Shown here: positions 1-64,000 of the stretch, piece by piece | Layout: the number at the start of each line of letters is the position of its first letter | Numbering within the stretch: the first letter of the stretch is position 1 | Assembly (NCBI RefSeq): GCF_001457795.1 | Contig: NZ_LN898211.1 | Coordinates: forward strand, 186,001-250,000 | Length of the DNA stretch: 64,000 nucleotides | Source of the DNA: Olsenella massiliensis | GTDB taxonomy: Bacteria > Actinomycetota > Coriobacteriia > Coriobacteriales > Atopobiaceae | Direction: 5' to 3' | Notes under the pieces: generated by a model | The model's input: only the letters and a program-made list of their open reading frames with translations | Database searches by the model: none | Told to the model about the DNA's origin: nothing | Made by a program: the position numbers and the translations under genes

Positions 1-438
1 CGCGAGCAGGCCGCGCGACTCTCGCTGGCAAACTTCATGCGCATGAACGTCATGTCGGCCTTTGGGGCCCTGGCGGCGGGCAACGAGGCGCTGAGGGCGG
101 AGGGCGTCAGGATCGACAAGCTCTACGCTCACGGCGGCATCTTCAAGACCCCGGGCGTTGCCCAGGGCATCCTCGCCGCCGCGCTCGAGGCCCCCGTCAC
201 CGTCATGGACACGGCGGGGGAGGGCGGCGCCTGGGGCCAGGCGGTGGCCGCCTCCTACATGCTCAACCGCGGGGAGCGCGAGACGCTTGCCGAGTTCCTC
301 TCGCGACGCGTCTTCTCCGGCGTGGGGTCCAGCACCGTCGAGCCGGACGCCGCCGACGTCGAGGGCTTCAGGTCCTACCTCGCCCGCTTCAAGGCGGCCA
401 ACCGGGCGGAGCTGACGCTTGAGGGTCGCCAGGGCTAG
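1..438 (+). CDS. FGGY-family carbohydrate kinase, C-terminal part (5' end outside window)
   Basis: The frame is open from the first base and encodes the last 145 residues of a sugar kinase that phosphorylates a pentose or pentulose with ATP. Visible landmarks are the FGGY C-terminal signature around residues 44-68 of the fragment (HGGIFKTPGVAQGILAAALE) followed by the GEGGAWGQA segment of the ATPase-fold second domain. The stop codon lies at 436-438. The next genes are two LacI regulators and phosphoketolase, which fits a xylulose- or ribulose-type substrate feeding xylulose-5-phosphate into that enzyme. The specificity-determining N-terminal half is missing, so xylulokinase and L-ribulokinase cannot be separated. 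Confidence 0.85.
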   Translation, partial: REQAARLSLANFMRMNVMSAFGALAAGNEALRAEGVRIDKLYAHGGIFKTPGVAQGILAAALEAPVTVMDTAGEGGAWGQAVAASYMLNRGERETLAEFLSRRVFSGVGSSTVEPDAADVEGFRSYLARFKAANRAELTLEGRQG

Positions 439-592
439 GGCGTCCCTGGGAGACCTGCGGTTCCGAACGGCGACGGGCGCCGTGCGGCCGCGGTGGCGCC
501 CCGTGCGCGCCATGGGAGCGGCGTCCGGTTTGTCACGACGCGCCGCCAGATGGTTAGGTATGCTGTTCATACGGGCGTGGGAAGGAAACGTG

Positions 593-1600
593 ATGAGGAA
601 CGTCGGGGTCAGAGAGATCAGCCGGCAAACGGGCTTCTCTCCCGCGACCGTGTCCAACGCCCTCAATCACAAGCGCGGCGTCAACGCCGCGACTGCGGCG
701 ACGATCTTTCGCACGGCGCGCGAGCTGGGCCTAGGCAGGCACGACCACATCAGCAGCATCAACTTCGTCATGGCCCGCAAGACGGGCGACGTCTTGGACG
801 AGGGCACCTTCCACACGGGCGTCATCAACGGCATCGCCGCCAAGGCGCAGGCGGAATGCCTCCAGGCGTCCATCACCACGTTGGAGCTCTCCGACCGCGT
901 CGCCGCCGCCGCCCAGGTGGCCGACATCATCGGCGACATCACCACGGGCGTCATCCTCTTGGGCACCGAGATGCGCGAGGAGGACTACGACCTCTTCAAG
1001 AACCCCACGTCACCGCTGGTGGTCGTGGACGGGACGAGCGACCGGATTCCCTTTGACTCCATCGTGATGTCAAACGAGACCTCCTCGTACCGGGCCATCC
1101 GTCACCTCATCGACAACGGGCATCGCGAGATCGGCTACATCGCCGGCTCATATCGCATCCGGAACTTTCCTCTGCGCGAACGGGGATGGCGGCGGGCCAT
1201 GCGTGAGGCGGGCTTGCCCATTCGGCCGGAGTTTCGCGTGGAGGTGGGCACCAAGGTGAGCACCTCGTACGAGGGCATGCGCGCCTGGCTCAGGACCAAC
1301 CCCAAGCTGCCCACGGCCTTCTTCGCCGAAAACGACATCATGGCGTTTGGCTGCATGCGCGCGTTTGCCGAGCATGGCATCGCCATACCCGACGACGTGT
1401 CGCTCGTCGGCTTTGACGACCTCTCGTTTGCCACCACCGCCATCCCGCCCCTGACGACGATGCACGTTCCCAACCAGGAGATGGGGGCGATGGCGGTGCA
1501 GCGCCTCCTCGACGCGGCCAGCAAACCCAGCGCGTACTCGCACGTGCTGCACATAGGCACGACGCTCATCGAGCGTCAGAGCGTCAAGCGGCTGGGGTAG
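593..1600 (+). CDS. LacI-family transcriptional regulator (downstream of sugar kinase)
   Basis: This is a 335-residue sugar-responsive DNA-binding repressor. An N-terminal helix-turn-helix is seen at about residues 4-45 (VREISRQTGFSPATVSNALN), followed by a periplasmic-binding-protein-like effector domain with typical blocks such as PTAFFAENDIMAFGCMRAF and VSLVGFDDLSFATTAIPPLT. ATG 593 was chosen because GGAAGGAAA at 579-587 is correctly spaced; the adjacent GTG 590 is equally possible, and the longer in-frame extension has no homology-like character. It follows the FGGY kinase gene by about 150 bp and is convergent with the second LacI gene, so it probably controls pentose or glycoside uptake. 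The ligand is unknown. Confidence 0.92.
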   Translation: MRNVGVREISRQTGFSPATVSNALNHKRGVNAATAATIFRTARELGLGRHDHISSINFVMARKTGDVLDEGTFHTGVINGIAAKAQAECLQASITTLELSDRVAAAAQVADIIGDITTGVILLGTEMREEDYDLFKNPTSPLVVVDGTSDRIPFDSIVMSNETSSYRAIRHLIDNGHREIGYIAGSYRIRNFPLRERGWRRAMREAGLPIRPEFRVEVGTKVSTSYEGMRAWLRTNPKLPTAFFAENDIMAFGCMRAFAEHGIAIPDDVSLVGFDDLSFATTAIPPLTTMHVPNQEMGAMAVQRLLDAASKPSAYSHVLHIGTTLIERQSVKRLG

Positions 1601-1619
1601 GGCGGTGTCCTGACCGTCG

Positions 1620-2639
1620 TCAGCACCTGCGCGGCGGGGCGACCGATGACTTTTCCACAAGTCGAGGCTCAAGGATGCGCTCGATGGCGCACGCGGGGCC
1701 GCCGTCCTCCTTGAGCCGTCCCAGCATGACGGCAAAGGCCTCGTCGGAGAGCTCGGCCACGTTCTGCTCGATGGACGTGAGCGCGGGCTCAAAGAGGGCG
1801 TCGGCCGCCGAGTTGTCGTAGCTCACGACGGAGCAGTCGTGCGGCACGCGCAGGCCGCAGGCATACAGGCGCTTGAGCAGTCCCAGGGCTATGTTGTCCG
1901 AGCTGGCAAACACGGCCGTCACGTCGCTTCCCACCAGCCTTCGCGCGGCGCGAAACGCGTCGTCTATGTAGTAGTCGGTCTGGAGCTCCAGGGTAAGGTC
2001 GGGCTCCACGCCCCGTTCGCGAAGGGCGCGCTCGTAGCCCTCAAGCCGCTCGAGGCCCGTGTTGGATCGCTTGTTGACCAGACAGGCGATGCGACGATGC
2101 CCCTGGTCAAGCAGGTAGGCCGTCGCCCGATGGCCACCGGCCTCGTTGTTGAAGCGCACCCGGTCTCCCAAGACGCCCTCGACCACGCGGTCAACCATCA
2201 CGTAGGGTATGGGCAGCTGCGAGAGGGATGACACGAGGTCGTCGTCGGGCGAGAGCTCATCGGACACCACGATGAATATGCCGTCCACCCGTCGGTTGAC
2301 GAGCAGCCTCACGAGCTCGGAGTCGCTCGCGGAGCTTTCCGAGTTGGTGATGAAGAGGGCATACCCATGCTCGCGGCAGCGCCTCTCGAGGCTGCTGGCA
2401 AGCGACGAGAAGAACCGGCTCTGGATGTTGGGGACGATGAGCCCCAGGGTGTCCGTGCGCTGCGTCACCAGGCTGCGGGCGATCTGGTTGGGCACGTAGC
2501 GCTTGCGGCGCGCCGCCTCCTTGATGCGGTTGCGGCTCGTTTCGGAAAGGCTGTTGGGACGCCCGTTGAGCACGAGCGAGACGGCGGTGGTGGATAGCCC
2601 GACCTCGCGCGCGATGTCCTTGAGGGTCACCTTTGCCAT
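1620..2639 (-). CDS. LacI-family transcriptional regulator, divergent from phosphoketolase
   Basis: This 339-residue repressor has a canonical LacI headpiece (TLKDIAREVGLSTTAVSLVL, residues about 4-23) and hinge region, then a ligand-binding domain with TLGLIVPNIQSRFFSSLASSLE and the C-terminal VFASSDNIALGLLKRL block. The start ATG (complement 2637-2639) follows an AAGGAGG ribosome-binding site. It lies divergent to phosphoketolase, and the 450-bp gap between them holds a perfect 16-bp palindrome (2844-2859) of the size a LacI dimer would bind. Control of itself and of xfp is therefore the simplest reading, but that is inference. The effector is not evident from sequence. Confidence 0.93.
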   Translation of the reverse strand: MAKVTLKDIAREVGLSTTAVSLVLNGRPNSLSETSRNRIKEAARRKRYVPNQIARSLVTQRTDTLGLIVPNIQSRFFSSLASSLERRCREHGYALFITNSESSASDSELVRLLVNRRVDGIFIVVSDELSPDDDLVSSLSQLPIPYVMVDRVVEGVLGDRVRFNNEAGGHRATAYLLDQGHRRIACLVNKRSNTGLERLEGYERALRERGVEPDLTLELQTDYYIDDAFRAARRLVGSDVTAVFASSDNIALGLLKRLYACGLRVPHDCSVVSYDNSAADALFEPALTSIEQNVAELSDEAFAVMLGRLKEDGGPACAIERILEPRLVEKSSVAPPRRC

Positions 2640-2843
2640 GGCGCCATCGCCTCCTTGGGTGAGCCTGCGCACGTAACGATGACGCGACGGCATCCGCGCC
2701 GTCCTGCGCCGTCGGCGCCTTTCTGCGGCGAGCTGGCCGCCTGAGACACTGAGGGAGGCGCGAGCCGGCGAAGGGGCACAGGACGCATGTGTTGGGTGAC
2801 CCCCCTTACTCACTCATTACGCGCGAGGTTCATCTTTTACGTA

Positions 2844-2859
2844 AGTAAAACGTTTTACT
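2844..2859. promoter_or_regulatory. 16-bp perfect palindrome AGTAAAACGTTTTACT, LacI-type operator candidate
   Basis: The sequence AGTAAAAC/GTTTTACT is a perfect even palindrome with a central CG, the symmetry bound by LacI/GalR dimers. It overlaps the spacer just upstream of the TATACT box at 2863-2868, so occupancy would block phosphoketolase transcription. A second short palindrome, TTACGTAA, lies just to the left at 2837-2844. Assignment to the adjacent LacI protein is inferred from position. Confidence 0.6.
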
Positions 2860-2862
2860 CAT

Positions 2863-2868
2863 TATACT
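2863..2868 (+). promoter_or_regulatory. -10 box TATACT for phosphoketolase
   Basis: TATACT matches the sigma-A -10 consensus in five of six positions. It lies in the only AT-rich stretch upstream of xfp, about 225 bp before the start codon. No convincing -35 hexamer is seen at 16-18 bp spacing, so the promoter may be regulator-dependent or weak. Confidence 0.4.
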
Positions 2869-3092
2869 GGTGACGAACGAGACGGCGCAAGGTGACAAGC
2901 GAGGCGACGCAAGCGGATCGGCGGCAAGCACGTGACCGGGCAGCGCGCCACACGAAGCGCGAAACGGGCGCCACGCGAAACGCAAAACGGACGTCGCACG
3001 CACCACGCCGTCACGACATGCAGGACCACCGCATACGCAGGCCACCATCACGCACGCGGCGCCGCCGCGGGCTGAGAACAAAGGAGACACGC

Positions 3093-5570
3093 ATGACACA
3101 ACCCGTTCTTGGGACCCCCTGGCACAAGCTCAACGATCCGGTCGACGCGGACGAGCTCAGTTGGGTCGATCGCTATTGGCGCGCCGCCAACTACCTGTCC
3201 GTGGGTCAGATCTACCTCAGGGACAATCCTCTGATGCGCGGCGACTTCTCCCGCGAGGACGTCAAGCACCGCCTCGTGGGCCACTGGGGCACCACCCCCG
3301 GCGTCAACTTCCTCTTTGGTCACGTCAACCGTCTGATCCATGACCACGGCCAGAACACGGTCTTCCTCATGGGCCCCGGCCACGGCGGGCCTGCCGGCAC
3401 CGCCCAGAGCCTGCTCGACGGCACCTATGCCGAGACCTACCCCCTCATCACCGATGACGAGGCCGGCCTTCAGAAGTTCTTCCGGCGCTTCTCGTACCCC
3501 GGCGGGATTCCCAGCCATTACGCGCCCGAGACCCCCGGCTCCATCCATGAGGGCGGGGAGCTGGGATACGTTCTTTCCCACGCCTATGGCGCCGTGCTCG
3601 ACAACCCCAGCCTCCTGGCGGTCGCCGTGGTGGGCGACGGCGAGGCCGAGACCGGCCCTTTGGCCACGTCCTGGCAGACCAACAAGTTCATGGATCCGCT
3701 CACGGACGGCATCGTCCTGCCCATCCTGCACCTCAACGGCTACAAGATCGCCAACCCCACGATCCTTGCGCGCATCTCGGACGGCGAGCGCGACGAGTTC
3801 TTCCGCGGCATGGGCTACCATCCCTACAACTTCGTGGCGGGCTTTGACGAGGAGGACTTCCCCTCCATCCACGCTCGCTTCGCGGCGCTCCTCGAGGCTG
3901 TGTTCGACGAGATCTGCGCCATCAAGCGCCGCGCCGCCGCCGGCGACGCGAGCCGCCCGTTCTACCCGATGATCATCTTCCGCACGCCCAAGGGCTGGAC
4001 CTGCCCAAAGGAGATCGACGGCAAGAAGACCGAGGGCAGCTGGCGCGCCCATCAGGTGCCCCTTGCCTCCGCGCGCGACACCCAGGCGCACTTTGAGATC
4101 CTGCGGGGCTGGATGGAGAGCTATCGCCCCGACGAGCTGTTTGACGAGGCGGGCGCCATCCGTCCCGAGGTCCGTGCCTACATGCCCGCGGGCGAGCTGC
4201 GCCTGGGCGCCAACCCCAACGCCAACGGCGGCGTCATCCGCGGCGAGCTCAAGCTTCCGGACGTCCGCGCGTACGAGGTGCCCGTGGCCGAGAAGGGCCA
4301 TGGCTTTGGCGCCACGGAGGCGACCAAGGTCCTGGGCGAGTACACGGCCGAGCTCATCAACGCCAACCGTGACAGCTTCCGCATCTTTGGTCCCGACGAG
4401 ACGGCGTCCAACCGCCTCCAGCCCAGCTACCAGGTCACGGACAAGCAGTGGTTTGGCGGCGGCGTGTACGACGACCCCGCCAACGACGAGCACATCTCGC
4501 CCGTGGGCAACGTCATCGAGCAGCTCTCCGAGCACCAGTGCGAGGGCCTGCTCGAGGGCTACCTCCTCACCGGGCGCCACGGCCTCTGGTCGAGCTACGA
4601 GTCGTTCGTCCACATCGTGGACTCCATGGTCAACCAGCACTGCAAGTGGCTCGAGGCCACGGTGCGCCACATTCCCTGGCGCAAGCCCATCTCGGGCCTC
4701 AACATGGTGCTCTCCAGCCATGTGTGGCGCCAGGACCACAACGGCTTCTCGCACCAGGACCCCGGCTTCGTGGACATCCTGCTCAACAAGAGCTTTAACA
4801 ACGACCATGTGGTCAACGTCTACTACCCGGCCGACGCCAACCTCCTCCTTGCCGTGGGCGAGCGCGCCTACCAGTCAACCAACTGCGTCAACGCCATCTT
4901 TGCGGGCAAGCAGCCCGCGCCCACGTGGCTGTCGCTCGACGACGCCCGCGCCGAGCTCGCGGCGGGCGCGGCGGAGTGGTCCTGGGCGTCCAACACCGCA
5001 GAAGGCGAGGAGCCCGACATCGTCCTGGCCTGCTGCGGCGACGTGCCCACCCAGGAGACCATGGCCGCGCTCGACCTCCTGGACGGCCTGGGCGTCAAGG
5101 TCCGCCTGGTGAACGTCGTGGACCTGCTCAAGATCCAGAACGTGTCCGAGAACGACGAGGCCCTGTCGGACGAGGCCTTCACGAGGCTCTTCACGGCCGA
5201 CAGGCCCGTCCTGTTTGCCTTCCACGCCTATCCCGGCACGGTGCGCCGCCTCATCTGGGAGCGCCCCAACCACGACAACTTTCACGTCCACGGCTATCAG
5301 GAGCAGGGCTCCACGACGACGCCGTTTGACATGCTGCGCCTGAACGACATGGACCGCTGGGCGCTGGCCGCCGACGCCCTGCGCGTCCTCGACGCCGAGC
5401 GCTGGGCCGACCAGATCGCCGCCTGGGAGCGGTTCCGCCAGGAGGCCTTCCAGTTTGCGGTTGACAAGGGCTATGACCACCCCGACTTCACCGACTGGAA
5501 GTGGCGTGACGCGAGCGACGCCGGTCAGGTGACGAGCGCCACCAAGGCCACGGGCGGCGACAACGAGTAG
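3093..5570 (+). CDS. xfp: Phosphoketolase (xylulose-5-P / fructose-6-P)
   Basis: This 825-residue thiamine-diphosphate enzyme cleaves xylulose-5-phosphate (and in many homologues fructose-6-phosphate) with phosphate to acetyl-phosphate plus glyceraldehyde-3-P or erythrose-4-P. The length is normal for the family. Landmarks are GPGHGGP at about residue 94, SYPGGIPSH at about 135, the diphosphate-binding [15 protein letters not shown] at about 180 and YKIANPT shortly after. The C-terminal half keeps conserved blocks such as [16 protein letters not shown] and [14 protein letters not shown]. The ATG at 3093 follows AAGGAGA at 3081-3087. It lies beside a pentose-type kinase and LacI regulators, consistent with heterofermentative pentose use. 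Regulation is probably through the operator at 2844-2859. Confidence 0.98.
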
Positions 5571-5643
5571 TGACGGACAGAGGTCCCTGCGAGGGGCCTA
5601 GGGCTGGCAGGCAGCCTGACCAGAGGGCAGCCTGAACAGAGGA

Positions 5644-5674
5644 GGGGCCGCCGGGGCTAACGCCCGGCGGCCCC
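5644..5674. terminator. 12-bp stem hairpin between convergent xfp and ABC permease genes
   Basis: GGGGCCGCCGGG at 5644-5655 pairs perfectly with CCCGGCGGCCCC at 5663-5674 across a 7-nt loop. It sits between converging genes and can serve both strands. A T-tract is poor on either side, as is usual in very GC-rich genomes. Confidence 0.75.
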
Positions 5675-5740
5675 TTGCGTCATGCCCGCGCGGCCCCGTC
5701 CTGCGGCCCCTTGCGTCATGCCCGCGCGGCCCCGTCCTGC
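5669..5740. repeat. 36-bp perfect tandem duplication at the end of the ABC permease gene
   Basis: Positions 5669-5704 and 5705-5740 are two identical copies of a 36-bp unit beginning GGCCCCTTGCGTCATG. The second copy holds the stop codon and last codons of the permease on the minus strand; the first copy lies just beyond the stop. The unit is a multiple of three, so either copy could serve as the gene end. It also overlaps the right arm of the terminator hairpin. Confidence 0.85.
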
Positions 5741-6387
5741 GGCCCCTGAAGGCGTCTCTCCAGCCCTCTGCTCGCGGCCACGAGCGCCATCACGATCACG
5801 TAGTACGCGAGCGCCACCACCACAAAGGGCTCAAACGCACGGTAGGTGAGCGCCTGCACGCTCTGGGCCGCGCGCATCATGTCCATGAGGCCGATCGTGG
5901 CAACGAGCGAGGAGCCCTTGAGCACGGTGATGACCTCGTTCACGAGGGCCGGGGCGACGGAGCGTAGCGCCTGGGGGATGATGATCCGTATCATCATGGG
6001 CACGTAGCCCATGCCCAGGGCCCGTGCGGCGTCGTACTGACCGGCGTCCACGCCCTCGATGCCGCCGCGCACGGTCTCGGATACGGTCGCCGAGCCGTTG
6101 AGCCCCAGCGTGAGGACGGACGCCTCGACCATGCCTATCTTGCATCCCGTGAGCTGCGGCGTGGCAAAGTAGGCAATGAAGAGCAGCACGATGAGGGGGA
6201 CGCCCCTGAAGACGGAGGTGTAGAGGTCCAGCGCCAGGCGCAAGGGGCGGCACGGCAGGACCTTGAGCACCGCGATGCAAAATCCCAGGAAAAAGGCGAG
6301 CGCGAGCGAGAGGCCCGTCACCTCAAGGGTCACGAGCAGCCCGCGCGCGAACAGGGGCTCATAGGGCTGTAGGATCGTCAGGTCCAT
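5716..6387 (-). CDS. Amino-acid ABC transporter permease (HisMQ type)
   Basis: This 223-residue inner-membrane permease of the polar-amino-acid uptake family has about five hydrophobic segments and the EAA loop ARALGMGYVPMMIRIIIPQA (about residues 134-153) that docks on the ATPase. It follows the binding-protein gene by 24 bp on the same strand, so the two form one operon. No ATPase gene of the matching type is adjacent: the next ATPase (7616) is divergent and belongs to a different class. The importer therefore needs an ATPase from elsewhere, for example a GlnQ-like one. The substrate is unknown. The final residues lie inside a 36-bp tandem duplication. Confidence 0.92.
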   Translation of the reverse strand: MDLTILQPYEPLFARGLLVTLEVTGLSLALAFFLGFCIAVLKVLPCRPLRLALDLYTSVFRGVPLIVLLFIAYFATPQLTGCKIGMVEASVLTLGLNGSATVSETVRGGIEGVDAGQYDAARALGMGYVPMMIRIIIPQALRSVAPALVNEVITVLKGSSLVATIGLMDMMRAAQSVQALTYRAFEPFVVVALAYYVIVMALVAASRGLERRLQGPQDGAARA

Positions 6388-6411
6388 GCCTGTCGTCGCG
6401 AGCCCGCGCGG

Positions 6412-7365
6412 CTAGTTGGAGCTGCCGGACCCGCCGACGGTCGATGTCCCCATCTCGTCCGGCGCCGCGTCGCCCCAGGTGAAGTCGGCTCCCACGTAGG
6501 TTTCGATGAGCCTGTCGATCGTGCCGTCGGCGATCATGTCGCCTATGCAGCCGTCAAACGCCTCGACGAACGAGGCGCCCTTGAGGGCCATGACGCGATA
6601 GACGCCCACGTAGTCCTTGGTCTCGGCGCGGTCCAGGAGCCCGAGCGACAGGCCCGGGTTGGCCTTGACCATCGCCTGGCCCTCGGCACCGTCGCACACG
6701 TAGGCGTCGATGCGGCCCGACAGCACCTCCTGCAGGCACTGGTCGCCCCCGTCATAGGTGTGCACGTCGGCGTCGGGCATGACGGAGGTCACGAACTTGT
6801 TCTGCACGGTTCCCGTGGTGCAGGCGATGCTCTTGCCCTTGAGGGCGTCAATGCTCGTGACGGCGTCGCCGTTGGCGAGGACGCCCACCCGCGGCTGGTA
6901 GTAGCCGCGGGTGAAGTCATAGGTCTTCGTGCGCTCCTCGTTGGCGGACATGGCCATGGTGAAGGAGCTGTCGCTGGACTGCACGGAGGCGAGGGTCGCC
7001 GCGAAGTCCTGCGCCTCGAAGTCATAGCTGAAGCCCAGGCGCTTGGACATCTCGTCGGCCACGGCGATGTCGAGCCCCTCGACCTTCTGGGTGCCGTCCT
7101 GCTGCAGCTTGAGGTAGCGATAGGGCGCAAAGGCGTCATCGCCCACAAAGGTCAGATGTCGGCCCGAGACGTCCGAGGACGTCGCCGCGCCGCCCTGCGG
7201 CTCCGCGCCGGAGCCTTGCGCGCCGCCGCACCCGGCAAGCGTAAGGGGCGCAAGGCTCGTTCCCGCCACGACGAGGCCAAGGAAGGACCGACGACTCATG
7301 GGCCGGCGCCCCCCGTCGCACGTGTTCTGCGTCCCGCATCCGCTTACGCCATTGCTCCAGGTCAT
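6412..7365 (-). CDS. ABC transporter substrate-binding lipoprotein with twin-arginine signal (amino acid type)
   Basis: This 317-residue family-3 solute-binding protein captures an amino acid or related polar solute outside the cell for the adjacent permease. A twin-arginine motif SRRSFLG (residues 24-30), a hydrophobic core and a lipobox LAGC (Cys46) indicate Tat export followed by lipid anchoring. The mature domain shows the fold's typical blocks: GLDIAVADEMSKRLGF, FTRGYYQPRVGVLANGD and a 'lobe-hinge' stretch. ATG 7365 follows AAGGAGA with good spacing; ATG 7299 (giving MSRRSF) is an alternative. Three extra cysteines before the signal are odd and may argue for the later start. Confidence 0.9.
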   Translation of the reverse strand: MTWSNGVSGCGTQNTCDGGRRPMSRRSFLGLVVAGTSLAPLTLAGCGGAQGSGAEPQGGAATSSDVSGRHLTFVGDDAFAPYRYLKLQQDGTQKVEGLDIAVADEMSKRLGFSYDFEAQDFAATLASVQSSDSSFTMAMSANEERTKTYDFTRGYYQPRVGVLANGDAVTSIDALKGKSIACTTGTVQNKFVTSVMPDADVHTYDGGDQCLQEVLSGRIDAYVCDGAEGQAMVKANPGLSLGLLDRAETKDYVGVYRVMALKGASFVEAFDGCIGDMIADGTIDRLIETYVGADFTWGDAAPDEMGTSTVGGSGSSN

Positions 7366-7615
7366 ACCAATCTCCTTGCCAAGCTGTGCAGCCATTGATG
7401 ACAACCCTAGTCTACACATATATGCGGCCTTGGAGAAACGTGCGCGGCATGCATGCCCAGCCTCTTGAAAGGGCGTCGATTCTTCCGCACGCAAAAATAA
7501 TAGTTAGCCACGCTTTACATCTTGCGCCCAATAAAGTAAACCTAGACTAATAAATGTTCGGGCGGCGCACAATGGCCGTCGGCCCCGTCATGGGCGCGTC
7601 GCGTCTTGGTGGCAG

Positions 7616-8383
7616 GTGATGCAGATGACAGGTGAGGTCAGCAAAGGGCGGACGTCGCGCGACGTCCCCGCAGGGCCCTCGGCGGGCTTTCTGTGCGTAC
7701 GTGGGCTCTCCAAGGGCTACGGGCAGGGAGACGCCCATGCGCAGGTGCTCGACGGCATTGCCGTGGACGTCTTGCGCGGGGAGGTCTGCGTGCTCTTTGG
7801 TCCCTCCGGGTCGGGCAAGTCAACCTTTCTCAACCTGCTGGGGGGCCTGGAGCGCGCTGACGCGGGGAGCATCGACGTCGCTGGGCAAGACATCTGTCGG
7901 CTGTCCAGTCGCGAGCTCCTTGAGTATCGTCGTCGCGAGCTGGGCTTTGTCTTTCAGTTCTACAACCTGGTCCCCGACCTCACGATGCGTGAGAACATAG
8001 AGGTCAACGCGCACATAGCGGACGACCCCCTGGACATTGACGAGCTGCTGCGCAAGCTGGGGCTCTGGGAGCACCGCGGCAAGTTTCCCAACCAGGTCTC
8101 GGGAGGGCAGCAGCAGCGCTGCGCCATCGGACGGGCCCTGGTCAAGAAGCCGGGCCTCCTGCTGTGCGACGAGCCCACCGGGGCCCTTGACTACAAGACG
8201 TCCAAGGAGATCCTCGAGCTCATGGAGAGGGTCAACCAGGACTACGGCACCACCATGGTCATCGTCACGCACAACGAGGCCATACGTCTCATGTCCCATC
8301 ACATCCTGCACCTGCGTGACGGCAGGATCGCCAGCGACCGGCGCAACGACCGGCTCGTGCCTGCTGCCGACCTTGAATGGTAG
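7616..8383 (+). CDS. ABC transporter ATP-binding protein (MacB/LolD-type)
   Basis: This 255-residue ATPase powers the FtsX-type permease encoded 7 bp downstream. Walker [10 protein letters not shown] is at about residues 62-70, the signature VSGGQQQR at about 161 and Walker [13 protein letters not shown] at about 178-190, with the H-loop in VIVTHNEA. The sequence [11 protein letters not shown] after the Q-loop is typical of the LolD/MacB/BceA class, which drives mechanotransmission or extrusion rather than import. GTG 7616, ATG 7619 and ATG 7625 are all possible starts, since no strong ribosome-binding site decides. The first 30 residues look poorly conserved. The substrate is unknown, and no adjacent two-component system suggests antimicrobial-peptide sensing. 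Confidence 0.93.
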
Positions 8384-8390
8384 TCGGACC

Positions 8391-10883
8391 ATGGCCTCCG
8401 TATCCCCTCTCGCCAAGCGCCTGCCCCGCGAGCTCGCGCACAACCCCGGCAAGTATGCGGCGCTCTTTTTGCTCATCTCGCTCACCATTGCCGTCATCTC
8501 GGGGTATCTGGTGGCGTCCCGCTCCATCGAGCGCGTCCTCGCCAACGACAAGGCGAGCTGCCGGCTCGAGGACTACTCCCTTTGCACGCAGTTCGAGGCG
8601 TCTGACGAGGCCCTGGCCGCCGCCGAGGACGTGGGCCCAGGCAGCCGGATCTACCGGAGCTTCTATTCGGACGTCGCGCTGAGCGCCACCGGAAGGGACG
8701 CCGCCGCGCGCCAGGAGGGCGCCACGAAGGACGTCTCGGCCACCGTGCGCCTGTTCAAGAATCGCGACGAGGTTGACACGGCCAGCTACGTCGATGGCTC
8801 GGCGCCCGTCGCGGACGACCAGATAGCCCTCTCGCGCACCTTCTGCGACAACAACGGCTTGCGCGTGGGCGACACGGTCCGCGTCTCCGGCCGCGAGCTC
8901 ACCATCTGCGGCCTCGTCGCGCTCCCTGACTACCAGGCGCTCATGGTCAAGAACACCGACCTGATCTTTGACGGCCTGACCTTCACGGTCGCGCAGGTGA
9001 CGCCTCAGGCGTTCGATCGGCTCAAGGGGTCGATCACCTATCACTACGCCGGCATCTTCGACGAGCGGGACCTCTCGCTCAAGGAGCGTGACGACCATGA
9101 GCGGGACGTGGTCAAGGCCCTGTCCGACCACGGCGCGCGCGTGACGGAACTTCATGACCGCACGGACAACGCCGGGCTCACCTATGCCGACGACGACCTC
9201 GTGGGCGACCAGACCATGTACGCGACGGCGGGCGTCATCCTGCTGGTGGTGGCGAGCTTTGCCTTCGCGGTGCTCACCGACGCCACCATCGAGGGGGAGG
9301 CGCCCGTCATCGGGACGCTTCTGGCCTCGGGCTATCGCAAGGGCGAGCTCGTTCGCCACTATCTTGCGCTGCCGATGGCCGTGGGCGTCATGGCCGCCGC
9401 GGCCGGCAACCTGTTGGGCTATGTCGTTCTGACGAGGCCGTATGCCACGCTGTACTATACCTCGTACGATCTTCCGCCGTATCAGACGTTCTTCTTTCCC
9501 GAGCTGCTTGCGACGACGACGGTCTTGCCGCTGGCGATTCTCCTCGTCATCACGTTCGCGGGGGTCATGCGCAAGCTTGGCGCCACGCCTCTGGCCTTTC
9601 TGCGCGGCGAGGTGGGTCACAACTCGCGTCGCGGCGGCCTGCCGCTGCCCAGGGCCTGGGGCTTTGTCAGCCGTTTTCGCGCCCGCGTCCTTCTGCGCAA
9701 CCTCTCTCACTTTGTGGTGCTCTTTGGGGGCATCCTGTTCTCGAGCTTCGTGCTCGTCTTTGGGAACATGATGCTTCCCACGATCAGGCACTCGGGCGAG
9801 CAGGCGGCCAGGACGATTCCCGCAGGCCACCTCTACCTGCTCAAGGCGCCGCTCGAGATAGACGTGAGCCAGGAGCAGCAGGACGGCGCCGCGGCGCTCA
9901 AAGAGCTGCAGGACCTTCAAGACCCGGCCCGCGAGCTGTCCCGCGAGCGCTACCTTGACCTCATGCGCCGCTCCTCCCTCACCGCAGACGACCCGCGCGT
10001 GCGGGCGGGCCATCCCCTCAACAGCAGGCATAACGCGCCAAAGGACGTCAGCGAGGCCGAGAAGTTCTCGGTGATGACGCTGCGCGTCCCGCGCGCGGGG
10101 TCATCTGGCGAGGAGGAGGTGAGCGTCTACGGCATTCGCGTCAACTCCTCCTACTGGAGGTTTGACGTGTCCGGCGGAAAGATCGTCATGGGGCGGGGCC
10201 TGGCGTCCAAGTGCGACGTACGACCTGGCTCGCAGTACACCTTCAGGGACCCCTACGCCGACAGGACCTATACGCTCGCGCCCGACGTGATCGCGGGAAG
10301 CGACACGGACATGAACGTGTACATGAGCCAGTCAACCTGGGCGGAGGCGTTTGAGCGGGACAGGGACGAGTTCAACGGCTACGCCTCCGACAAGAGCCTG
10401 TCGCTTGACGAGCGCTATGTGGCGGGCGAGCTGACGCCCGCGCAGGCGCGCAAGGCGGGCGATCAGATCGTCACCTCGATGGGAAACATCGGGCGCATGC
10501 TCACCGGTCTGGCCGCCGTCGTGTCCCTGCTGCTCATCTATCTGCTCACCAAGACGGTCATCGACCGCTCCGCCCGCTACATCAGCTACATGAAGGTCTT
10601 TGGCTATCACGAGTCCGAGATTCGCAGGCTCTACCTGCGTTCCATCACGATCGCGGTCGTGACGTCCCTCGTCCTGACGATGCCCCTCGCGCTCTGGCTG
10701 GCCGAGCGTCTCATGCGCCGCGCCTTGGCGGACTATCCCGGGTACCTGCCCTTTGTGGTGCCGCCGCCCGTCCTCGCCCTCACGCTGGGGATGGAGCTCG
10801 TCGCGTACGCATTGGTGGTGCTCCTGCATATGCTGCACATACGAAGGGTCCCTCTCTCGGAGGCGCTCAAGGTGCAGGAGTGA
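8391..10883 (+). CDS. FtsX-like ABC transporter permease
   Basis: This 830-residue membrane protein is the partner of the preceding ATPase. Architecture: one N-terminal membrane helix (ALFLLISLTIAVISGYLV, about residues 24-41), a large extracellular domain to about residue 275, a block of three helices (about 280-400), a further helix near 445, a second extracellular domain of about 230 residues, and three C-terminal helices from about 700 to 815. This duplicated FtsX/MacB-PCD arrangement is typical of Gram-positive export or mechanotransmission permeases. ATG 8391 lies 7 bp after the ATPase stop, so the genes are translationally linked. The extracellular domains carry no obvious enzyme motif. 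Confidence 0.92.
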   Translation: MASVSPLAKRLPRELAHNPGKYAALFLLISLTIAVISGYLVASRSIERVLANDKASCRLEDYSLCTQFEASDEALAAAEDVGPGSRIYRSFYSDVALSATGRDAAARQEGATKDVSATVRLFKNRDEVDTASYVDGSAPVADDQIALSRTFCDNNGLRVGDTVRVSGRELTICGLVALPDYQALMVKNTDLIFDGLTFTVAQVTPQAFDRLKGSITYHYAGIFDERDLSLKERDDHERDVVKALSDHGARVTELHDRTDNAGLTYADDDLVGDQTMYATAGVILLVVASFAFAVLTDATIEGEAPVIGTLLASGYRKGELVRHYLALPMAVGVMAAAAGNLLGYVVLTRPYATLYYTSYDLPPYQTFFFPELLATTTVLPLAILLVITFAGVMRKLGATPLAFLRGEVGHNSRRGGLPLPRAWGFVSRFRARVLLRNLSHFVVLFGGILFSSFVLVFGNMMLPTIRHSGEQAARTIPAGHLYLLKAPLEIDVSQEQQDGAAALKELQDLQDPARELSRERYLDLMRRSSLTADDPRVRAGHPLNSRHNAPKDVSEAEKFSVMTLRVPRAGSSGEEEVSVYGIRVNSSYWRFDVSGGKIVMGRGLASKCDVRPGSQYTFRDPYADRTYTLAPDVIAGSDTDMNVYMSQSTWAEAFERDRDEFNGYASDKSLSLDERYVAGELTPAQARKAGDQIVTSMGNIGRMLTGLAAVVSLLLIYLLTKTVIDRSARYISYMKVFGYHESEIRRLYLRSITIAVVTSLVLTMPLALWLAERLMRRALADYPGYLPFVVPPPVLALTLGMELVAYALVVLLHMLHIRRVPLSEALKVQE

Positions 10884-10885
10884 GA

Positions 10886-10915
10886 CGGCCATCCGCGCGG
10901 CGGCCATCCGCGCGG
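10886..10915. repeat. 15-bp perfect tandem repeat upstream of the TerB operon
   Basis: CGGCCATCCGCGCGG occurs twice head-to-tail at 10886-10900 and 10901-10915, directly after the permease stop and about 75 bp before the TerB gene. A TATACT box lies just after it at 10943-10948. A role in transcription is possible but not shown. Confidence 0.7.
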
Positions 10916-10942
10916 CGGCTCGCCCCCTGGCGCGGCATGCTC

Positions 10943-10948
10943 TATACT
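10943..10948 (+). promoter_or_regulatory. -10-like TATACT upstream of TerB-BrxD-helicase operon
   Basis: TATACT lies 46 bp before the GTG start at 10989, with AGGGAGAGG at 10972-10980 as ribosome-binding site. No clear -35 is present 17 bp upstream. It is the only promoter-like sequence in the 105-bp gap, supporting independent transcription of the three-gene module. Confidence 0.4.
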
Positions 10949-10988
10949 TTGACCAGAACATGCGTACGTATAGGGAGAGGACTCTCTC

Positions 10989-12884
10989 GTGCCACGGGCC
11001 GACGAGTTGATCCAACAGCTTATGGCCAACCTCAGGCCGGCGCAGGCGGAGGTGCTCAGGGGCCCGACCTATCAGGACGAGCCCATCCTGCGTACCGGCA
11101 GGCAGTTGCTGAAGGCCTCCCGCGAGCGGGCGTCTTGGGACGCGGCCCGGGGTGCGGGAGGGGCGCCCGTGCCCCGGGCGCGCGGAGGGGGCGTCGCTAA
11201 CGCCTGCGCCGCCGCGCCGTTTGGCCAAAGGCCTCGTCCGTCGTGGCTGGCGCCTTCGCTTGCGCAGGCGTCCCCATCCCCGTCGGTCGATCTGCCTGAC
11301 GACCTGCGCAGGATGCGCGCGCTCGCCCGCGGGCGGGGGCAGGACGGGCGCTGCCACGGGGGCGCCGCGCTCTTCTACCGACAGGCCGCCCTCATGGCGG
11401 CCTATGAGGACGACCTGCCCTTTCATGGCAGCTTCGTGAGCTACTATCCCACGTACGAGGACCTGCCGGACGCGGTGCTGCGCGGCTACTTCACCTGGAG
11501 GGCGCTCTTTCGCACAGGCGAGCTTCCCCGGGCGCCCCTCACCTTCGTGTTCATCCATGCCTACGAGCTCATCTGTGGCGTGGGGGCGGCTCCGGGCGCA
11601 GCGACGCTGCACGAGCTCGGACGGCTGTTCGAAGGCTATGGCCAGGCGGCGGAGGGCGCGGCGCTCGGGCGGTATCTGCCGCGTTGGATGCGAGACTATG
11701 CGGTCTATCACGAGCTGTCCGCCGCGGACGTGCGCGCCGCCCTGACCCCGGAGGCGTCGGGAAGCGTGACGGGAGAGGGGCGAGGCCTTCTTTCGTCCGT
11801 GAGCGTCCTGGCGCGCGCCCAGTCGGCGCTGCTCGCGCAGGAGCGCGGCGGGCGACCCGTGGGCTGGGACGACGTCGCGCGTGCCCAGGACGCCGTCGCG
11901 CCCGACCGGGCGCTGCCCTCGCGGAATGACCTGGTACGGGCGCTGGACGCCGCGTCCACCTACCACATCCTCAGGTCCAGGGCCATGCGGCTCCATGGCG
12001 ACGTCCTGGCGGACGTCCTGCCCGCCGTGTTCGCCCGCCTGGTGGACCACTGTCGCGTGAGGCGCAGGACCAACCTCGTCGAGGGGCTGTTCGGCGCGCC
12101 CGTCACGCATCCGTACCTCATGTTCTCAGCAGCCGTGTTCTGGGAGGCCGCGCGTCATCCCGACGCGCGCGTGAGCCTGCCGTCGGGGGAGGTCTTCGCG
12201 TGCCAAGACGGGCGCTGGACGCTGCGACGGCCCTGCGAGGCGCACGCCCCCAGTCGCAAGCTGGGGGCGGTCCTGCATGCCGTCGACGTGGCCCTGCGCG
12301 AGAGGACGGGCGACCTTCCCGCCCTGAAGCCCAGGGCGACGCCCAAGTTCGTGCAGAGGATCATCGAGGACGAGATGGACGCCTGCCTCTCCCGTCGCAC
12401 CGCCGCCCGTGCGGCTTGGGTGACGATCGACCGCGGGGCGCTCGGTCGGATTCGCGCCTCGGCGGGGCGGACGAGGGAGGCGCTGCTGACCGACGAGGAG
12501 CGGGAGGAAGGCCCCTCACGGCCGGTCGTCGCGACCGCTTTCGCCCCGTCCGCTCTCGGCAACGAGCCGAGCCCGGCCGTCGCCAGCGAGGCCGCCTTTG
12601 GCCCGGCTGCCCTCGGTACCACGTCGAGGCCGGCCGCCCCCGAAGGCGGCGCCGTGGCCCTCTCGCCCACGCAGCGCCGGATCGTGGGCGCGCTGCTTCG
12701 GCAGCCGCCCGACGATGACGCCCTTTGCGAGCTGGCGCGGGAGGGCGTCGTGATGTCGCTCGAACTTGATACGATAAACGAGGCGTTTCTGGACGTCGTG
12801 GGCGACACCGTCGTCGCCTTTGACGACGACGCGCCCAGGCTCGTGGAAGACTACGTCGATGAGGTGAGGGAGCTGCTGTCATGA
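10989..12884 (+). CDS. TerB N-terminal/C-terminal domain protein (tellurite-resistance-like), first gene of putative defence module
   Basis: This 631-residue protein resembles the TerB-N plus TerB-C architecture. Recognisable TerB-N segments are HGSFVSYYPTYEDLPDAVLR, GYFTWRALFRTGELPRAPLT and FIHAYELICGVG (about residues 145-205). A TerB-C-like stretch follows near residues 440-500 (FVQRIIEDEMDACLS ... ALGRIRASAGRTREALLTDE) and runs to the acidic C-terminus. Residues about 45-100 and 505-555 are Ala/Pro-rich linkers. GTG 10989 follows a good AGGGAGAGG site. The stop overlaps the next start (ATGA), so it is co-translated with a BrxD-like ATPase. TerB-N/C proteins are known as stress or phage-defence associated; the biochemical role is unknown. 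Confidence 0.78.
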   Translation: MPRADELIQQLMANLRPAQAEVLRGPTYQDEPILRTGRQLLKASRERASWDAARGAGGAPVPRARGGGVANACAAAPFGQRPRPSWLAPSLAQASPSPSVDLPDDLRRMRALARGRGQDGRCHGGAALFYRQAALMAAYEDDLPFHGSFVSYYPTYEDLPDAVLRGYFTWRALFRTGELPRAPLTFVFIHAYELICGVGAAPGAATLHELGRLFEGYGQAAEGAALGRYLPRWMRDYAVYHELSAADVRAALTPEASGSVTGEGRGLLSSVSVLARAQSALLAQERGGRPVGWDDVARAQDAVAPDRALPSRNDLVRALDAASTYHILRSRAMRLHGDVLADVLPAVFARLVDHCRVRRRTNLVEGLFGAPVTHPYLMFSAAVFWEAARHPDARVSLPSGEVFACQDGRWTLRRPCEAHAPSRKLGAVLHAVDVALRERTGDLPALKPRATPKFVQRIIEDEMDACLSRRTAARAAWVTIDRGALGRIRASAGRTREALLTDEEREEGPSRPVVATAFAPSALGNEPSPAVASEAAFGPAALGTTSRPAAPEGGAVALSPTQRRIVGALLRQPPDDDALCELAREGVVMSLELDTINEAFLDVVGDTVVAFDDDAPRLVEDYVDEVRELLS

Positions 12885-14302
12885 GGGGTGACAAGGATGT
12901 CACGCTCGGCGCCGGGGGCGCGACGACCAGGGGCGCGGGGCCAGGGGCGACGTGCGCGGCGCCGGGAGCCGCGCACCCCCGCGTTCCTCGCCGCATAGCC
13001 ACGGTGATCGTCAACTCCCTCAAGGGGGGCGTCGTGCCGCGCATCGGCCTGCCCTACATCACCGTGGGGCGGGAGCCCGAGATCAACGCCCTGCTCAGGG
13101 ACCTTGCCATCGTGGCGGATGGCGGGGCCTCGTTTCGCTTCGTGGTGGGGCGCTACGGCAGCGGCAAGAGCTTCTTGCTCCAGACCATTCGCAACCATGC
13201 CATGGGCAAGAACTTCGTCGTGGCAGACGCGGACCTCTCGCCCGAGCGCCGCCTTCAGGGTGGCAGAGGTCAGGGGCTGGCCACCTACCGCGAGCTCATC
13301 GGCAACCTGTCCACCAGGACGCGGCCCGAGGGCGGCGCGCTGACGCTCATCCTCGACCGCTGGATCTCGGGCGTGCAGTCTGAGGTGGCGGCCGCGGGCA
13401 CGCTGCCCGACGACCCTCGCTTTGCCGACGAGGTGCGCAGGCGCATCTTCGTGGTGGTGGACCGGCTGCACGAGATGGTGCACGGCTTTGACTTCGCGAA
13501 GGTCCTCGCGGCGTACTTTGACGCCCAGCTCGCGGGGGACGACGACACCAAGGCCAACGTGGTCCGCTGGTTTCGCGGCGAGTACCGCACCAAGGCCGAG
13601 GCCCGCGCCGACCTGGGCGTCAGCGTGACCATCGGCGACGACGACTGGTATGACTACATAAAGCTCCTTGCGTGCTTCCTGCGCCAAGCGGGGTACGAGG
13701 GCCTGGTGGTGCTCGTTGACGAGCTGGTCAACCTGTACAAGATTCCCAACGCTATCAGCCGTCAGTACAACTACGAGAAGATCCTGACCATGTACAACGA
13801 CACGCTGCAGGGGCGGGCGTCGCACCTGGGCGTCATCATGAGCGGCACGCCCCAGTGCGTGGAGGACCGCCGGCGCGGCCTCTACTCGTACGAGGCGCTG
13901 CGCAGCCGCCTGACTCAGGGGCGCCTTGGCCGGGAGGGCAGGGTGGACCTCATGGCGCCGGTCATACGGCTGACGCCGCTCGCGCCCGAGGAGCTGCTGG
14001 TGCTGGTGGAGAAGCTCGCGGACATTCATGCGGGGCTCTTTGGCTACGAGCGGCGCCTGGGCGAGGACGACCTGGCTCGGTTCCTCGAGCTGGAGCTCTC
14101 GCGCGTGGGGGCCGAGACGCTCGTGACGCCGCGCGAGGTCATTCGCGACTTCATCGAGATGCTCGACATCATGTGCCAGGATGCCGACGCGACCGTGGAG
14201 GGGCTCCTGGGGTCGGGGGTCCTCAGAACGCTGGCGAGCCCGGACGAGAGGGACGCCGCCGGGCCGGACGCCGCCGCAGGGTACGCCGAGTTCACCATCT
14301 AG
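12881..14302 (+). CDS. BrxD-like P-loop ATPase (DUF2791 family)
   Basis: This 473-residue ATP-binding protein has its Walker A GRYGSGKS at residues 90-97 and a Walker B-like LVVLVDELVNLYK at about 278-290, then a sensor-like stretch VIMSGTPQCVEDRRRGLYSY at about 318-337. This order, and the conserved PRIGLPYITVGREPEI lead-in, match the family that includes BrxD of type 2 BREX phage-defence systems. The ATG overlaps the upstream TGA. The first 35 residues are low-complexity Ala/Gly and may be a spurious or divergent extension. No PglW, PglX, PglY or PglZ gene is nearby, so it is not part of a canonical BREX locus. With the flanking genes it forms a compact TerB-ATPase-helicase unit. Confidence 0.82.
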   Translation: MRGDKDVTLGAGGATTRGAGPGATCAAPGAAHPRVPRRIATVIVNSLKGGVVPRIGLPYITVGREPEINALLRDLAIVADGGASFRFVVGRYGSGKSFLLQTIRNHAMGKNFVVADADLSPERRLQGGRGQGLATYRELIGNLSTRTRPEGGALTLILDRWISGVQSEVAAAGTLPDDPRFADEVRRRIFVVVDRLHEMVHGFDFAKVLAAYFDAQLAGDDDTKANVVRWFRGEYRTKAEARADLGVSVTIGDDDWYDYIKLLACFLRQAGYEGLVVLVDELVNLYKIPNAISRQYNYEKILTMYNDTLQGRASHLGVIMSGTPQCVEDRRRGLYSYEALRSRLTQGRLGREGRVDLMAPVIRLTPLAPEELLVLVEKLADIHAGLFGYERRLGEDDLARFLELELSRVGAETLVTPREVIRDFIEMLDIMCQDADATVEGLLGSGVLRTLASPDERDAAGPDAAAGYAEFTI

Positions 14303-14344
14303 CGGGGACCGTCGCCGCCCATCTTGACCAGAAAGGCCCGTGCC

Positions 14345-16582
14345 ATGCCGGACGTTCGCATCTTTGACCGTCTCGCGCCGTTCGTCCGCGAGTTCGTGTA
14401 CGAGCACGACTGGGAGTCGCTGCGCGCGATTCAGGTGGCCGCCGCCGACGCCATCCTCAACACCGACGCCAACGTGCTGCTCACCTCCGCGACGGCCTCC
14501 GGCAAGACCGAGGCGGCCTTCTTTCCCATCCTGACCCAGCTCTGGGAGAGACCGTCCCCCACGGTGGGCTGCCTGTACGTGGGGCCGCTCAAGGCCCTGA
14601 TAAACGACCAGTTCTATCGTCTTATGGACCTCTGCGAGCAGGGCGGCGTCCCCGTGTGGCACTGGCACGGCGACGTCTCGTCCTCGCACAAGGCCAGGCT
14701 CATGAAGCACCCCTCGGGCATCCTGCAGATCACGCCCGAGTCCCTGGAGGCCCTGCTGCTCCGTCGTCACGCCGCCATCCCCAGCCTCTTTGGCGACCTG
14801 CGCTTTGTGGTGATAGACGAGGTTCACTCCCTGCTGAGGGGCGACCGCGGCGCGCAGACGCTCTGCCTGCTGGAGCGCCTCTCGCGCCTTGCGCGGGTGA
14901 GCCCGCGTCGCGTCGGGCTTTCGGCCACCATCGGCGACGCCGAGGCGACGGCGCGAATCCTGGGGGCGGGCACGGGGCGGCCCACCGTGGTGCCCCAGGT
15001 GCGCGAGGCGGGCCAGACCTGGCGCCTTTCCATGGAGCACTTCTACACCTCGGGCCCGCAGGCCGCCAGTCAGGCGCCCATCTTGCGGGAGCCGGCGCCT
15101 CCTGCGCCCGACGTCGACGGTCCCCCTGCGCCCGCACTGGCGGACCCTGGCCTCGCCTACGTCTTTGAGCACACGCGCGGCAGAAAGTGCCTTGTCTTTG
15201 CCAACTCGCGCGAGGAGTGCGAGGCCGTCACGTCCACCCTGCGCTCATACTGCGAGGCAAACGGCGAGCCCGACCGCTTTCTGATCCATCACGGCAACCT
15301 CTCCTCGAGCCTTCGCCAGTCTGCCGAGGAGCTCATGCGAGCGGATGACCTGAGCCTCACCACCTGCACGACCTCCACGCTCGAGCTGGGCATTGACATC
15401 GGGCGGCTGGAGCGGGCCTTCCAGATGGACGCCCCGTTCACGGTCTCGGCCTTTCTGCAACGCATGGGGCGCACGGGGCGGCGCGGCCAGCCGCCCGAGA
15501 TGTGGTTTGTCATGCGCGAGGACCAAAGCGAGCCGCGCAGCCTCCTGCCCGAGCGCCTGCCATGGAAGCTGCTCCAGGGCATCGCCCTCGTCCAGCTGTA
15601 TCTGGAAGAGCGCTGGGTGGAGCCTCCCCGCGAGCGGCGGCGCTTCTACAGCCTCCTCTATCACCAGACCATGGCGACGCTGGCGGCAGACGGCGAGCAG
15701 ACTCCCGCCAGCCTGGCGGCACGGGTCCTCTCGCTGTCGCCGTTTGCCAAGGTCAGCCTTGACGACTATCGCGTCCTGCTGCGCCATCTCGTCTCCACCG
15801 ACCAGATAGAGCGCACCGAGACCGGCGGGCTCATCGTGGGGCTGGCCGGGGAGCGCGTGGTCAACGACTTTCGCTTCTACGGCGTCTTCGTCGAGAGCGA
15901 GGAGTACGCCGTGCGCTCGGAGTCCCAGGAGCTGGGCACCGTCGTGCAGCCGCCGCCGGCAGGCGAGAAGCTCGCCCTTGCCGGCAGGGTCTGGATCGTG
16001 GAGGAGGTCGACCACAAAAAGCGCCTGGTGTACGTGACGGAGGTCAAGGGTAAGGTCCCCGCCTACTTTGGCGAATGCCCCGGCGACATTCACACGCACG
16101 TCCTCGAGCGCATGAGGGAGGTGCTCAGGGAGCCGCGCGACTATGCCTACCTGCGCGACAACGCGCGCTCACGCCTGGGCGCCGCCCGCCTTGAGGCACG
16201 CGAGGGCGGCGTGGCGGAGCACCCCCTCGTCAACCTGGGCGGTGACACCTGGGCCCTCTTCCCCTGGCTGGGAACCTACGCGTTTCTGGCGCTGGAGCGC
16301 CTGCTCAAGCTCAGGATGCCGGCCAGCCTGGGCATCAAGGGCGTGGACGCCTGCCGTCCCTACTACCTGCAGTTTAGGATGGCCGCAGGAAAGGATGAGC
16401 TCGTGGGGGCCCTGCAGGAGGTCTTCTCGGCCACTATCGACCCTGCGTGTTTGCTCTTTCCCGGCGAGCTTCCCGTCTTTGACAAGTATGACGAGCATCT
16501 TCCCCCAAAGTTGGTGCGCAAGGGGTTTGCCGAGGGCGTCTTGGACGTAAACGGGGCTCGGGAGCGCGTCCTGGGGTGGTAG
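14345..16582 (+). CDS. Lhr/BrxHI-like DEAD/DEAH-box helicase
   Basis: This 745-residue superfamily 2 helicase has motif I SATASGKT at residues 48-55, motif II DEVH at about 157-160, motif III SAT at about 194, motif V-like TSTLELGIDIG at about 349 and motif VI LQRMGRTGRRG at about 371. The long C-terminal region after residue 420 resembles that of Lhr-type and BREX BrxHI helicases. ATG 14345 is preferred over the upstream in-frame TTG because GAAAGG lies at a usable distance. It follows the BrxD-like gene by 42 bp and closes the operon. It probably remodels DNA or RNA at the expense of ATP; the target is unknown. Confidence 0.88.
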   Translation: MPDVRIFDRLAPFVREFVYEHDWESLRAIQVAAADAILNTDANVLLTSATASGKTEAAFFPILTQLWERPSPTVGCLYVGPLKALINDQFYRLMDLCEQGGVPVWHWHGDVSSSHKARLMKHPSGILQITPESLEALLLRRHAAIPSLFGDLRFVVIDEVHSLLRGDRGAQTLCLLERLSRLARVSPRRVGLSATIGDAEATARILGAGTGRPTVVPQVREAGQTWRLSMEHFYTSGPQAASQAPILREPAPPAPDVDGPPAPALADPGLAYVFEHTRGRKCLVFANSREECEAVTSTLRSYCEANGEPDRFLIHHGNLSSSLRQSAEELMRADDLSLTTCTTSTLELGIDIGRLERAFQMDAPFTVSAFLQRMGRTGRRGQPPEMWFVMREDQSEPRSLLPERLPWKLLQGIALVQLYLEERWVEPPRERRRFYSLLYHQTMATLAADGEQTPASLAARVLSLSPFAKVSLDDYRVLLRHLVSTDQIERTETGGLIVGLAGERVVNDFRFYGVFVESEEYAVRSESQELGTVVQPPPAGEKLALAGRVWIVEEVDHKKRLVYVTEVKGKVPAYFGECPGDIHTHVLERMREVLREPRDYAYLRDNARSRLGAARLEAREGGVAEHPLVNLGGDTWALFPWLGTYAFLALERLLKLRMPASLGIKGVDACRPYYLQFRMAAGKDELVGALQEVFSATIDPACLLFPGELPVFDKYDEHLPPKLVRKGFAEGVLDVNGARERVLGW

Positions 16583-16997
16583 CGGGCCCGGACGGACCCG
16601 CGCGGCGGGAGCGCAAGGCAACCAGGCGAAGCTGTACTCGCGGACGTCAAAGAACGTAACGACGAGACGTGCCTGCCCCTGCGCCACCCTGGAGTCGGTC
16701 GGCGCGTGCGTGCCGTCTTGATGGGCGCCCCTTGTTGTGGAGGACTCATGGATAAACGCAGGGGATGGCGCCTGCAGGGCGTTGGGGCTTGCAAAAAGTA
16801 AGTCATGGTTTACATTGGTCTTGTAAGTAAATGCTAGTTAACTTTTACGACCTCGTTTTCCCCTACCTGGTGCGGCGGACCCTCTCCCCGCCGCGCACGG
16901 GTCCCAAAGCGCCGCCAGCATCCCCCTCTCCCGTGCTGGCGGCGCATCTTGTCCCCACGGCTCCCGCCAAACGGGAGCGTCACGTCGAGGAGGTCAC
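16583..16997. other. Intergenic leader upstream of DUF3793-flavodoxin, AT-rich core and hairpin
   Basis: The 415-bp gap is GC-rich except for 16790-16860, which contains TTTACA (16809-16814), a 17-bp spacer and TGCTAG (16832-16837), a weak promoter candidate on the + strand. A strong hairpin (16909-16945) follows within the presumed leader of the next gene. No coding sequence is supported here. Confidence 0.45.
16909..16945. terminator. 12-bp perfect hairpin in the leader of the DUF3793 gene
   Basis: GCGCCGCCAGCA at 16909-16920 pairs perfectly with TGCTGGCGGCGC at 16934-16945 across a 13-nt pyrimidine-rich loop, followed by ATCTTGTCCCC. It lies between the promoter-like AT-rich core and the start at 16998. 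It could therefore be an attenuator, or the end of transcription from upstream. Confidence 0.6.
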
Positions 16998-17681
16998 ATG
17001 AGCGGGCGCGAGGCCATGACCGTGTGCTGCACGCCGATGCCGATCGCCGGGTGCAGCGCCTCTCAGAGCGCACTCTGCCACGCCTTTGCCCGCACCTTCG
17101 TCCGGTCGGCCGCAGGCGTCATAGGCGGGCAGAAGCCTGCGGCGCTGTTCTCCCTGAGAAGCGCGTCGGCGGCCTCGCCCTCCCGCGAGCTCGCCGAGGT
17201 CATCGACGTCTACGCGCGCGAGCTTGCGCGCTACGGGCTGGTCCTCCTTGCGCTGGAGCGAGTTAGGGACCGGGTCATGTTTCTGGCCTACAGCGAGCGT
17301 GCCGTGGCCCAGCTGCTCACGCGGCCCGAGAATCGCAGGCTGCTTGCGGCGTACCGTCACCCCACGCAGAGCCCCGCAGGCCTCATGGGGTCGCTGGCCA
17401 GGCGGCTCGCCGCCTACTACCGGCGCGAGCGCACGGACTTTCCTCATGAGCTGGGCCTGGTCCTGGGCTATCCGCTGGAAGACGTCAAGGGCTATCTGCA
17501 TGGCGGTCAAGAGACCTGCCGCGGCCCCTGGCGCGCCTACGGTGACGAGGCCGCCGCCCGCCGGCTCTTTGAGCGTCTGGAGCGCTGTGAGGCGCAGCTC
17601 AAGCGCCGCTACGCCGCAGGCGCCTCATTGGCAACGCTGCTTGCCTCTCGCAAGCATGCACCTGGTAGCACGTCGTTCTGA
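16998..17681 (+). CDS. DUF3793 family protein
   Basis: This 227-residue soluble protein is of a family without established function. The most recognisable segment is ERTDFPHELGLVLGYPLEDV (about residues 144-163), preceded by a helical region and followed by a C-terminal block with RAYGDEAAARRLFERLERCE. Two cysteines occur near the N-terminus (CC at 10-11). GAGGAGG precedes ATG 16998. It is followed 9 bp later by a short flavodoxin; this pairing is common in Clostridia and Coriobacteriia and suggests a role in electron transfer or iron limitation, but that is inferred only from association. Confidence 0.85.
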   Translation: MSGREAMTVCCTPMPIAGCSASQSALCHAFARTFVRSAAGVIGGQKPAALFSLRSASAASPSRELAEVIDVYARELARYGLVLLALERVRDRVMFLAYSERAVAQLLTRPENRRLLAAYRHPTQSPAGLMGSLARRLAAYYRRERTDFPHELGLVLGYPLEDVKGYLHGGQETCRGPWRAYGDEAAARRLFERLERCEAQLKRRYAAGASLATLLASRKHAPGSTSF

Positions 17682-17690
17682 GGAGGAAGC

Positions 17691-18095
17691 ATGAGCAAGG
17701 TGGCAATCGTGTACTGGAGTCAGACGGGCAACACGCAGGCCATGGCCAAGGCCCTCGCCGAGGCCGCGTCCGCCGACGTCTTTGACGTGGCGGATTTTTC
17801 GGCCGACATGGTGGGAGCCTACGACGCCCTGGCGTTCGGCTGCCCTGCCATGGGCAGCGAGGAGCTTGACCCCGACTTCGAGGAGGTCTGGGACGCCTGC
17901 GTCCCCCGCCTGGGGCAGCGGCCCGTCGCGCTGTTCGGCAGCTATGACTGGGGGTGCGGCGAATGGATGGAAAGCTGGGTCTCGAGCGCGGAGGACGCCG
18001 GGGTCAACGTGGTGGGAAGCTGCATCGTGCACCTTGAGCCCGAGGCAGACGACCTGGAGGAGCTTACCGAGCTGGCCGGGCGCCTCGCGGGGTAG
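17691..18095 (+). CDS. Flavodoxin (short-chain)
   Basis: This 134-residue FMN-binding electron carrier has the phosphate-binding loop SQTGNTQAMA at residues 9-18, right after the first beta strand (KVAIVYW). The FMN-ring loops are FGCPAMGSEELD (about 50-61) and FGSYDWGCGEWM (about 82-93). All are typical of short-chain flavodoxins. AGGAGGAAGC precedes ATG 17691. It is co-transcribed with the DUF3793 gene and followed by a strong terminator. Flavodoxins of this size usually replace ferredoxin under iron limitation; whether that is so here is not shown, as no iron-box is recognised. Confidence 0.95.
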   Translation: MSKVAIVYWSQTGNTQAMAKALAEAASADVFDVADFSADMVGAYDALAFGCPAMGSEELDPDFEEVWDACVPRLGQRPVALFGSYDWGCGEWMESWVSSAEDAGVNVVGSCIVHLEPEADDLEELTELAGRLAG

Positions 18096-18134
18096 GGGCG
18101 TGAGCGGCACGCCGCGTGCCGTCAGATGACGCGA

Positions 18135-18163
18135 GAGGCCTCCGCCCGATGGGCGGGGGCCTC
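18135..18163. terminator. Bidirectional terminator between flavodoxin and gpmA
   Basis: GAGGCCTCCGCCC (18135-18147) pairs with GGGCGGGGGCCTC (18151-18163) with one G-T wobble and a 3-nt loop. It lies between the convergent flavodoxin and phosphoglycerate mutase genes, with CCTTGTCGCTTT downstream on the + strand. Confidence 0.85.
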
Positions 18164-18196
18164 CTTGTCGCTTTGGCCTACGTGCGCTCGGCGAGG

Positions 18197-18964
18197 TTAC
18201 TTCTTGGCCTTGCCCTGGTTGGCCACGGCCTCGATCTTCTTGGCGATGGTCTCGGGGTCGCCGATGTAGTGCTTGTCGATGACGTTCCAGTCCTTGTCGA
18301 AGGTGTAGGAGCAGGGGACGCCGGTGGGAATGTTGACCTCAAGGATCTGCTCGGGCGTGAGGTGCTCAAACTGCATCACCAGCGCGCGCAGGCTGTTGCC
18401 GTGGGCGGCTATGAGGACGCGCTTGCCGGCCTCGAGCTGAGGCTTGATCTCCTGCTCAAAGTACGGCCAGGCGCGCGCGATCGTGTCCTTGAGGCACTCG
18501 GTGTAGGGAAGGTCCTCCCGCGGGACGTCGCGGAACATCGCCTGGGTGTGGGGATCGCGCTCGTCGCCGGCGCTAAGCGCGGGCGGCTGGATGTCAAAGG
18601 AGCGGCGCCAGATCTTGACCTGCGCGTCGCCGTGCTCGGCGGCGGCGTCGGCCTTGTTGAGGCCCTGGAGGGCGCCGTAGTGGCGCTCGTTCAGACGCCA
18701 GGTCTTGTACACGGGCAGCCAGGCGCGGTCCATCTCGTCGAGGACGATGTTGAGGGTGTGGATGGCGCGCTTGAGCAGCGACGTGTAGCACACGTCAAAG
18801 TCAAAGCCGCCCTCGCGCAGGGCCTTGCCGCCGGCCGCCGCCTCGGTGCGACCGGTGTCGGTGAGGTCCACGTCCGTCCAGCCGGTGAAGAGGTTCTTGA
18901 GGTTCCACTCGCTCTCGCCGTGGCGCACGATCACCAGATGCATACGTCCATCGTTCTCGGCCAT
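18197..18964 (-). CDS. gpmA: 2,3-bisphosphoglycerate-dependent phosphoglycerate mutase
   Basis: This 255-residue cytosolic glycolytic enzyme interconverts 3- and 2-phosphoglycerate. The catalytic RHGESEWN motif is at residues 14-21 with the phosphohistidine at 15. LFTGWTDVDLTDTG, the substrate loop LNERHYGALQGLNK at about 91-104 and the second histidine in AAHGNSLRA at about 190 are all present. The C-terminal KHYIGDPETI tail, needed for mutase activity, is intact. The start ATG is preceded by AAAGGAG. The gene stands alone, with a terminator beyond its stop and a 16-bp inverted repeat in its upstream region. Nothing unusual is seen. Confidence 0.98.
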   Translation of the reverse strand: MAENDGRMHLVIVRHGESEWNLKNLFTGWTDVDLTDTGRTEAAAGGKALREGGFDFDVCYTSLLKRAIHTLNIVLDEMDRAWLPVYKTWRLNERHYGALQGLNKADAAAEHGDAQVKIWRRSFDIQPPALSAGDERDPHTQAMFRDVPREDLPYTECLKDTIARAWPYFEQEIKPQLEAGKRVLIAAHGNSLRALVMQFEHLTPEQILEVNIPTGVPCSYTFDKDWNVIDKHYIGDPETIAKKIEAVANQGKAKK

Positions 18965-19069
18965 GGTGGCTCCTTTCGTCTTGGAACTCGCGTCTTGAGT
19001 CCGTCGAGTCTGAGGCTTTCGCCCGGCGGGCGGGCAAGAGCCGCATGCTGCCTCTATTACAACACCTTT

Positions 19070-19085
19070 TGGCCCACATGGGCCA
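19070..19085. promoter_or_regulatory. Inverted repeat TGGCCCA-CA-TGGGCCA upstream of gpmA
   Basis: A 7-2-7 inverted repeat lies between the end of the GH30 gene and the gpmA start, next to TTGTAATAG, which could be part of the gpmA promoter on the minus strand. The 2-bp centre suits a protein-binding operator better than a hairpin. The binding protein is unknown. Confidence 0.4.
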
Positions 19086-19090
19086 GAGAA

Positions 19091-20557
19091 TCAGCGCGTT
19101 CCCGGGGGCGGTCCTGACGCGGCGCGGGTCGCGGGGCCGTAGACCCCCTCGAGCACCAGCGTGGTGATCGAGCGAGCGGGCAGGCTCAGCGGCGCGCAGC
19201 GCGAGGGGAGGTCGCGCGTTCCGGCGATGCAGAGCTTGTGGAAGGCGTCCTGCCCCCTGCGGTTGAGAAGCACCACCACGAGGCTGCCGTCCTCGTTGAC
19301 CGCCGCCGTCGCCTCCACGTCGTCCGCGCAGCGCGAGACGAGCGCCACGCGTGCGCCCGGCCTCACGAAGCGCGTCACGTGGCTGACCCAGGCGAGCGTG
19401 TCCGTCAGCTGCAGCCCGTCCGCGCACGTTCCCCCGAAGCCCCCGCCCGTCGTGTCGAAGAACGCCGCCGCCGCGCAGTAGTTGCCCACGTGATTGGGGC
19501 CGCCCCTCTCGTCAAGGAGCATGTTCCAGTCCAGCCAGGCGCCCACGCCCGCGTTGAGGTCTCCCAGCAGGTCATGGGCATAGTGCTCGGCTGCGGACAG
19601 CTCGTCGTCCGCCGAGAGCCCGCGTCCGGAGCCGCAGAAGGCCTCGCAGGCCTCGGTGGCGAGGAGCTCCTTGTGCGGCCAGGTGTCGCGTACGTGACGG
19701 ACGGCCTCAAAATGGTCGCCGGCGTACCAGTGCAGGGCGAGCCCGTCAAGGGCGTCGGGGTTGTCGGCGTCCTCAAAGGCCGTGCGCGCCCGCTCGACGG
19801 CCCGCTGCTTGTTGTGGTCCCAGCCCAGGATGCGAACGCGGCCCAGGCCCCGGCGCTCCAGCGCGGGTCGGAGCGCCTCCGCCGCAAAGCGAGCCTCCTG
19901 GCGGCCGTCCATGAGGCACGACTCCCAGGTTTGCACGGCCTCGGGCTCGTTCTGCACCGTCAGGCGTGTCACGGGGAGGCCCCGCTCGCCCATATGCTCC
20001 ACGTAGCGGGCCATCAGGCCTGCCCAGCGCTGATGGAAGGCAGGCCTCAGGCGACCGCCGAACGTTCGCCTGAGCGTGGTCTTCATGTACGCGGGTGGGC
20101 TCCAGGGCGTGGCGACGAGCTCAAGCTCGGGCCGTCTGTCCCTGATGCGTCTGAGCACAGGGACGATGCCGGCGTCATCTGCGGAAAAGTCCAGACGCCT
20201 GTTGCCCGCGTCCAGCAGGCCGCTGTGATAGTCATAGGGCGCCGTCGAGAAGTCACAGCTCATGATAGGTGTGCGGCAGAGCGTGTAGCCTGCGCCGTCA
20301 GGGCCGAAGCAGGCGTCGAGCAGCCGCTCCTGGGCGTCTTCGGGCATGCCGGCAAAGACGTGCGCGCTCGCCTGGGTGACGGCGACGCCAAAGCCCAGGA
20401 CCTCCTGGTGCAGGACGTCGGGATACACCTTGATGAGGTTGGTCTCGGCGCCGTCGTCGGGGGCGAGGGCGAGGACGGACGGGCGCAGGTGGTCGGCATG
20501 TTGCGACTGATAGCGGCGCATCGTCGGTGCCGCAGGCGGCTGAGGAAAGAGGCGCAT
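19091..20557 (-). CDS. Glycoside hydrolase family 30 protein (glucosylceramidase-like)
   Basis: This 488-residue retaining beta-glycosidase has the GH30 (beta/alpha)8 barrel plus the C-terminal beta-sandwich. The acid/base glutamate sits in LTVQNEPEAVQTWESC and the presumed nucleophile in ELLATEACEAF. Other family marks are GFGVAVTQASAHVFAGM near the N-terminus, VATPWSPPAYMKTT, and WMDWN-like AWLDWNMLLDERGGPNHVGN. No signal peptide is seen, so it probably acts inside the cell on imported glycosides. ATG 20557 was chosen over longer upstream extensions, which are Arg-rich and unlike the family; GGGAG precedes it. Known GH30 substrates include glucosyl, xylosyl and fucosyl glycosides; the actual substrate is undetermined. 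Confidence 0.93.
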   Translation of the reverse strand: MRLFPQPPAAPTMRRYQSQHADHLRPSVLALAPDDGAETNLIKVYPDVLHQEVLGFGVAVTQASAHVFAGMPEDAQERLLDACFGPDGAGYTLCRTPIMSCDFSTAPYDYHSGLLDAGNRRLDFSADDAGIVPVLRRIRDRRPELELVATPWSPPAYMKTTLRRTFGGRLRPAFHQRWAGLMARYVEHMGERGLPVTRLTVQNEPEAVQTWESCLMDGRQEARFAAEALRPALERRGLGRVRILGWDHNKQRAVERARTAFEDADNPDALDGLALHWYAGDHFEAVRHVRDTWPHKELLATEACEAFCGSGRGLSADDELSAAEHYAHDLLGDLNAGVGAWLDWNMLLDERGGPNHVGNYCAAAAFFDTTGGGFGGTCADGLQLTDTLAWVSHVTRFVRPGARVALVSRCADDVEATAAVNEDGSLVVVLLNRRGQDAFHKLCIAGTRDLPSRCAPLSLPARSITTLVLEGVYGPATRAASGPPPGTR

Positions 20558-20727
20558 GTGACTCCCAAGGGGCGAGCGTGGGCAGGGGGCACGGGGCGTT
20601 GGCCTGAGGCTCATGGTAGCAGCCCCGCCGGCCGACGACGCGCCGAGCGGGCGAGAGGCTCGCGCTACACTGCCACGAGAGGGGCCGCCGCGCCGTGACC
20701 CCATCGTCCAGCCTCGGGGGAGCAGCC

Positions 20728-21558
20728 ATGAGCCTTGCACAGCCGCAGCGTCTGACCTGCCTGTTCTTTAGCCCCACGGGCGGCACCAGGGAGCTTGCGC
20801 TCTCCGTTGGCAGGGCGCTCGCCGGCAAGCTTGGCCTGGGAACGCCAATCTCGGACTCGTTCACCACGTCCCGCCAGCGTGAGAGGGACCGTCACTTCTC
20901 GGCAGACGACCTGGTGGTGGTCGCGAGCCCCACCTACGCGGGCCGCGTGCCCAACAAGATCCTTCCGGACTGGCGCCGCGCGCTCGACGGGGGCGGGGCA
21001 CGCGCGCTCGCCCTCGTGACCTTTGGCAATCGCAGCTTTGACAGCTCGCTGGCAGAGCTCGTGAGCGTGCTTGAGGAGGCGGGCTTCTGCGTGGCGGGGG
21101 CGGCCGCCATCCCCACGCGCCATGCCTTTGCGGACATCGGCCTTGAGCATCCCACCCAGGCGGACGACGATGCGATCAAGAAGCTCGTGCGGGGGGCCGC
21201 CGCCGCCGTGAGGGGTCTGCGGACGCTCGATGCGTCCGCCGTCGGGCTTGGCGCGGTGGGACCCTACTATGTGCCGCTCGGCCTGGACGGTGCGCCGGCA
21301 AAGTTCCTCAGGGCCCTGCCCGTCACCGACCTGGGGCGCTGCGACCGCTGCGGCATCTGCGCCGCCGCCTGCCCCATGGGCACGATCCCGGCGCAGGACC
21401 CCACCGCGGCGGCGGGCGTCTGCATCAAGTGCCAGGCCTGCGTGCGCCTGTGCCCCCAGAGGGCAAAGTCGTTCACGGACGCGGCGTTCCTCTCGCACAG
21501 GGCGTACCTGGAGCGGAACTACCGGCGAACCGCCGAGCCGTTCGTCGTCACGGGATAG
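20728..21558 (+). CDS. EFR1-type flavodoxin/ferredoxin fusion protein
   Basis: This 276-residue redox protein combines an N-terminal flavodoxin-like domain (FSPTGGTRELA loop at about residues 13-23, ASPTYAGRVPNK at about 66) with a C-terminal dicluster ferredoxin. The two 4Fe-4S motifs are CDRCGICAAACPMG (about residues 204-217) and CIKCQACVRLCPQ (about 232-244). The family is called EFR1 ferrodoxin in anaerobes and is thought to shuttle electrons; its partner is unknown. ATG 20728 follows GGGGGAG; the upstream in-frame GTG at 20695 has no site. It is divergent from the GH30 gene and convergent with the M16 peptidase. Confidence 0.93.
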   Translation: MSLAQPQRLTCLFFSPTGGTRELALSVGRALAGKLGLGTPISDSFTTSRQRERDRHFSADDLVVVASPTYAGRVPNKILPDWRRALDGGGARALALVTFGNRSFDSSLAELVSVLEEAGFCVAGAAAIPTRHAFADIGLEHPTQADDDAIKKLVRGAAAAVRGLRTLDASAVGLGAVGPYYVPLGLDGAPAKFLRALPVTDLGRCDRCGICAAACPMGTIPAQDPTAAAGVCIKCQACVRLCPQRAKSFTDAAFLSHRAYLERNYRRTAEPFVVTG

Positions 21559-21624
21559 CGGCAGGGCGCGAAACGAGGAGGCGCCCCGCCGCGGCCGACG
21601 AGGCCAGAAGGGATGCGATGCCCG

Positions 21625-24621
21625 CTAGATGACGGTCTTGCGCGCAAACGTCCCGACGGCCTCCTGAGGGCCAAACACGCACACGCTGCGACTGTCCTTG
21701 AGGTCGCTCAGCGCCCTTCCCGCGTCGCGCAGGTCGGCAGCGCGCGTCGCCAGGATCTCCGCGCGAATCCGGTCGCGCCAGCCTGCGGGGCGTCCCATGA
21801 GGTGCTCGCCGTCCTGTCGGCGTGCCAGGCGGCGCGGCTTCAGGGGCCCGTCGTGGCCGGCCACGCAAGAGACCACATAGCCCTCGAGCTCCTCGGCCGA
21901 GCCGTCCCACGATGCCAGCCAGTCCCCGGCCGCGTCGTAGCGCGCGAGCGTGTCCGTCACGCCGGGGTCGCGGAACGACCAGAACTGCCTAAGCCCCGAC
22001 GTCGTCCGTCTGAAGCCCACCCCGTAGGCCCCGCCCTTCACGCGAACCTCGTTCCAGAGGTAGTCAAACGAGAGGGCCCTGTCCGCGACCTGCCAGGCGC
22101 CCAGGCTCACGGCGTCATGGCTGGAGCGGGGGGCGCCGGCGGCCACGAAGCAGACGTTGGCGGGAATGACCACGGCCTCGTCTTCCTGTCGCGGCTCTCC
22201 CAGGTCAAGACGGTGGCACGCTGCGCTCTTGCCGGCGGGGGCCAACCCCAGGGCACCCCCTGCCGCCCAGAAGGCCTCGAGGTCCTCACGCGGGCCCGTG
22301 AAGCTCACGACCACCTCGTCGGAGGTGAAGACGCGTCGGCTCAGCCCCTCAAGTCGCTCCCTTAGCGCGTCCTTGCGCTCGTCCCACGCCTCCAGCAGGT
22401 CCTTGAGGAAGAGGTAGTAGCTCACGCCCCCCATGAGGTCCGTCGCCTTGGCGGCGTTGGAGAAGTGCGTGGAGAGCCGTGCCAGGGCCGCGCTGTGACC
22501 TGAGGAGGCAAAGTACTGCCCCAGGGCCACACGGCGCTGCTGCAGCTGCTCAAAGATGCGGCCGGTGTCGGCAAACGAGGTGGTGCCCCAGATCTCCGCG
22601 GGCAGGGAGGCGAGCGAGTCGACGTTCTCGGACAGCGCGCTTGCGGCGACGGTCAGGACCGGACGGGCGCAGAGCGGGTCGTCATCCCTGCCGTAGCTGT
22701 CCGTGAACACCGAGAAGCTGCCCAGCTTCTCCTCGACCAGGGTGTCAAGCTCGGATGCCGTGTGCGAGGCGGTGTCCAGGTTTCCCAGCAGCTCCGTGAG
22801 GAGGCCCACGTAGGGGAGGTCCGCCGCTTCAAGGCGACGCAGGTCAAAGTAGTGGTAGACGTAATCGATGCGGTGCGTGGCCAGGTCGTGGTACAGGCAG
22901 GGGAGAGGGGCGTCCGCCTGCTCGGGGGGCGTCTCGCGCGGGGCGTCGGCGACGTCCTCGATGCCCAGACGCGGCAGCTTTGCAAGGTCCTCCGGCCTGT
23001 CCGGCGCCTCCTGCTCCGCGCGCAGCGCGGCGACCTCGTCATGTATCGCCCGGCGCTCGTCGGCGCCCAGACGCGCGGCACGCTCTGCCAGCCGTGCCTC
23101 GCGGCGTCGGGCGTCGTCCCCTGCGGGCTCATCGTCCACGGGCACCAGCTCGACTTGGGCGTAATGGCGGCTCTCGAGCACGAGGTCTCGGAGCACGCCC
23201 TCAAAGTAGCCCTCGTCAAGGCGGGCGCGCATGGCATCGATGGCGTCCTGGTAGCGCAGGTAGTCCACCGGGCGCTCGTCGTCGTAGAGCCAGCTCGCCA
23301 TCGCGAGGATGGAGCGGGCGACGCCGTCGGGATAGCCCCAGTCGCCCTCGCGCAGCTCAAACTCGGTCTGGGCGAGCGAGGCCACAAGGCGCCCGCGCTC
23401 GATGCCGCCCTCTGCGAGCTCGCGGCAGACCTTCTCGAGCAGCGGCCGGAACGCCGTCGCCGCGGCCTCCCTCGCCCCCTTGAGCTCAAAGACCACGAGG
23501 GGCTGGAGCAGGGAGTCCATGAGGATGGCCCTGAAGTCGTCCGCAAGCCCCGCGTCAAGGACCGCGCGCTTGAGGGGCGCCTCGTTGGAGCCGCACAGGG
23601 CGTCAATCAGCACGCTCGTCGCCAGCACGAGCTCGCGGTCAGCCGCCGTGCCCAGCACGTAGGCCACGCCCACCGAGGCGTTGTCGGGCGTCGTCGCCAT
23701 GGTGATCGTCAGGGACGCCGGGGCCACGGGCTCCTGCATGCGCAGGGGGTTGGGAGCGCCCGCCGCCCGCGGCGTCACCGCGTCAAAGCGCGCGCCCACG
23801 AAGGCGAGCTCGCGCTCGATGTCAAGGTCGCCGTAGAGGATGGTGTAGCTGTTGGCGAGGTCGTAGTGACGGGCATGGGTGTCCAGGAAGTCCTCGTAGC
23901 TGAGGTCGGGTATGCTCCTTGGGTCACCGCCCGACTCAAAGCCGTAGGCGCTCCGGGGAAAGAGCTGGCGCATGAGCGCCTCCATGAGGACCTCGTCGGG
24001 GTCGGAGAGGGCGCCCTTCATCTCGTTATAGACGACGCCGTTGTACACGAGACGCTCGCGTCCGACCGCGCCTCCTTGTTCGCCCCCGGCCGCGGCATCG
24101 CCCTGACCCCCCTCTGCGCCCCCGGTCAGCTCCAGGTGCCAGCCCTCCTGCTCAAAGATGCGGGGACGCCGGTAGATGGCGGGGTGCAGCACGGCGTCCA
24201 GGTACACGTCCATGAGGTTCTCAAGGTCCTGGACGTTGGTGGATGCCACGGGATACATGGTCTTGTCCGGGAAGGTGAGGGCGTTGAGGAACGTCTGCAT
24301 GGAGGTCTTGATGAGGTTGACGAAGGGCTCCTTCACGGGAAAGCGGTCGCTCCCGCAGAGCACCGAGTGCTCCAGGATGTGAAAGACGCCCGTGTCATCG
24401 GCAGGAGGCGTCTTGAACGCGATGGAGAAGGAGCGGTTGGTGTCGGCCGTCGCGATCCACATGAGACGCGCGCCTGTGCCGTCGTGGCGCAGCACGTAGG
24501 CCGCGCCCTCGAGCTCGGCGAGAGGCTCGACGCCGGTGACGGTGAATCCCGCGTGACGGGTTCCCACCGCGAGGTCGGGCAGGGCGTGCAGAACGTCCAG
24601 GGGTTGCTGGTGCTGGGGCAT
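21625..24621 (-). CDS. M16C insulinase-family zinc peptidase (presequence-protease type)
   Basis: This 998-residue metallopeptidase is of the clamshell M16C subfamily, normal in length. The inverted zinc motif HILEH is at residues 81-85 after a strand TNRSFSIAFKTPPADDTGVF, and the distal glutamate is expected in VVYNEMKGALSDPDE. The second, catalytically inert half keeps its conserved YVYHYFDLRRLEAADLPYVG. Such enzymes degrade short peptides, in bacteria usually inside the cell; no signal peptide is seen. A low-complexity acidic insert lies at about residues 155-175. ATG 24621 is preceded by GAGAGGAAG; longer N-terminal extensions are poorly conserved in character. Confidence 0.95.
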   Translation of the reverse strand: MPQHQQPLDVLHALPDLAVGTRHAGFTVTGVEPLAELEGAAYVLRHDGTGARLMWIATADTNRSFSIAFKTPPADDTGVFHILEHSVLCGSDRFPVKEPFVNLIKTSMQTFLNALTFPDKTMYPVASTNVQDLENLMDVYLDAVLHPAIYRRPRIFEQEGWHLELTGGAEGGQGDAAAGGEQGGAVGRERLVYNGVVYNEMKGALSDPDEVLMEALMRQLFPRSAYGFESGGDPRSIPDLSYEDFLDTHARHYDLANSYTILYGDLDIERELAFVGARFDAVTPRAAGAPNPLRMQEPVAPASLTITMATTPDNASVGVAYVLGTAADRELVLATSVLIDALCGSNEAPLKRAVLDAGLADDFRAILMDSLLQPLVVFELKGAREAAATAFRPLLEKVCRELAEGGIERGRLVASLAQTEFELREGDWGYPDGVARSILAMASWLYDDERPVDYLRYQDAIDAMRARLDEGYFEGVLRDLVLESRHYAQVELVPVDDEPAGDDARRREARLAERAARLGADERRAIHDEVAALRAEQEAPDRPEDLAKLPRLGIEDVADAPRETPPEQADAPLPCLYHDLATHRIDYVYHYFDLRRLEAADLPYVGLLTELLGNLDTASHTASELDTLVEEKLGSFSVFTDSYGRDDDPLCARPVLTVAASALSENVDSLASLPAEIWGTTSFADTGRIFEQLQQRRVALGQYFASSGHSAALARLSTHFSNAAKATDLMGGVSYYLFLKDLLEAWDERKDALRERLEGLSRRVFTSDEVVVSFTGPREDLEAFWAAGGALGLAPAGKSAACHRLDLGEPRQEDEAVVIPANVCFVAAGAPRSSHDAVSLGAWQVADRALSFDYLWNEVRVKGGAYGVGFRRTTSGLRQFWSFRDPGVTDTLARYDAAGDWLASWDGSAEELEGYVVSCVAGHDGPLKPRRLARRQDGEHLMGRPAGWRDRIRAEILATRAADLRDAGRALSDLKDSRSVCVFGPQEAVGTFARKTVI

Positions 24622-24766
24622 GAGGCTTCCTCTCGCAAAGTCTGTGACAAGATGGCGCCGTCGCGGGGACGTCCGGGCGCAAGGGCTCGTGAGGTCCGCT
24701 CGCGGGTGCCGCAGGGCCAGGGTGGAGGCAAGAGAGGCGTCGTCGTCCGTATCTCTCGTGCGCTCA

Positions 24767-24795
24767 TTGTAGGATGCCCGTGCGCGACGTAGGAT
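24767..24795 (+). promoter_or_regulatory. Promoter candidate for the EamA transporter gene
   Basis: TTGTAG (24767-24772), a 17-bp spacer and TAGGAT (24790-24795) lie 55 bp upstream of the GTG start at 24850, in the gap between divergent genes. Each hexamer matches the sigma-A consensus only partly. Confidence 0.4.
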
Positions 24796-24849
24796 AATCA
24801 GCGGCTCACGGGCCGGACATGCGTCAGGGGCGAGAGAGGGGGACGGACG

Positions 24850-25743
24850 GTGGCGACGAGGTTCGACGGGCGCCGGATGCTGAGGGGAACGCTGATGGTG
24901 CTGGCGGGAGGCACCTGCTGGGGCCTCAACGGGACCCTCTCGGGCCTCCTCATGAGCCGCTATGGCGTGAGCCCGCTGTGGCTCGTGTGCGTGCGGCAGC
25001 TGACCGCCTGCTGGCTCTTTCTCGCGCTGGCCCACCTGCGCACGCCGGGCAAGGTCGGGGAGGTCCTGCACAGCGGTCGTGAGCTGCTGGCCATCCTCTC
25101 GGTTGCCGTCTGCTCCATCCTCTTCTCACAGGTGGCCTACATGCAGGCGATCAACGCGAGCAACTCGGCCACGGCCACGGTCCTCCAGAACCTGGGCGTC
25201 CTTCTGACCATGTTTTACGTCTGCCTGGTCAATCGGCGTCTGCCGCGCCGACGGGAGGCCCTGGGCGCCGCGCTCGCCTTTGGGGGGACCTTTCTGCTGG
25301 CCACGGGCGGCAACCCCGGCTCCCTGCACCTGCCGTTGGGCGGCCTGCTTTGGGGCCTCGCGTGTGCGCTCGCCGCGACGTTTCTCGCCGTTCAGCCGCT
25401 CAGGCTCATCGGTCGCTGGGGCAACTTCACGGTCAACGGCCTGGCATTTCTCATGAGCGGCATCCTGCTCTGCCCGGTGGTGCGTCCCTGGGAGGGCATG
25501 CCCGACCTCGACCTGGTCGGCTGGGCGATCGTCGCGTTCTCCATGCTCTTCGGCACCTTTGGCGCCTACTCGCTCTACCTGGGAGGCGTCAATCGGGTGG
25601 GGTCCGTCAGGGGCGTGATGCTCGGCACCTCGGAGCCCGTGGTCGCCACGCTCAGCACGGTGCTCATCGTGGGCACGCAGTTTCTGCCCACGGACTTCGT
25701 GGGGTTTGCCATGATCATCCTCATGGTGTTCCTGACCGCCTAG
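24850..25743 (+). CDS. EamA/DMT-family transporter
   Basis: This 297-residue integral membrane protein has ten predicted helices in two five-helix EamA repeats. The first repeat contains LAGGTCWGLNGTLSGLLM and ends near ALAFGGTFLLATG; the second begins at LPLGGLLWGLACALAATF and ends FVGFAMIILMVFLTA. The motif GTSEPVVATLSTVLIVGTQF near the end of repeat two is typical of drug/metabolite exporters of the RhaT/EamA group. The substrate cannot be read from sequence. GTG 24850 has a GAGGGGG site. The gene is divergent from the M16 peptidase and convergent with a UspA gene only 12 bp away. Confidence 0.93.
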   Translation: MATRFDGRRMLRGTLMVLAGGTCWGLNGTLSGLLMSRYGVSPLWLVCVRQLTACWLFLALAHLRTPGKVGEVLHSGRELLAILSVAVCSILFSQVAYMQAINASNSATATVLQNLGVLLTMFYVCLVNRRLPRRREALGAALAFGGTFLLATGGNPGSLHLPLGGLLWGLACALAATFLAVQPLRLIGRWGNFTVNGLAFLMSGILLCPVVRPWEGMPDLDLVGWAIVAFSMLFGTFGAYSLYLGGVNRVGSVRGVMLGTSEPVVATLSTVLIVGTQFLPTDFVGFAMIILMVFLTA

Positions 25744-25755
25744 CGCACGGCATCC

Positions 25756-26205
25756 CTATTTGATGACCAGCGTGTCACATTTTGCGTTACGGGTGAGGAA
25801 GGTCGAGATGGACCCCAGCAGCGCGTACTTGATCGACGAGAGCCCGCGGGCCCCGCAGATGATGAGGTCGGGGTGGATTACGTCGATCATCTCATCCTTG
25901 AGGGTCTCGCGAATGCGTCCGGCCTTGACGATGACCTCTACCTTCTTGATGAGGCCCTCGTCCTCGGCCTGCCGGACGGCGTCGGCGATGGAGTCGCGAA
26001 ATCCCCTCTCAAGGTCCTGGATGAGTTCGGTGGGGTAGGTGCCGGCCGTCTCGAGCGCGGTGGAGTCGATCACGTGGCCGATGTAGAGCTCCGAGTTGTT
26101 GTTTGCCGCCATGATGATGGCGCGCTCGAGGACCTTGTCCTGCGTCTCGGTCCCGTCCAGCGTGACGAAGATCTTGTCGTAGCCCAGTCGCCTGTAGTCA
26201 GTCAT
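25756..26205 (-). CDS. Universal stress protein (UspA family)
   Basis: This 149-residue single-domain Usp protein has the alpha/beta Rossmann-like fold. The N-terminal strand YDKIFVTLDGTETQDKVLERA and the C-terminal block LIICGARGLSSIKYALLGSI are seen. The latter corresponds to the GxxGxxx(S/T) nucleotide loop, here GARGLSSIKYALLGS, a variant of the ATP-binding motif, so ATP binding is likely but not certain. GGAGGC precedes ATG 26205. It stands alone, convergent with the EamA gene. Such proteins are generally induced by growth arrest or stress. Confidence 0.95.
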   Translation of the reverse strand: MTDYRRLGYDKIFVTLDGTETQDKVLERAIIMAANNNSELYIGHVIDSTALETAGTYPTELIQDLERGFRDSIADAVRQAEDEGLIKKVEVIVKAGRIRETLKDEMIDVIHPDLIICGARGLSSIKYALLGSISTFLTRNAKCDTLVIK

Positions 26206-26622
26206 GCGAGCCTCCTGAGGTCGTATCCGTCAGCCGCGTCAAGACCCTCCCAGGGAGCGGCCTTAACGGAGAGTCTACCCATGGGGACGCCTGCCCCGGC
26301 ACATAACGCCCCGGCGCGCCGCCCTCCCTCCGCGAGCGGCGGACGGGTCTTTTTGCGGGCAGGGCTCGGCAGGCGGGGAACGTCCGGGCGGACAGGGCGA
26401 GCGCTCGGCCCTGTCGCATGTCTGTGGCGCTGTCGTGGGCTCCCTCGTTCGATGTGGTGGGGCTGTGAGCGTGTCTGCCATCCCGTGCCTGCACCTGCGG
26501 CGAGCGTCATCATGAGAGGCTGGCAGGCCCCATTCCGCCTGCGAAGACGTGCCTGAGGCGTAAGGGCCGCTCCGGGGCCGTTGCTCGTCCGTCGTCCGCA
26601 TCTTTGCCGCTAGGAGGCATAC
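26206..26622. other. Intergenic region uspA / uppP, no supported gene
   Basis: This 417-bp gap separates the divergent UspA and uppP genes. It must hold promoters for both, but no hexamer pair stands out in the GC-rich sequence. Open frames on the minus strand here are antisense-like and Arg-rich, without ribosome-binding sites. No repeats or strong hairpins were seen. Confidence 0.5.
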
Positions 26623-27555
26623 GTGCTGCTCGAACTCATCAAGGCCGCCATCTACGGCGTCGTCGAGGGCATTACCGAATGGCTGCCCATCTCGTCCACG
26701 GGGCACATGCTTCTGCTTGACCAGTTTGTCAGCCTTGGCGTGAGCCAGGACTTCTGGGACATGTTTCTGGTGGTCATACAGCTGGGCGCCATCCTGGCCG
26801 TGGTCGTCCTGTTCTTTCACGACCTCAACCCCCTCGCCAGGGACAAGAGCAAGGAGGAGCGGCGCTTCACCTGGTCTCTCTGGGCGAAGATCGTCGTCGC
26901 CTGTCTGCCCGCCGCCGTCATTGGCATACCGTTGGACAATTGGATGGAGAGGCACCTGGGCAGCCCCTTCGTCATCGCGGCGGCGCTTATCGTCTACGGC
27001 GTGGCCTTCATCGTCATCGAAGGTCGTCGAGCTCGCGAGGCCAAGCTTCCCGTTGGCCCTGCGCCCGCGCACCTTGCGGCCCCCGCGGACGTCGTCGGCG
27101 CGCGCGCAAGCCACGCGACCAGCGCCGGGCAGCTTGCGGACGCCCGTGCGCGCGTGAGATCGCTTCAGGAGCTTGGCTGGGGCACGGCCATCGGCATAGG
27201 GCTCTTCCAGGTCCTCTCGATCGTGCCCGGTACCTCGCGCTCGGGGTCCACGATCATCGGCGGCCTCATTCTGGGCTGCTCCCGTGCCGTGGCGGCTGAG
27301 TTCACCTTCTTCTTGGCCGTGCCGGTCATGGTGGGGGCCAGCGGGCTCAGGTTGGTCAAGTATGTCCTCAAGGGCAACGGGTTTGCCCCGGACGAGACGT
27401 TGATTCTGCTCGTGGGCTGCCTTGTGGCCTTTCTGGTGTCGCTTGCCGCCATTCGCTTCCTCATGGGATTCGTCAAGCGCCACGACTTCAGGCCCTTCGG
27501 GTGGTATCGCATCGCCCTCGGCGTGGCCGTCATAGGCTATTTTCTGATGGCGTGA
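26623..27555 (+). CDS. uppP: Undecaprenyl-diphosphate phosphatase (BacA/UppP type)
   Basis: This 310-residue membrane enzyme dephosphorylates undecaprenyl diphosphate to recycle the lipid carrier for peptidoglycan and other wall polymers, and confers bacitracin tolerance when abundant. Both signature motifs are intact: EGITEWLPISSTGH at residues 15-28 and PGTSRSGST at about 204-212. Between them lies an Ala/Arg-rich cytoplasmic loop of about 40 residues (around 140-180) that makes the protein longer than the usual 265-280 residues. TAGGAGG precedes the GTG start. It is monocistronic, followed by a repeat-rich 630-bp region. Confidence 0.97.
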   Translation: MLLELIKAAIYGVVEGITEWLPISSTGHMLLLDQFVSLGVSQDFWDMFLVVIQLGAILAVVVLFFHDLNPLARDKSKEERRFTWSLWAKIVVACLPAAVIGIPLDNWMERHLGSPFVIAAALIVYGVAFIVIEGRRAREAKLPVGPAPAHLAAPADVVGARASHATSAGQLADARARVRSLQELGWGTAIGIGLFQVLSIVPGTSRSGSTIIGGLILGCSRAVAAEFTFFLAVPVMVGASGLRLVKYVLKGNGFAPDETLILLVGCLVAFLVSLAAIRFLMGFVKRHDFRPFGWYRIALGVAVIGYFLMA

Positions 27556-28187
27556 CCGTACGGCGACGCCGGACGGGTGCCCGCATGTCTCGCAAGGGGA
27601 CGTCGCGCACGTCTCGCGCACCGGCCTGTTGTCGATGCCGCACTCCACTCCGCGCTTGTCCGTGACGCTCATGCCCGCAGCGCCCCCCGCAGCTGCGCTC
27701 ATCTTGCAAACTGACTCGCTTTTCGCCGCAAATCGCGCCAAAACTGAGCCGAGAGGCACGATGAGCATGCGACCTGCGTGCTGACGCGCCGCATCGCGGC
27801 CAGTCGAGGCTGCGCGCCCCCGCAGCTGCGCTCATCTTGCAAACTGACTCGCTTTTCGCCGAAATTCGCGCCAAAACTGAGCCGAGAGGCACGATGAGCA
27901 TGCGGCCTGGAACGCGTCTGAGGAAGGCGCCCGCGTGGGAGAAGCCCGCGTGGACGCCCATGTGGGTGACGTTGTTTGCCCGCAATCGTGAGATTTTTTG
28001 TATCGGTTATGCCATGAGGGGGTATATCCGCCGTATCGAACGGGAAATCATGCGGTCGTCCGTCGGCTGCCCACCTGCGCGTCTGACGACAGGCTGACGC
28101 CTTGATGGGCGGGGTATGCCAGCAGGCGGTCGCTGCCGGGATCGATGTCCGGCTCCCGTGTTGGACTCGACAGAAGAGGTGTGTCAC
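27556..28187. other. Repeat-bearing intergenic region uppP / glutamate-type binding protein
   Basis: This 632-bp non-coding gap contains two 93-bp near-identical repeats (27684-27776 and 27817-27909) and a moderately AT-rich stretch at 27990-28060 that includes TTTTTTGTATCGG and GTATATCC, the likely promoter zone of the following ABC operon. No gene is supported. Confidence 0.6.
27684..27909. repeat. Pair of 93-bp direct repeats, 133-bp period
   Basis: Positions 27684-27776 and 27817-27909 align without gaps and differ at only about three positions (around the CGCCGCAAAT/CGCCGAAATT segment and GCGACC/GCGGCC). Each unit runs from CCCCCGCAGCTGCG to GAGCATGCGRCCTG and contains short open frames on the minus strand without a start context. 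No transposase is present. They may be copies of an interspersed intergenic element. Confidence 0.9.
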
Positions 28188-29180
28188 ATGAGCAAGAACA
28201 GCCAGCCCTCCTCCGTTGCGGGCGTTGCCCTCACGCGTCGCTCGTTCGTCGGAGCCTCCCTCACCGGCGCTGCGGCCCTCGCCCTTACGGCCTGCTCCGG
28301 CGATGGCGGATCTGCCCCCGCGCCGTCGGGCGACGCCGGTACCACGTCGGCGGCAACTTCCATCGACACCGCCGCCTTCGCGAGCTTGCTGGACGCCGGC
28401 ACCGTCGCCGATGCCTCCGCCGTCGAGGCCAGCGCATGGGCCAAGGCCGTCAAGGACCGCGGCAGGCTCCTGGTGGGCGGTGTGGAGACGTCCACGCTCT
28501 TCTCGCAGCTTGACGACACGGACGGTAAGCTCTACGGCTTTGACGCCGGCCTCGCCCAGCTCCTGGCGCGCTACGTCCTGGGCGACCAGGCCAAGTTCGA
28601 GCTCACGAAGGTCACCTCGGACACCCGTGAGTCGGTGCTGCAGAACAACCAGGTTGACTGCGTACTCGCCACCTACTCCATCACGGACGACCGCAAGAAG
28701 GTCATCTCGTTCGCGGGCCCCTACTACAACTCGCGGCAGGGCATCCTCGTGGCCAAGGACAACGCCGACATCAACGGCATCGAGGACCTCGCGGGCAAGA
28801 ACGTCGCCGTCCAGTCCGGATCGACGGGTCCCGACATCATGACCCAGACCTGCCCCGACGCCAAGCAGCAGCTCTTCAAGACGAGCGCCGAGGCGCAGGA
28901 GGCCCTCATACAGGGTCGCGTGGACGCCTACGTCGTCGATCGCACCATGCAGGAGAGCACCGTCGCAAAGCAGCCGGACGACTTCAAGCTTGTCGGCGAG
29001 CCCTTTGGACCAAACGACTCCTACGGCATCGGCCTGCCGCTCGATTCGGATGGCGTCGCCTTCGTCAACGCCTTCCTTCAGGACGTCGAGGACAACGGCA
29101 GCTGGGAGAAGCTGTGGAAGATCTGCATCGGCAATCGCACCGGCCAGGCGACGGCGCCGCAGCCTCCGGCAATCGCCTAG
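28188..29180 (+). CDS. Glutamate/amino-acid ABC transporter substrate-binding lipoprotein with Tat signal
   Basis: This 330-residue family-3 solute-binding protein is first in an operon with two permeases and an ATPase, forming a GluABCD-like importer. A twin-arginine motif TRRSFVG (residues 16-22) precedes a hydrophobic core and the lipobox LTAC (Cys36), indicating Tat export and lipid anchoring. The mature part has the family blocks KLYGFDAGLAQLLARYVLG, VDCVLATYSITDDRKKVISF and GPYYNSRQGILV, typical of glutamate/glutamine/aspartate binders. AAGAGGTG lies upstream of ATG 28188. A hairpin in the 350-bp gap to the permease may favour higher expression of this subunit. Confidence 0.95.
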   Translation: MSKNSQPSSVAGVALTRRSFVGASLTGAAALALTACSGDGGSAPAPSGDAGTTSAATSIDTAAFASLLDAGTVADASAVEASAWAKAVKDRGRLLVGGVETSTLFSQLDDTDGKLYGFDAGLAQLLARYVLGDQAKFELTKVTSDTRESVLQNNQVDCVLATYSITDDRKKVISFAGPYYNSRQGILVAKDNADINGIEDLAGKNVAVQSGSTGPDIMTQTCPDAKQQLFKTSAEAQEALIQGRVDAYVVDRTMQESTVAKQPDDFKLVGEPFGPNDSYGIGLPLDSDGVAFVNAFLQDVEDNGSWEKLWKICIGNRTGQATAPQPPAIA

Positions 29181-29530
29181 CGCGGCGCATGGCGGGCGGG
29201 TGCGCGTCGGGCGCAGGCTCGACGGCTCTGCGCACGCGCACGCCTGGTTCTGGTTTCGTCTGGCAGCGTCTCTGCACAGGTCTGAACGCGCTGCCTGTGG
29301 CGAGGGCGGCTCCCGTACCTATCCGCGGGAGCCGCTCTTATGTAACGTTCTATTGAGCTGTTGCTTCGCAAGGGCGCTGCGGCGAGGCAGGCGTGCTACT
29401 GTGGCCCAAGGCGCCGGTCGCGCTTGCGGGCGCCCGAGCTCTCGCGCTTGCGGGCGCGTGCGTGCGGGCGCGTGCATGCGGGTGCGCGTCCCAAGGGGGC
29501 CGAGAGACACGAGGCGGGGGAAGGTGACAT
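29181..29530 (+). other. Gap within the ABC operon holding a hairpin
   Basis: This 350-bp gap lies between the binding-protein and first permease genes. It holds the hairpin at 29306-29335 and then GC-rich sequence rich in GCGCTTGCGGGCG-like short repeats at 29420-29475. No gene or clear second promoter was seen. Confidence 0.5.
29306..29335 (+). terminator. Hairpin after the substrate-binding protein gene (terminator or attenuator)
   Basis: GCGGCTCCCG (29306-29315) pairs perfectly with CGGGAGCCGC (29326-29335) across a 10-nt loop and is followed by TCTTATGTAACGTTCTATT. Placed after the binding-protein gene of an ABC operon, it probably causes partial termination or protects the upstream mRNA. 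Confidence 0.7.
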
Positions 29531-30190
29531 ATGGGATTCGCTGAGCTCATCTCCCAATACGGGGGACGCTATCTGACGGCCCTGCTGACCACGTGGGGCA
29601 TGACCGCCGTCTCCTACCTCGTCGCCATGGCGCTTGCCCTGGTGGTCACCGTCATGCGCGTGTGCCCCATCAAGCCCCTGCGCGTGCTCGGCGACGGCTA
29701 CGTGCAGGTCTTTCGCAACATCCCTGGCGTGTCGCTGCTGGTGCTGGTGGTGTACTCCCTGCCCCATCTGGGCCTGGTGCTCGACTACCTCACCAGCGTC
29801 ATCGTGGTCGTGTCGCTCGTGGCCTCCGCGTTTGGCAGCGAGAACTTCATGAGCGGCATCAACACCATCCAGGTGGGCCAGATCGAGGCGGCGCGCTCGC
29901 TGGGCTTTGGCTTTGGTCAGATCATGCGCCAGGTGGTGATTCCCCAGGCGCTGCGCTCCGTCGTGCTCCCCATGACCAACCTGCTCATCGCCGTCATGCT
30001 CACCACCTCGCTCGGGTCGCAGGTGCCGCTGAGCCCCAACGAGCTCACGGGCCTCGTGAGCACCATCAACACGCACACCACGGGCGGCATCGCCGCCTTT
30101 GCCATCAGCGCGCTCGGCTATGCGCTCACGTCCGTCGTCATCGGCTGGGTGGGCAATCGCATAGACCGGCGTGTGAGGATACTCCGATGA
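29531..30190 (+). CDS. Amino-acid ABC transporter permease (GluC-like)
   Basis: This 219-residue HisMQ-type permease has about five membrane helices. The EAA loop ARSLGFGFGQIMRQVVIPQA at about residues 121-140 contacts the ATPase. FRNIPGVSLLVLVVYSLP (about 58-75) is the conserved substrate-channel region of glutamate/glutamine permeases. GGGGGAAGG precedes ATG 29531. The stop overlaps the start of the second permease (ATGA), so the two are translationally coupled and form a heterodimeric channel. Confidence 0.95.
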   Translation: MGFAELISQYGGRYLTALLTTWGMTAVSYLVAMALALVVTVMRVCPIKPLRVLGDGYVQVFRNIPGVSLLVLVVYSLPHLGLVLDYLTSVIVVVSLVASAFGSENFMSGINTIQVGQIEAARSLGFGFGQIMRQVVIPQALRSVVLPMTNLLIAVMLTTSLGSQVPLSPNELTGLVSTINTHTTGGIAAFAISALGYALTSVVIGWVGNRIDRRVRILR

Positions 30191-31068
30191 GCGCCCAGGA
30201 CACGGGGCGCGCCCCCGGGAGCGCCGGACTTGCCCCCACGGCCATTCGCGACGTCCTCTTCGAGGCGCCCGGCCCCCGGACGCGACGTCTCATGCGCGCC
30301 TGCACGGTCGTGGGCGTCATCCTCGTGGCGGCGCTCGTCGCCGTGGTGCTCAGGCAGTTTTATCTGAAGGGGCAGTTCTCCCCGCGGTACTGGCTCTTCT
30401 TCACGCGCTCCACCACCTGGGCCTTTTTGGCCAACGGGTTCGTGGGGACCCTGAAGGTCGCCGCGGCCTCCGGCATCCTCTCCCTGGTTTTGGGCCTTGT
30501 CCTCATGCTGGGGCGCACCTGCGGCGTCCGGGTCGTCGAGGTGCTCTCGCGCGTGGTCATCGACTTCTTTCGCGGCGTGCCGAGCCTGCTTCTGATTTAC
30601 TTCTTCTTTCTCGTGGTGCCGCAATATGGCATTAAGCTCCAGTCCTTCTGGATGATCACGCTTCCGGTGGGACTTGCCGCCTCGGGCGTGCTGGCCGAAG
30701 TCTTTCGGGCAGGTGTCAACGCCGTCCCCCAGGGACAGGTCGACGCGGCCCTCTCGCTGGGCATGAGCAGAGGCAAGATCATGGCAAAGATTCTTTTGCC
30801 CCAGGCCATCCGCTTCGTGATCCCCACGCTCGTCTCGCAGCTCGTCGTGGTCGTCAAGGACACCACCTTGGCCTACGTGGTCAGTTATCCCGACCTGATG
30901 CAGGACGCCCGCGTGCTCATCAACAACTACACGGCGCTCGTCTCGGTCTACCTTGTCGTTGCCGTCATCTACGTCGTGCTCAACTACCTGATCAACAAGC
31001 TCGCCGCCTTCATCGCCGCCCGAAGCGGCGTCACGCTCGTCACGCGGGCCGGCGAGACGTCCCTGTAG
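30187..31068 (+). CDS. Amino-acid ABC transporter permease (GluD-like)
   Basis: This 293-residue second permease of the importer is longer than its partner through an N-terminal cytoplasmic extension of about 35 residues before the first helix (ACTVVGVILVAALVAVVL). It shares the DFFRGVPSLLLIYFFFLVVP channel segment and the EAA loop ALSLGMSRGKIMAKILLPQA (about residues 190-209). Start ATG 30187 overlaps the TGA of the first permease. The ATPase gene follows after 39 bp. Substrate is probably glutamate, glutamine or aspartate by family resemblance only. Confidence 0.95.
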   Translation: MSAQDTGRAPGSAGLAPTAIRDVLFEAPGPRTRRLMRACTVVGVILVAALVAVVLRQFYLKGQFSPRYWLFFTRSTTWAFLANGFVGTLKVAAASGILSLVLGLVLMLGRTCGVRVVEVLSRVVIDFFRGVPSLLLIYFFFLVVPQYGIKLQSFWMITLPVGLAASGVLAEVFRAGVNAVPQGQVDAALSLGMSRGKIMAKILLPQAIRFVIPTLVSQLVVVVKDTTLAYVVSYPDLMQDARVLINNYTALVSVYLVVAVIYVVLNYLINKLAAFIAARSGVTLVTRAGETSL

Positions 31069-31107
31069 GCTGCCGCCCACCTCGCGCCGGGCAAGCAAAG
31101 GAGCGCC

Positions 31108-31866
31108 ATGACACCTGAGACCATCGAGCAGACGCCGGTCATCGAGCTGCGTCACGTTGACAAGCACTTTGGAGACCTGCACGTCCTCAAGGACGTCAGC
31201 CTTGCCGTCCACGCGGGCGAGGTGGTCGTTGTCGTGGGGCCGTCGGGGTCTGGCAAGTCCACGCTCTGCCGTACCATCAACCGGCTCGAACCCATCGATG
31301 GCGGCCAGATTCTCATCGAGGGCACGCCGCTTCCCCAGGAGGGCAGGGCGCTCGCCGCCATGCGCGCCGAGATTGGCATGGTCTTTCAGAGCTTCAACCT
31401 CTTTGCCCATAGGACGATCCTTGACAACGTGACCATGGGGCCGGTGGAGGTTCTGGGGGTGCCGCGCAAGGAGGCCGAGAGGGACGCGCTCGAGCTGCTG
31501 GGGCGCGTGGGCGTGCGCGAGCAGGCGGCCAAGGTGCCGGCGCAGCTTTCCGGCGGCCAGCAGCAGCGCGTCGCCATCGCCCGCGCCCTGGCCATGCATC
31601 CCAAGGTCATGCTCTTTGACGAGCCCACGAGCGCCCTTGACCCCGAGATGATCAACGAGGTTCTGGAGGTCATGGTGGGGTTGGCACAGGGGGGCATGAC
31701 CATGGTCGTCGTCACCCACGAGATGGGCTTCGCCCGTCGGGTCGGCCACCGCGTGGTCTTCATGGCCGACGGCCAGATTCTGGAGGAGGGCACGCCCGAG
31801 GCATTCTTCACGCATCCTCAGACCGAGCGGGCCCGCGACTTCATAGATTCCATCCAGGGACACTGA
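31108..31866 (+). CDS. Amino-acid ABC transporter ATP-binding protein (GluA/GlnQ-like)
   Basis: This 252-residue ATPase energises the adjacent importer. Walker A GPSGSGKS is at residues 44-51, Q-loop in [11 protein letters not shown], signature LSGGQQQR at about 148-155, Walker [13 protein letters not shown] at about 168-179 and the H-loop histidine in [12 protein letters not shown]. The polar-amino-acid class is indicated by the [13 protein letters not shown] stretch after the Q-loop. AAAGGAG precedes ATG 31108. It is the last gene of the operon and ends immediately in a four-copy 11-bp tandem repeat. It could also serve the orphan permease/binding-protein pair at 5716-7365. Confidence 0.97.
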
Positions 31867-31908
31867 TCGGGAGCTGATCGGGAGCTGATCGGGAGCTGAT
31901 CGGGAGCC
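31865..31908. repeat. Four tandem copies of an 11-bp unit (GATCGGGAGCT)
   Basis: The unit GATCGGGAGCT is repeated at 31865-31875, 31876-31886, 31887-31897 and 31898-31908, the last with T to C at its final base. It begins on the last two bases of the ABC ATPase stop codon. The array cannot be CRISPR because units abut without spacers. Copy-number slippage between strains is likely. Confidence 0.9.
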
Positions 31909-32060
31909 TGCGCGAGACGCCCTGAGCCTGGGGCCGACCGCGGCGCATGCGCCCGAATCGCCCTGGTTGCGGGCGCCGCGGTCGTGAAGCGTCCTGGTTG
32001 GCGCTGGTCAGCGCCCCAGATTGCCGATTATCAGGCGATTGCGGCTGAGCATGACGTGTG

Positions 32061-32171
32061 CTTAGCCAAAACACGACATATATATCAATAAAATGGGATT
32101 TTTCCCCCTTATTCTGATATAAGCGTCGTGTTTTGGCTAAGGGCAGTGGCGCGTGTTTTGGCTAAGCGCAC
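32061..32171. repeat. 17-bp inverted repeat around an AT-rich core, plus a third copy
   Basis: CTTAGCCAAAACACGAC (32061-32077) is perfectly inverted as GTCGTGTTTTGGCTAAG (32125-32141). A third partial copy, CGTGTTTTGGCTAAG, lies at 32152-32166. The 47-bp centre (32078-32124) is strikingly AT-rich (ATATATATCAATAAAATGGG...) for this genome and includes TTCTGATATAAG. There is no gene within. It could be a promoter/operator region, a mobile-element remnant or the target of an unknown DNA-binding protein. Confidence 0.85.
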
Positions 32172-32234
32172 ATCGACCGGTGCGACGTCGGCCCGTGGCC
32201 GTGGAAACGGATGGCGAGGCTGCTGCCGTCGGGT

Positions 32235-33389
32235 CTAAATCTGCTGCATGCTCCACAACGTGGTCGCGTACCACGACTGGTAGGTGGGCGGGCAATACTT
32301 GCGGGCAAAGTCCAGCGTCAGGTACCCGCCGTAGCCTCGGGCGATGCCTCGCACGTGAGCGCGGATGGCGGTGTCCCAGTCCGGCCAGCTCGAGCTTCCC
32401 CAGCCCCAGGCGTTATGCGGCCTGAAGCAGTAGCGCCCCTTCGTGCTCTCGGTGTTTGATATGGCGGGCGAGATGCGCGGGTCCACGCCGTTGTCCCAGG
32501 CGGCCTCGGCAAAGGTCCTGCCGTGCCCCGCCAGGGGCGACCCTGCCAAGAATGCGTCGATGCGGGCGGTCCACTGGTCCACGAAGGCGGCCTTGTCCGC
32601 CGGCCAGCTCACGTCGGCAGCGTCAGAGCCACCGGGGACCTTGGGTTTCTGCGCGTCGCCGTTTCCCTGCGCGTCGGGGCTGGGCGCGGGCTCGTCCCGG
32701 GGGATCTCTATGGTCGTTGCGGCGCCCGAGGCGTTCGTGAAGGTCTGCTGCCGCGCGGCGGCGGCTGACGCCTTCTCGATGGCAGCGCGCGCCTCGGCCG
32801 CCTCCCTGGCCTGCTGCTCCTCGACCTGTCTCTGGAGCTCCTTGCGGGCCGTCACGGCCTGGTCGAGGGCATCGCGGGCGTCCTTCTGCCGCTGGCTCGC
32901 CTCGGCGCGCTGGTCCTCGAGCTCCTGGCGCGTCGCCTCCATCTCGTGCGTGAGGTCCACGAGCTCGCGCACCTTTGCGGCGTTGTGCGAGGTGATGGAC
33001 GAGACGTACGCCATTGACTCGATGAAGTCGCCCAGGCTGTCGGCGTCGAGAATCATCCCCATCAGGTCAAGCGACCCCTCCTGAAGCCGATACTGACCCC
33101 TCAGGCCCTCGGCTGCGCTTTTGCGCACGTCTGGGAGCCGGGAGTTGATTGCGTCAATGTGCGCCGCGCTCTCGTCAATCTGCCGCTGCAGCTCCTCGAC
33201 GCGCCGCGTGGCGTCGTCATAGGCCCTGGCGGTGTCCTCTATCCGCTGCTGGGCGGCCGCCTCGTCCTGTTCAAGACGGGCGGGCTCCGCCAGGGCCACG
33301 GCGGCGGGGACCGCGCAGGCGCAGGCGACGACCAGGGCCACACGACCTAGCAGAGAGGGGCGGCGGACGCGGGTTCTGTTGGCGGTCAT
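32235..33389 (-). CDS. Secreted coiled-coil protein with C-terminal lysozyme-like domain
   Basis: This 384-residue exported cell-wall protein has a signal peptide at residues 1-35 (basic start, VALVVACACAVPAAVALA). A long coiled coil at about 36-215 resembles the PcsB/CwlO regulator domain that docks on FtsEX-type complexes. An acidic Pro/Ser linker follows (about 220-265). The C-terminal domain of about 120 residues contains NTESTKGRYCFRPHNAWGWG, the glucosaminidase/lysozyme-like signature with a candidate catalytic glutamate in SNTESTKG. It probably cleaves or remodels peptidoglycan. Two cysteines in the C-terminal domain may form a disulphide. The GTG/ATG start at 33389 lacks a strong ribosome site. 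Confidence 0.85.
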   Translation of the reverse strand: MTANRTRVRRPSLLGRVALVVACACAVPAAVALAEPARLEQDEAAAQQRIEDTARAYDDATRRVEELQRQIDESAAHIDAINSRLPDVRKSAAEGLRGQYRLQEGSLDLMGMILDADSLGDFIESMAYVSSITSHNAAKVRELVDLTHEMEATRQELEDQRAEASQRQKDARDALDQAVTARKELQRQVEEQQAREAAEARAAIEKASAAAARQQTFTNASGAATTIEIPRDEPAPSPDAQGNGDAQKPKVPGGSDAADVSWPADKAAFVDQWTARIDAFLAGSPLAGHGRTFAEAAWDNGVDPRISPAISNTESTKGRYCFRPHNAWGWGSSSWPDWDTAIRAHVRGIARGYGGYLTLDFARKYCPPTYQSWYATTLWSMQQI

Positions 33390-33521
33390 GTCGGGGTCCC
33401 TTGCGATATGCCTGCTCTCAGGCGTGCGTGCGTGACGGCACCATTCTACCGATGCGGGCCCTCACGCGCCACGGGGGCCAAGGGAGGCTCGCGGGCAGGC
33501 GGCCATCCTGCGGGCAGGCGG

Positions 33522-34724
33522 CTACTCCGCGGGCGAGATGAAGCCCGTGTCGATGGTGATCTGGACGGTGGCGCCGGGATGGCGCTCATGGACGATATCC
33601 TCGATGTGACGGCGCAGCTCGTCGTCGGAGACTTCGAGCCCGTCCGGCCGCCAGCAGTCCAGCCTGACCAGCTGGGAGCCGCCCTCGCGCGACTGGGGGA
33701 CGTAGGTGACGTCGTGGACGCTGAGGTTCCCGTCAATCTCCCTGAGACGTCCCTCCACCCAGTTGCGCAGGTCGTTGGGGCCGTTGTGCACGTCGATGGG
33801 GTCGCAGTGCAGCACGGTGCGCAGGCCCTCCTCGCGCAGGAGGTCGTCCTCGATGCGGTCGAGCACGTGGTGGCTTGCCCTCACGCTGGTGTCCGCCGCC
33901 ATCTCGACGTGGGCGCTCGCAAAGCGGTGGCCCGGTCCGTAGTCGTGAATGAGCAGGTCGTGGGCGCCCAGCACGCCGGGATAGCCCACGATCTTGGCAT
34001 GGACGCGCGCCACCAGCTCCTCCGAGGGCGTGTTGCCCATGAGGGGGTCGATGGTGTCGCGCAGAAGGCCGATGCCGCTGACCATGATGAAGGCCGACAC
34101 GCCCAGTCCCGCCCAGCCGTCAAGGTCAACTCCCGTGAGGGCCGACACGAGGGCGGCGAGAAGGACGGCTGAGGTGGTGATCACGTCGTTGCGCGAGTCC
34201 TGGGACGTCGCCTCGAGGACCGTGGAGTCAATGCGGGCGCCCAGCCGGTGGTTAAAGCGGGCCATCCAGGCCTTGACCGCAATGGAGAGCAGCAACGCCG
34301 CCGCGCTCAGCCAGCCAAACTCCGTGGGGGAGGGCGCGAGGATCTTCTCGACGGACTGCCGTGCCAGCTGCAGGCCCACGGCCACCACCAGCACGGCGAC
34401 GACCACGCCCGCCAGGTACTCGTAGCGCCCATGTCCGTAGGGGTGCTGCTCGTCGGCCGGGCGGCTTGCGAGCTTGAAGCCCAGGAGGCTCACCACGTTG
34501 CTGGAGGCGTCCGACAGGTTGTTGAGGGCGTCCGCCACGATGGAGACGGAGCCCGCGAGCACGCCCGCGACGCCCTTGACAAAGCAGAGCAGGACGTTGA
34601 GGACGATGCAGCTCAGGCTCGAGAGGAGCCCGTAGGCGTTGCGCGTGCGCCGGTCAAGGACGTTCGTGGCGTCGGGCACGAAGCGTGCGACGACGCGCTG
34701 CGCAAGGTCGGGTTGGCGTGACAT
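33522..34724 (-). CDS. Cation diffusion facilitator (CDF) family metal exporter
   Basis: This 400-residue membrane antiporter exports divalent metal in exchange for protons. Six helices span about residues 30-215 and contain the metal-site motifs: VADALNNLSDASSN in helix 2 and SQDSRNDVITTSA in helix 5. These supply D/N and D/D rather than the H-containing Zn pattern, so Mn, Fe or Zn all remain possible. The HPYGHGRYEYLAG signature is present. Two cytoplasmic dimerisation regions follow (about 230-400), longer than in the minimal family. ATG 34724 was preferred over GTG 34730 because the GGAGGGG site is better spaced. Expression control is not evident. Confidence 0.94.
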   Translation of the reverse strand: MSRQPDLAQRVVARFVPDATNVLDRRTRNAYGLLSSLSCIVLNVLLCFVKGVAGVLAGSVSIVADALNNLSDASSNVVSLLGFKLASRPADEQHPYGHGRYEYLAGVVVAVLVVAVGLQLARQSVEKILAPSPTEFGWLSAAALLLSIAVKAWMARFNHRLGARIDSTVLEATSQDSRNDVITTSAVLLAALVSALTGVDLDGWAGLGVSAFIMVSGIGLLRDTIDPLMGNTPSEELVARVHAKIVGYPGVLGAHDLLIHDYGPGHRFASAHVEMAADTSVRASHHVLDRIEDDLLREEGLRTVLHCDPIDVHNGPNDLRNWVEGRLREIDGNLSVHDVTYVPQSREGGSQLVRLDCWRPDGLEVSDDELRRHIEDIVHERHPGATVQITIDTGFISPAE

Positions 34725-34850
34725 GCTCACCCCTCCTTCGGGGTACGTGGCGACGTTCGCGCGCGCGGGCCGGTGGCCCCTGGCTCGAGGGCCAGGGACG
34801 TCGGGCCTTCCTGACGCCGGCGTCGCGACGCGAGGGCGGCCGTCCCCTGG

Positions 34851-35828
34851 CTAGGGGCGCACCTCGTGCTTGGGTTCGCGCCCGTGCACGAGGACGTCGA
34901 TGACGGCGTCAAGGGCCATGCTGGTGAGGGTGTCCAGGGCCTCCTCGGACACGAAGGCGGCGTGGGGGGTCACCAGGCAGCGAGGGTGGTCTATGAGACG
35001 CTGGTCACGACGTGTCTCGTTCGTGAGCACGTCCAGGCCGGCGGCCCGGATCTGTCCGGCGTCGAGGGCGGCGACGAGCGCGTCCTCGTCGATCACGGCG
35101 CCGCGGGCGGTGTTGACCAGGAGGGCCGTGGGCTTCATGAGGCCCAGCTCGCGGGCGCCGATGAGGCCCCTGGTCTGGGGGATGAGCGGGCAGTGGAGGC
35201 TCACGACGTCAGCGTCCGCGAGCAGCTCGTCGAGCGTCGCGGCCTTCTCGCATCCTGCCGCCGCGAGGCATGCCTCGTCCTTGGTGGGGGCCCATGCCAG
35301 CACGCGCATGCCCAGCGCCTTGGCAAGGGGCACCATCTGCCGCGCGATGTTGCCAAAGTACACCAGGCCCAGGGTCTGGCCTTGGGTGCGGCGCATCGCG
35401 TAGCCGTGATGGGGGTCCCAGCCGCCGGCCAGGACGTCGCGATTGAGGAAGGTGGTCTGACGCATGAGGTCGAGCATGAGGGAGAGGGCGTGGAGGGCGA
35501 CGTCCTGCGCGCAGTATCCGGGACAGTTGGCCACCAGGACGCCGTGCTCCCTCAGGCCCCCCACGTCCACGTGGTTGATGCCCACGGACATGCTCACCAC
35601 GAGCCTGACGCCCGCGTCGGCGACGAGCTTGACGTCATCGCCCGAGACGGGCATGAGCTCGCCCAGGACGGCCTCCTGCCCGGCGAGCTCGTCGGCCGTC
35701 GGACATGTGAAGGGGGCATGGGCGAGGCTGGTGACATCAAAGGCGTCCGCGAGCCCTCGGGACGCAAGGTAGGACTCGGCGCGTCGCGCGTCGCCGTCCA
35801 CCGTATACAGCAGAATCCTATGGGCCAT
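34851..35828 (-). CDS. D-2-hydroxyacid dehydrogenase (NAD-dependent)
   Basis: This 325-residue oxidoreductase of the D-lactate/glycerate dehydrogenase family reduces a 2-oxoacid with NADH. The dinucleotide-binding segment is GLVYFGNIARQMVPLAKALG (about residues 145-165). The catalytic triad lies in LVNTARGAVIDEDAL (Arg), AGLDVLTNE (Glu) and VTPHAAFVSEEAL (His). AGGAGG precedes ATG 35828. It is divergent from the pcrA-type helicase. A 55-bp stretch 85% identical to the end of this gene reappears inside the helicase gene next to a sequencing-adapter sequence, implying a paralogue or strain variant. The exact substrate is unknown. Confidence 0.94.
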   Translation of the reverse strand: MAHRILLYTVDGDARRAESYLASRGLADAFDVTSLAHAPFTCPTADELAGQEAVLGELMPVSGDDVKLVADAGVRLVVSMSVGINHVDVGGLREHGVLVANCPGYCAQDVALHALSLMLDLMRQTTFLNRDVLAGGWDPHHGYAMRRTQGQTLGLVYFGNIARQMVPLAKALGMRVLAWAPTKDEACLAAAGCEKAATLDELLADADVVSLHCPLIPQTRGLIGARELGLMKPTALLVNTARGAVIDEDALVAALDAGQIRAAGLDVLTNETRRDQRLIDHPRCLVTPHAAFVSEEALDTLTSMALDAVIDVLVHGREPKHEVRP

Positions 35829-35972
35829 GCAGGCCTCCTCTCGCATTGGCTCCCATCATACGGTACGCCGGGGCGTCATGGTCCGTTCATCATGCGAAGT
35901 TGCGAGGGGATGGGGCAAGGCGTCGTCCCCGGGGGCTACACTGAGACGGTCACCGCAACGTGCAAGGAGTTC

Positions 35973-37733
35973 CATGCCCAGTTTCAACGAGTTCCAGGCC
36001 AAGCTCTTCACCATGAGGCCCGTGGGGCCCCCGCCCTCGCCTGCCCAGGGCGACAAGCCAGCGCCGCCGGCGCCCGCCGCCGACCGCGCGCGACGTCGGG
36101 CGAGGTGGACCTCGCGAGCCTGAACCCCTCCCAGCGCAAGGCCGCGACGACCACCCGCGGGCCGCTGCTCGTGCTCGCCGGCGCGGGTTCGGGCAAGACG
36201 CGGGTGCTCACCTATCGCATCGCGCACATGATCGCCGACGAGGGCGTGCGTCCCTGGGAGGTCCTCGCCATCACCTTCACCAACAAGGCCGCGGCCGAGA
36301 TGCGCGAGCGCCTGGGGACCCTGCTTCCGGGCGGCACGCGCGGCATGTGGGTGTGCACCTTCCACGCCATGTGCGTGCGCATGCTGCGCGAGGACGCCGA
36401 ACGCCTGGGATATGACGGCAACTTCACGATCTATGATGACGACGACTCCAAGCGCCTGGTCAAGACCATCATGAACGAGCTCGACCTCGATCCCAGGCAG
36501 AACCCCCTGCCCACGGTCAGGTCCATGATCAGCCAGGCCAAGAACGCGCTCGTCCTTCCCGACGAGTTTGACGCGCAGGCCACCTCGCCCCTCCAGCTTG
36601 CCTGCGCCCGCGTGTACCACGCGCTCCAGCGACGGCTTGGGCGGGCCAACGCCATGGACTTTGACGACCTGCTGGTGAAGGCGTTTGAGCTTCTGTCCAA
36701 GCACCCCGACGTGCTCGAGCGCTATCAGGACCGCTTCCGCCACATATCAGTGGACGAGTATCAGGACACCAACGCGGTGCAGTACGCCATCACGAACCTG
36801 CTCGCGTCCAAGCATCGCAACCTCATGGTCGTGGGTGACGACGACCAGTCCATCTACAGCTGGCGCGGGGCCGACATCAAGAACATCCTGAGCTTCAGGC
36901 AGGACTACCCAGACGCCGTGGTGGTCAAGCTCGAGCAGAACTACCGCAGCTTTGGCCACATCCTGAGCGCCGCCAACGCCGTGGTGCGCAACAACTCCCG
37001 CCGCGAGGAGAAGCGCCTCTTCACGGACAGGGGCGACGGCCACAAGGTCGAGGTCTTCCAGGCGGCGGACGAGCGCGACGAGGGGCGCTGGATCGGCGCC
37101 GAGATCGAGAGGCTCCATGATGACGGCCGCAGCTATGACGACGTCGCCGTGTTCTATCGCACCAACGCCCAGTCGCGCATCCTCGAGGACATGTTCCTGC
37201 GTGCGGGCGTGCCCTACAAGATCGTGGGCGGCACGCGCTTCTTCGACCGTGCCGAGATTCGTGACGTCACGGCCTACCTCAAGCTGGTCGTCAACCCTAA
37301 CGACGACGTGAGCGCCCTGCGCGTGGTCAACACCCCTCGCAGGGGCGTGGGCACCACCTCCATCCGCCGCGTGCGCGACTACGCCGCCCAGGAGGGCCTC
37401 TCGTTCGTGGACGCGGCGCGCATCTGCGCCGCCGAGCCGGGGCTGCTGGGCGCCAAGGCGCGCGGCGGCCTGGCCGAGTTCACGGGCGTGGTGGACGCGG
37501 GCAGGTCCTATGCGGGCGAGCTCGCGCGGGTGGTCGAGGCCATCGTCGAGAAGGCCGGCATCATCCGCGCCTATGAGGCGGAGCAGAGCGTGGAGGCGGA
37601 CGGCCGCATCGAGAACGTCCGCGAGTTCCTCTCGGTGGCGCAGGAGTTTGACGAGACGCACGAGGACGCCGCCGAGACGCTCGAGTCGCTGCGCCAGCTC
37701 AGGGAGGCGGGGGTCTGTCCCCTTCCACCATCT
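35973..37733 (+). CDS. pcrA: PcrA/UvrD-type ATP-dependent DNA helicase, 5' part (frameshifted and interrupted)
   Basis: This encodes motifs I-IV of a superfamily 1 3'-5' DNA helicase used in repair and in clearing replication blocks. LNPSQRKAATTTRGPLLVLA precedes Walker A AGAGSGKT (36178-36201). VDEYQDTNAVQYA, GDDDQSIYSWRGAD and LEQNYRS follow. The natural start appears to be ATG 35973 (AAGGAG upstream; MPSFNEFQAKLF), but that frame stops at 36121, and the helicase domain runs in another frame, open from GTG 36105. A one-base indel near 36070-36104 is therefore likely. The reading frame breaks again at 37734, where a Nextera mosaic end is inserted. Motifs V and VI lie in the 3' part. Confidence 0.88.
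37710..37722. other. Imperfect palindrome GGGGTCTGTCCCC just before the adapter
   Basis: GGGG-TCTGT-CCCC is followed by TTCCACCATCT and then the mosaic end. It translates to nothing helicase-like (VCPLPPSR), so the foreign or mis-joined sequence may begin here rather than at 37734. Whether the motif recurs in this genome is unknown. Confidence 0.5.
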
Positions 37734-37752
37734 AGATGTGTATAAGAGACAG
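37734..37752. other. Exact Tn5/Nextera transposase mosaic-end adapter sequence
   Basis: AGATGTGTATAAGAGACAG is identical over all 19 bases to the mosaic end used in Nextera tagmentation libraries. Its six-frame translations give the well-known contamination peptides VYKRQ, CIRDR and LSLIHI. It interrupts the helicase gene and has no accompanying transposase or second end, so it is a library artefact carried into the assembly. Confidence 0.97.
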
Positions 37753-37807
37753 GCGCTTGGGGTCGCGCCCGCGTGCCAGGACGTCGTTGACCGCGTCAAG
37801 GGCCATG
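37753..37807 (-). other. Fragment of a second D-2-hydroxyacid dehydrogenase gene (3' end), misplaced
   Basis: These 55 bp match 34866-34920 at 47 of 55 positions without gaps. On the minus strand they encode MALDAVNDVLARGRDPKR, the C-terminal helix of a dehydrogenase like the one at 34851-35828. The homology may extend a few codons further left in protein terms (to about 37830). It abuts the mosaic end exactly, so it is read as part of a chimeric molecule from a paralogue or from another strain. Confidence 0.85.
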
Positions 37808-38551
37808 CGTGCCGTCACGTCGGAAGGTCCCGCCACGAGCGCTCCCGCGCCCGTGGCGGCCGAGAAGCTCCCCGCCTTCATGGAGTGGCTGGCCCTGCGC
37901 TCGGACCTCGACGCCCTTGACGGGCAGACGAGCGCCGTCACGATGATGACGATTCACTCCGCCAAGGGCCTGGAGTTTCCGGTGGTCTTCGTCGCGGGCA
38001 TGGAGGAGGGCATCTTCCCGCATCGCGGCAAGGAGGATGACCCCGCCAGCATCGAGGAGGAGCGACGTCTGGCCTACGTGGCCATCACCCGTGCGAAGGA
38101 GCGCCTCTACCTGACCCACGCCTCCACGCGTCACGTGTTCGGGTCGGTGCAGGCCAACCCGCGCAGCCGCTTCCTTAACGAGATGCCCGAGCGGGACGTG
38201 CATGCCGTGGGCGTGGGGTCGTCAGGCCTCACGGGCGTGGGCTGGGCCAAGCGCGGCGACCGCCACGGCACGTTTGGGTCGGGACGTGGCTCGCAGGTGT
38301 ACGGCGGCAACGTCTTTGGCTCGCGCACGCGATCGACGGGAGGTGCCCCCTCCCGCCCCGCGCCCATCCACAAGGATCCCGCCAAGGCTGCCGAGAGCTT
38401 CGCCGTGGGCGACCAGATCTCCCACAAGACCTTTGGCCCGGGCGTGGTCAGGGCGGCCTCAGGCGACACCATCGAGGTGTACTTCTCGCGCACGGGCAAG
38501 ACCAAGAAGCTCATGAAGGGCTTTGCGCCCATCGTCAAGATCGAGGGCTAG
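37808..38551 (+). CDS. pcrA: PcrA/UvrD-type DNA helicase, 3' part
   Basis: This is the continuation of the interrupted helicase in a different frame from the 5' part. Helicase-like sequence resumes by about 37860 (KLPAFMEWLALRSDLDALDG). It then shows motif V TIHSAKGLEFPVVFVAGMEE and motif VI EEERRLAYVAITRAKERLYL, followed by a Gly/Ser/Arg-rich linker and a C-terminal domain FAVGDQISHKTFGPGVVRAA typical of PcrA's Tudor-like tail that contacts RNA polymerase. The exact 5' boundary is uncertain because the join with foreign sequence lies between 37807 and about 37860. With the artefact removed, the intact protein would be about 830 residues. Confidence 0.88.
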   Translation, partial: RAVTSEGPATSAPAPVAAEKLPAFMEWLALRSDLDALDGQTSAVTMMTIHSAKGLEFPVVFVAGMEEGIFPHRGKEDDPASIEEERRLAYVAITRAKERLYLTHASTRHVFGSVQANPRSRFLNEMPERDVHAVGVGSSGLTGVGWAKRGDRHGTFGSGRGSQVYGGNVFGSRTRSTGGAPSRPAPIHKDPAKAAESFAVGDQISHKTFGPGVVRAASGDTIEVYFSRTGKTKKLMKGFAPIVKIEG

Positions 38552-38598
38552 GCAGCCCTCGCCGCCCAGCCCTCGCGAGTCTCGTTGTCGTCGCCGGC

Positions 38599-38808
38599 CT
38601 AGCCCCCCGTTTGCCCCGTCTCGCCGGGGGAGGGGGCGCGCCCTGCGTCTCGTGGCCGGTTCGGCAGGCGCCCCGCGCGCTTGAGCGCCGTGCGCAGGAC
38701 ATGCTCGACCTGCGCGTTGGCGCTGCGCATCTCGTCCTTGGCCCAGATTTCCAGGGCCTCCCAGACCTCGGCGTCTATGCGCAGGGGATATTGTTTGCGC
38801 GCCGCCAT
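38599..38808 (-). CDS. Small ribbon-helix-helix (Arc-like) protein
   Basis: This 69-residue protein has an N-terminal Arc/MetJ-like fold: the strand KQYPLRIDAEVWEAL (residues about 5-19), then two helices (EIWAKDEMRSANAQVEHVLRTAL). The C-terminal 25 residues are Arg/Pro-rich and probably disordered. It lies 10 bp after the SPFH gene on the same strand and is likely co-transcribed. Arc-like partners are often found beside SPFH genes in Actinobacteria. It may bind DNA, possibly the direct repeats upstream of the SPFH gene, but no toxin gene is adjacent and the function is unknown. Confidence 0.8.
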   Translation of the reverse strand: MAARKQYPLRIDAEVWEALEIWAKDEMRSANAQVEHVLRTALKRAGRLPNRPRDAGRAPSPGETGQTGG

Positions 38809-38818
38809 GCGTCAGGCC

Positions 38819-39817
38819 TCACTGATAGAGCGAGCCGGTGTTGAGGACGGGCTGCGCCTCGGACTCGCCGCAGAGCACCACCATGAGGTTGGAGGCCATG
38901 ACGGCCTTGCGGTCCTCGTCAAAGTTGACGATGCCGTCGTCGGAGAGCTGGGTGAGCGCCATGTCCACCATGCTCACCGCTCCCTCCACGATCTTCTTGC
39001 GGGCGGCGATGACCGCCTCGGCCTGTTGGCGGCGAAGCATCGCCTGGGCGATCTCGGGCGCATAGGCCAGGTGGGTCAGGCGCGCGTCGTCCACCGACAC
39101 GCCGGCGATGGACAGCTTGCGGTCAAGCTCCCTCTTCAGGGCCTCGGAGACCTCCTCGATGTTGGAGCGCAGCGTGATGGAGGCGCTGCTGTCGTCCTCG
39201 TCCTCCAGGTGGTCGTAGGCATAGACGCTCGCCACGTGACGCAGGGCCGTCTCGGTCTGCATGGAGACGTAGCTCTCATAGTCGTCCACGTCAAACGAGG
39301 CCTTCGCGGTGTCCGCCACGTGCCACACGATGACGGTCGCGATCTCGATGGGGTTGCCCATCTTGTCGTTGACCTTGAGCCTCTCGCCGTTGAGCGTGCG
39401 CGCACGGGTCGATATCTTTGAGACGTGGGAATGGCCCTTGCCAAAGGAGACGCCCTTGCCGTCGGTCAAGACGGTGACGCCGGCGCTGTCCAGGCTCTTG
39501 GCATAGAAGGGGTTGGCCCAGCGCAGGCCCTCATCGCGCACGGTGCCCACGTACCTGCCAAAGAGCACGCAGACGCGGGCCTGGCCGGGCTGCAGCGAGA
39601 AGAACCCGTTGCTCAGGATGATGGCGAGCACGAAGACGACGATGCTCAGGCCCAGCATGACGAAGGCCCTGACGGGAATGGGCAGGCCGGTGTCTTCGTA
39701 GCCTGCCATGGTGCCGACGGTAATGATGAAGCTGATGACGGAGAGCACGTACAGGGCGATGACGACGAACGCCATCAACCATCCGGACGCCGCGTGTGCC
39801 TTCTTCTCGACGCTCAT
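38819..39817 (-). CDS. SPFH/Band 7 domain membrane protein
   Basis: This 332-residue membrane-anchored protein is of the stomatin/prohibitin/flotillin superfamily. Two N-terminal hydrophobic segments (about residues 13-36 and 49-70) are followed by the SPFH domain ([20 protein letters not shown] through [20 protein letters not shown], about 75-190). A helical C-terminal region follows ([20 protein letters not shown] ... [20 protein letters not shown]). These proteins form oligomeric membrane scaffolds associated with stress and membrane microdomains. AAAGGATC precedes ATG 39817. A good promoter with overlapping direct repeats lies 100 bp upstream, and an Arc-like gene follows. Confidence 0.95.
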
Positions 39818-39915
39818 GCCCGATCCTTTCTTCAGAAAAGCAACTTTCCGACGTGCGCGGCACCTCTGATGCCGCGCGCCTGCCCCGACCAGACGCGGGA
39901 CGCTTGGCTGATTGC

Positions 39916-39944
39916 ATTATGATATCACTTTGATTTGTTGTAAA
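39916..39944 (-). promoter_or_regulatory. Sigma-A promoter of the SPFH-Arc operon (TTTACA-17-CATAAT)
   Basis: On the minus strand, TTTACA (complement of 39939-39944), a 17-bp spacer and CATAAT (complement of 39916-39921) form one of the best consensus promoters in the window, about 100 bp upstream of the SPFH start. The -35 box lies inside one of two direct repeats. Confidence 0.7.
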
Positions 39945-39972
39945 GCCCCCTCGGAATTTGTTGCAAAGCCCC
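39933..39972. repeat. Two 17-bp direct repeats ATTTGTTGYAAAGCCCC overlapping the SPFH promoter
   Basis: Copies at 39933-39949 and 39956-39972 differ by one base (T/C) and start 23 bp apart, about two helical turns. The first overlaps the -35 box. This spacing suits cooperative binding of a dimeric regulator; the Arc-like protein of the same operon is a candidate by inference. Confidence 0.7.
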
Positions 39973-40162
39973 TTCGGGCAGGCGTCGCGCATCCGCGTGG
40001 GCTCCGCCTCGCGCGAGGTCCTCGCCGCCTCACGAAACTCCACGCGATGGCCACAGACAGCGCCTCGCGAGCGGGTCGCGTGGCGGTTCAGGGAATAATG
40101 ATGACCTGCGCGAGATGTCCGGGCAAACGGGGACCGGGCGGCGTCGGAAGGGGGGCGGCAGC

Positions 40163-40915
40163 ATGACCATACTGGGCCTGGGCGTCGCGGAGTTCGTCAG
40201 CCGCGCCGTCTTGCTTGTGGCCGTCCTCCTCGCCGTGATTGTGGCGCAGCGCCTTGTCGTGCGAGCACTGACCACCGCCCTTGACGCCTCGCGCGTGCCC
40301 TCCGCCTCCATCTTCATCTACATCGTCCGCGGGCTCCTGTGGTTCGTGGCGTTCCTCTGCGTGCTGCAGCCCGTCTTTGGCGTGAGCCCCACGGGCTTCG
40401 TCGCCGCCCTGGGCGTGGGGTCGCTCGTCATCTCCCTGGGCATGCAGGCCACCGTCGCCAACATCGTCGCCGGCCTGGGCCTCATGCTGGGACATGTGGT
40501 GCAGCCGGGTGACCAGGTGAGCGTGGGAGGCTATGCGGGCAAGGTGGTCGATGTCACCTGGCGCCACACCATCGTGCAAGGAAGGGACGGGTCGGAGCAG
40601 GTCATCCCCAATTCCGTGCTCAACACCACGGCCCTCACCCGCAGCACGGACTGGAATGCCACGGACTGCGCCGTTCGACTGCTGGTGCGCAGGGGCGTCT
40701 CGCTCGAGGGCGTGAGCGACGACGTCATCCGTCGCGGCGTCATGGCCCTGGGAAGAGACTTGGACGCCTCCATCGCGCCGTCGGTCAGCTTTGAGGGGTT
40801 CGCGGAGAGCAGCATAGCGGCGACGGCCCATTTTCATCTGCTGGAGGGGGTCAGCCCCGCCTCTGCGCGCGACCGGATCGTCAAGGCGCTGACGCACTGC
40901 GACTGGCTGGCGTAG
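40163..40915 (+). CDS. MscS-family mechanosensitive ion channel
   Basis: This 250-residue channel of the small-conductance mechanosensitive family releases solutes on osmotic downshock. Three helices are predicted (AEFVSRAVLLVAVLLAVIVA, about 7-26; IFIYIVRGLLWFVAFLCVLQ, about 50-69; and the pore helix VAALGVGSLVISLGMQATVA, about 77-96, with its Gly/Ala-rich face). The beta domain follows with PGDQVSVGGYAGKVVDVTWR and VIPNSVLNTTALTR, diagnostic for MscS. ATG 40163 is preceded by GGAAGGGGGG. Two histidines lie near the end. It is divergent from the SPFH gene and may sit in one transcription unit with luxS 99 bp downstream. Confidence 0.94.
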   Translation: MTILGLGVAEFVSRAVLLVAVLLAVIVAQRLVVRALTTALDASRVPSASIFIYIVRGLLWFVAFLCVLQPVFGVSPTGFVAALGVGSLVISLGMQATVANIVAGLGLMLGHVVQPGDQVSVGGYAGKVVDVTWRHTIVQGRDGSEQVIPNSVLNTTALTRSTDWNATDCAVRLLVRRGVSLEGVSDDVIRRGVMALGRDLDASIAPSVSFEGFAESSIAATAHFHLLEGVSPASARDRIVKALTHCDWLA

Positions 40916-41014
40916 GCGGCACCTCGTGCCCGCCTGCCCTTGGGCTATGCTTGGGGGCGTCTTGACGACTGCGCGGACGGGCCGCGCGCCCGGAGAAGGG
41001 AGGGTTTGGTCCCC

Positions 41015-41503
41015 ATGGAGAAGATTGCGAGCTTTACGGTCAACCACCTGCTGCTTGAGCCGGGCGTGTACGTGAGCCGCGTCGACAGCTGGCACGGCGT
41101 TGACCTGACGACCTTTGACCTCAGGCTCACGGCGCCCAACAGGGAGCCAGTCATGGACACTGCGGCGGTCCACGCCATCGAGCACCTGGGCGCCACGTTC
41201 CTGCGCAATGACCCCGAGTGGGCCGACCGCGTGGCGTACTTTGGCCCCATGGGCTGCCGTACGGGCTTCTACCTGGTGGTCTTTGGCGACGCGACGCCTC
41301 AGGACGTGCTCGCGCCGCTGCGCCGCCTCTTTGCGTTCGTGCGCGACTTCTCGGGCGACGTCCCGGGCGCACGACCCGAGGAGTGCGGAAACTGGCATGA
41401 CAGCGACCTGGCGCAGGCGCAGTGGTGGGCGCGACGCTACCTTGAGCAGACGCTCGAGCACATTGACGAGGCCCACACCACCTACCCCACGCGCGAGCCG
41501 TGA
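41015..41503 (+). CDS. luxS: S-ribosylhomocysteine lyase
   Basis: This 162-residue metalloenzyme cleaves S-ribosylhomocysteine to homocysteine and the AI-2 precursor DPD. The metal ligands are intact: HAIEH at residues 53-57 and Cys124 in EECGNWHDSDL. The catalytic Cys81 lies in FGPMGCRTGFYL. The usual ...DHDL is here DSDL. The length is slightly above the 150-160 norm. ATG 41015 is chosen from the conserved start MEKIASFTVNHLLLEPGVYV; an AAGGGAGGG site lies a little far upstream. The mtnN gene follows by 87 bp, giving both detoxification steps of the activated methyl cycle. Confidence 0.97.
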   Translation: MEKIASFTVNHLLLEPGVYVSRVDSWHGVDLTTFDLRLTAPNREPVMDTAAVHAIEHLGATFLRNDPEWADRVAYFGPMGCRTGFYLVVFGDATPQDVLAPLRRLFAFVRDFSGDVPGARPEECGNWHDSDLAQAQWWARRYLEQTLEHIDEAHTTYPTREP

Positions 41504-41590
41504 CAGGGACGGGCGGCACCGGAGGCGCGGCGTCGGGCCCAGGCCTGAGGCCGACGGCGCAAGATCGCGCGTGACACGAGAGGGGACGTC

Positions 41591-42307
41591 ATGAAGCTGG
41601 GCATCATCGGGGCCATGGACGTGGAGGTGGCCCATCTCAAGGATCGTCTCGAGGATGTCGCCCTCACGCGCCATGCCGCCATGGACTTCTGCGAGGGGAC
41701 CCTCGCGGGCGCAAGGGTCGTGGTCGTCAAGTGCGGGGTGGGCAAGGTCAACGCGGCGGTGTGCGCCGAGGCGCTCGCCGCGCTCTTCGGCGTCACCCAC
41801 GTCATCAACACGGGCATCGCCGGCTGCCTCAACGACGAGCTCGACATCGGAGACGTGATCGTCTCGACTGACGCCGTCCAGCATGACATGGACGTCACTC
41901 GCCTGGGCTATCCCTCGGGAGAGGTGCCCGGCCTGGGCGTCGCCGCGTTCGCCGCCGACGAGGCGCTCGTCGCCTGCGCGCTTAAGGCGGCCCGCTCGCT
42001 GGTCCCGCCCGCGCGAGCGCTTGCGGGCCGTGTCGCCTCGGGGGACCAGTTCGTGGGCGACGCCGCCGTAAAGGGGCGCGTCAAGGAGCTGTTCGGCGCG
42101 GACTGCTGCGAGATGGAGGGCGCGGGCATCGCCCAGGCCTGCTGGCTCAACGGGCTTCCCTTCGTCATCATCCGCGCCATGAGCGACAGGGCGGACGGCT
42201 CAAGCCACGTGGACTATCCCAGCTTCGAGAGGCGGGCCGCGCAGCGCTGCGCCCTCATCACCGAGGGCATGGTCCGGCTGCTGGCCCAGGGCCGCACAGG
42301 TCGATAG
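41591..42307 (+). CDS. mtnN: 5'-methylthioadenosine/S-adenosylhomocysteine nucleosidase
   Basis: This 238-residue cytosolic enzyme hydrolyses MTA and SAH to adenine and the thioribosyl sugar, supplying S-ribosylhomocysteine to LuxS. Conserved motifs are GIIGAMDVEVA at residues 4-14, VINTGIAGCLN at about 69-79, the ribose-binding glutamates in CEMEGAGIAQ, and the catalytic aspartate in IRAMSDRAD near residue 200. A GAGAGGGG site precedes ATG 41591. It directly follows luxS on the same strand, so the pair is likely co-regulated. A hairpin candidate lies beyond the stop. Confidence 0.97.
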   Translation: MKLGIIGAMDVEVAHLKDRLEDVALTRHAAMDFCEGTLAGARVVVVKCGVGKVNAAVCAEALAALFGVTHVINTGIAGCLNDELDIGDVIVSTDAVQHDMDVTRLGYPSGEVPGLGVAAFAADEALVACALKAARSLVPPARALAGRVASGDQFVGDAAVKGRVKELFGADCCEMEGAGIAQACWLNGLPFVIIRAMSDRADGSSHVDYPSFERRAAQRCALITEGMVRLLAQGRTGR

Positions 42308-42344
42308 GGCTCGCGCGGCCTGCGTCTTGGCGGGGCGCGCTCCT

Positions 42345-42372
42345 GTCGCCGCCTGTGCCTCGCAGCGGCGAC
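42345..42372. terminator. Hairpin between convergent mtnN and DegV genes
   Basis: GTCGCCGC (42345-42352) pairs with GCGGCGAC (42365-42372) across a 12-nt loop, between two converging genes. The stem is short and there is no T-tract, so the assignment rests mainly on position. Confidence 0.4.
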
Positions 42373-42380
42373 GCAGGCGC

Positions 42381-43244
42381 TCAGGCGCCCTGCACGCCCA
42401 TGCCCACGAGGTCGGGACCCGTGTGCACCATGAGGTCGGGCTGGAGCTCCTGCGAGAGGAACTCCACCACGTCGGCCTTGACCTGCGCGCGCACCCGCTC
42501 CTCGAGCACGTCGCGGAGCCTGGCGGTCGCCTGCGTGAAGCACACGGCAAGGCGCACGCGCTCAAAGCGGTTGGCCCTCTCGGCCACGAGCCTCACCATG
42601 GCCTCAAGGGCTCGCTCCCAGCCGCGGGCCTTCTTGGCCATGGTGTAGTAGCCCTCCCTGTTGCAGGTGAGCACCGGCTTGATGTTGAGGATGCTGCCAA
42701 GGCGATAGATGGCCGCGTTGATGCGGCCGCCCTCGTGCAGGTAGTCGAGCGACTTGACGGCAAAGAACACGTCGGTGTCCTCGATGACGCCCTGGAGCCT
42801 GCCGTCGAGCTCGGCAAAGGGCACGCCCTCCTCCACGAGCGCCGTGGCGCGCCGCACCACCATGCCGGCCATCATGCCGATGGACTTGGTGTCAATCACG
42901 AGCACGGGAAAGTCCTCCAGCTGGTCGGCGACCATCTGGACGGTGTGGTTGGTGGCGGAGAGGGCGCTGGCTATGGTGACGACGACGGCCCGCTCGTATC
43001 CGTCGGCCTTGGCCTTGCGCAGCGTCGTCTCGATCTCGTGGGGGGAGGGCAGGGAGGTCTTGGGTATCTCGTCCGCAAAGCGCCGCACGACCTCGGCCGA
43101 GCTGATGTCAACCCCGCTCGAGAACGAGGAGCCGTCCGAGTAGTTTATGTGCAGCGGCATGACGCGGATGTCGTGCTCGCGGCAGAACGCCGGGTCCGTG
43201 TCCGTGCCGGAGTCAGTGATGATGGCGATGCGCTGGGCGTTCAT
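42381..43244 (-). CDS. DegV family fatty-acid-binding protein
   Basis: This 287-residue DegV-fold protein is related to FakB, which presents a fatty acid to the FakA kinase for phosphorylation. Recognisable parts are IAIITDSGTDTDP (residues about 6-18), LHINYSDGSSFSSGVDIS, PKTSLPSPHEIE (fatty-acid carboxylate-binding loop, usually TSxPS), and SLDYLHEGGRINAAIYRLGS with LNIKPVLT. All are standard. CAGGAGG precedes the ATG at 43244. It stands alone between mtnN (convergent) and nhaA (divergent). Whether it binds host or exogenous fatty acids is unknown, and the kinase gene is not in this window. Confidence 0.94.
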   Translation of the reverse strand: MNAQRIAIITDSGTDTDPAFCREHDIRVMPLHINYSDGSSFSSGVDISSAEVVRRFADEIPKTSLPSPHEIETTLRKAKADGYERAVVVTIASALSATNHTVQMVADQLEDFPVLVIDTKSIGMMAGMVVRRATALVEEGVPFAELDGRLQGVIEDTDVFFAVKSLDYLHEGGRINAAIYRLGSILNIKPVLTCNREGYYTMAKKARGWERALEAMVRLVAERANRFERVRLAVCFTQATARLRDVLEERVRAQVKADVVEFLSQELQPDLMVHTGPDLVGMGVQGA

Positions 43245-43508
43245 GGGATCCTCCTGGACAGACGTGCAAGGAGGCGTCTCCCCCTCGTTTGCTGTCTATG
43301 GTTGCACAAACCTGCTATGTTCTGTATGGGTTTGTCGAAGGTGTAACGAGGGCGTCGCCCAGCGTCCGTCCGCAGGCGCCCGCAGAGGCCGTACGCCCGT
43401 CGTCAGGGCTGACGCAGCCGCCGCCCCGCACGCGGGAACGGCACGTCTTTCGGGAGCGGCCCCTCATGCGGGGCCGGAGCGTCACGTAGTCACGTAGAGG
43501 GGAAGAAC

Positions 43509-44960
43509 ATGGACAAGGCACGTCCCGGCATCCGACAGGACGGCGCGCATCAGCCCAAGAATCCCACCGTCCAGCAGCGGGGCATCATACGCGAGCCCAA
43601 GGTCGTGCGTCGGCTCAAGAGTCGCTCCGCCCTCGAGACAATCACGTCCAACGGCACCATCGCCGCGGCCATGATGGTCGTCGCCGCGCTGCTTGCGGTC
43701 ATCGTCGCCAACTCGCCTGCCTACGAGCCCCTCCATCACGTGCTGGAGGCTCCCCTGACGCTGGGCGTGGGCCCCCTGACGGCGAGCATCAGCGTCGAGG
43801 GCTTCGTGAACGACTTTCTCATGGCCGTCTTCTTCCTTCTCGTGGGCATAGAGCTCAAGTACGAGATGACGGTGGGACAGCTGCGCCGTCCCCGTCAGGC
43901 CGCCCTGCCCATGCTCGCCGCCGTGGGCGGGGTGTGCGTGCCCGCGCTCGTCTATCTGGCGTTCAACCACGGGGGCGCCTCGCACGGCTGGGCCGTGCCC
44001 ATCGCCACCGACATCGCCTTCGCCCTCGGCGTGATGTCGCTGCTGGGAGACCGTGTGGCCTCCGAGACCAAGGTCTTCTTCCAGACGCTCGCCATAGCCG
44101 ACGACATCGTGGCCATCGTGGTCCTGGCCCTCTTCTACGGCCAGACGCCCCAGGTGGCCTGGGTCGCGGCGTCACTCATCGTGGTGGTGCTGCTCGCCGC
44201 GCTCTCGCGGGCGCGCGTGTATTCGGCCAAGCCCTACCTCCTCGTGGGCCTCGCGCTGTGGTTCTGCATGTACAACTCCGGCATCCACGCCACGCTCGCC
44301 GGCGTGGTCCTCGCGTTCTTCCTTCCCGCGCGCTCGGACGTCAGGCTCAGCAGCCTTCGGTCGTGGCTGGGCAACCAGGCGCAGGTGCTCGAGGACCGCT
44401 ATGACGACGACATGCACGTCCTGGGCCAGCATGCCTTCACGGACTCGGCAAACCACGTCGAGAGGGTCCTGCATCACGTGACGCCGCCCCTCCAGCGCGT
44501 CGAGCGCACGATCGCCACGTCGGTCAACTTCTTGATACTGCCCATCTTCGCCTTCGTGAACGCTCAGGTGCGCCTTGTGGGCCTTGACGTCGCCGGCCTC
44601 ATGGGCGACCCGGTGGCCCTGGGGGTGTTTCTGGGTGCCGTGGCGGGCAAGCCGCTGGGCATCATCCTCACGACCTGGGCGCTGGTGAAGGTGGGGTTTG
44701 CCCGCCTGCCCCGGCGCGTCAGCTGGGACCAGGTGGTCGCCGTCGGCATCATGGGCGGCATGGGGTTCACGATGTCCATCCTCATCTCGGGGCTCGCGTT
44801 CGCCGACCCCCTGGAGGTCAACGTCGCCAAGTGCGCCATCCTCGCCGCCTCGCTCGCCTCGGGCCTTCTGGGCATGCTGTACATGCGCGTGGGAGACCCG
44901 CTCGTCGTTCGTCTCGTCAGGTGGAGGCGCTCCCGAGCGGCGGCGCCAGAGGGGCAGTGA
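43509..44960 (+). CDS. nhaA: Na+/H+ antiporter NhaA
   Basis: This 483-residue membrane antiporter exchanges cytoplasmic sodium for external protons, important at alkaline pH or high salt. About 12 helices are seen. The paired aspartates of the ion site are in IADDIVAIVVLALFY, and ATDIAFALGVMSLLGDRV and NDFLMAVFFLLVGIELKYE are family signatures. The protein is longer than the E. coli type (388) through an N-terminal extension of about 40 residues and a charged insert at about 275-320 (LEDRYDDDMHVLGQHAFTD) typical of actinobacterial members. GAGGGGAAG precedes ATG 43509. It is monocistronic, divergent from DegV. Confidence 0.96.
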   Translation: MDKARPGIRQDGAHQPKNPTVQQRGIIREPKVVRRLKSRSALETITSNGTIAAAMMVVAALLAVIVANSPAYEPLHHVLEAPLTLGVGPLTASISVEGFVNDFLMAVFFLLVGIELKYEMTVGQLRRPRQAALPMLAAVGGVCVPALVYLAFNHGGASHGWAVPIATDIAFALGVMSLLGDRVASETKVFFQTLAIADDIVAIVVLALFYGQTPQVAWVAASLIVVVLLAALSRARVYSAKPYLLVGLALWFCMYNSGIHATLAGVVLAFFLPARSDVRLSSLRSWLGNQAQVLEDRYDDDMHVLGQHAFTDSANHVERVLHHVTPPLQRVERTIATSVNFLILPIFAFVNAQVRLVGLDVAGLMGDPVALGVFLGAVAGKPLGIILTTWALVKVGFARLPRRVSWDQVVAVGIMGGMGFTMSILISGLAFADPLEVNVAKCAILAASLASGLLGMLYMRVGDPLVVRLVRWRRSRAAAPEGQ

Positions 44961-45015
44961 CGCCTTCGCCCTTCCGGATGGGCGTCGTCGGCGCGACTTT
45001 GAGGGCTCGGGCGGG

Positions 45016-45282
45016 CTAGGCCACCGTCCCATGGCTGAAGCCCCAGCCGTGGGCGGTGATGATCGAGTTCAGTTGGTCGCAGAGGCGCCCGCGTGCGAAG
45101 CGCCCGCCCGGAAGCAGGTCGATGACCTCGCGCGAGTCGTCCGACAGGTCGTCGATGTCGGCGCGCATGAGGATGTCGATCTTCGAGACGACCCTTCCAG
45201 GGTCTCCCTCAAAGAGTGCGTCCACCAGGCCTTGCAGCTCGCCGTCGTCCGGCGAGGCGTAGCTGTCGTCTGACATCGGCAT
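45016..45282 (-). CDS. Small conserved acidic protein, function unknown
   Basis: This 88-residue soluble protein is unrecognised. It is acidic (DDSYASPDDGELQGLVDALF), predicted helical, with a central KIDILMRADIDDLSDDSREV and a C-terminal CDQLNSIITAHGWGFSHGTV. ATG 45282 (MPMSDD) is preferred because GGGAG lies 6 bases upstream; ATG 45276 is an alternative, and the long upstream extension is Arg-rich and rejected. It is divergent from the aminotransferase gene and convergent with nhaA. Codon usage fits the genome, so it is probably real, but no function can be given. Confidence 0.65.
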   Translation of the reverse strand: MPMSDDSYASPDDGELQGLVDALFEGDPGRVVSKIDILMRADIDDLSDDSREVIDLLPGGRFARGRLCDQLNSIITAHGWGFSHGTVA

Positions 45283-45491
45283 AGGGTGCTCCCGCCGCTC
45301 TCGTGCGTTCTCGCGTCTCATGGCGCACATGGTAGCAAATCGTCGGTGCCGCTCGGGCAAGACGCCCGTGCCGCACGCCGTCAGGCGGGACCTCCTCGTC
45401 GTGGCGCGCCGCCGGAGCGGGCCGGCTGGGATGCCTGCGGGGGAGTATACTTTGCTGCGACGGGCGCACGGCCTTCGAAAAGGAGAGGTCC

Positions 45492-46793
45492 ATGACAGAG
45501 CTTGCAACTCCCAACGCGTACGAGGCCCTTTCCGACGAGGAGCTGCGCGCCCGGGTGACGGCGCTCGAGGCCGAGGCCGCCGACATCAGGGCCCGGGGAC
45601 TCTCCCTGGACATGGCGCGCGGCAAGCCCAGCGCCGAGCAGACGGCGCTGTCGCGTCCCATGCTCGACCTTGTCAGCTCGACCACGCCCCTCGAGGACGA
45701 CGGTGCCGTCGTGGACAACTACGGCACGCCCGACGGCCTTCCCTCGGCGCGGCGGCTTGCCGCCCAGATTCTGGGCGTGTCCCCGGACAACGTGGTGGTG
45801 GCGGGCTCGTCGAGCCTCAACCTCATGCACGACCTCGTCTGTCGCGCCTTCACCAACGGCGTCGCGGGCCAAAAGCCGTTCTGGCGGCAGGGCGAGGTCA
45901 AGTGGCTCTGCCCCAGCCCCGGTTATGACCGCCACTTCAGGATCACCGAGGACCTGGGCATCACCAACGTCGCGATACCGCTTCGCGCCGACGGCCCCGA
46001 CATGGACAAGGTGCAGGAGCTCGTCGAAGGCGACCCTGCCGTCAAGGGCATCTGGTGCGTTCCCAAGTACGCCAACCCCACCGGCATCACGTACTCTGAC
46101 GAGGTCGTCCGCCGCTTTGCGGCGCTCAGGCCCGCCGCGCCCGACTTTCGCGTCTACTGGGACAACGCCTACGCCGTCCATGCCTTCGGCGACACGGACG
46201 ACCGGCTGCTCAACATCTTTGACGCGCTGGCCCAGGAGAGCGCCGGCTCGCTCGTGTACGAGTTCGGCTCCACCGCCAAGGTGACCTTCCCGAGCTCGGG
46301 CATCGCCTTCGTGGCGGCCGACGACCACGACATGGCGGAGATTCGCGCCGCGTTTGCCGTGGAGCGCGTGAGCGCCGAGAAGTTCTCGCAGCTGGCCCAT
46401 GCCCGCTTCCTCAAGGACCTCGACGGCGTCCGGGCCCACATGGCCAAGCACGCCGCCGTGGTGCGACCTCGCTTTGAGCTGGTGGAGCGCAAGCTCACCG
46501 AGGGCCTGGGCGGGCTGGGCGTCGCCGAGTGGAGCCACCCCCACGGGGGCTACTTCGTGTCCTTCGAGGGCCGTCCCGGGTCCGCCAGGCGCACGGTGGC
46601 CCTCATGGCCGACCTGGGCGTCAAGCTGACGCCCGCCGGCGCCACCTGGCCCTCGGGCAAGGATCCCCGTGACACCAACATCCGCATCGCGCCGACCTAC
46701 CCCACGCTCGACGACCTGGCCGCCGCGCTCGACGTCTTTGTGGTGGCCGTCAAGCTCGTGGCCGCTCGCCTCGTTCTGGAGGCGCGCGCATAG
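45492..46793 (+). CDS. Type Ic aspartate aminotransferase-like PLP enzyme
   Basis: This 433-residue fold-type I aminotransferase resembles the MocR-like/type Ic aspartate aminotransferases. Early conserved LDMARGKPSAEQTALSRPML (about residues 38-57) is a family hallmark. Also present are DNYGTPDGLPSARRLAAQIL, VAGSSSLNLMHDLV, PKYANPTGITYSDE (the substrate/PLP asparagine) and YWDNAYAVH. The Schiff-base lysine is in FGSTAKVTFPSSGIAF at about residue 260 and the carboxylate-binding arginine probably in TNIRIAPTYP. The reaction is probably transamination between aspartate or alanine and 2-oxoglutarate. AAAAGGAGAGG precedes ATG 45492. Confidence 0.93.
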   Translation: MTELATPNAYEALSDEELRARVTALEAEAADIRARGLSLDMARGKPSAEQTALSRPMLDLVSSTTPLEDDGAVVDNYGTPDGLPSARRLAAQILGVSPDNVVVAGSSSLNLMHDLVCRAFTNGVAGQKPFWRQGEVKWLCPSPGYDRHFRITEDLGITNVAIPLRADGPDMDKVQELVEGDPAVKGIWCVPKYANPTGITYSDEVVRRFAALRPAAPDFRVYWDNAYAVHAFGDTDDRLLNIFDALAQESAGSLVYEFGSTAKVTFPSSGIAFVAADDHDMAEIRAAFAVERVSAEKFSQLAHARFLKDLDGVRAHMAKHAAVVRPRFELVERKLTEGLGGLGVAEWSHPHGGYFVSFEGRPGSARRTVALMADLGVKLTPAGATWPSGKDPRDTNIRIAPTYPTLDDLAAALDVFVVAVKLVAARLVLEARA

Positions 46794-46953
46794 GCCGCGG
46801 CATGGGGTGTGGACGAAGCTTTGCTCACTCTGTGGGGTCGGCGGTAATTAGGTAGAATCAGTGCTGCGTGTCCCACGGCCGACGCGCATGTCTTTCATAC
46901 GTCCTGGGCGTTCGGCCTTACGTCGCGGCGCCCGCCGGGAGGGGTTTCGTTCC

Positions 46954-47913
46954 ATGGCACATCACGTCACGTCGCCGGGCACGGCACAGAAAGCGCGCAA
47001 GGGGGGCGGTGCCACGGGCGCCGGCTGGAGGAGCTCCGCCCGCGTTCGCCTGGCCGGGACCGACGGCGGCGACAAGGGGCACGTCGTCTACAAGCCGTCG
47101 CTCACCGACCGCCTGGGCGGCAAGAAGCGCCTTCGCGACATCGCGATCGCCGCGTTCGCCGTCATCATCGGCGTGTCCATGATGCTGCCGTCGCTCTCGC
47201 TCATCTTTGCCAGCCCGGGCCCCAAGACGCCCGCGAGCTCCTCGACGCCCACGTCCGACCCCTCTGACGCGTCGGGCGCCAGCTCGGCGCCCGCGAGCAT
47301 GTCTGACGTGGACGCCACCTACGGCGCGACCACCGACTCCCTCAAGTCCAAGCTCGAGGCAGCCACCAGCGATTCTGACAAGCTGGCGTGCCACCTGGGC
47401 CTGGGCGACGACTACGCCGCATGGGCCGCCGCCGCCCGAGGCTTCGCCAAGGACGACGCCGGCAAGGCGCACGTGGCGGACCTCTACGGCCAGGCCATCG
47501 ACCACTACCGGCAGTACCTCTCCCTCAACGACTCCGACGCCGTCAAGGTCAAGGTGGCGCAGTGCCAGCTGGGCAACAACGACGTCAACGCTGCCATCGA
47601 CCTTCTCGAGCAGGTCGCCAAGGACGCTCCCGACTATGCGCCCGCCTGGGTGTACCTGGGCGTCTCCTACGCGGCCGGCGGCGATCTCACCAAGGCGACG
47701 AACTCGTTCAAGAAGGCGGAGGAGACTGACCCCAACGACGAGTACGGGGCCAAGACGCTCGCCCAGAAGTACGAGGCCTACCTCGCCTCCAAGTCCGGAC
47801 CCTCCGGCAGCGCCGGCTCGGATGACGGAGCCGGGGGGTCGCCCTCGTCGCCCGCGCCGGGCGGCACGCTCTTGGACAAGCTGAACTCCAGCGCGGGCAC
47901 GGCCGCACAGTAA
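46954..47913 (+). CDS. Membrane-anchored tetratricopeptide-repeat protein
   Basis: This 319-residue protein has a basic cytoplasmic N-terminus of about 65 residues, one transmembrane helix (IAIAAFAVIIGVSMMLPSLS, about 68-87), a Ser/Thr/Ala-rich linker and an extracytoplasmic TPR domain (about 130-275). The TPR-like units are VADLYGQAIDHYRQYLSLND, VKVAQCQLGNNDVNAAIDLL and AWVYLGVSYAAGGDLTKATN. The C-terminus is Gly/Ser-rich. ATG 46954 follows GGGAGGGG. It heads a same-strand cluster with a STAS protein, TatA and TatC, with gaps of 16, 59 and 2 bp. A scaffold role is likely; partners are unknown. Confidence 0.82.
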   Translation: MAHHVTSPGTAQKARKGGGATGAGWRSSARVRLAGTDGGDKGHVVYKPSLTDRLGGKKRLRDIAIAAFAVIIGVSMMLPSLSLIFASPGPKTPASSSTPTSDPSDASGASSAPASMSDVDATYGATTDSLKSKLEAATSDSDKLACHLGLGDDYAAWAAAARGFAKDDAGKAHVADLYGQAIDHYRQYLSLNDSDAVKVKVAQCQLGNNDVNAAIDLLEQVAKDAPDYAPAWVYLGVSYAAGGDLTKATNSFKKAEETDPNDEYGAKTLAQKYEAYLASKSGPSGSAGSDDGAGGSPSSPAPGGTLLDKLNSSAGTAAQ

Positions 47914-47929
47914 GAGAAACGGAGCAATC

Positions 47930-48247
47930 ATGAGCATTTCCATCACCCCGTCAGGGTCGTCGGACGCGCGTCTTCTGGGATGCGCCGGCGAGATTGACGT
48001 CTCCAACGCCGCCGTGCTCAGGGACGCCCTGAACCAGGCGCTTGACGAAGGGGTGACGTCCCTCGAGGCGGATCTCGCAGAGGTCTCCTACATTGACTCG
48101 ACGGGCATCGGCGTGCTGGTGGGCGCCGCGCATCGCGCGAAGGAGTCAGGTGTGAGCTTCACGGTGTCCCATCCCCAGCGCAACGTCGAGCGAGTCCTCT
48201 CCCTGCTGGGCGTGGCAGGGGAGCTGGGCGTTGACGAGGCAAGATGA
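47930..48247 (+). CDS. Anti-sigma-factor antagonist (STAS domain)
   Basis: This 105-residue single STAS-domain protein is of the SpoIIAA/RsbV type. The conserved phosphorylatable serine is Ser57 in EVSYIDSTGIGVLVGA, after the strand SLEADLA. GEIDVSNAAVLRDALNQAL at about residues 20-38 is the usual first helix. Such proteins bind an anti-sigma kinase and free an alternative sigma factor when unphosphorylated. No kinase or sigma gene is adjacent, so its partner lies elsewhere. CGGAGC precedes ATG 47930, and it sits 16 bp after the TPR gene and 59 bp before tatA. Confidence 0.93.
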   Translation: MSISITPSGSSDARLLGCAGEIDVSNAAVLRDALNQALDEGVTSLEADLAEVSYIDSTGIGVLVGAAHRAKESGVSFTVSHPQRNVERVLSLLGVAGELGVDEAR

Positions 48248-48306
48248 CGAGGCCGCGAGCAGGTCGCGGCAAGAGGGCCGCTCGACGGCGGCAGGAGGTG
48301 TGACGC

Positions 48307-48975
48307 TTGTTTGGCATAGGTGGAACTGAGCTCGCCATCATCATCGTCTTTGTCTTCCTGCTCTTTGGCCCGGACAAGCTCCCGGGCATGGGCAGGACGA
48401 TAGGCCGAGCGCTCAGGCAGTTCAAAAGTGCCCAGGAGGGCTTTACGGAGGTCGTTCAGACGCAGGTCATGGACCCTCTCAACGACGCCATGAACGGGAC
48501 GGACGACGAGAGGAAGGCCAAGCGGGCGGCGGCCCTGGGCGACGACGCCGACCTGGAGAACGAGAGCGTCCCCAAGAAGCGCGCCAACGAGACGTTTGCC
48601 GAGCGCAAGGCGCGGCTCAAGGCGGAGCGCGCGGCGAAGGAGGCCGCCCAGGCGCGCGAGGGCGCCCAGGCAGCCGAGAAGGACGGCGATGCGCAGGGTC
48701 CCGTCGTCGACGCGTCCGATGACGTCTCACCCACCGCGGCCGTGGCCCACCACGAGGCTGACGACGCGGCCGCGTCGCGACCTGACACGAGCGCGGCGGC
48801 CCTGTGGTCCATGAGCCCCAAGAAGGCGGTCGTGCCGGCATCGGAGGAAGACGGCGTCGAGCCCGTGCCTGCGGGCGACGCTACAGACGCCGACGCCGAC
48901 CTTGACGCCGACCGCGTCGACCCCGCCGACGCCGACATCTCGGCGGCGGGCGTCACGGACGAGAGGGGGGCGTGA
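48307..48975 (+). CDS. tatA: Sec-independent translocase subunit TatA/TatB
   Basis: This 222-residue subunit of the twin-arginine export system has an N-terminal helix (GGTELAIIIVFVFLLFG, residues about 5-21), the conserved FGPDKLPGMG hinge and the amphipathic helix RTIGRALRQFKSAQEGF. The remainder is a long charged, Ala/Asp-rich cytoplasmic tail of about 150 residues, unusually long for TatA and more like TatB. Only one TatA/B gene lies here, consistent with a minimal TatAC system. The TTG start at 48307 is supported by an AGGAGG site. The stop nearly overlaps tatC. Two Tat-type binding lipoproteins in this window are probable substrates. Confidence 0.92.
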   Translation: MFGIGGTELAIIIVFVFLLFGPDKLPGMGRTIGRALRQFKSAQEGFTEVVQTQVMDPLNDAMNGTDDERKAKRAAALGDDADLENESVPKKRANETFAERKARLKAERAAKEAAQAREGAQAAEKDGDAQGPVVDASDDVSPTAAVAHHEADDAAASRPDTSAAALWSMSPKKAVVPASEEDGVEPVPAGDATDADADLDADRVDPADADISAAGVTDERGA

Positions 48976-48977
48976 CC

Positions 48978-49769
48978 ATGCCCATCGGACCAGCGCGCAT
49001 GCCGCTCATTGACCACCTGGGCGAGCTCAGACGGCGCATGACCATCATCATCGTCTCGCTTCTCGCCACGGCCATCGTGGTCTACATGGCGACGCCGACC
49101 CTGATCGACTTCATGATGGATCCCATCCGCAGCTCCCTGCAGGGCAGCGACCTTGCCATCTTCAGCGTCCTGGGCGGCTTCACCATCAGGTTCAAGGTCG
49201 CCCTCTTCTTTGGCATGATCATCTGCTCGCCGATCATCATCTGGGAGGTCATGGGGTTCTTCCTGCCCGCGCTCACCGAGCGCGAGCGCAAGTGGGTGGT
49301 GCCCACCGTGGGCGCCATGGTGGGCCTCTTCTTTCTGGGCATGGTCTTCTGCTACCTGGTGATCCAGAAGGCCGCCATCGGCTGGATGATCAGCCAGAGC
49401 GCCGACGTCGCCGCGATCATCCCTGACGCCGTGGACTACCTCAACATCATGATGCTGCTGGAGATCGGCTTTGGCGTCGCCTTCCAGATACCCATCGTGA
49501 TCTTCTATCTCTCGGTGCTGCACCTCGTCCCCTACAGCACCCTCAGGAGCCAGTGGCGCTACATCTACGTGGGCCTGCTGGTGTTTGCCAGCGTCGTCAC
49601 GCCTGACGCCTCGCCCGTCACGATGATCCTCATGTTCGCGGCGCTGATCCTGCTCTACGAGGCCGCGCTCGTCGTGGCGCGCTACGTCCTGGTGGCCATG
49701 GACGGCAAGGAGTCGCTCAAGTGGACGCGCGAGCAGTACCGGGAGCACAAGCTCGAGAAGGAGGCGTAG
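48978..49769 (+). CDS. tatC: Sec-independent protein translocase TatC
   Basis: This 263-residue polytopic membrane protein is the twin-arginine signal receptor. Six helices are predicted. The conserved cytoplasmic start MPLIDHLGELRRRM contains the signal-binding glutamate, and TIRFKVALFFGMIICSPIIIWEVMGFFLPAL and FASVVTPDASPVTM are family signatures. ATG 48978 is preferred because AGAGGGGGG ends seven bases upstream; the GTG at 48972 overlaps the tatA stop and is too close to the site. It closes the TPR-STAS-TatA-TatC cluster, with topA next after about 180 bp. Confidence 0.96.
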   Translation: MPIGPARMPLIDHLGELRRRMTIIIVSLLATAIVVYMATPTLIDFMMDPIRSSLQGSDLAIFSVLGGFTIRFKVALFFGMIICSPIIIWEVMGFFLPALTERERKWVVPTVGAMVGLFFLGMVFCYLVIQKAAIGWMISQSADVAAIIPDAVDYLNIMMLLEIGFGVAFQIPIVIFYLSVLHLVPYSTLRSQWRYIYVGLLVFASVVTPDASPVTMILMFAALILLYEAALVVARYVLVAMDGKESLKWTREQYREHKLEKEA

Positions 49770-49857
49770 CGCGTCCGCTGTGAGCCGCGCCCGTCATGCG
49801 CCTTTGAGGGATGTTGCGCAAGGCGCGCGGCAGGCTTGCCGATGCGGGGCAATGGCC

Positions 49858-49885
49858 TGTGACGTCGCGCCTCGTCTGCTATAGT
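49858..49885 (+). promoter_or_regulatory. Promoter candidate for topA
   Basis: TGTGAC (49858-49863), a 16-bp spacer and TATAGT (49880-49885) lie about 70 bp upstream of the topA start. The -10 is a 5/6 match; the -35 is weak. Confidence 0.4.
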
Positions 49886-49952
49886 GTGCAGCCCAAGGGA
49901 CGGTGCGACGCGCCGTCGTCTGAGCGTCCGGGCCCGAAGGGAGTCGAGCGTC

Positions 49953-52318
49953 TTGAAGCTCGTAGTCACAGAGAAGAACGATGCCGCCCAGCAGATAGCG
50001 CGCCTGCTCGCCAGCGTGGGCAAGCCCAAGGCCGAAAAGGTCTATGACACCCCGGTCTATCGCTTTGCGCATGACGGCGAGGAGTGGGTCACCATCGGCC
50101 TGCGCGGGCACATCATGGCGCCCGACTTTCCCCATGAGCTGCGCTATGACGACGCCGAGGGCTGGCATGTCATCAGCGAGGAGGGCGAGGTGATTCCCGC
50201 CGCCGTTCCCGACGCCCTGGCCAAGCCTCCCTACGACAGCAGGCGCAAGCCCTTCCTCAAGGACGGCATCGACATCAAGGGCTGGAAGGTGGCGAGCCTT
50301 CCCTACCTCGTGTGGGCCCCCGTCGAGAAGCTTCCCGCCGAGAAGGGCATCATTCGCGCCCTCAAGAACCTGGCCAAGAAGGCGGACTCCATCGTCATCG
50401 GCACCGACTTCGACCGCGAGGGCGAGCTCATCGGGTCGGACGCCCTGCGTCAGATGCGAGAGGTGGCGCCTACCACGCCCGTCTCGCGCGCCCGCTACTC
50501 GGCCTTCACGAAGGCCGAGATCGACCACGCCTTCGCCCATCTCGTCGAGCTCGACCAGGACCTCGCGGACGCCGGCGAGAGCCGTCAGTACATAGACCTC
50601 ATCTGGGGCGCCGTGCTCACGCGCTACCTCACGATGGCGCGCTTCGGCGGCTTTGGCAACGTGCGCTCCGCCGGTCGCGTCCAGACGCCCACGCTGGCCC
50701 TCGTCGTCGAGAAGGAGCGCGAGCGCGAGGCCTTCGTCCCCGAGGACTACTGGGTGCTCTCGGGCACGCTCGCGCCCGCCGGCCAGCGCGGCGACGACGC
50801 CACGTTCCGCGCGACCCATCGGACGGCGCGCTTCAAGGACGAGGCCGCGGCACAGGCGGCCGCAACACGGGTCAAGGACGCCCGGAGCGCCCGCGTCACG
50901 GGCGTCGAGACAAAGAGCCGCACCACCCGTCCCCCCGCGCCGTTCAACACCACCTCGCTGCAGGCGGCCGCGGCGTCGATCGGCCTCTCGCCCTCGCGCA
51001 CGATGCGCGTGGCCGAGTCGCTCTACATGGACGGCCTCATCTCGTACCCGCGCGTGGACAACACGGTCTATCCCCGTTCGCTCGACCTGCGCGACTGCGT
51101 GAGGACGCTCTCGGCGGTGCCGCAGTACCGGCCCTGCTGCAAGGAGCTCCTCGCCAAGGACAGGCTCACGGCCACGCGCGGCAAGCAGGAGACGACCGAC
51201 CACCCGCCCATCTATCCCACGGCGGCGGCCGACCCCGACAAGCTGGACGGCGCCTCGTGGAAGCTCTACAACCTCATAGCCCGCCGCTTCCTGGCGACGC
51301 TCTCGGAGGCGTCGGTGAGCGAGTCGACCAAGCTTGCGCTCGACGTTGGCGGCGAGCCCTTCGTGGCCTCGGGCACCGTCGTCGTCAAGCCGGGGTTCAG
51401 GGCCATCTACGGCTTCGGCCAGAAGAAGGACGAGCTGCTGCCCGCCCTCGCCGTGGGCGACGCCTGCGACGTGCTCTCCATGACGCTCGACGCCAAGCAG
51501 ACCGAGCCCCCGGCCCGCTACAGCCAGGGACGCCTCATCCAGGAGATGGAGAAGCGCAACCTGGGCACCAAGTCCACGCGGGCGAGCATCATCCAGCGCC
51601 TGCTGGACGTCAAGTACATCAAGAACGACCCCGTCGAGCCCAGCCGCCTGGGCATGGCCGTCATCGAGGCGCTGACGACCTACGCGCCGCACGTCACGAG
51701 CCCCGACATGACGGCCGAGCTCGAGGCGGACATGACGAAGGTCGCGGAGGGCGCCGACACCCAGGACCAGGTGGTCACGCACTCGAGGGCGCTCCTCGCG
51801 GGCATGGTCGACGCCCTCATCGAGCACAAGGAAGACCTCGGGAACGCCATCGCCGACGCGGTGACGGCCGACGCCAAGGTGGGCGTATGCCCCAGCTGCG
51901 GCAAGGACCTGGTCATGAAGAGCTCGGCCAAGACGCGCGGCCGCTTCATCGGCTGCATGGGCTGGCCCGACTGTGACGTCACCTATCCCGTCCCCTCCAA
52001 CGTCAAGGTGGAGCCCCTGGAGGGCGATGCCGGCGTATGCCCCAGCTGCGGCGCTCCGCGCATCAAGTGTCGGCCCTTCCGCTCCAAGGCCTACGAGCTC
52101 TGCGTCAACCCCGCCTGTCCCACCAACGTCGAGCCCGACGTCATCGTGGGAGAGTGCGCCGCGTGCAAGACGGCGGGTCGTCACGGGGACCTCGTGGCCC
52201 ACAAGAGCGAGAAGACGGGCAAGCGCTTCATCCGCTGCACCAACTACGACGAGTGCCAGACGAGCTACCCGCTGCCCCAGCGCGGCGAGCTGCATGCCAC
52301 GGGCGAGACCTGCCCCAG
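49953..52318 (+). CDS. topA: DNA topoisomerase I (type IA, archaeal-like), truncated at the C-terminal zinc ribbons
   Basis: This enzyme relaxes negative supercoils. About 789 residues are left. The Toprim domain starts at residue 1 (LKLVVTEKNDAAQQIARLLA) with the metal motif GTDFDREGELIG (about 150-161). The nucleophile is Tyr365 in LISYPRVDNTVYPRSLD, the form found in archaeal-type enzymes. Zinc ribbons begin at about residue 646 (CPSCGKDLVMK...CMGWPDC), with a second (CPSCGAPRIKC...C) and a third (CAAC...CTNYDEC). A fourth starts CP and then the sequence leaves the gene at about 52318, where CPSCG would be expected. The TTG start follows GAAGGGAG. The frame runs on artificially into the antisense of pgm and galU to 53060. 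Confidence 0.92.
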
Positions 52319-52514
52319 ACAGCACCTCCCCCACCACGGCGGCGAGCCCCGAGGACTTCTTGCGTCCGTCAAAGCCCACGTAGATGGGGCCGACAGCGCC
52401 CTGCTCGACCCACCGGCGCGCGAGGGCGGCCGCGACGGAGCTCACGCCCTCCTCGTCGAAGGCGCGATCAAAGCGGTCAAACCACCCGTTGACGCCAAAC
52501 TTGATGGCGCGCAT
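52319..52514 (-). CDS. Phosphoglucomutase/phosphomannomutase family protein, N-terminal fragment
   Basis: Only the first 65 or so codons of an alpha-D-phosphohexomutase are present. The start MRAIKFGVNGWFDRFD corresponds to the family's FGTDGWR opening, and YVGFDGRKKSSGLAAVVGEV is the strand-helix before the active-site serine loop. The catalytic Ser and metal site are missing. It begins 9 bp after the galU stop, so galU-pgm forms an operon making UDP-sugars. The gene runs head-on into truncated topA at about 52318, indicating a mis-join. No strong ribosome site is seen; coupling to galU is likely. Confidence 0.85.
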
Positions 52515-52523
52515 CTACGGGCC

Positions 52524-53435
52524 CTACTCGCTCAGCAGCCCTGCGGCCTTGGGACCGAGCGCCTCGACGAAGGCCTCCCTGACAGACTCGTCCGTCAGGG
52601 CCATGCGGGCGTTTGTCGCCGCCCAGGCGGCCGGGGTGCCGGTGTCACAACCCTCCTCGGGATCAACGACCAGGGCGTACATGTCCTCCTCGGCCAGCAG
52701 CCGCTGCATGGCGTCCGTAAGCTGAATCTCGCCGCCGGCGCCGGCCCCTTGCGTGGCGAGCAGGTCCATGATGTGCGCGGAGAGCAGGTAGCGCCCCACG
52801 ATGAACAGGTGGCTCGGGGCGTCCTGCACGGCCGGCTTTTCGACGAGGCCGCTCACCTTCCACACGGCGCCGGCGGACTCCTCGTCCGCGGGAACCTCGC
52901 CCGACAGCCCCTCGACGCAGCTCCCGGCGATGATGCCGTAGCGACTCACCTGGTCGGCCGGGACGGGAGCCACGGCGATGACGGAGGCGCCGCCATGCGC
53001 GTCCGAGACGCGCTTCATGTTGACGCACATCTGCCGGTCGGGAACGAAATAGTCGCCTAGGAGCACGAAGAAGGGCTCGTCGCGCGTGACGTCGGCGGCG
53101 CAGAGGACGGCGTGGCCCAGCCCGCGCGGCTCGTCCTGGTAGACGAAACTGACGGGAAGCGAGCCTGCGGCATGAACCGCGTCCGCCTCGGCCTGCTTGC
53201 CACGGTCGCGAAGCTGGTCCTCGAGACCGCCGTCCACCTTGAAGTACGATTCGATCTGCGGCTTCTCGCGCGAGTTCACGATGACGACGCCGTCAACCCC
53301 GGCGGGCTCGAGCGCCTCCTCGACGACATACTGGATGACCGGCTTGGTGAGCACCGGCAAGAGCTCCTTGGGCGTCCCCTTGGTAGATGGGAGGAAGCGG
53401 GTCCCCAGACCAGCCGCTGGAATGACTGCCTTCAC
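52524..53435 (-). CDS. galU: UTP--glucose-1-phosphate uridylyltransferase
   Basis: This 303-residue nucleotidyltransferase makes UDP-glucose from UTP and glucose-1-phosphate for envelope glycans. The GTG start (complement 53433-53435) gives VKAVIPAAGLGTRFLPSTKG, the nucleotide-binding loop, followed by PKELLPVLTKPVIQYVVEEA. PRGLGHAVLCA, LLGDYFVPD (metal aspartate) and GVEKP-like LVEKPAVQDAPS are all present. AAAGGAG precedes the start. It is followed by the pgm fragment, whose product would supply glucose-1-phosphate. The stop at 52524 is intact, so galU itself is not affected by the nearby topA/pgm break. Confidence 0.97.
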   Translation of the reverse strand: MKAVIPAAGLGTRFLPSTKGTPKELLPVLTKPVIQYVVEEALEPAGVDGVVIVNSREKPQIESYFKVDGGLEDQLRDRGKQAEADAVHAAGSLPVSFVYQDEPRGLGHAVLCAADVTRDEPFFVLLGDYFVPDRQMCVNMKRVSDAHGGASVIAVAPVPADQVSRYGIIAGSCVEGLSGEVPADEESAGAVWKVSGLVEKPAVQDAPSHLFIVGRYLLSAHIMDLLATQGAGAGGEIQLTDAMQRLLAEEDMYALVVDPEEGCDTGTPAAWAATNARMALTDESVREAFVEALGPKAAGLLSE

Positions 53436-53646
53436 GAATCGTCTCCTTTCGGTCCATGTCACAACGACCGCCCCCACGTCAGGCGGGACGGGCGGCACTC
53501 GTTCATTGCGTAAGGATACCCCGCGACGACGAGGCGGCCAAAGGCTGGCTCGCAGATGGCGTGCCGTGCCGCCTTATCGCGCGTGTGCGCGCGGCGGCCC
53601 ACAACTTGGACACAAACGTTGACGTGGGCAAAAACGAGGGCGGCGC

Positions 53647-54030
53647 TCAGCCCTCTACCGTGATGCCCTGATCCTCCAGGTAGGCAAGCCACTTGGACTG
53701 CGTCTCGAGGGAGAGCGCGTGCTCCATGCGACAGGCCTCGACGTCTGCGGTCTCGTGGTCGACGCCGAGGTCGTTTTCGAGGAAGGAGCGCAGCATCCTG
53801 TGGCAGCGCCACACGTGGGCCGCGTAGGCCCTGCCCTGATCGGTGAGCTGGACGCGGCCGTAGTGGCTCTGCGTCACGTAGCCGGCTTCCTTGAGGGTGC
53901 TCACGGCCTTGTTGACGCTCGCCTTGGAGACGTCCAGCTGCTCGGCGACGTCCACGGAGCGCACGCCGTCAAAGCTCCCTTGCGCCTCCATGATGCGGTA
54001 GATGGCCTCAAGATAGTCCTCGTTGGCCAT
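53647..54030 (-). CDS. DtxR/MntR-family metal-dependent transcriptional regulator
   Basis: This 127-residue repressor has a winged helix (ANEDYLEAIYRIMEAQGSFD, then VRSVDVAEQLDVSKASVNKA and LKEAGYVTQSHYGRVQLTDQ) and a metal-binding dimerisation helix region (RCHRMLRSFLENDLGVDHET, then ADVEACRMEHALS with Cys/Glu/His ligands). The SH3-like third domain is absent, as in MntR-type members. In this group Fe2+ or Mn2+ binding activates repression of metal uptake. ATG 54030 is the favoured start; an upstream in-frame ATG at 54126 would add 32 poorly conserved residues. No transport gene is adjacent. The CDF exporter at 33.5 kb is the only metal transporter in the window. Confidence 0.9.
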   Translation of the reverse strand: MANEDYLEAIYRIMEAQGSFDGVRSVDVAEQLDVSKASVNKAVSTLKEAGYVTQSHYGRVQLTDQGRAYAAHVWRCHRMLRSFLENDLGVDHETADVEACRMEHALSLETQSKWLAYLEDQGITVEG

Positions 54031-54265
54031 GGTAAGGGGCTGCTCCTCACCTGACTCCCGATCACGCGCGCCGGCGCTGAGCGAGTCCCGTCTCACCACA
54101 TGCCTGACGCCTGGCACCTCATCCATGCTCCGCCCCCCGTCAAAACATCCTCGACCCCTGAGGTCCCCTGAGGTGGTAGCCCCCGCCTGCCCTGCCCGCT
54201 CGCAGGGCGTCGCAGGGGTCCCTTTGCCTCTCATGCTACCTCATGTGGCGGCGGACGGCGTGACG

Positions 54266-55549
54266 TCAGTCGTCGTCGGTCTCAGGATCCGGGACTTCCT
54301 CGCGCGTCACCCAGGCGCCCAGAGCCTGAAGCTTCTCGACGAATCGCTCGTAGCCGCGGTCGATGTGGTGGATGTCCGAGACGGTCGTCACCCCGTCGGC
54401 GACGAGGCCCGCCATGACCAGCGCCGCGCCGCCGCGCAGGTCGGGAGACTTGACCTTTGCCCCCGAGAATGCCTTCACGCCGTGCACGATGGCATGATGC
54501 CCCTCGATTCTGATGTCCGCCCCCATGCGCTGCAGCTCGCTGGCGAACATGAAACGATTCTCAAAGACGTTCTCGGTGACGACCGAGGAGTTTGAGGCGC
54601 GGGCGAGCAGACACATGGTCTGTGCCTGCATGTCGGTGGGAAAGCCCGGGAAGGGAAGCGTCTGGATGTCCACGGACGCGAGAGGGGCATCCCGGCTGAT
54701 GGTGACCTGATGCTGACCGCGTTCGACGCGAATGCCCATGAGCTCGTACTTCTTGAGCACGAGCCCCAGATGGACCGGCTCGAAGCCGCGCACGGTGACG
54801 GGCCTTCCGCAGAGGCCCGCCATGGCGACGAAGGTGCCCGCCTCGATGCGGTCCCCCACGACGCGATGGGTGACGGGACGCAGCTCGCCGACGCCCTCGA
54901 TCTCGATGACGGGCGACCCGGCGCCGCGCACCTTGGCCCCCATCTCGTTGAGGAGGTTGGCGAGGTCCACGATCTCGGGCTCGCGGGCGGCGTTGTCGAT
55001 GACCGTCGTCCCCTTGGCGTGCACGGAGGCCATCATGAGGTTCTCGGTGGCCCCGACGCTCGCGAAGTCGAGGGTGACGAGCGCGCCGCGCATGCCGCCG
55101 GGGGTCGTCGCGTGGATGTCGCCATGATCGATGTCAAAGTGGACGCCCAGGGCCTCAAGACCCAGGATGTGCATGTCTATCTTGCGCGCCCCGATGTTGC
55201 AGCCGCCCGGCATGGCGACGACCGCCTTGCCGAAGCGGGCGAGCAACGGCCCCAGCACGGCCGTCGAGGCGCGCATCTGCGCCACGAGATGGTAGGGGGC
55301 CTCCCACTTGTCGATGGTGGTGGTGTCAATCCTGAGCTCATGCTCGCCCAAGACGTCGATCTTGGCACCCAGGTACTTGAGCACCTTGCCCATGACGTGG
55401 ACGTCCGCGATGTTGGGGACGTTGGTGAGGGTGTTCACCCCGGGGGCCATGAGGGTCGCCGCCATGAGCTTGAGGGCGGAGTTCTTGGCGCCCTCCACCG
55501 TGACCGCCCCCTCGACGGGCGCGCCGCCCTCGACCCTGATTACTTCCAC
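54266..55549 (-). CDS. murA: UDP-N-acetylglucosamine 1-carboxyvinyltransferase
   Basis: This 427-residue enzyme transfers enolpyruvate from PEP to UDP-GlcNAc, the first committed step of peptidoglycan synthesis and the fosfomycin target. [18 protein letters not shown] at about residues 18-35 contains the conserved Lys-Asn pair. The catalytic cysteine is in [14 protein letters not shown] (about residue 117), so the enzyme should be fosfomycin-sensitive at this position. [10 protein letters not shown]-like [10 protein letters not shown] and [14 protein letters not shown] are present. The GTG start follows AGGAGG. It lies 31 bp downstream of atpC on the same strand, so it may be transcribed with the ATP synthase operon. 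Confidence 0.97.
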
Positions 55550-55580
55550 CTTGCCTCCTGAAACGTAGGCCACACCGTCA

Positions 55581-56012
55581 TCAGGCGTGTGCTTCGCCGG
55601 CCTCCTGCGCCTCCTTGAGCAGCAGGTTGCACCACTGTATCTTATTGCTCCAATAGGCGCGGCGGTGATCGTCCTCGGGGAGGGCGTCGCGGGCGTCAAA
55701 GGCCGCCTCGCGCGTGTCGCGCACGACGTCGGGCTCGATGTCGTCGACGCGGCGGGCGTGATCGGCAAGAATGATGACGCCCTTGTCGTCGATCTCTGCA
55801 TAGCCGCCCGAGACGACCACCTTGACGGTGCCGCCCCCATCCTGCTTACGCAGGTGGAGGCGGACGACGCCGTCGCCCAGGGCGCAGATCTCGGGGGCAT
55901 GGCCCGGCCAGACGCCCAGCTCGCCGGACGTGGTCACCAGGATGAGGCTGGCTACCGACCCCTCGAAGAGAAGCCGGTCCGGCCGCACGAACTGACAGGT
56001 AAGCTCAGCCAT
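55581..56012 (-). CDS. atpC: F1 ATP synthase epsilon subunit
   Basis: This 143-residue subunit of the F1 central stalk couples rotation and inhibits ATP hydrolysis. The N-terminal beta sandwich is clear (MAELTCQFVRPDRLLFEGSV, GELGVWPGHAPEICALGDGV, VVSGGYAEIDDKGVIILADH), followed by a C-terminal helical hairpin of about 55 residues. The C-terminal part (AYWSNKIQWCNLLLKEAQEA) is unusual in its Trp/Cys content compared with the common form. It ends the atp operon after atpD with a 9-bp gap and is followed closely by murA. Confidence 0.96.
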   Translation of the reverse strand: MAELTCQFVRPDRLLFEGSVASLILVTTSGELGVWPGHAPEICALGDGVVRLHLRKQDGGGTVKVVVSGGYAEIDDKGVIILADHARRVDDIEPDVVRDTREAAFDARDALPEDDHRRAYWSNKIQWCNLLLKEAQEAGEAHA

Positions 56013-56021
56013 GGCTTTTCC

Positions 56022-58411
<2,390 letters not shown>

Positions 58412-58417
58412 CGTTCG

Positions 58418-60076
58418 CTACTCCTGTGCCAGGTGCGAATCCTGGGCTTCGACCAGGCTGGGCGCGTCCTCTGCCTCAACGGAGACGTCCTGGGCCTTTG
58501 CCTTGTTGGGGAACTCCTCCAGGAACTGCTTCTTGAAGTTGCCGATGTGAGTCCTGAGCTCGTCGGCGGTGGCGTCGTCGATCTTGCCCGCGCGGAGACG
58601 GGCGCAAAGCTGAGGATGCCTCTCGTCCATGTACTTCGCAAGGCCGTCGCGGAACAGGGTCACGTGCTCGATGTCGATGTCGTCGAGGAAGTCCTCCTTG
58701 CCGGCAAAGATCGAGATGACCTGGCTTGACACGCTGAGCGCCTCGTAGCGTCCCTGCTTGAGCAGCTCCATCATATGGGCGCCATGGTTGAGCTGGTACT
58801 GCGTGGTGGCGTCAAGGTCGCTGCCGAACTGCGCGAAGGCCTGCTTCTCGCGATAGGAGGCGAGGTCGAGACGGAGCGTGCCCGCGACCTGCTTCATGCT
58901 CGCAAGCTGCGCGGCGCCACCGACGCGGGACACCGAGATGCCCACGTCGACCGCGGGGCGCTGGCCCTGGAAGAAGAGGTTGGACTGCAGGTAGATCTGG
59001 CCATCCGTGATCGAGATGACGTTGGTGGGGATGTACGCCGAGACGTCGCCCTCCTGGGTCTCGATGATGGGCAGCGCGGTGAGCGAGCCGCCGCCGTTTT
59101 CCTCGGACATCTTGCAGGCACGCTCGAGAAGGCGGGAATGCAGGTAGAAGATGTCGCCGGGGTAGGCCTCGCGCCCGGGCGGGCGATGCAGCGTGAGGGA
59201 CATCTGGCGATAGGCGACGGCCTGCTTGGAGAGGTCGTCATACACGACGAGAACGTGCCCGCCGGGATGCTCGGCGTCGGCGGGATTGCCCTCGACGTCG
59301 TTGTACATGAAGAACTCGCCGATCGCGGCGCCCGCCATGGGGGCGATGTACTGGAGGGGCGCGGAGTCGGCGGCCGTGGCGGCGACGATGATGGTCTTGT
59401 CGAGCACGCCCTGACGCGACAGGGTCTCCCTGATCGCGGCGACCGTGGAGGCCTTCTGGCCGATGGCCACATAGATGCAGATCATGTCCTCGTCGCGCTG
59501 GTTGACGATGGCGTCGATCGCGATGGCCGTCTTGCCAGTCTTGCGGTCTCCGATGATGAGCTCACGCTGGCCGCGCCCGATGGGGACCATGGCGTCGACG
59601 GCAAGCAGGCCGGTCTGCACGGGCTCGCAGACGGGCTGGCGCTCCATGATGCCAGGTGCCTTGAACTCGATGGGGCGGTGATGCGAGGTGTCGATGGGGC
59701 CCAGGCCGTCGATGGGATGGCCCAGGGGGCTCACCACGCGGCCGAGCATCGCGCGACCGACGGGGATGTCCATGACGCGTCCCGTCGTGCGGCACTCGTC
59801 ACCCTCGCGAATGGAATCGACGTCGCCGAAGAGGACGGCGCCGACCTCGTCCGTGTCGAGGTTCTGAGCAAGGCCGAAGACGCTGTGGCCCGTGCGGGCG
59901 CTCGTGAACTCCAGAAGCTCGCCGGCCATGGCCGACTTGAGCCCCGAGACGTGGGCGATGCCGTCTCCCACCTCGGAGACGACGGACGCCTCCTGGTTGT
60001 CGACCGTCGCATTAATCTGGGCGAGCTGCTTGCGCAGCGTGTCCATGATTTCCGCGGAGCTGATCATGTCTGTCAT
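58418..60076 (-). CDS. atpA: F1 ATP synthase alpha subunit
   Basis: This 552-residue regulatory nucleotide-binding subunit has its non-catalytic Walker A GDRKTGKT at residues 176-183. [30 protein letters not shown] is the conserved block, and the arginine finger lies in VSRVGGAAQ. The start overlaps the atpH stop by one base (60076). The C-terminus carries about 35 extra acidic residues after the usual end ([20 protein letters not shown]), so the protein is longer than the common 500-515. The tail is probably disordered. Confidence 0.98.
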
Positions 60077-60546
60077 TACTTACCACTTCCGACGTAGGCC
60101 GAAGAGAGGGTCTTGCGAATGTTGGAAAGCTGGGCGCGAACCGAGGCATCATAGCGCTTTCCACGAACCTCCATCACGATGCCGCCCAAAATGGAGGGAT
60201 CGACACGCTCGACAAGGTATACGGGGGCCTTGAGGTCTGCCTCCGCCTTGGCGCAGATCTTCGCGCGAAGCGCGTCGTCCATGGGGACCGCCGTGGTGAC
60301 GGTGACCGAGACGGTCTCGTCCTCCGAGTCGAGGATCTCCTTGTACCTCTTGGAGAACTCCTTGACGAGGGCAAGGTCGTGCTCGCGACCCATGGTGCTC
60401 AGCGTCTCGAGGACCTCGGGGGAGAACTTGCAGGCGTGCAGCCACTGGACGAGGTCGGCATTAGCCCTGCCCTCGCTGCGGCCCGCCTCGATGAGCGCGC
60501 GGACGTACGCCTCGACCTTGGCCTCGTCACTCAGCTTAGTTGCCAT
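60076..60546 (-). CDS. atpH: F1 ATP synthase delta subunit (OSCP)
   Basis: This 156-residue peripheral-stalk subunit links the b subunit to the top of F1. It is shorter than the usual 175-180 residues. The N-terminal helical bundle ([20 protein letters not shown] ... [10 protein letters not shown]) and C-terminal domain ([20 protein letters not shown] ... [20 protein letters not shown]) are recognisable, the latter ending with the conserved D.S...QL.... block. The start overlaps atpF by 11 bp and the stop overlaps atpA by 1 bp, giving tight translational coupling. Confidence 0.95.
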
Positions 60547-61141
60547 GGGGGGCGCTCACTTCCATGAGGTACTTCTCCGCAAGTCTGCGCTGCTGGTCCT
60601 CGCTCAAGTTGTCGCCGATCACCTTGCTGGCGATCTCGACCGAAAGGTCGACGACCTGGCCGGAGAGCTCGATCATCGCCTTCTTGCGCTCGGACTCGAC
60701 GGCGTTGTGAGACTTGGAGACGATCTCGGTGGCCTCGCGGTGGGCCTCGGCGAGAACGCGAGAACGCTCCTCCTCGACCTCCTTCTTTGCCTGGGAGACG
60801 ATCCTCTCGGCCTCGCGGCGGGCCTTGGCGATCTGAGCCTCGTAGCTCTTGGCCGCCTCGGTCGCCTGGACCTTGGCCTTCTCGGCGGCGTCGAGGTCGC
60901 CGGCGATCTTTGCCTGACGCTTCTCCATCATGTCGAGAATCGACGGCCAGGCGAGCTTGGCAAGGACGAACCAGATGACGATGAACGCGATAAGCGCGGG
61001 GACGAACTCCGCTGCCTTCGGAAGCAGGATGTCGGCACCGCTGATCTCAGCAAGGGCGATGCTGGGCGTCGCCGATGCCACGACGGCCGCGGCAACGGCG
61101 ACGCCGACCCTCGCGCCGGACTCCTTCATGTTTCCGTTCAT
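60536..61141 (-). CDS. atpF: Fo ATP synthase b subunit with signal-like N-terminus
   Basis: This 201-residue peripheral stalk subunit anchors in the membrane and dimerises by a long coiled coil (about 65-185: IAGDLDAAEKAKVQATEAAK ... KKEVEEERSRVLAEAHREAT). The true membrane helix is ALIAFIVIWFVLAKLAWPSI (about residues 49-68). An extra hydrophobic N-terminus precedes it: GVAVAAAVVASATPSIALAE (about 13-32), which looks like a cleavable signal peptide and is not part of a standard b subunit. The ATG at 61141 follows GGAGGAA. It overlaps atpH by 11 bp. Confidence 0.95.
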   Translation of the reverse strand: MNGNMKESGARVGVAVAAAVVASATPSIALAEISGADILLPKAAEFVPALIAFIVIWFVLAKLAWPSILDMMEKRQAKIAGDLDAAEKAKVQATEAAKSYEAQIAKARREAERIVSQAKKEVEEERSRVLAEAHREATEIVSKSHNAVESERKKAMIELSGQVVDLSVEIASKVIGDNLSEDQQRRLAEKYLMEVSAPHGN

Positions 61142-61181
61142 TACATTCCTCCAACTGTGGCGCTTGCCGTACGCGACGCCT

Positions 61182-61376
61182 CTACTTGGCGATCAGCGTG
61201 ACGACGAAGCCGATGAGCGCCAGGGCCTCAACGAAGGCCGAGGCGAGGATGAAGGTCGTAAACAGGCGACCCTGGACCTCGGGCTGGCGTGCCATAGACG
61301 TGGTGGCACCGAATGCCGCCATGCCGATACCGACGCTGGCACCAATAACACCAAGACCATAACCGATAACTCCCAC
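61182..61376 (-). CDS. atpE: Fo ATP synthase c subunit
   Basis: This 64-residue subunit forms the rotor ring. Two helices (VGVIGYGLGVIGASVGIGMA and TTFILASAFVEALALIGFVV) flank the loop ARQPEVQG. The ion-binding glutamate is in FVEALAL and is followed by Ala rather than Ser/Thr, and helix 1 lacks the sodium-ligand Gln, so proton coupling is inferred. The GTG start (complement 61374-61376) follows GAGGAGG and gives an unusually short N-terminus of three residues before the first helix. It lies between atpB and atpF with gaps of 103 and 40 bp. Confidence 0.95.
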   Translation of the reverse strand: MGVIGYGLGVIGASVGIGMAAFGATTSMARQPEVQGRLFTTFILASAFVEALALIGFVVTLIAK

Positions 61377-61479
61377 GGTTCCTCCTCTGTCATTCGTCCC
61401 GGAATGGGGCGAGTTCCATGACTTGCTATGCAAACGGCGGGCGTGGCCCCGCGGTTGGCTAAGATGTGGCCGACAAATA

Positions 61480-62277
61480 CTACTCGTTTTCGACGATTTG
61501 TATATAGACGGCGGAGAGCAATGTGAAGACATATGCCTGAATGACGCCGACAAGAATTTCCACCAGGTAGATGATGATGAGCAGCACGACCCAGAACGCC
61601 GAGGCCCCGACATAGCCAAGCGCGACCAGCGAGAACTCCTGAAGGAGGGGCTCGACGAAGAGGGTGGCCAGGATGGCGAAGGTTCCCATGACGACATGGC
61701 CGGCGAACATGTTGCAGAAGAGTCGCACGGCCAGGGTGACGAGGCGCAAGAAGGTGGAGACGAGCTCGATCACCCACACCAGCAGGTTCATGGGAAAGGC
61801 GACGCCCTTGGGCGCGAGGCTCTTGATGTAGCCTGCGACCCCCATGCGCCTGCATCCCAGGACGACGAAGTAGGCGAAGGAGCAGAGCGCGAGCGCCGCG
61901 GTCACGCCGATGGTGCCCGTGCCAGGATGGCAGCCGGGAATGACGCCCACGATGCTGTTGCTGACAATGAAGAAGAAGAGCGCCGCCAGAAAGGGAAAGT
62001 GCTTCTTCCACGTCTCTCCCAGGATGGACTCGCACAAATCATCACGAACGAACTCGACGACAAGCTCCATGCCGTTCACGAAGATTCCCTGTGGGACGAG
62101 GCTCTTTGCCTGCATCTTCTTGAACAGGAACACGGTGATGACAAGCAGCGCCAGCGCGACGCACATCCAAAAGATGTAGTTGGTCAGGCCGACGGTGGTG
62201 TCTCCGACGACCGTCTGAGTCATGAAGCCGTCGAGCAGCTCTTCCATTTCGCCTGAGAGCTTGTCAAGCGGGTTCAC
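61480..62277 (-). CDS. atpB: Fo ATP synthase a subunit
   Basis: This 265-residue membrane subunit forms the proton half-channels at the c ring. The essential arginine is in VSTFLRLVTLAVRLFCNMFAGHVV (about residues 173-196; LRL and VRLFCNM are signature segments). VGVIPGCHPGTGTIGVTAAL is the conserved loop before helix 3, and AYVFTLLSAVYIQ is the last helix. The GTG start at 62277 has AGGGAG about 11 bases upstream. It follows the AtpI-like gene by about 110 bp, within which no other gene is seen. Confidence 0.96.
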   Translation of the reverse strand: MNPLDKLSGEMEELLDGFMTQTVVGDTTVGLTNYIFWMCVALALLVITVFLFKKMQAKSLVPQGIFVNGMELVVEFVRDDLCESILGETWKKHFPFLAALFFFIVSNSIVGVIPGCHPGTGTIGVTAALALCSFAYFVVLGCRRMGVAGYIKSLAPKGVAFPMNLLVWVIELVSTFLRLVTLAVRLFCNMFAGHVVMGTFAILATLFVEPLLQEFSLVALGYVGASAFWVVLLIIIYLVEILVGVIQAYVFTLLSAVYIQIVENE

Positions 62278-62389
62278 TAGAAATCATCTCCCTCTAACGC
62301 CGTCAGTAGCTCATGCGTACCGGCGGGCGCAGTCCACTGTTGCCCTTAGCATCATACGGCTGCCACCCCCGCGGGCGCACACGAATCCC

Positions 62390-62704
62390 CTATGCGTCTT
62401 CATCGCAAATGGTAGCGCTTACAAAAAGAAAAGCTAGCAAATTCGAGACGGCCGTCGCGACGCCAAAAGGGACAACCCCTGCCCTCTGCCAGAGAAACAC
62501 CAGGTACACACCTGTTTGCATCAGGAGGAACAAGGCGAGGGTCATGGCGAGAAGAACACCGATCCCGCCCGCGCGCCTCGCCAGAATCACTCGTCTAAGT
62601 ACGAAAATCACAGGTAGGGCACACAAAACGCCAAACAGGGCACCACCTGCGACAAAACACAAAGACAACACGCACCCCCCATGAACTCGTCTCCCGAAGC
62701 GCAC
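62390..62704 (-). CDS. Small AtpI/UncI-like membrane protein, first gene of the atp operon
   Basis: This 104-residue hydrophobic protein has three to four predicted helices (LSLCFVAGGALFGVLCALPV, FVLRRVILARRAGGIGVLLA, LALFLLMQTGVYLVFLWQRA, VATAVSNLLAFLFVSATICD). Sequence identity to the known AtpI family is not obvious, but the position just upstream of atpB on the same strand and the size and topology fit the atpI slot. AtpI proteins assist c-ring assembly or Mg2+ uptake. The start ATG at 62704 lacks a strong ribosome site. Confidence 0.6.
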   Translation of the reverse strand: MRFGRRVHGGCVLSLCFVAGGALFGVLCALPVIFVLRRVILARRAGGIGVLLAMTLALFLLMQTGVYLVFLWQRAGVVPFGVATAVSNLLAFLFVSATICDEDA

Positions 62705-62889
62705 GCATTATTCATGTTAGCCAAGTTTGGCGGCTTGTGCCCTTCCGCGGAACGCATGGCTCCCTGCTGAAGGGAGTCAGGAGCATCGATCCTGCTGGGC
62801 GGGGCGCAACGTCAGGGCCTCGTCCCGGCGACCTGGAAGGGCGTGCGCCCGTGGCGGTCAGACGCGGGTCCTTTAGGAATTCGGGGGGC

Positions 62890-62917
62890 GCGGGCCCCGC
62901 CAGACGGCGGGGCCCGC
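62890..62917. terminator. 12-bp perfect hairpin downstream of the amidohydrolase gene
   Basis: GCGGGCCCCGCC (62890-62901) pairs perfectly with GGCGGGGCCCGC (62906-62917) over a 4-nt loop, 20 bp past the stop of the minus-strand amidohydrolase. No T-tract follows on the minus strand. Confidence 0.75.
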
Positions 62918-62936
62918 AGGGGGGATGGGGGTCTGC

Positions 62937-64000
62937 TTACTCGGCCAGCGGGGAGTAGATGTCGTACCCGTCGACCTTCTGGCGGGCGATGTCGCCCTCC
63001 TTCATGATGAGCTCCATGTTGTCCACGGTGAGATCATGGATGTTGCTCGCGACGTCGCCGTTGACGACGATGAGGTCTGCGAGCTTGCCCTCCTCGAGCG
63101 AGCCGAACTCCTGCTCCTTGTGGACCATCTTCGCGCCGTTGATGGTGGCAGCCTTGATGGTGTCCATGATGGAGATGCCCGCCTTGTCAACGAAGTCGTA
63201 CATCTCGTCGATGGTGACGTAGCCGTAGGGGGTGGCGTTGGCGAAGCAGTCGGAGCCGGTGGTGATGGTGACGCCCATCTCGTTTGCCTTGCGCAGGTTT
63301 GCGTAGGTGCGCTGGAGCTCCTTCTCGGTGACCGTGTCGCCCTCGAACTGGTCGAGGACGGGCGAGTACTCGGGCGGATACGTGGCGTACCAGATGGGCA
63401 GGAAGCCGATCGTGGGCGTGAAGAAGGTCCCCTGCTCGGCCATGAGGTCCATGGTCTTCTCGTCAAGCTCGAAGCCGTGAATCATCTGCTCGCAGCCGAA
63501 GCGCACGGAGTCGTAGGCGGCGGACACCGAGTTGTAGGAGTGGGACCACAGAGGGATGCCCGTCTCCTTGCACTCGTCGGCGACGGCCTTGATCTCCTCG
63601 GTGCTCATGAGCTGCTTGCGACCGGAGTCCCAGCGCCAGATACCGCCGCCGGTAGCCCAGATCTTGATGGCGTCGGGGTTCTCGCGCAGGCGAAGGCGGA
63701 CGGCGTGACGCAGCGCCCAGGGACCATCCACCTGGTCGCCCCAGGGGTGGCTGTTCTTGGAGATCTCGGGCGGAAGCTTGTGGGAGTCGCCATGGCCCGC
63801 CGTGCGGCAGAAGCCCAGGCCCGTCGCAAAGATGCGAGGCCCGCGGAACTCGCCCATGTTAATCAGGTCGCGGATGGCGATGCCGTTACGACCGATCTCG
63901 CACACGGTCGTGAGACCGTGCATGAGGCACTGGTATGACTGCTTGACGGCCTCGGCCTGCTTCTGGGCCACGCTCTCGATGACCCAGTCGTTGTCGTCGT
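62937..64000 (-). CDS. Metal-dependent amidohydrolase (imidazolonepropionase-like), 5' end beyond window
   Basis: This is the C-terminal 354 or so residues of an amidohydrolase-superfamily protein; the frame stays open past the GTG at 63971 to the window edge. TIM-barrel metal-site elements are visible: the second His set in GIPLWSHSYNSVSAAYDSVR, H in CEQMIHGFELDEKTMDLMAE, the TGSDCFANATPYG aspartate, and the C-terminal composite beta domain GSLEEGKLADLIVVNGDVAS typical of prolidase/imidazolonepropionase-like enzymes. The N-terminal HxH motif is outside the window. The substrate is unknown; the neighbouring atp operon gives no clue. A perfect hairpin follows the stop. Confidence 0.92.
   Translation of the reverse strand, partial: DDNDWVIESVAQKQAEAVKQSYQCLMHGLTTVCEIGRNGIAIRDLINMGEFRGPRIFATGLGFCRTAGHGDSHKLPPEISKNSHPWGDQVDGPWALRHAVRLRLRENPDAIKIWATGGGIWRWDSGRKQLMSTEEIKAVADECKETGIPLWSHSYNSVSAAYDSVRFGCEQMIHGFELDEKTMDLMAEQGTFFTPTIGFLPIWYATYPPEYSPVLDQFEGDTVTEKELQRTYANLRKANEMGVTITTGSDCFANATPYGYVTIDEMYDFVDKAGISIMDTIKAATINGAKMVHKEQEFGSLEEGKLADLIVVNGDVASNIHDLTVDNMELIMKEGDIARQKVDGYDIYSPLAE

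Follow-up and report, generated by a model that had tools for sequence, protein, structure and literature searches.

A dispersed family of intergenic palindromes in Olsenella massiliensis and a nuclease-like gene that looks like its partner

Small intergenic palindromes and a nuclease-like gene look like partners in an undescribed small selfish-DNA system in Olsenella massiliensis and related genomes. We analysed a 64-kb stretch of this genome (the window) and the palindrome found in it, and compared both with other genomes. The pairing of gene and palindromes is well supported by the sequence comparisons below, and we infer both a nuclease function of the protein and its role in spreading the palindromes. 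On balance we lean towards the reading that the window element is a solo REPIN-like palindrome, that its partner is the nuclease-like protein encoded on host contig C12 (Table 1), and that this protein spreads the palindromes through binding, cutting and repair. As far as sampled, the pair is confined to the host's order, the Coriobacteriales. Throughout, C9, C12 and C13 denote host contigs, and G- and L-numbers denote genomes and loci, respectively.

Structure and setting of the window palindrome

The window element sits between the 3' ends of two convergent genes. Its 17-bp inverted repeat is perfect, with 47 bp between the arms and a third arm (32152-32166) 10 bp past the second, so that the arrangement given in a preliminary description of this DNA is borne out and is not a matter of chance. 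The AT-rich island in GC-rich surroundings holds as well, with 34% G+C in the element versus 62-71% across the window in 2-kb steps. Inward of the arms the symmetry persists, as 30 of 40 positions pair. A centre-based palindrome finder (score of at least 15) reported this element alone in the 64 kb, and at a stricter setting it gave zero palindromes in two mononucleotide shuffles of the window. Counted in the window alone with up to three mismatches, the 14-mer of the motif has three occurrences, all of them exact, and is not rarer there than in shuffles (at least three in 18 of 100).

Judged by its sequence, the third arm stems from a tandem duplication of the right arm over 25 bp. It is probably the original right end, since its own flank, and not that of the second arm, can be paired with the left outer flank.

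Table 1. Features of the window (plain positions) and homologs of the nuclease-like gene in the host (contig:position)
Feature	Position	Strand	Remarks
Imperfect REPIN-like palindrome, ~80 bp	32061..32141	no strand	one of 13 in the host genome
Left arm, conserved outer end, CTTAGCCAAAACACGAC	32061..32077	- (half-site reads on minus strand)	
Right arm, conserved outer end, GTCGTGTTTTGGCTAAG	32125..32141	+	
AT-rich inner part	32078..32124		inner half-site blocks (ATCAAT... and ATTCTGAT) enclosing the central loop
Third arm, CGTGTTTTGGCTAAG from 32152	32152..32170	+	25-bp offset from 32127-32145, 95% identity
Upstream neighbour, ABC transporter ATP-binding protein gene (PF00005)	31108..31866	+	
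Downstream convergent neighbour, coiled-coil protein	32235..33389	-	Pfam matches all sub-threshold
Host homolog 1	C12:59479-60435		ATG ~65 bp from palindrome C12:60513, which is of the window's type
Host homolog 2	C12:354745		in-frame stop
Host homolog 3	C9:19422		no palindrome nearby

A simple sigma-70/terminator scan of 31800-32400 gave no promoter-like or terminator-like sites. This result and the position between convergent 3' ends lend no support to the earlier idea of a promoter island. No tRNA and no Rfam match at gathering score were found in the window, and the Rfam matches at the elements of the 12 element loci are sub-cut-off ones to miRNA-type models. Two further repeats were observed in the window, i.e. 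a direct repeat of ~100 bp (27677-27776 and 27809-27909, 95% identical) and tandem CTGATCGGGAG units, repeating every 11 bp, at the ABC ATPase stop codon (31863-31906).

The palindrome family in the host genome

Across the 1.82 Mb of the host genome there are 14 exact occurrences of the 14-mer and none of its reversed control. With up to two mismatches the numbers are 26 and 2, respectively, and most matches form inverted pairs. Aligning 12 host copies gave the half-site ATTYTGAYAYRWNYGTCGTGTTYTGGCTAMG; the conserved ends are separated by 46 or 47 bp in all 12, and their 16-bp ends are conserved while the central loops are mostly unrelated, that of the window element included. The model R2 finds 26 matches over both strands, i.e. 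13 palindromes.

All 13 palindromes are intergenic by our own ORF calls, which rest on the longest ORF and on G+C bias. The ORF called at C12:60513 enters the palindrome, by 13 bp, only if an upstream GTG is taken as the start. The copies lie between convergent genes (the window, C9:52570), divergent genes (C12:72910) or genes in tandem, and their neighbours include genes for S10, L3, L5, an RNase R-like protein, an amidohydrolase, a phosphoglucomutase-type protein and YchF. Three copies (C13:37338, 468584 and 499942) are contained in intergenic repeats of 330-350 bp that are 79-93% identical. No target-site duplication is evident by eye at the 12 copies, all of which have strong predicted RNA hairpins (z from -4.0 to -10.7).

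A second palindrome family, with the core GAATCCTGGGGAAACGCAAAA, flanks an Nramp gene of the host on C9 (palindromes at L011:3691-3775 and L011:5836-5937, Nramp interval L011:3866-5648), and it is tied to none of the three host homologs of the nuclease-like gene. A variant of this core also occurs inside the 330-350 bp repeats at the three C13 positions. In Collinsella aerofaciens an Nramp gene likewise has palindromes upstream, of a different type (L241:21070-21291). Shortly upstream of the ribosomal protein L5 gene we observed a palindrome both in the host (C13:724582, L017:3583-3661) and in Collinsella aerofaciens (L242:28074-28160), and in both it adjoins a non-ribosomal gene.

Palindromes in related genomes and covariation of the arms

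Occurrence elsewhere in the genus, the check by which the preliminary description could have been refuted, has a mixed outcome. The exact 14-mer is absent from the four other genomes of the genus, one of which (G004) has the architecture. In the family as a whole, the model R2 (E 0.001) matches 37 of 140 genomes, the host included, and a single genome has as many as 31 matches when both strands are counted. The covariance model R1, built from the 12 host copies, matches 12 of the 396 class genomes scanned at E 0.01, and several of its weaker matches show the same plan with different arms. Comparing 52 copies, we observed that the arms tend to agree within a genome and to differ between genomes. 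No palindrome match was found in phages and plasmids by BLAST or in viral contigs by pattern. A pattern scan of public genomes gave four matches that we took by eye to be chance, three actinobacterial ones sharing one coding-looking sequence and an unrelated fourth.

We also searched the 140 family genomes for an inner pattern (ACARAATC, gap, GATTYTGT). It matches in 10 genomes, and since the control has matches in three, single matches outside the genus g33 may be due to chance. The repeated copies in G096 are not: this genome has five, and their outer arms, which lie outside the pattern, are palindromic and mostly common to the copies.

The arms covary. In the set A3 (23 sequences), 84.8% of the cells pair, and the value falls to 31-46% when the partners are slid. 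Of 31 pairs, 26 have changed on both sides. R1 matches lacking the full plan or short were left out of A3 (L044, L046, L049, L051, L052, L056, L057 and L059), as was the host copy C13:499942, a near-duplicate of C13:468584. Some relatives in A3 were found through R1, which favours this structure, while the inner-pattern copies of G096, G100 and G106 and the palindrome-finder results at homolog loci are independent of it. A3 is a cleaner test than A4, because A4 counts each element on both strands. The covariation could stem from template-switch correction of palindromes without selection.

The partner protein

The gene was reached through regions with at least two close palindromes: pairs in G096 and G102 enclose the same gene, which encodes an undescribed protein of 352 aa in both. 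Homologs were found in 29 of 31 genomes of g33 (E 1e-20), mostly more than one in each, and in 21 of 34 genomes tested from the rest of the family (E 1e-5). Outside the family 26 of 80 sampled genomes have homologs at E 1e-10, comprising 26 of 63 from the same order and none of 17 from the class outside the order. The host has three homologs (Table 1); the palindrome beside the first is on one side of the gene only, the promoter side.

In all 22 homologs compared, positions with E, S, R, Q, D, E, D, G and K are invariant. By eye, the invariant E, D and ExD with K resemble a PD-(D/E)XK-like motif, making the protein a candidate nuclease. The PADLOC models of AbiEi match the N-terminal half of 21 of the 22 homologs at E<=0.1 (best 3.5e-12, host best 3.8e-5), and AbiEi_4 of Pfam matches one of them. 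No nuclease match was found for the 22 homologs in Pfam, NCBIfam, PHROGs or PDB, and the last three gave nothing credible at all. Homologs are absent from the viral contigs searched. The dN/dS values of 17 pairs range from 0.12 to 0.32. In the loci we read, no AbiEii-like toxin was noticed beside the gene, the neighbour genes being listed and looked at unsystematically. Among open-licence PMC papers we found nothing on this system.

Association between gene and palindromes

The association was assessed in 111 loci (110 genes) picked by protein similarity alone. L163 and L191 are one gene; both are kept in the 111 loci and the density counts, and one of them is dropped from the side counts (L191) and from the left-right, dispersed-copy and identity comparisons. 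Within 640 bp of the gene there are 159 palindromes with scores of at least 15 (1.14 per kb) versus 12 further out (0.058 per kb), i.e. a density about 20 times higher near the gene. Shuffling gave no palindromes in 60 loci.

Among the 102 genes whose flanks are complete, palindromes occur on both sides in 45, on a single side in 31 and on neither in 26. Broken down as both/one/none, g33 has 26/12/9, the rest of the family 3/11/11 and the other families 16/8/6, which makes the rest of the family the weakest case. The 26 genes without a flanking palindrome at the score threshold include host C9:19422 and the homologs of G001-G003. This class also holds decayed cases, since L192, seemingly empty at first, has decayed palindromes.

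The two sides of a locus carry matching palindromes, with a median left-right score of 48 against 9 across loci, and 44 of 47 loci are above the 95th percentile of the cross-locus scores. L225, L227 and L158, two-sided by the finder, have left and right palindromes that do not match. Distinct gene lineages have distinct palindromes even in one genome, as in G097 (at C35, C1, C8 and C23). Across 80 loci, a palindrome score of at least 20 is reached by 80% of the pairs with protein identity above 80%, by 7-37% at 50-80% and by 0-1% below 50%, and under 45% none is shared. Shared ancestry contributes to this likeness; for pairs below 60% identity the rank correlation is weak (0.096, with 23 of 999 permutations as high).

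The dispersed copies of the host point to the same pairing. All 12 other host copies have the gene-side palindrome of the host as their best match, the window copy with the top score (48). In G096 the gene is flanked on both sides by the palindrome type that is dispersed. Several observations speak against our reading. Across genomes only 26 of 43 dispersed copies match the gene-side palindromes of their own genome best, 26 genes (those of G001-G003 among them) lack a flanking palindrome, and the host gene has one on a single side. G100 has 31 matches (both strands) and no homolog at E 1e-20 in a genome that is 91% complete. The element had been described as a possible remnant of a non-autonomous mobile element or a binding array. 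Both descriptions come close: the element is a member of a dispersed palindrome family, and the N-terminal half of the paired gene resembles AbiEi, a repressor of winged-helix type that binds inverted repeats (PMC7319586).

Short palindrome arrays, and not single palindromes, flank the nuclease-like genes at L193, L196, L198, L205, L233 and L235. A 570-aa gene without a Pfam match lies between palindrome pairs in G106 and G102 (L114:3485-5581, L115:3152-5137), and a hipBA-like pair is enclosed by palindromes in G109 (L119:2950-5012).

Inheritance and movement

A locus beside an ABC transporter gene (PF00664, PF00005) is common to eight g33 genomes, G057 of another genus and the host, so the nuclease-like gene is old in this place. 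At this locus the transporter of the seven other g33 genomes is 93-98% identical to that of G096, versus 60-75% for the fast-evolving nuclease-like protein.

One occupied/empty site suggests that the palindromes may move. At the position of a palindrome in G090 and G112, ~140 bp are missing from G097, whose flanks there are 92-95% identical to those of G090; the 8-bp GGCGGGGC stands at both borders of the occupied site. Insertion with duplication and deletion between the 8-bp repeats both fit. A systematic search of the collected loci gave no second clean case.

Collinsella aerofaciens offers an example from another genome. In its 0.9-Mb record NZ_OY725717.1 the homolog WP_148332043.1, annotated as a hypothetical protein, is flanked by arrays of the TGTCTCGATCTGTAACA palindrome, which occurs at seven places in the record; a second type, AGTTGCGGTGAAATA, occurs at 20, and no homolog with the latter type is among the collected loci. 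Four 50-kb Collinsella stretches (200 kb) have 17 palindromes of the two types, 16 of them between annotated genes by comparison by eye with a gene table stated to be incomplete. The exception (L241:43895-43960) shares its 27 bp of overlap with the end of a hypothetical gene. L233, from genus g40 of the host's order, and the Collinsella record L240 share 94% DNA identity over 320 bp, in keeping with Coriobacteriales as this order.

Possible mechanism and alternative explanations

We propose that the AbiEi-like half of the protein would bind both arms, as double-stranded half-sites or an extruded hairpin, and that the PD-(D/E)XK-like half would nick or cut at the arms. Repair of the break or replication may then occasionally leave a new palindrome at another intergenic site. 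Palindrome and nuclease would co-evolve, giving genome-specific dialects, while the nuclease-like gene would stay put under purifying selection. Known AbiEi-type proteins bind inverted repeats (PMC7319586); in the present protein the N-terminal half may read the arms and the C-terminal half may cut.

The palindromes could instead be binding sites of the AbiEi-like protein (operators or DNA-architecture sites), which ordinary duplication would have multiplied and selection for binding maintained, with no spreading by the protein. According to PMC7319586, AbiEi and Rv2827c repress themselves via inverted repeats at their own promoters, and the host palindrome is on the promoter side of its gene; some copies have spread with a flank of 330-350 bp, as duplication would have it. 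However, in many species the palindromes also lie past the 3' end of the gene, the host copies occur between convergent genes and beside functionally unrelated ones with no regulon visible, and a nuclease-like motif is invariant in 22 of 22 homologs. We consider this explanation unlikely, if worth serious thought. That the palindromes are miniature elements of another transposase, with the nuclease-like genes as passengers or insertion hot spots, is improbable in our view. The hipBA-like pair (L119), the 570-aa gene (L114, L115) and the host Nramp gene between palindromes would agree with it, as would the 8-bp repeat bordering the occupied site and the palindromes of G100 without a detected homolog, but every gene lineage has its own palindrome with matched left and right copies, and the phage, plasmid and viral collections hold no palindrome match. 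The Y1/RAYT transposase (PF01797), the one transposase family searched for, gave no match in the host.

A role of the pair in defence or as a toxin-antitoxin device seems more doubtful still; the nuclease would then act against foreign DNA or its own host, and the palindromes would be a self mark, a sink that titrates the protein or an antidote. AbiEi serves as the antitoxin in a type IV system, its PADLOC models match nearly all homologs (21 of 22 at E<=0.1), and hipBA lies between palindromes in G109; against this, our unsystematic look at the loci read noticed no AbiEii-like toxin beside the gene, and 13 copies are few for a self mark and leave long palindrome-free stretches, with one palindrome in the 64 kb of the window. 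We give hardly any credence to the palindromes acting as RNA hairpins, be it as terminator, mRNA stabiliser or structured RNA. The strong predicted hairpins of all 12 copies and the arm covariation would suit such a role, yet there is no gathering-score Rfam match in the window (the sub-cut-off matches at the elements are of miRNA type), no terminator-like site at the window element and no strand preference, and the association with the gene would be left unexplained.

Returning to spreading by the nuclease-like protein, we put forward tentatively, as a possibility, that gene and palindromes form a two-part element of a new class, selfish or domesticated. Its AbiEi-like protein, with a PD-(D/E)XK-like nuclease half, would cut DNA and through the repair propagate palindromes private to it. 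The REPIN-RAYT way of life would then have been invented independently with an unrelated enzyme, and some genomes would contain several distinct pairs side by side. With a candidate enzyme and 80 gene loci having a flanking palindrome, binding, cutting and spread become directly testable, and the many dialects in one order form a data set on the joint change of a DNA-binding protein and its target.

Comparison with known systems

Dispersed palindromes are common in bacteria. ERIC and similar elements are intergenic imperfect palindromes of ~80-130 bp, as here; no partner gene is known for them, and, unlike the present ones, their arms are not known to vary from genome to genome. A classical MITE of a DDE transposon would have a target-site duplication and a related autonomous transposon; no such duplication is evident by eye at the 12 host copies, and an 8-bp border repeat is seen at one site of the relatives.

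AbiEi-type proteins, of type IV toxin-antitoxin systems, bind pairs of 23-bp inverted repeats at their own promoters (PMC7319586). The AbiEi-like N-terminal region and the inverted repeats beside the own gene fit AbiEi and Rv2827c in this respect. Unlike them, the present protein has an invariant nuclease-like motif in its C-terminal half, its gene has palindromes on either side as well as dispersed ones, and in the loci read we noticed no AbiEii partner. The GTAG and CGTC REPs and the TIRtrons (PMC3733652) share with our family the small, intergenic, dispersed palindromes and the enzyme genes decorated by inverted repeats that form families. The enzymes of TIRtrons, in contrast, are HUH tyrosine transposases, and the CGTC REPs have no known enzyme according to this paper, in which those Coriobacteriia genera that we sought by name are not mentioned.

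There is a close likeness to REPIN-RAYT, known from Pseudomonas and others (this and what follows on REPIN-RAYT from PMC3116915). In both, inverted doublets lie outside genes, have conserved 16-bp ends around a spacer and could form hairpins, with 71 bp between the ends in the main REPIN type and ~62 here. In both the enzyme gene is flanked by its own repeats (here the C12 gene of the host on one side and that of G096 on both), coexisting enzymes are each distinctive, one to a repeat type, and clusters with duplicated flanks occur. The differences are that the partner here is an AbiEi-like protein with a nuclease-like motif and not a Y1 tyrosine transposase, that SBW25 has 1,053 extragenic REP 16-mers versus 13 copies here, and that no GTAG-tagged REP hairpin was seen at the ends. 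A search for RAYT/Y1 (PF01797) gave no match in the host genome, which is 97% complete, with the control positive in 5 of 14 genomes. The palindromes with their gene would therefore work like REPIN-RAYT but are not a member of it, as the defining RAYT was not found in the host. If the nuclease does spread the palindromes, the REPIN-RAYT arrangement arose at least two times, with unrelated enzymes.

Follow-up and report, generated by a model that had tools for sequence, protein, structure and literature searches.

The 19-bp mosaic end (ME) is the end of EZ-Tn5-type transposons, and mate-pair libraries receive TruSeq adapters after the shearing of circles. Circularisation in the Nextera Mate Pair protocol yields two MEs back to back, according to the description of NextClip (PMC3928519), and the ME AGATGTGTATAAGAGACAG is named among the known Illumina/Nextera adaptors in the SKESA paper (PMC6172800). 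We searched the literature for the peptides that such adapters leave in predicted proteins and found no paper; a search on adapter contamination of public assemblies found no directly relevant paper. Here we describe a feature of this kind inside the helicase gene pcrA of Olsenella massiliensis. It lies in the 64-kb window, by which we mean the whole stretch of DNA that was analysed. The feature is almost certainly an untrimmed Nextera Mate Pair junction assembled into the scaffold, an artefact and not biology, and it is already accounted for by known chemistry.

A paired adapter interrupts pcrA

An exact Tn5/Nextera ME, AGATGTGTATAAGAGACAG, lies on the + strand at 37734-37752, where the first-pass annotation had placed it. 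A motif search found this to be the sole match in the window at up to 3 mismatches, and the number expected by chance, estimated from 100 shuffles of the window, was 0. The same annotation reported no second end. However, an inverted ME adjoins the exact one at 37715-37733 (- strand) in corrupted form, CTGTCCCCTTCCACCATCT, matching CTGTCTCTTATACACATCT at 12 of 19 positions. The outer and inner five bases of this left arm (its first five and last five) are exact, and only 11 of the 127,964 19-mers of the window score as high against the inverted ME. The two arms adjoin with 0 bases between them and span 38 bp in total (37715-37752). The 19 bp at 37734-37752 are the right arm of the 38-bp Nextera Mate Pair junction adapter, in which CTGTCTCTTATACACATCT is followed directly by AGATGTGTATAAGAGACAG. 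The reading of 37715-37733 as the second arm is firm because other junctions of the genome show the same back-to-back pair. For GGGGGTCTGTCCCCTTCCACC, left of the ME, a native repeat was another candidate, but we rejected this reading: the sequence has a single exact copy in the genome, and the 19 bases beside the ME fit the second adapter arm.

The gene that carries the adapter encodes the DNA helicase PcrA. Its 5' part, up to a variable linker, occupies 36105-37712 on the + strand and matches positions 2-523 of the TIGR01073 profile (E=5.7e-205). The 3' part, which includes motif V, lies in another frame at 37857-38551 on the + strand and matches positions 523-724 (E=7e-50). From about 37748 the right part of the gene is read in a different frame from the left, in agreement with the earlier claim that the ME breaks the reading frame, and comparison with relatives indicates that native sequence resumes at or before ...PVAAEKLPAF. 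The halves score 682.8 and 170.1 bits separately, and the curated cut-off of 911 bits for TIGR01073 is not reached in any single frame. A single gene that has been split would give such a pair of sub-cut-off scores at abutting profile positions, and together the two halves leave none of the family profile uncovered.

The 5' part of pcrA is 82-84% identical to four genomes of the same genus, in all of which the gene is open. Among these relatives the linker between ...LESLRQLREAG and (P)VAAEKLPAF varies in length and sequence, which places the break in a little-constrained region. We infer that pcrA is intact in the living cell. It is extremely unlikely that the gene is truly interrupted in the strain and that the adapter only marks a poorly covered, rearranged site; no observation calls for that. 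Translations of the open reading frames contain the artefact peptides HLDVYKRQ, MCIRDR and LSLIHI, as had been claimed, and also CLLYTSR.

Junctions recur throughout the assembly

We searched the assembly to which the window belongs (1.82 Mb, 13 contigs) for the ME at up to 1 mismatch. The search returned 17 copies, 10 exact and 7 with one mismatch, and the reversed ME, used as a control on the same assembly, gave 0 matches. All 17 sit in back-to-back pairs of CTGTCTCTTATACACATCT and AGATGTGTATAAGAGACAG, making 15 junctions in total, 14 of them besides the window site. The contamination is genome-wide, beyond the single site first noticed. The junctions are spread over contigs C9-C13 (for example C12:193144-193181, C13:277065-277102 and C13:594854-594872), and one stands at the very start of C9. 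The junction at C12:193144 matches perfectly along all 38 bp, and every other one shows slight corruption of one arm or of both. Outside the window site, each arm of the 13 junctions that were measured agrees with the ME at 14-19 of 19 positions. The left arm is intact or nearly so at most of the other junctions and is most corrupted at the window site.

A remnant of the TruSeq P5 adapter, CTTTCCCTACCCGGCGCTCTTCCGATCT, matching at 26 of 28 positions, is located just upstream of the perfect junction (C12 about 193100). It was seen at this one junction of the assembly and not at the window site. By eye, the frames beside several junctions resemble RNase HII, DinB, Ppx/GppA, a P-type ATPase and an ABC-transporter permease. 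The window also contains a 93-bp direct repeat (27684-27776 and 27817-27909; 97% identical, 133 bp apart) with no adapter near, which looks like a native repeat.

Displaced DNA follows the adapter

To the right of the adapter, 37753-37808 (+ strand) is the displaced end of a circularised fragment; its right limit is uncertain and may reach about 37856. The in-place counterpart is at 34868-34921 (+ strand), in the 3' end of a 2-hydroxyacid dehydrogenase gene that occupies 34851-35846 on the - strand. Positions 37755-37808 are 87% identical to this counterpart, which lies 2,887 bp upstream in the same orientation. On a first reading the sequence right of the ME was guessed to be a DnaX fragment, a candidate rejected on its match to the C-terminus of the 2-hydroxyacid dehydrogenase 2.9 kb away. 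The false stretch in pcrA is at least ~94 bp long (37715-37808), not 19, and its right edge may be anywhere up to about 37856. The interval originally assigned to the feature is accurate for the exact ME and falls short of the full extent of the foreign sequence. Removing the 19 bp alone would leave pcrA unrestored, because the adapter is followed by displaced sequence of native type, at least 54-56 bp long (37753-37808).

Displaced same-strand copies were found at 8 of the 14 junctions examined with their flanks. They are 42-106 nt long, 87-100% identical to the in-place sequence and 2.3-9.6 kb away from it, and all eight have the geometry of a circle: either the DNA right of the adapter duplicates sequence that lies upstream, or the DNA left of it duplicates sequence that lies downstream. 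No displaced copy of this kind was found nearby at the remaining 6 of these 14 junctions, and none was found at random control positions (0 of 556). The 87% identity at the window site is the lowest, the other seven copies being 94-100% identical. We found no better source for this copy, beyond short matches, in 100 relatives and 140 family genomes. The divergence may reflect strain variation, a related strain, carry-over in a pooled library, or a poor read or read errors; the verdict is unaffected.

The same contamination in other genomes

The exact ME is present in 5 of the 140 family genomes and absent from the other 135, which include the four others of the same genus. Besides the assembly of the window there are four carriers, and in three of these the ME sits mostly at or near contig ends, which fits ordinary paired-end residue. 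In a species-level collection of other public genomes, the half-junction was detected in at least 114 stretches, many of them in named isolates and metagenome bins. It was also detected in eight viral contig stretches (IMG/VR), several near contig ends and five from metagenome 3300021189. In 8-kb stretches of the other public genomes, taken over many junctions, 36 of 53 same-strand copies show the predicted geometry, a majority but not all.

Hugonella massiliensis AT8 is among the listed carriers of the half-junction. It was sequenced from a Nextera Mate Pair library that had not been size-selected, had fragments ranging from 1.5-11 kb and was pooled with those of 11 other projects. Both trimmed and untrimmed reads entered the assembly, and GapCloser was used to close gaps (PMC5552949). 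By analogy, such a recipe would produce the pattern seen in the assembly of the window.

Discussion

We observed directly both arms of the adapter, the displaced copy with its geometry, the TruSeq remnant and the repetition of junctions throughout the assembly. Known library chemistry explains how they almost certainly arose. Tn5 carrying 19-bp mosaic ends would have tagmented the genomic DNA, and circularisation of the kilobase-long fragments would have brought two mosaic ends together back to back. Shearing of the circles would have been followed by ligation of TruSeq adapters. A junction read from such a library would start in one end of a fragment, cross the 38-bp adapter and continue in the opposite end, 2-10 kb off. 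Such reads may have been used to extend into, or to close, a poorly covered gap in the variable and GC-rich pcrA linker. In doing so they would have left the adapter and 54-56 bp or more from the far end of a ~2.9-kb fragment in the gene, splitting the helicase into two frames. The join itself was probably made by gap closing with untrimmed reads. The first-pass annotation was right to call the feature a library artefact in the contig; its picture of a lone tagmentation end gives way to that of a mate-pair circularisation junction with two MEs.

Other origins of the ME can be weighed against this reading. Residue in the contig from an ordinary paired-end Nextera library, either by read-through or as an end adapter, would present the same 19-bp ME, which is shared by both kits, and in the family genomes G157 and G050 the ME does lie mostly at contig ends. 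However, the window site, like the other junctions examined, has its MEs as a back-to-back pair in the interior of a contig, the displaced copies obey circle geometry, and the assembly contains a TruSeq adapter, which mate-pair libraries carry. We consider a paired-end origin very unlikely. The identity of the ME with EZ-Tn5-type ends could instead suggest a real Tn5-derived insertion, such as mutagenesis with a transposon that has ME ends would leave. Two results speak against a living transposon of the Tn5 type: the 14 junctions examined all lack a 9-bp target duplication, with agreement at 1-6 of 9 bases (3 of 9 at the window site), and the arms of the junctions examined enclose no cargo, being separated by 0 bases. 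The occurrence of the ME pair at fifteen separate places in one genome, together with the TruSeq adapter, argues against it as well, and its probability is close to negligible.

The feature could also be a natural ME-like sequence or mobile element, with pcrA a true pseudogene, and the bases left of the ME could be read as a native repeat. Yet GGGGTCTGTCCCCTTCCAC has one exact copy in the genome and is not a repeat there, and zero MEs are expected by chance. In the four same-genus genomes pcrA is open and the exact ME is absent, and it is improbable that a conserved helicase gene would be naturally broken exactly at an adapter. We regard a natural origin as negligible. The mate-pair junction is the explanation that we retain.

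The relevance of these results is one of data quality only. In this one assembly, sequence is corrupted or split at fifteen junctions, and false peptides such as HLDVYKRQ and MCIRDR enter predicted proteins; several further genes of this assembly are probably split or altered by junctions. Many junctions also adjoin a displaced native fragment, which would survive if only the adapter were trimmed. Taken together, the 38-bp signature and a displaced copy offer a simple means to find and mask such sites.

Set beside known systems, the window gene resembles the DNA helicase PcrA (TIGR01073) in that both of its halves match at abutting profile positions, and differs from it in being split into two frames at a variable linker by an artefact. 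The residue left by Nextera paired-end libraries at contig ends shares the same mosaic end, but it is single and mostly at contig ends, as in G157 and G050, whereas the mosaic end of the window is double and inside a contig. The Nextera Mate Pair junction adapter (CTGTCTCTTATACACATCTAGATGTGTATAAGAGACAG), as it occurs in assemblies, shares with the window feature the paired 19-bp MEs joined to both ends of a kilobase-long fragment, a TruSeq adapter at a single genomic site and the recurrence through the assembly. The window feature departs from it in its corrupted left arm (12/19) and in a displaced end that is 87% identical to the in-place copy.

Follow-up and report, generated by a model that had tools for sequence, protein, structure and literature searches.

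In the window, a stretch of 64,000 nucleotides of Olsenella massiliensis DNA, the topoisomerase I gene topA and the galU-linked phosphoglucomutase gene pgm are cut at one and the same place (52305-52316), each of them without its 3′ end. We conclude that this break is almost certainly a mis-join of the assembly, an artefact and not biology; of biological novelty there is none. The initial annotation had left the choice between a mis-join and a recent deletion/inversion. The former is supported by the topA tail found behind an adapter on another contig, by the absence of the pgm 3′ end and by the untrimmed adapters, and on the same evidence the latter is clearly less favoured. That two housekeeping genes are broken at one point was borne out by the comparison with relatives. 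However, the two genes converge, and the geometry previously described as head-to-head is therefore wrong: the join is tail to tail. The word compatible with both genes, GAGACCTGCCCC, extends over 12 bp and not over the 8 bp or so first reported.

The window is part of a 903-kb contig (C13) of an assembly of 13 contigs and 1.82 Mb, estimated as 97% complete with 0.3% contamination. Five short contigs (C1 and C5-C8) read wholly as N in the copy analysed. Judged by topA, the relatives belong to Olsenella and allied Atopobiaceae; four congeners were among the genomes compared, and G004 and G002 are closed same-genus genomes. The features discussed below are collected in Table 1.

Table 1. Features at the topA/pgm join and at the interrupted helicase gene (positions in the window).
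Feature	Position	Strand	Remark
Mate-pair junction adapter and foreign sequence	37715-37848		Adapter at 37715-37752, exact mosaic end at 37734-37752; interrupts a UvrD/PcrA-type helicase gene
topA (topoisomerase I)	49953-52316	+	Intact through the first CxxC half of the fourth zinc ribbon, remainder absent
Chimeric reading frame, 1,035 aa and stop	49953-53060	+	Open, spurious
GAGACCTGCCCC, 12-bp join	52305-52316		Fits topA (GETCP) and pgm (GAGL, minus strand)
AGACAG	52317-52322	+	Either genuine pgm (codons for LS) or six bases left over from the Nextera mosaic end
galU-linked phosphoglucomutase/phosphomannomutase (PGM_PMM_I), first ~70 codons	52305-52514	-	Remaining ~400 of ~468 codons missing
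galU	52524-53498	-	Intact, upstream neighbour of pgm

The topA gene reads cleanly from TTG 49953 and is 85-86% identical to its counterparts in congeners. As in topA of the Coriobacteriia type, which has four C-terminal zinc ribbons, the Toprim and Topoisom_bac domains and the first ribbons are intact (Pfam); unlike that type, the window copy is devoid of the fourth ribbon and the tail, the final codons being located on contig C2. At the DNA level, identity with same-genus topA is 81-85% up to position 52316 and then drops to 34-39% (ungapped, chance level), as determined with three aligned relatives, a fourth (L004, wrong orientation) being left out. The fourth ribbon ends at ATGETCP in the window, and it is kept by topA in 80 of the 80 named relatives. 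Most of these relatives continue with C[DEH]CGAP[ILM]. The AG following GAGACCTGCCCC is unsupported by topA relatives, which have a codon for D, E, H or A at this place and never one for S. The search of the own genome for the fourth ribbon of topA gave only weak, unrelated or self matches. Furthermore, neither galU nor pgm was found near topA in the 80 named relatives (flanks up to 5 kb).

On the minus strand, the PGM_PMM_I domain was recognized (Pfam E 6e-7) behind the start codon ATG 52514. The similarity to relatives was followed to about codon 70 (VLSGAGL, 52305), further than the 65 codons or so at which the gene had been thought to stop. As in relatives, where galU stands beside pgm in 24 of 29 loci, the gene begins just behind an intact galU; unlike the galU-linked pgm of relatives, it is cut at ~70 of ~468 codons. 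The 3′ portion of a galU-type pgm was not found in the assembly contigs (C1 and C5-C8 being N only). Two pgm-like matches, at C13:469008 and C13:881325, were taken as separate paralogues and not as the missing end: they are 25-27% identical, and one lies in a 466-codon frame. The reading frame that crosses the join to 53060 is open and artificial, as proposed; its length had been overstated by one residue (1,036), and it reaches 1,058 aa if read from GTG 49884. Beyond the junction this frame has no Pfam match. It is a spurious by-product of the join.

The flanks of the junction come from separate loci in closed relatives. In G004 topA and pgm are separated by ~625 kb, in G002 by ~780 kb (round the circle). 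The left side of the junction shares synteny with the surroundings of topA in G004, including a UvrD/PcrA-type helicase gene ~13 kb upstream, and the right side with the galU-pgm region of that genome. The genes behind topA in closed same-genus genomes are tmk, holB and ricT (the latter two names assigned from sequence and usual gene order) and one further gene, in this order; in G004, additional genes separate tmk from holB. In our assembly, tmk is found at C2:280-909, and the same contig (3.4 kb) also carries holB and ricT. The start of C11 holds the gene next after ricT, its first bases reading as the ricT end, and the gene order from C2 to C11 is the same as in closed G004 and G002. C2 opens with ~190 bases of junk; next come a poly-T stretch and the Illumina P5 adapter (matching at 53 of 54 aligned positions), and after these an in-frame topA-like tail (SGSGDGSAEGR*, ~11 codons) with its TAG stop one base before the ATG of tmk. 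Such a contig start is what adapter read-through typically leaves behind. Measured against G004, the assembly lacks only ~130 bp of topA. The search of other contigs for the missing ends, which had been recommended, thus located the last topA codons on C2 after the adapter and returned nothing for the pgm 3′ end.

Behind galU-pgm, closed G004 has an rRNA operon, as read from a 5.2-kb repeat that matches two places at 90%. Our assembly has a copy of such an operon from base 3 of C13 onwards and another inside C11. The missing pgm end is most simply explained by an assembly gap in front of a repeat. Two mate-pair junction adapters ~120 bases apart were also seen at C13:277065-277224, near the genes that follow the pgm-downstream rRNA operon of G004.

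Further technical artefacts were found in the assembly, namely the P5 adapter on C2, the Nextera mosaic end (mate-pair adapter) and a broken helicase gene. Allowing up to two mismatches, the mosaic end has 29 matches in our assembly and none in four congeners; 54 of 60 genomes are free of any match, and the reversed-pattern control gave none in any genome. Many of these mosaic ends form the head-to-head mate-pair junction CTGTCTCTTATACACATCTAGATGTGTATAAGAGACAG; this 38-base sequence has been described as a circularisation adapter (PMC7357533). The exact adapter word AGATCGGAAGAGC has just one occurrence in the assembly, on C12, and was less informative than the mosaic end and the P5 adapter of C2. 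In the helicase gene, about 136 bases that are unmatched in congeners replace about 59 bases and shift the frame, and congeners are uninterrupted at this site. Of this insert, ~96 bases beyond the adapter resemble positions 34868-34921 of the window (87% over 54 bases); a source at this distance of about 3 kb fits a mate-pair read. This adapter junction, on the same contig and 14.6 kb from the topA/pgm join, supports the mis-join diagnosis.

On the real chromosome, topA most likely continues through the fourth zinc ribbon into tmk-holB-ricT (C2, then C11), and galU-pgm would continue into an rRNA operon. As the assembly lacks ~130 bp of topA and the greater part of pgm, these continuations are drawn from gene order and from the tail on C2. 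Sequence was presumably lost or poor at both sites, on the topA side through adapter read-through and on the pgm side over some 1.2 kb ahead of the rRNA repeat; the two unrelated contig ends would then have been stitched at the shared 12-bp word. We infer that this overlap triggered the join, the software step responsible being probably the scaffolding or the gap filling with a Nextera mate-pair library. The case resembles chimeric contigs of short-read bacterial drafts with untrimmed adapters, in which a short shared word likewise links unrelated loci, missing ends lie on other contigs or in gaps, and adapter is found at contig ends and inside contigs. Unlike in such contigs, the join itself (52305-52316) contains no complete adapter, which counts against a mis-join.

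Alternatively, the artefact may go back to a chimeric molecule in the library and not to a software overlap; AGACAG would then be what is left of a partly trimmed mate-pair adapter. This route is possible though rather unlikely, and its probability overlaps with that of the mis-join because it is one way for the artefact to arise. The hexamer, in either orientation (AGACAG/CTGTCT), occurs just seven times in 64 kb and stands exactly at the join, and mate-pair junction adapters remain at many sites of the assembly. As proof of an adapter at the join, however, it is weakened by the presence of LS at this position in some pgm relatives, which makes it equally compatible with real pgm sequence. 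The pgm similarity appears to continue through AGACAG to VLSGAGL, which favours a plain 12-bp overlap; moreover, mate-pair junctions join loci ~3 kb apart, as the one at 37.7 kb seemingly does with sequence from 34.87 kb, and not loci separated by hundreds of kb.

A real event in the strain is unlikely. A microhomology-mediated inversion or translocation that cut both genes, its reciprocal junction falling in an assembly gap, would fit the 12 bp of apparent microhomology and the lack of a complete adapter, and the gene order of the strain may differ from that of its relatives. We nevertheless regard it as very improbable: the topA tail still stands directly before tmk, and two housekeeping genes would have been damaged together, one of them in a ribbon that none of the 80 named relatives has lost. 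No junction of the topA tail with the pgm tail was found in the assembly, where it could hide only in a gap, and no intervening genes are lost, tmk, holB and ricT all being present. If true, this rearrangement would leave a topoisomerase I without its fourth zinc ribbon, fused to about 246 out-of-frame residues, and the galU-linked phosphohexomutase would be lost. A simple deletion of everything between topA and pgm, which would account for both 3′ ends missing at one point, has a negligible probability. It cannot yield the join because the genes converge, and an inversion would be required as well; the genes expected at the break (tmk, holB and ricT) are retained, and the topA tail is in its normal place.

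The interest of this finding is one of quality control only: completeness checks were passed by the genome, yet adapter-bearing false joins are present. Such joins give rise to chimeric or broken housekeeping genes, and fusions, truncations and gene order taken from this genome call for checking.

Adapter sequence was observed at other places. On C12 (~193,070-193,200), an apparent rnhB just downstream of an rplS-type gene is broken by a TruSeq adapter in degenerate form together with a perfect mate-pair junction adapter. The exact mosaic end also occurs in the assemblies of three relatives, G012 (18 copies), G059 (9) and G052 (2), mostly at contig ends; untrimmed adapters are therefore a wider problem in such drafts.
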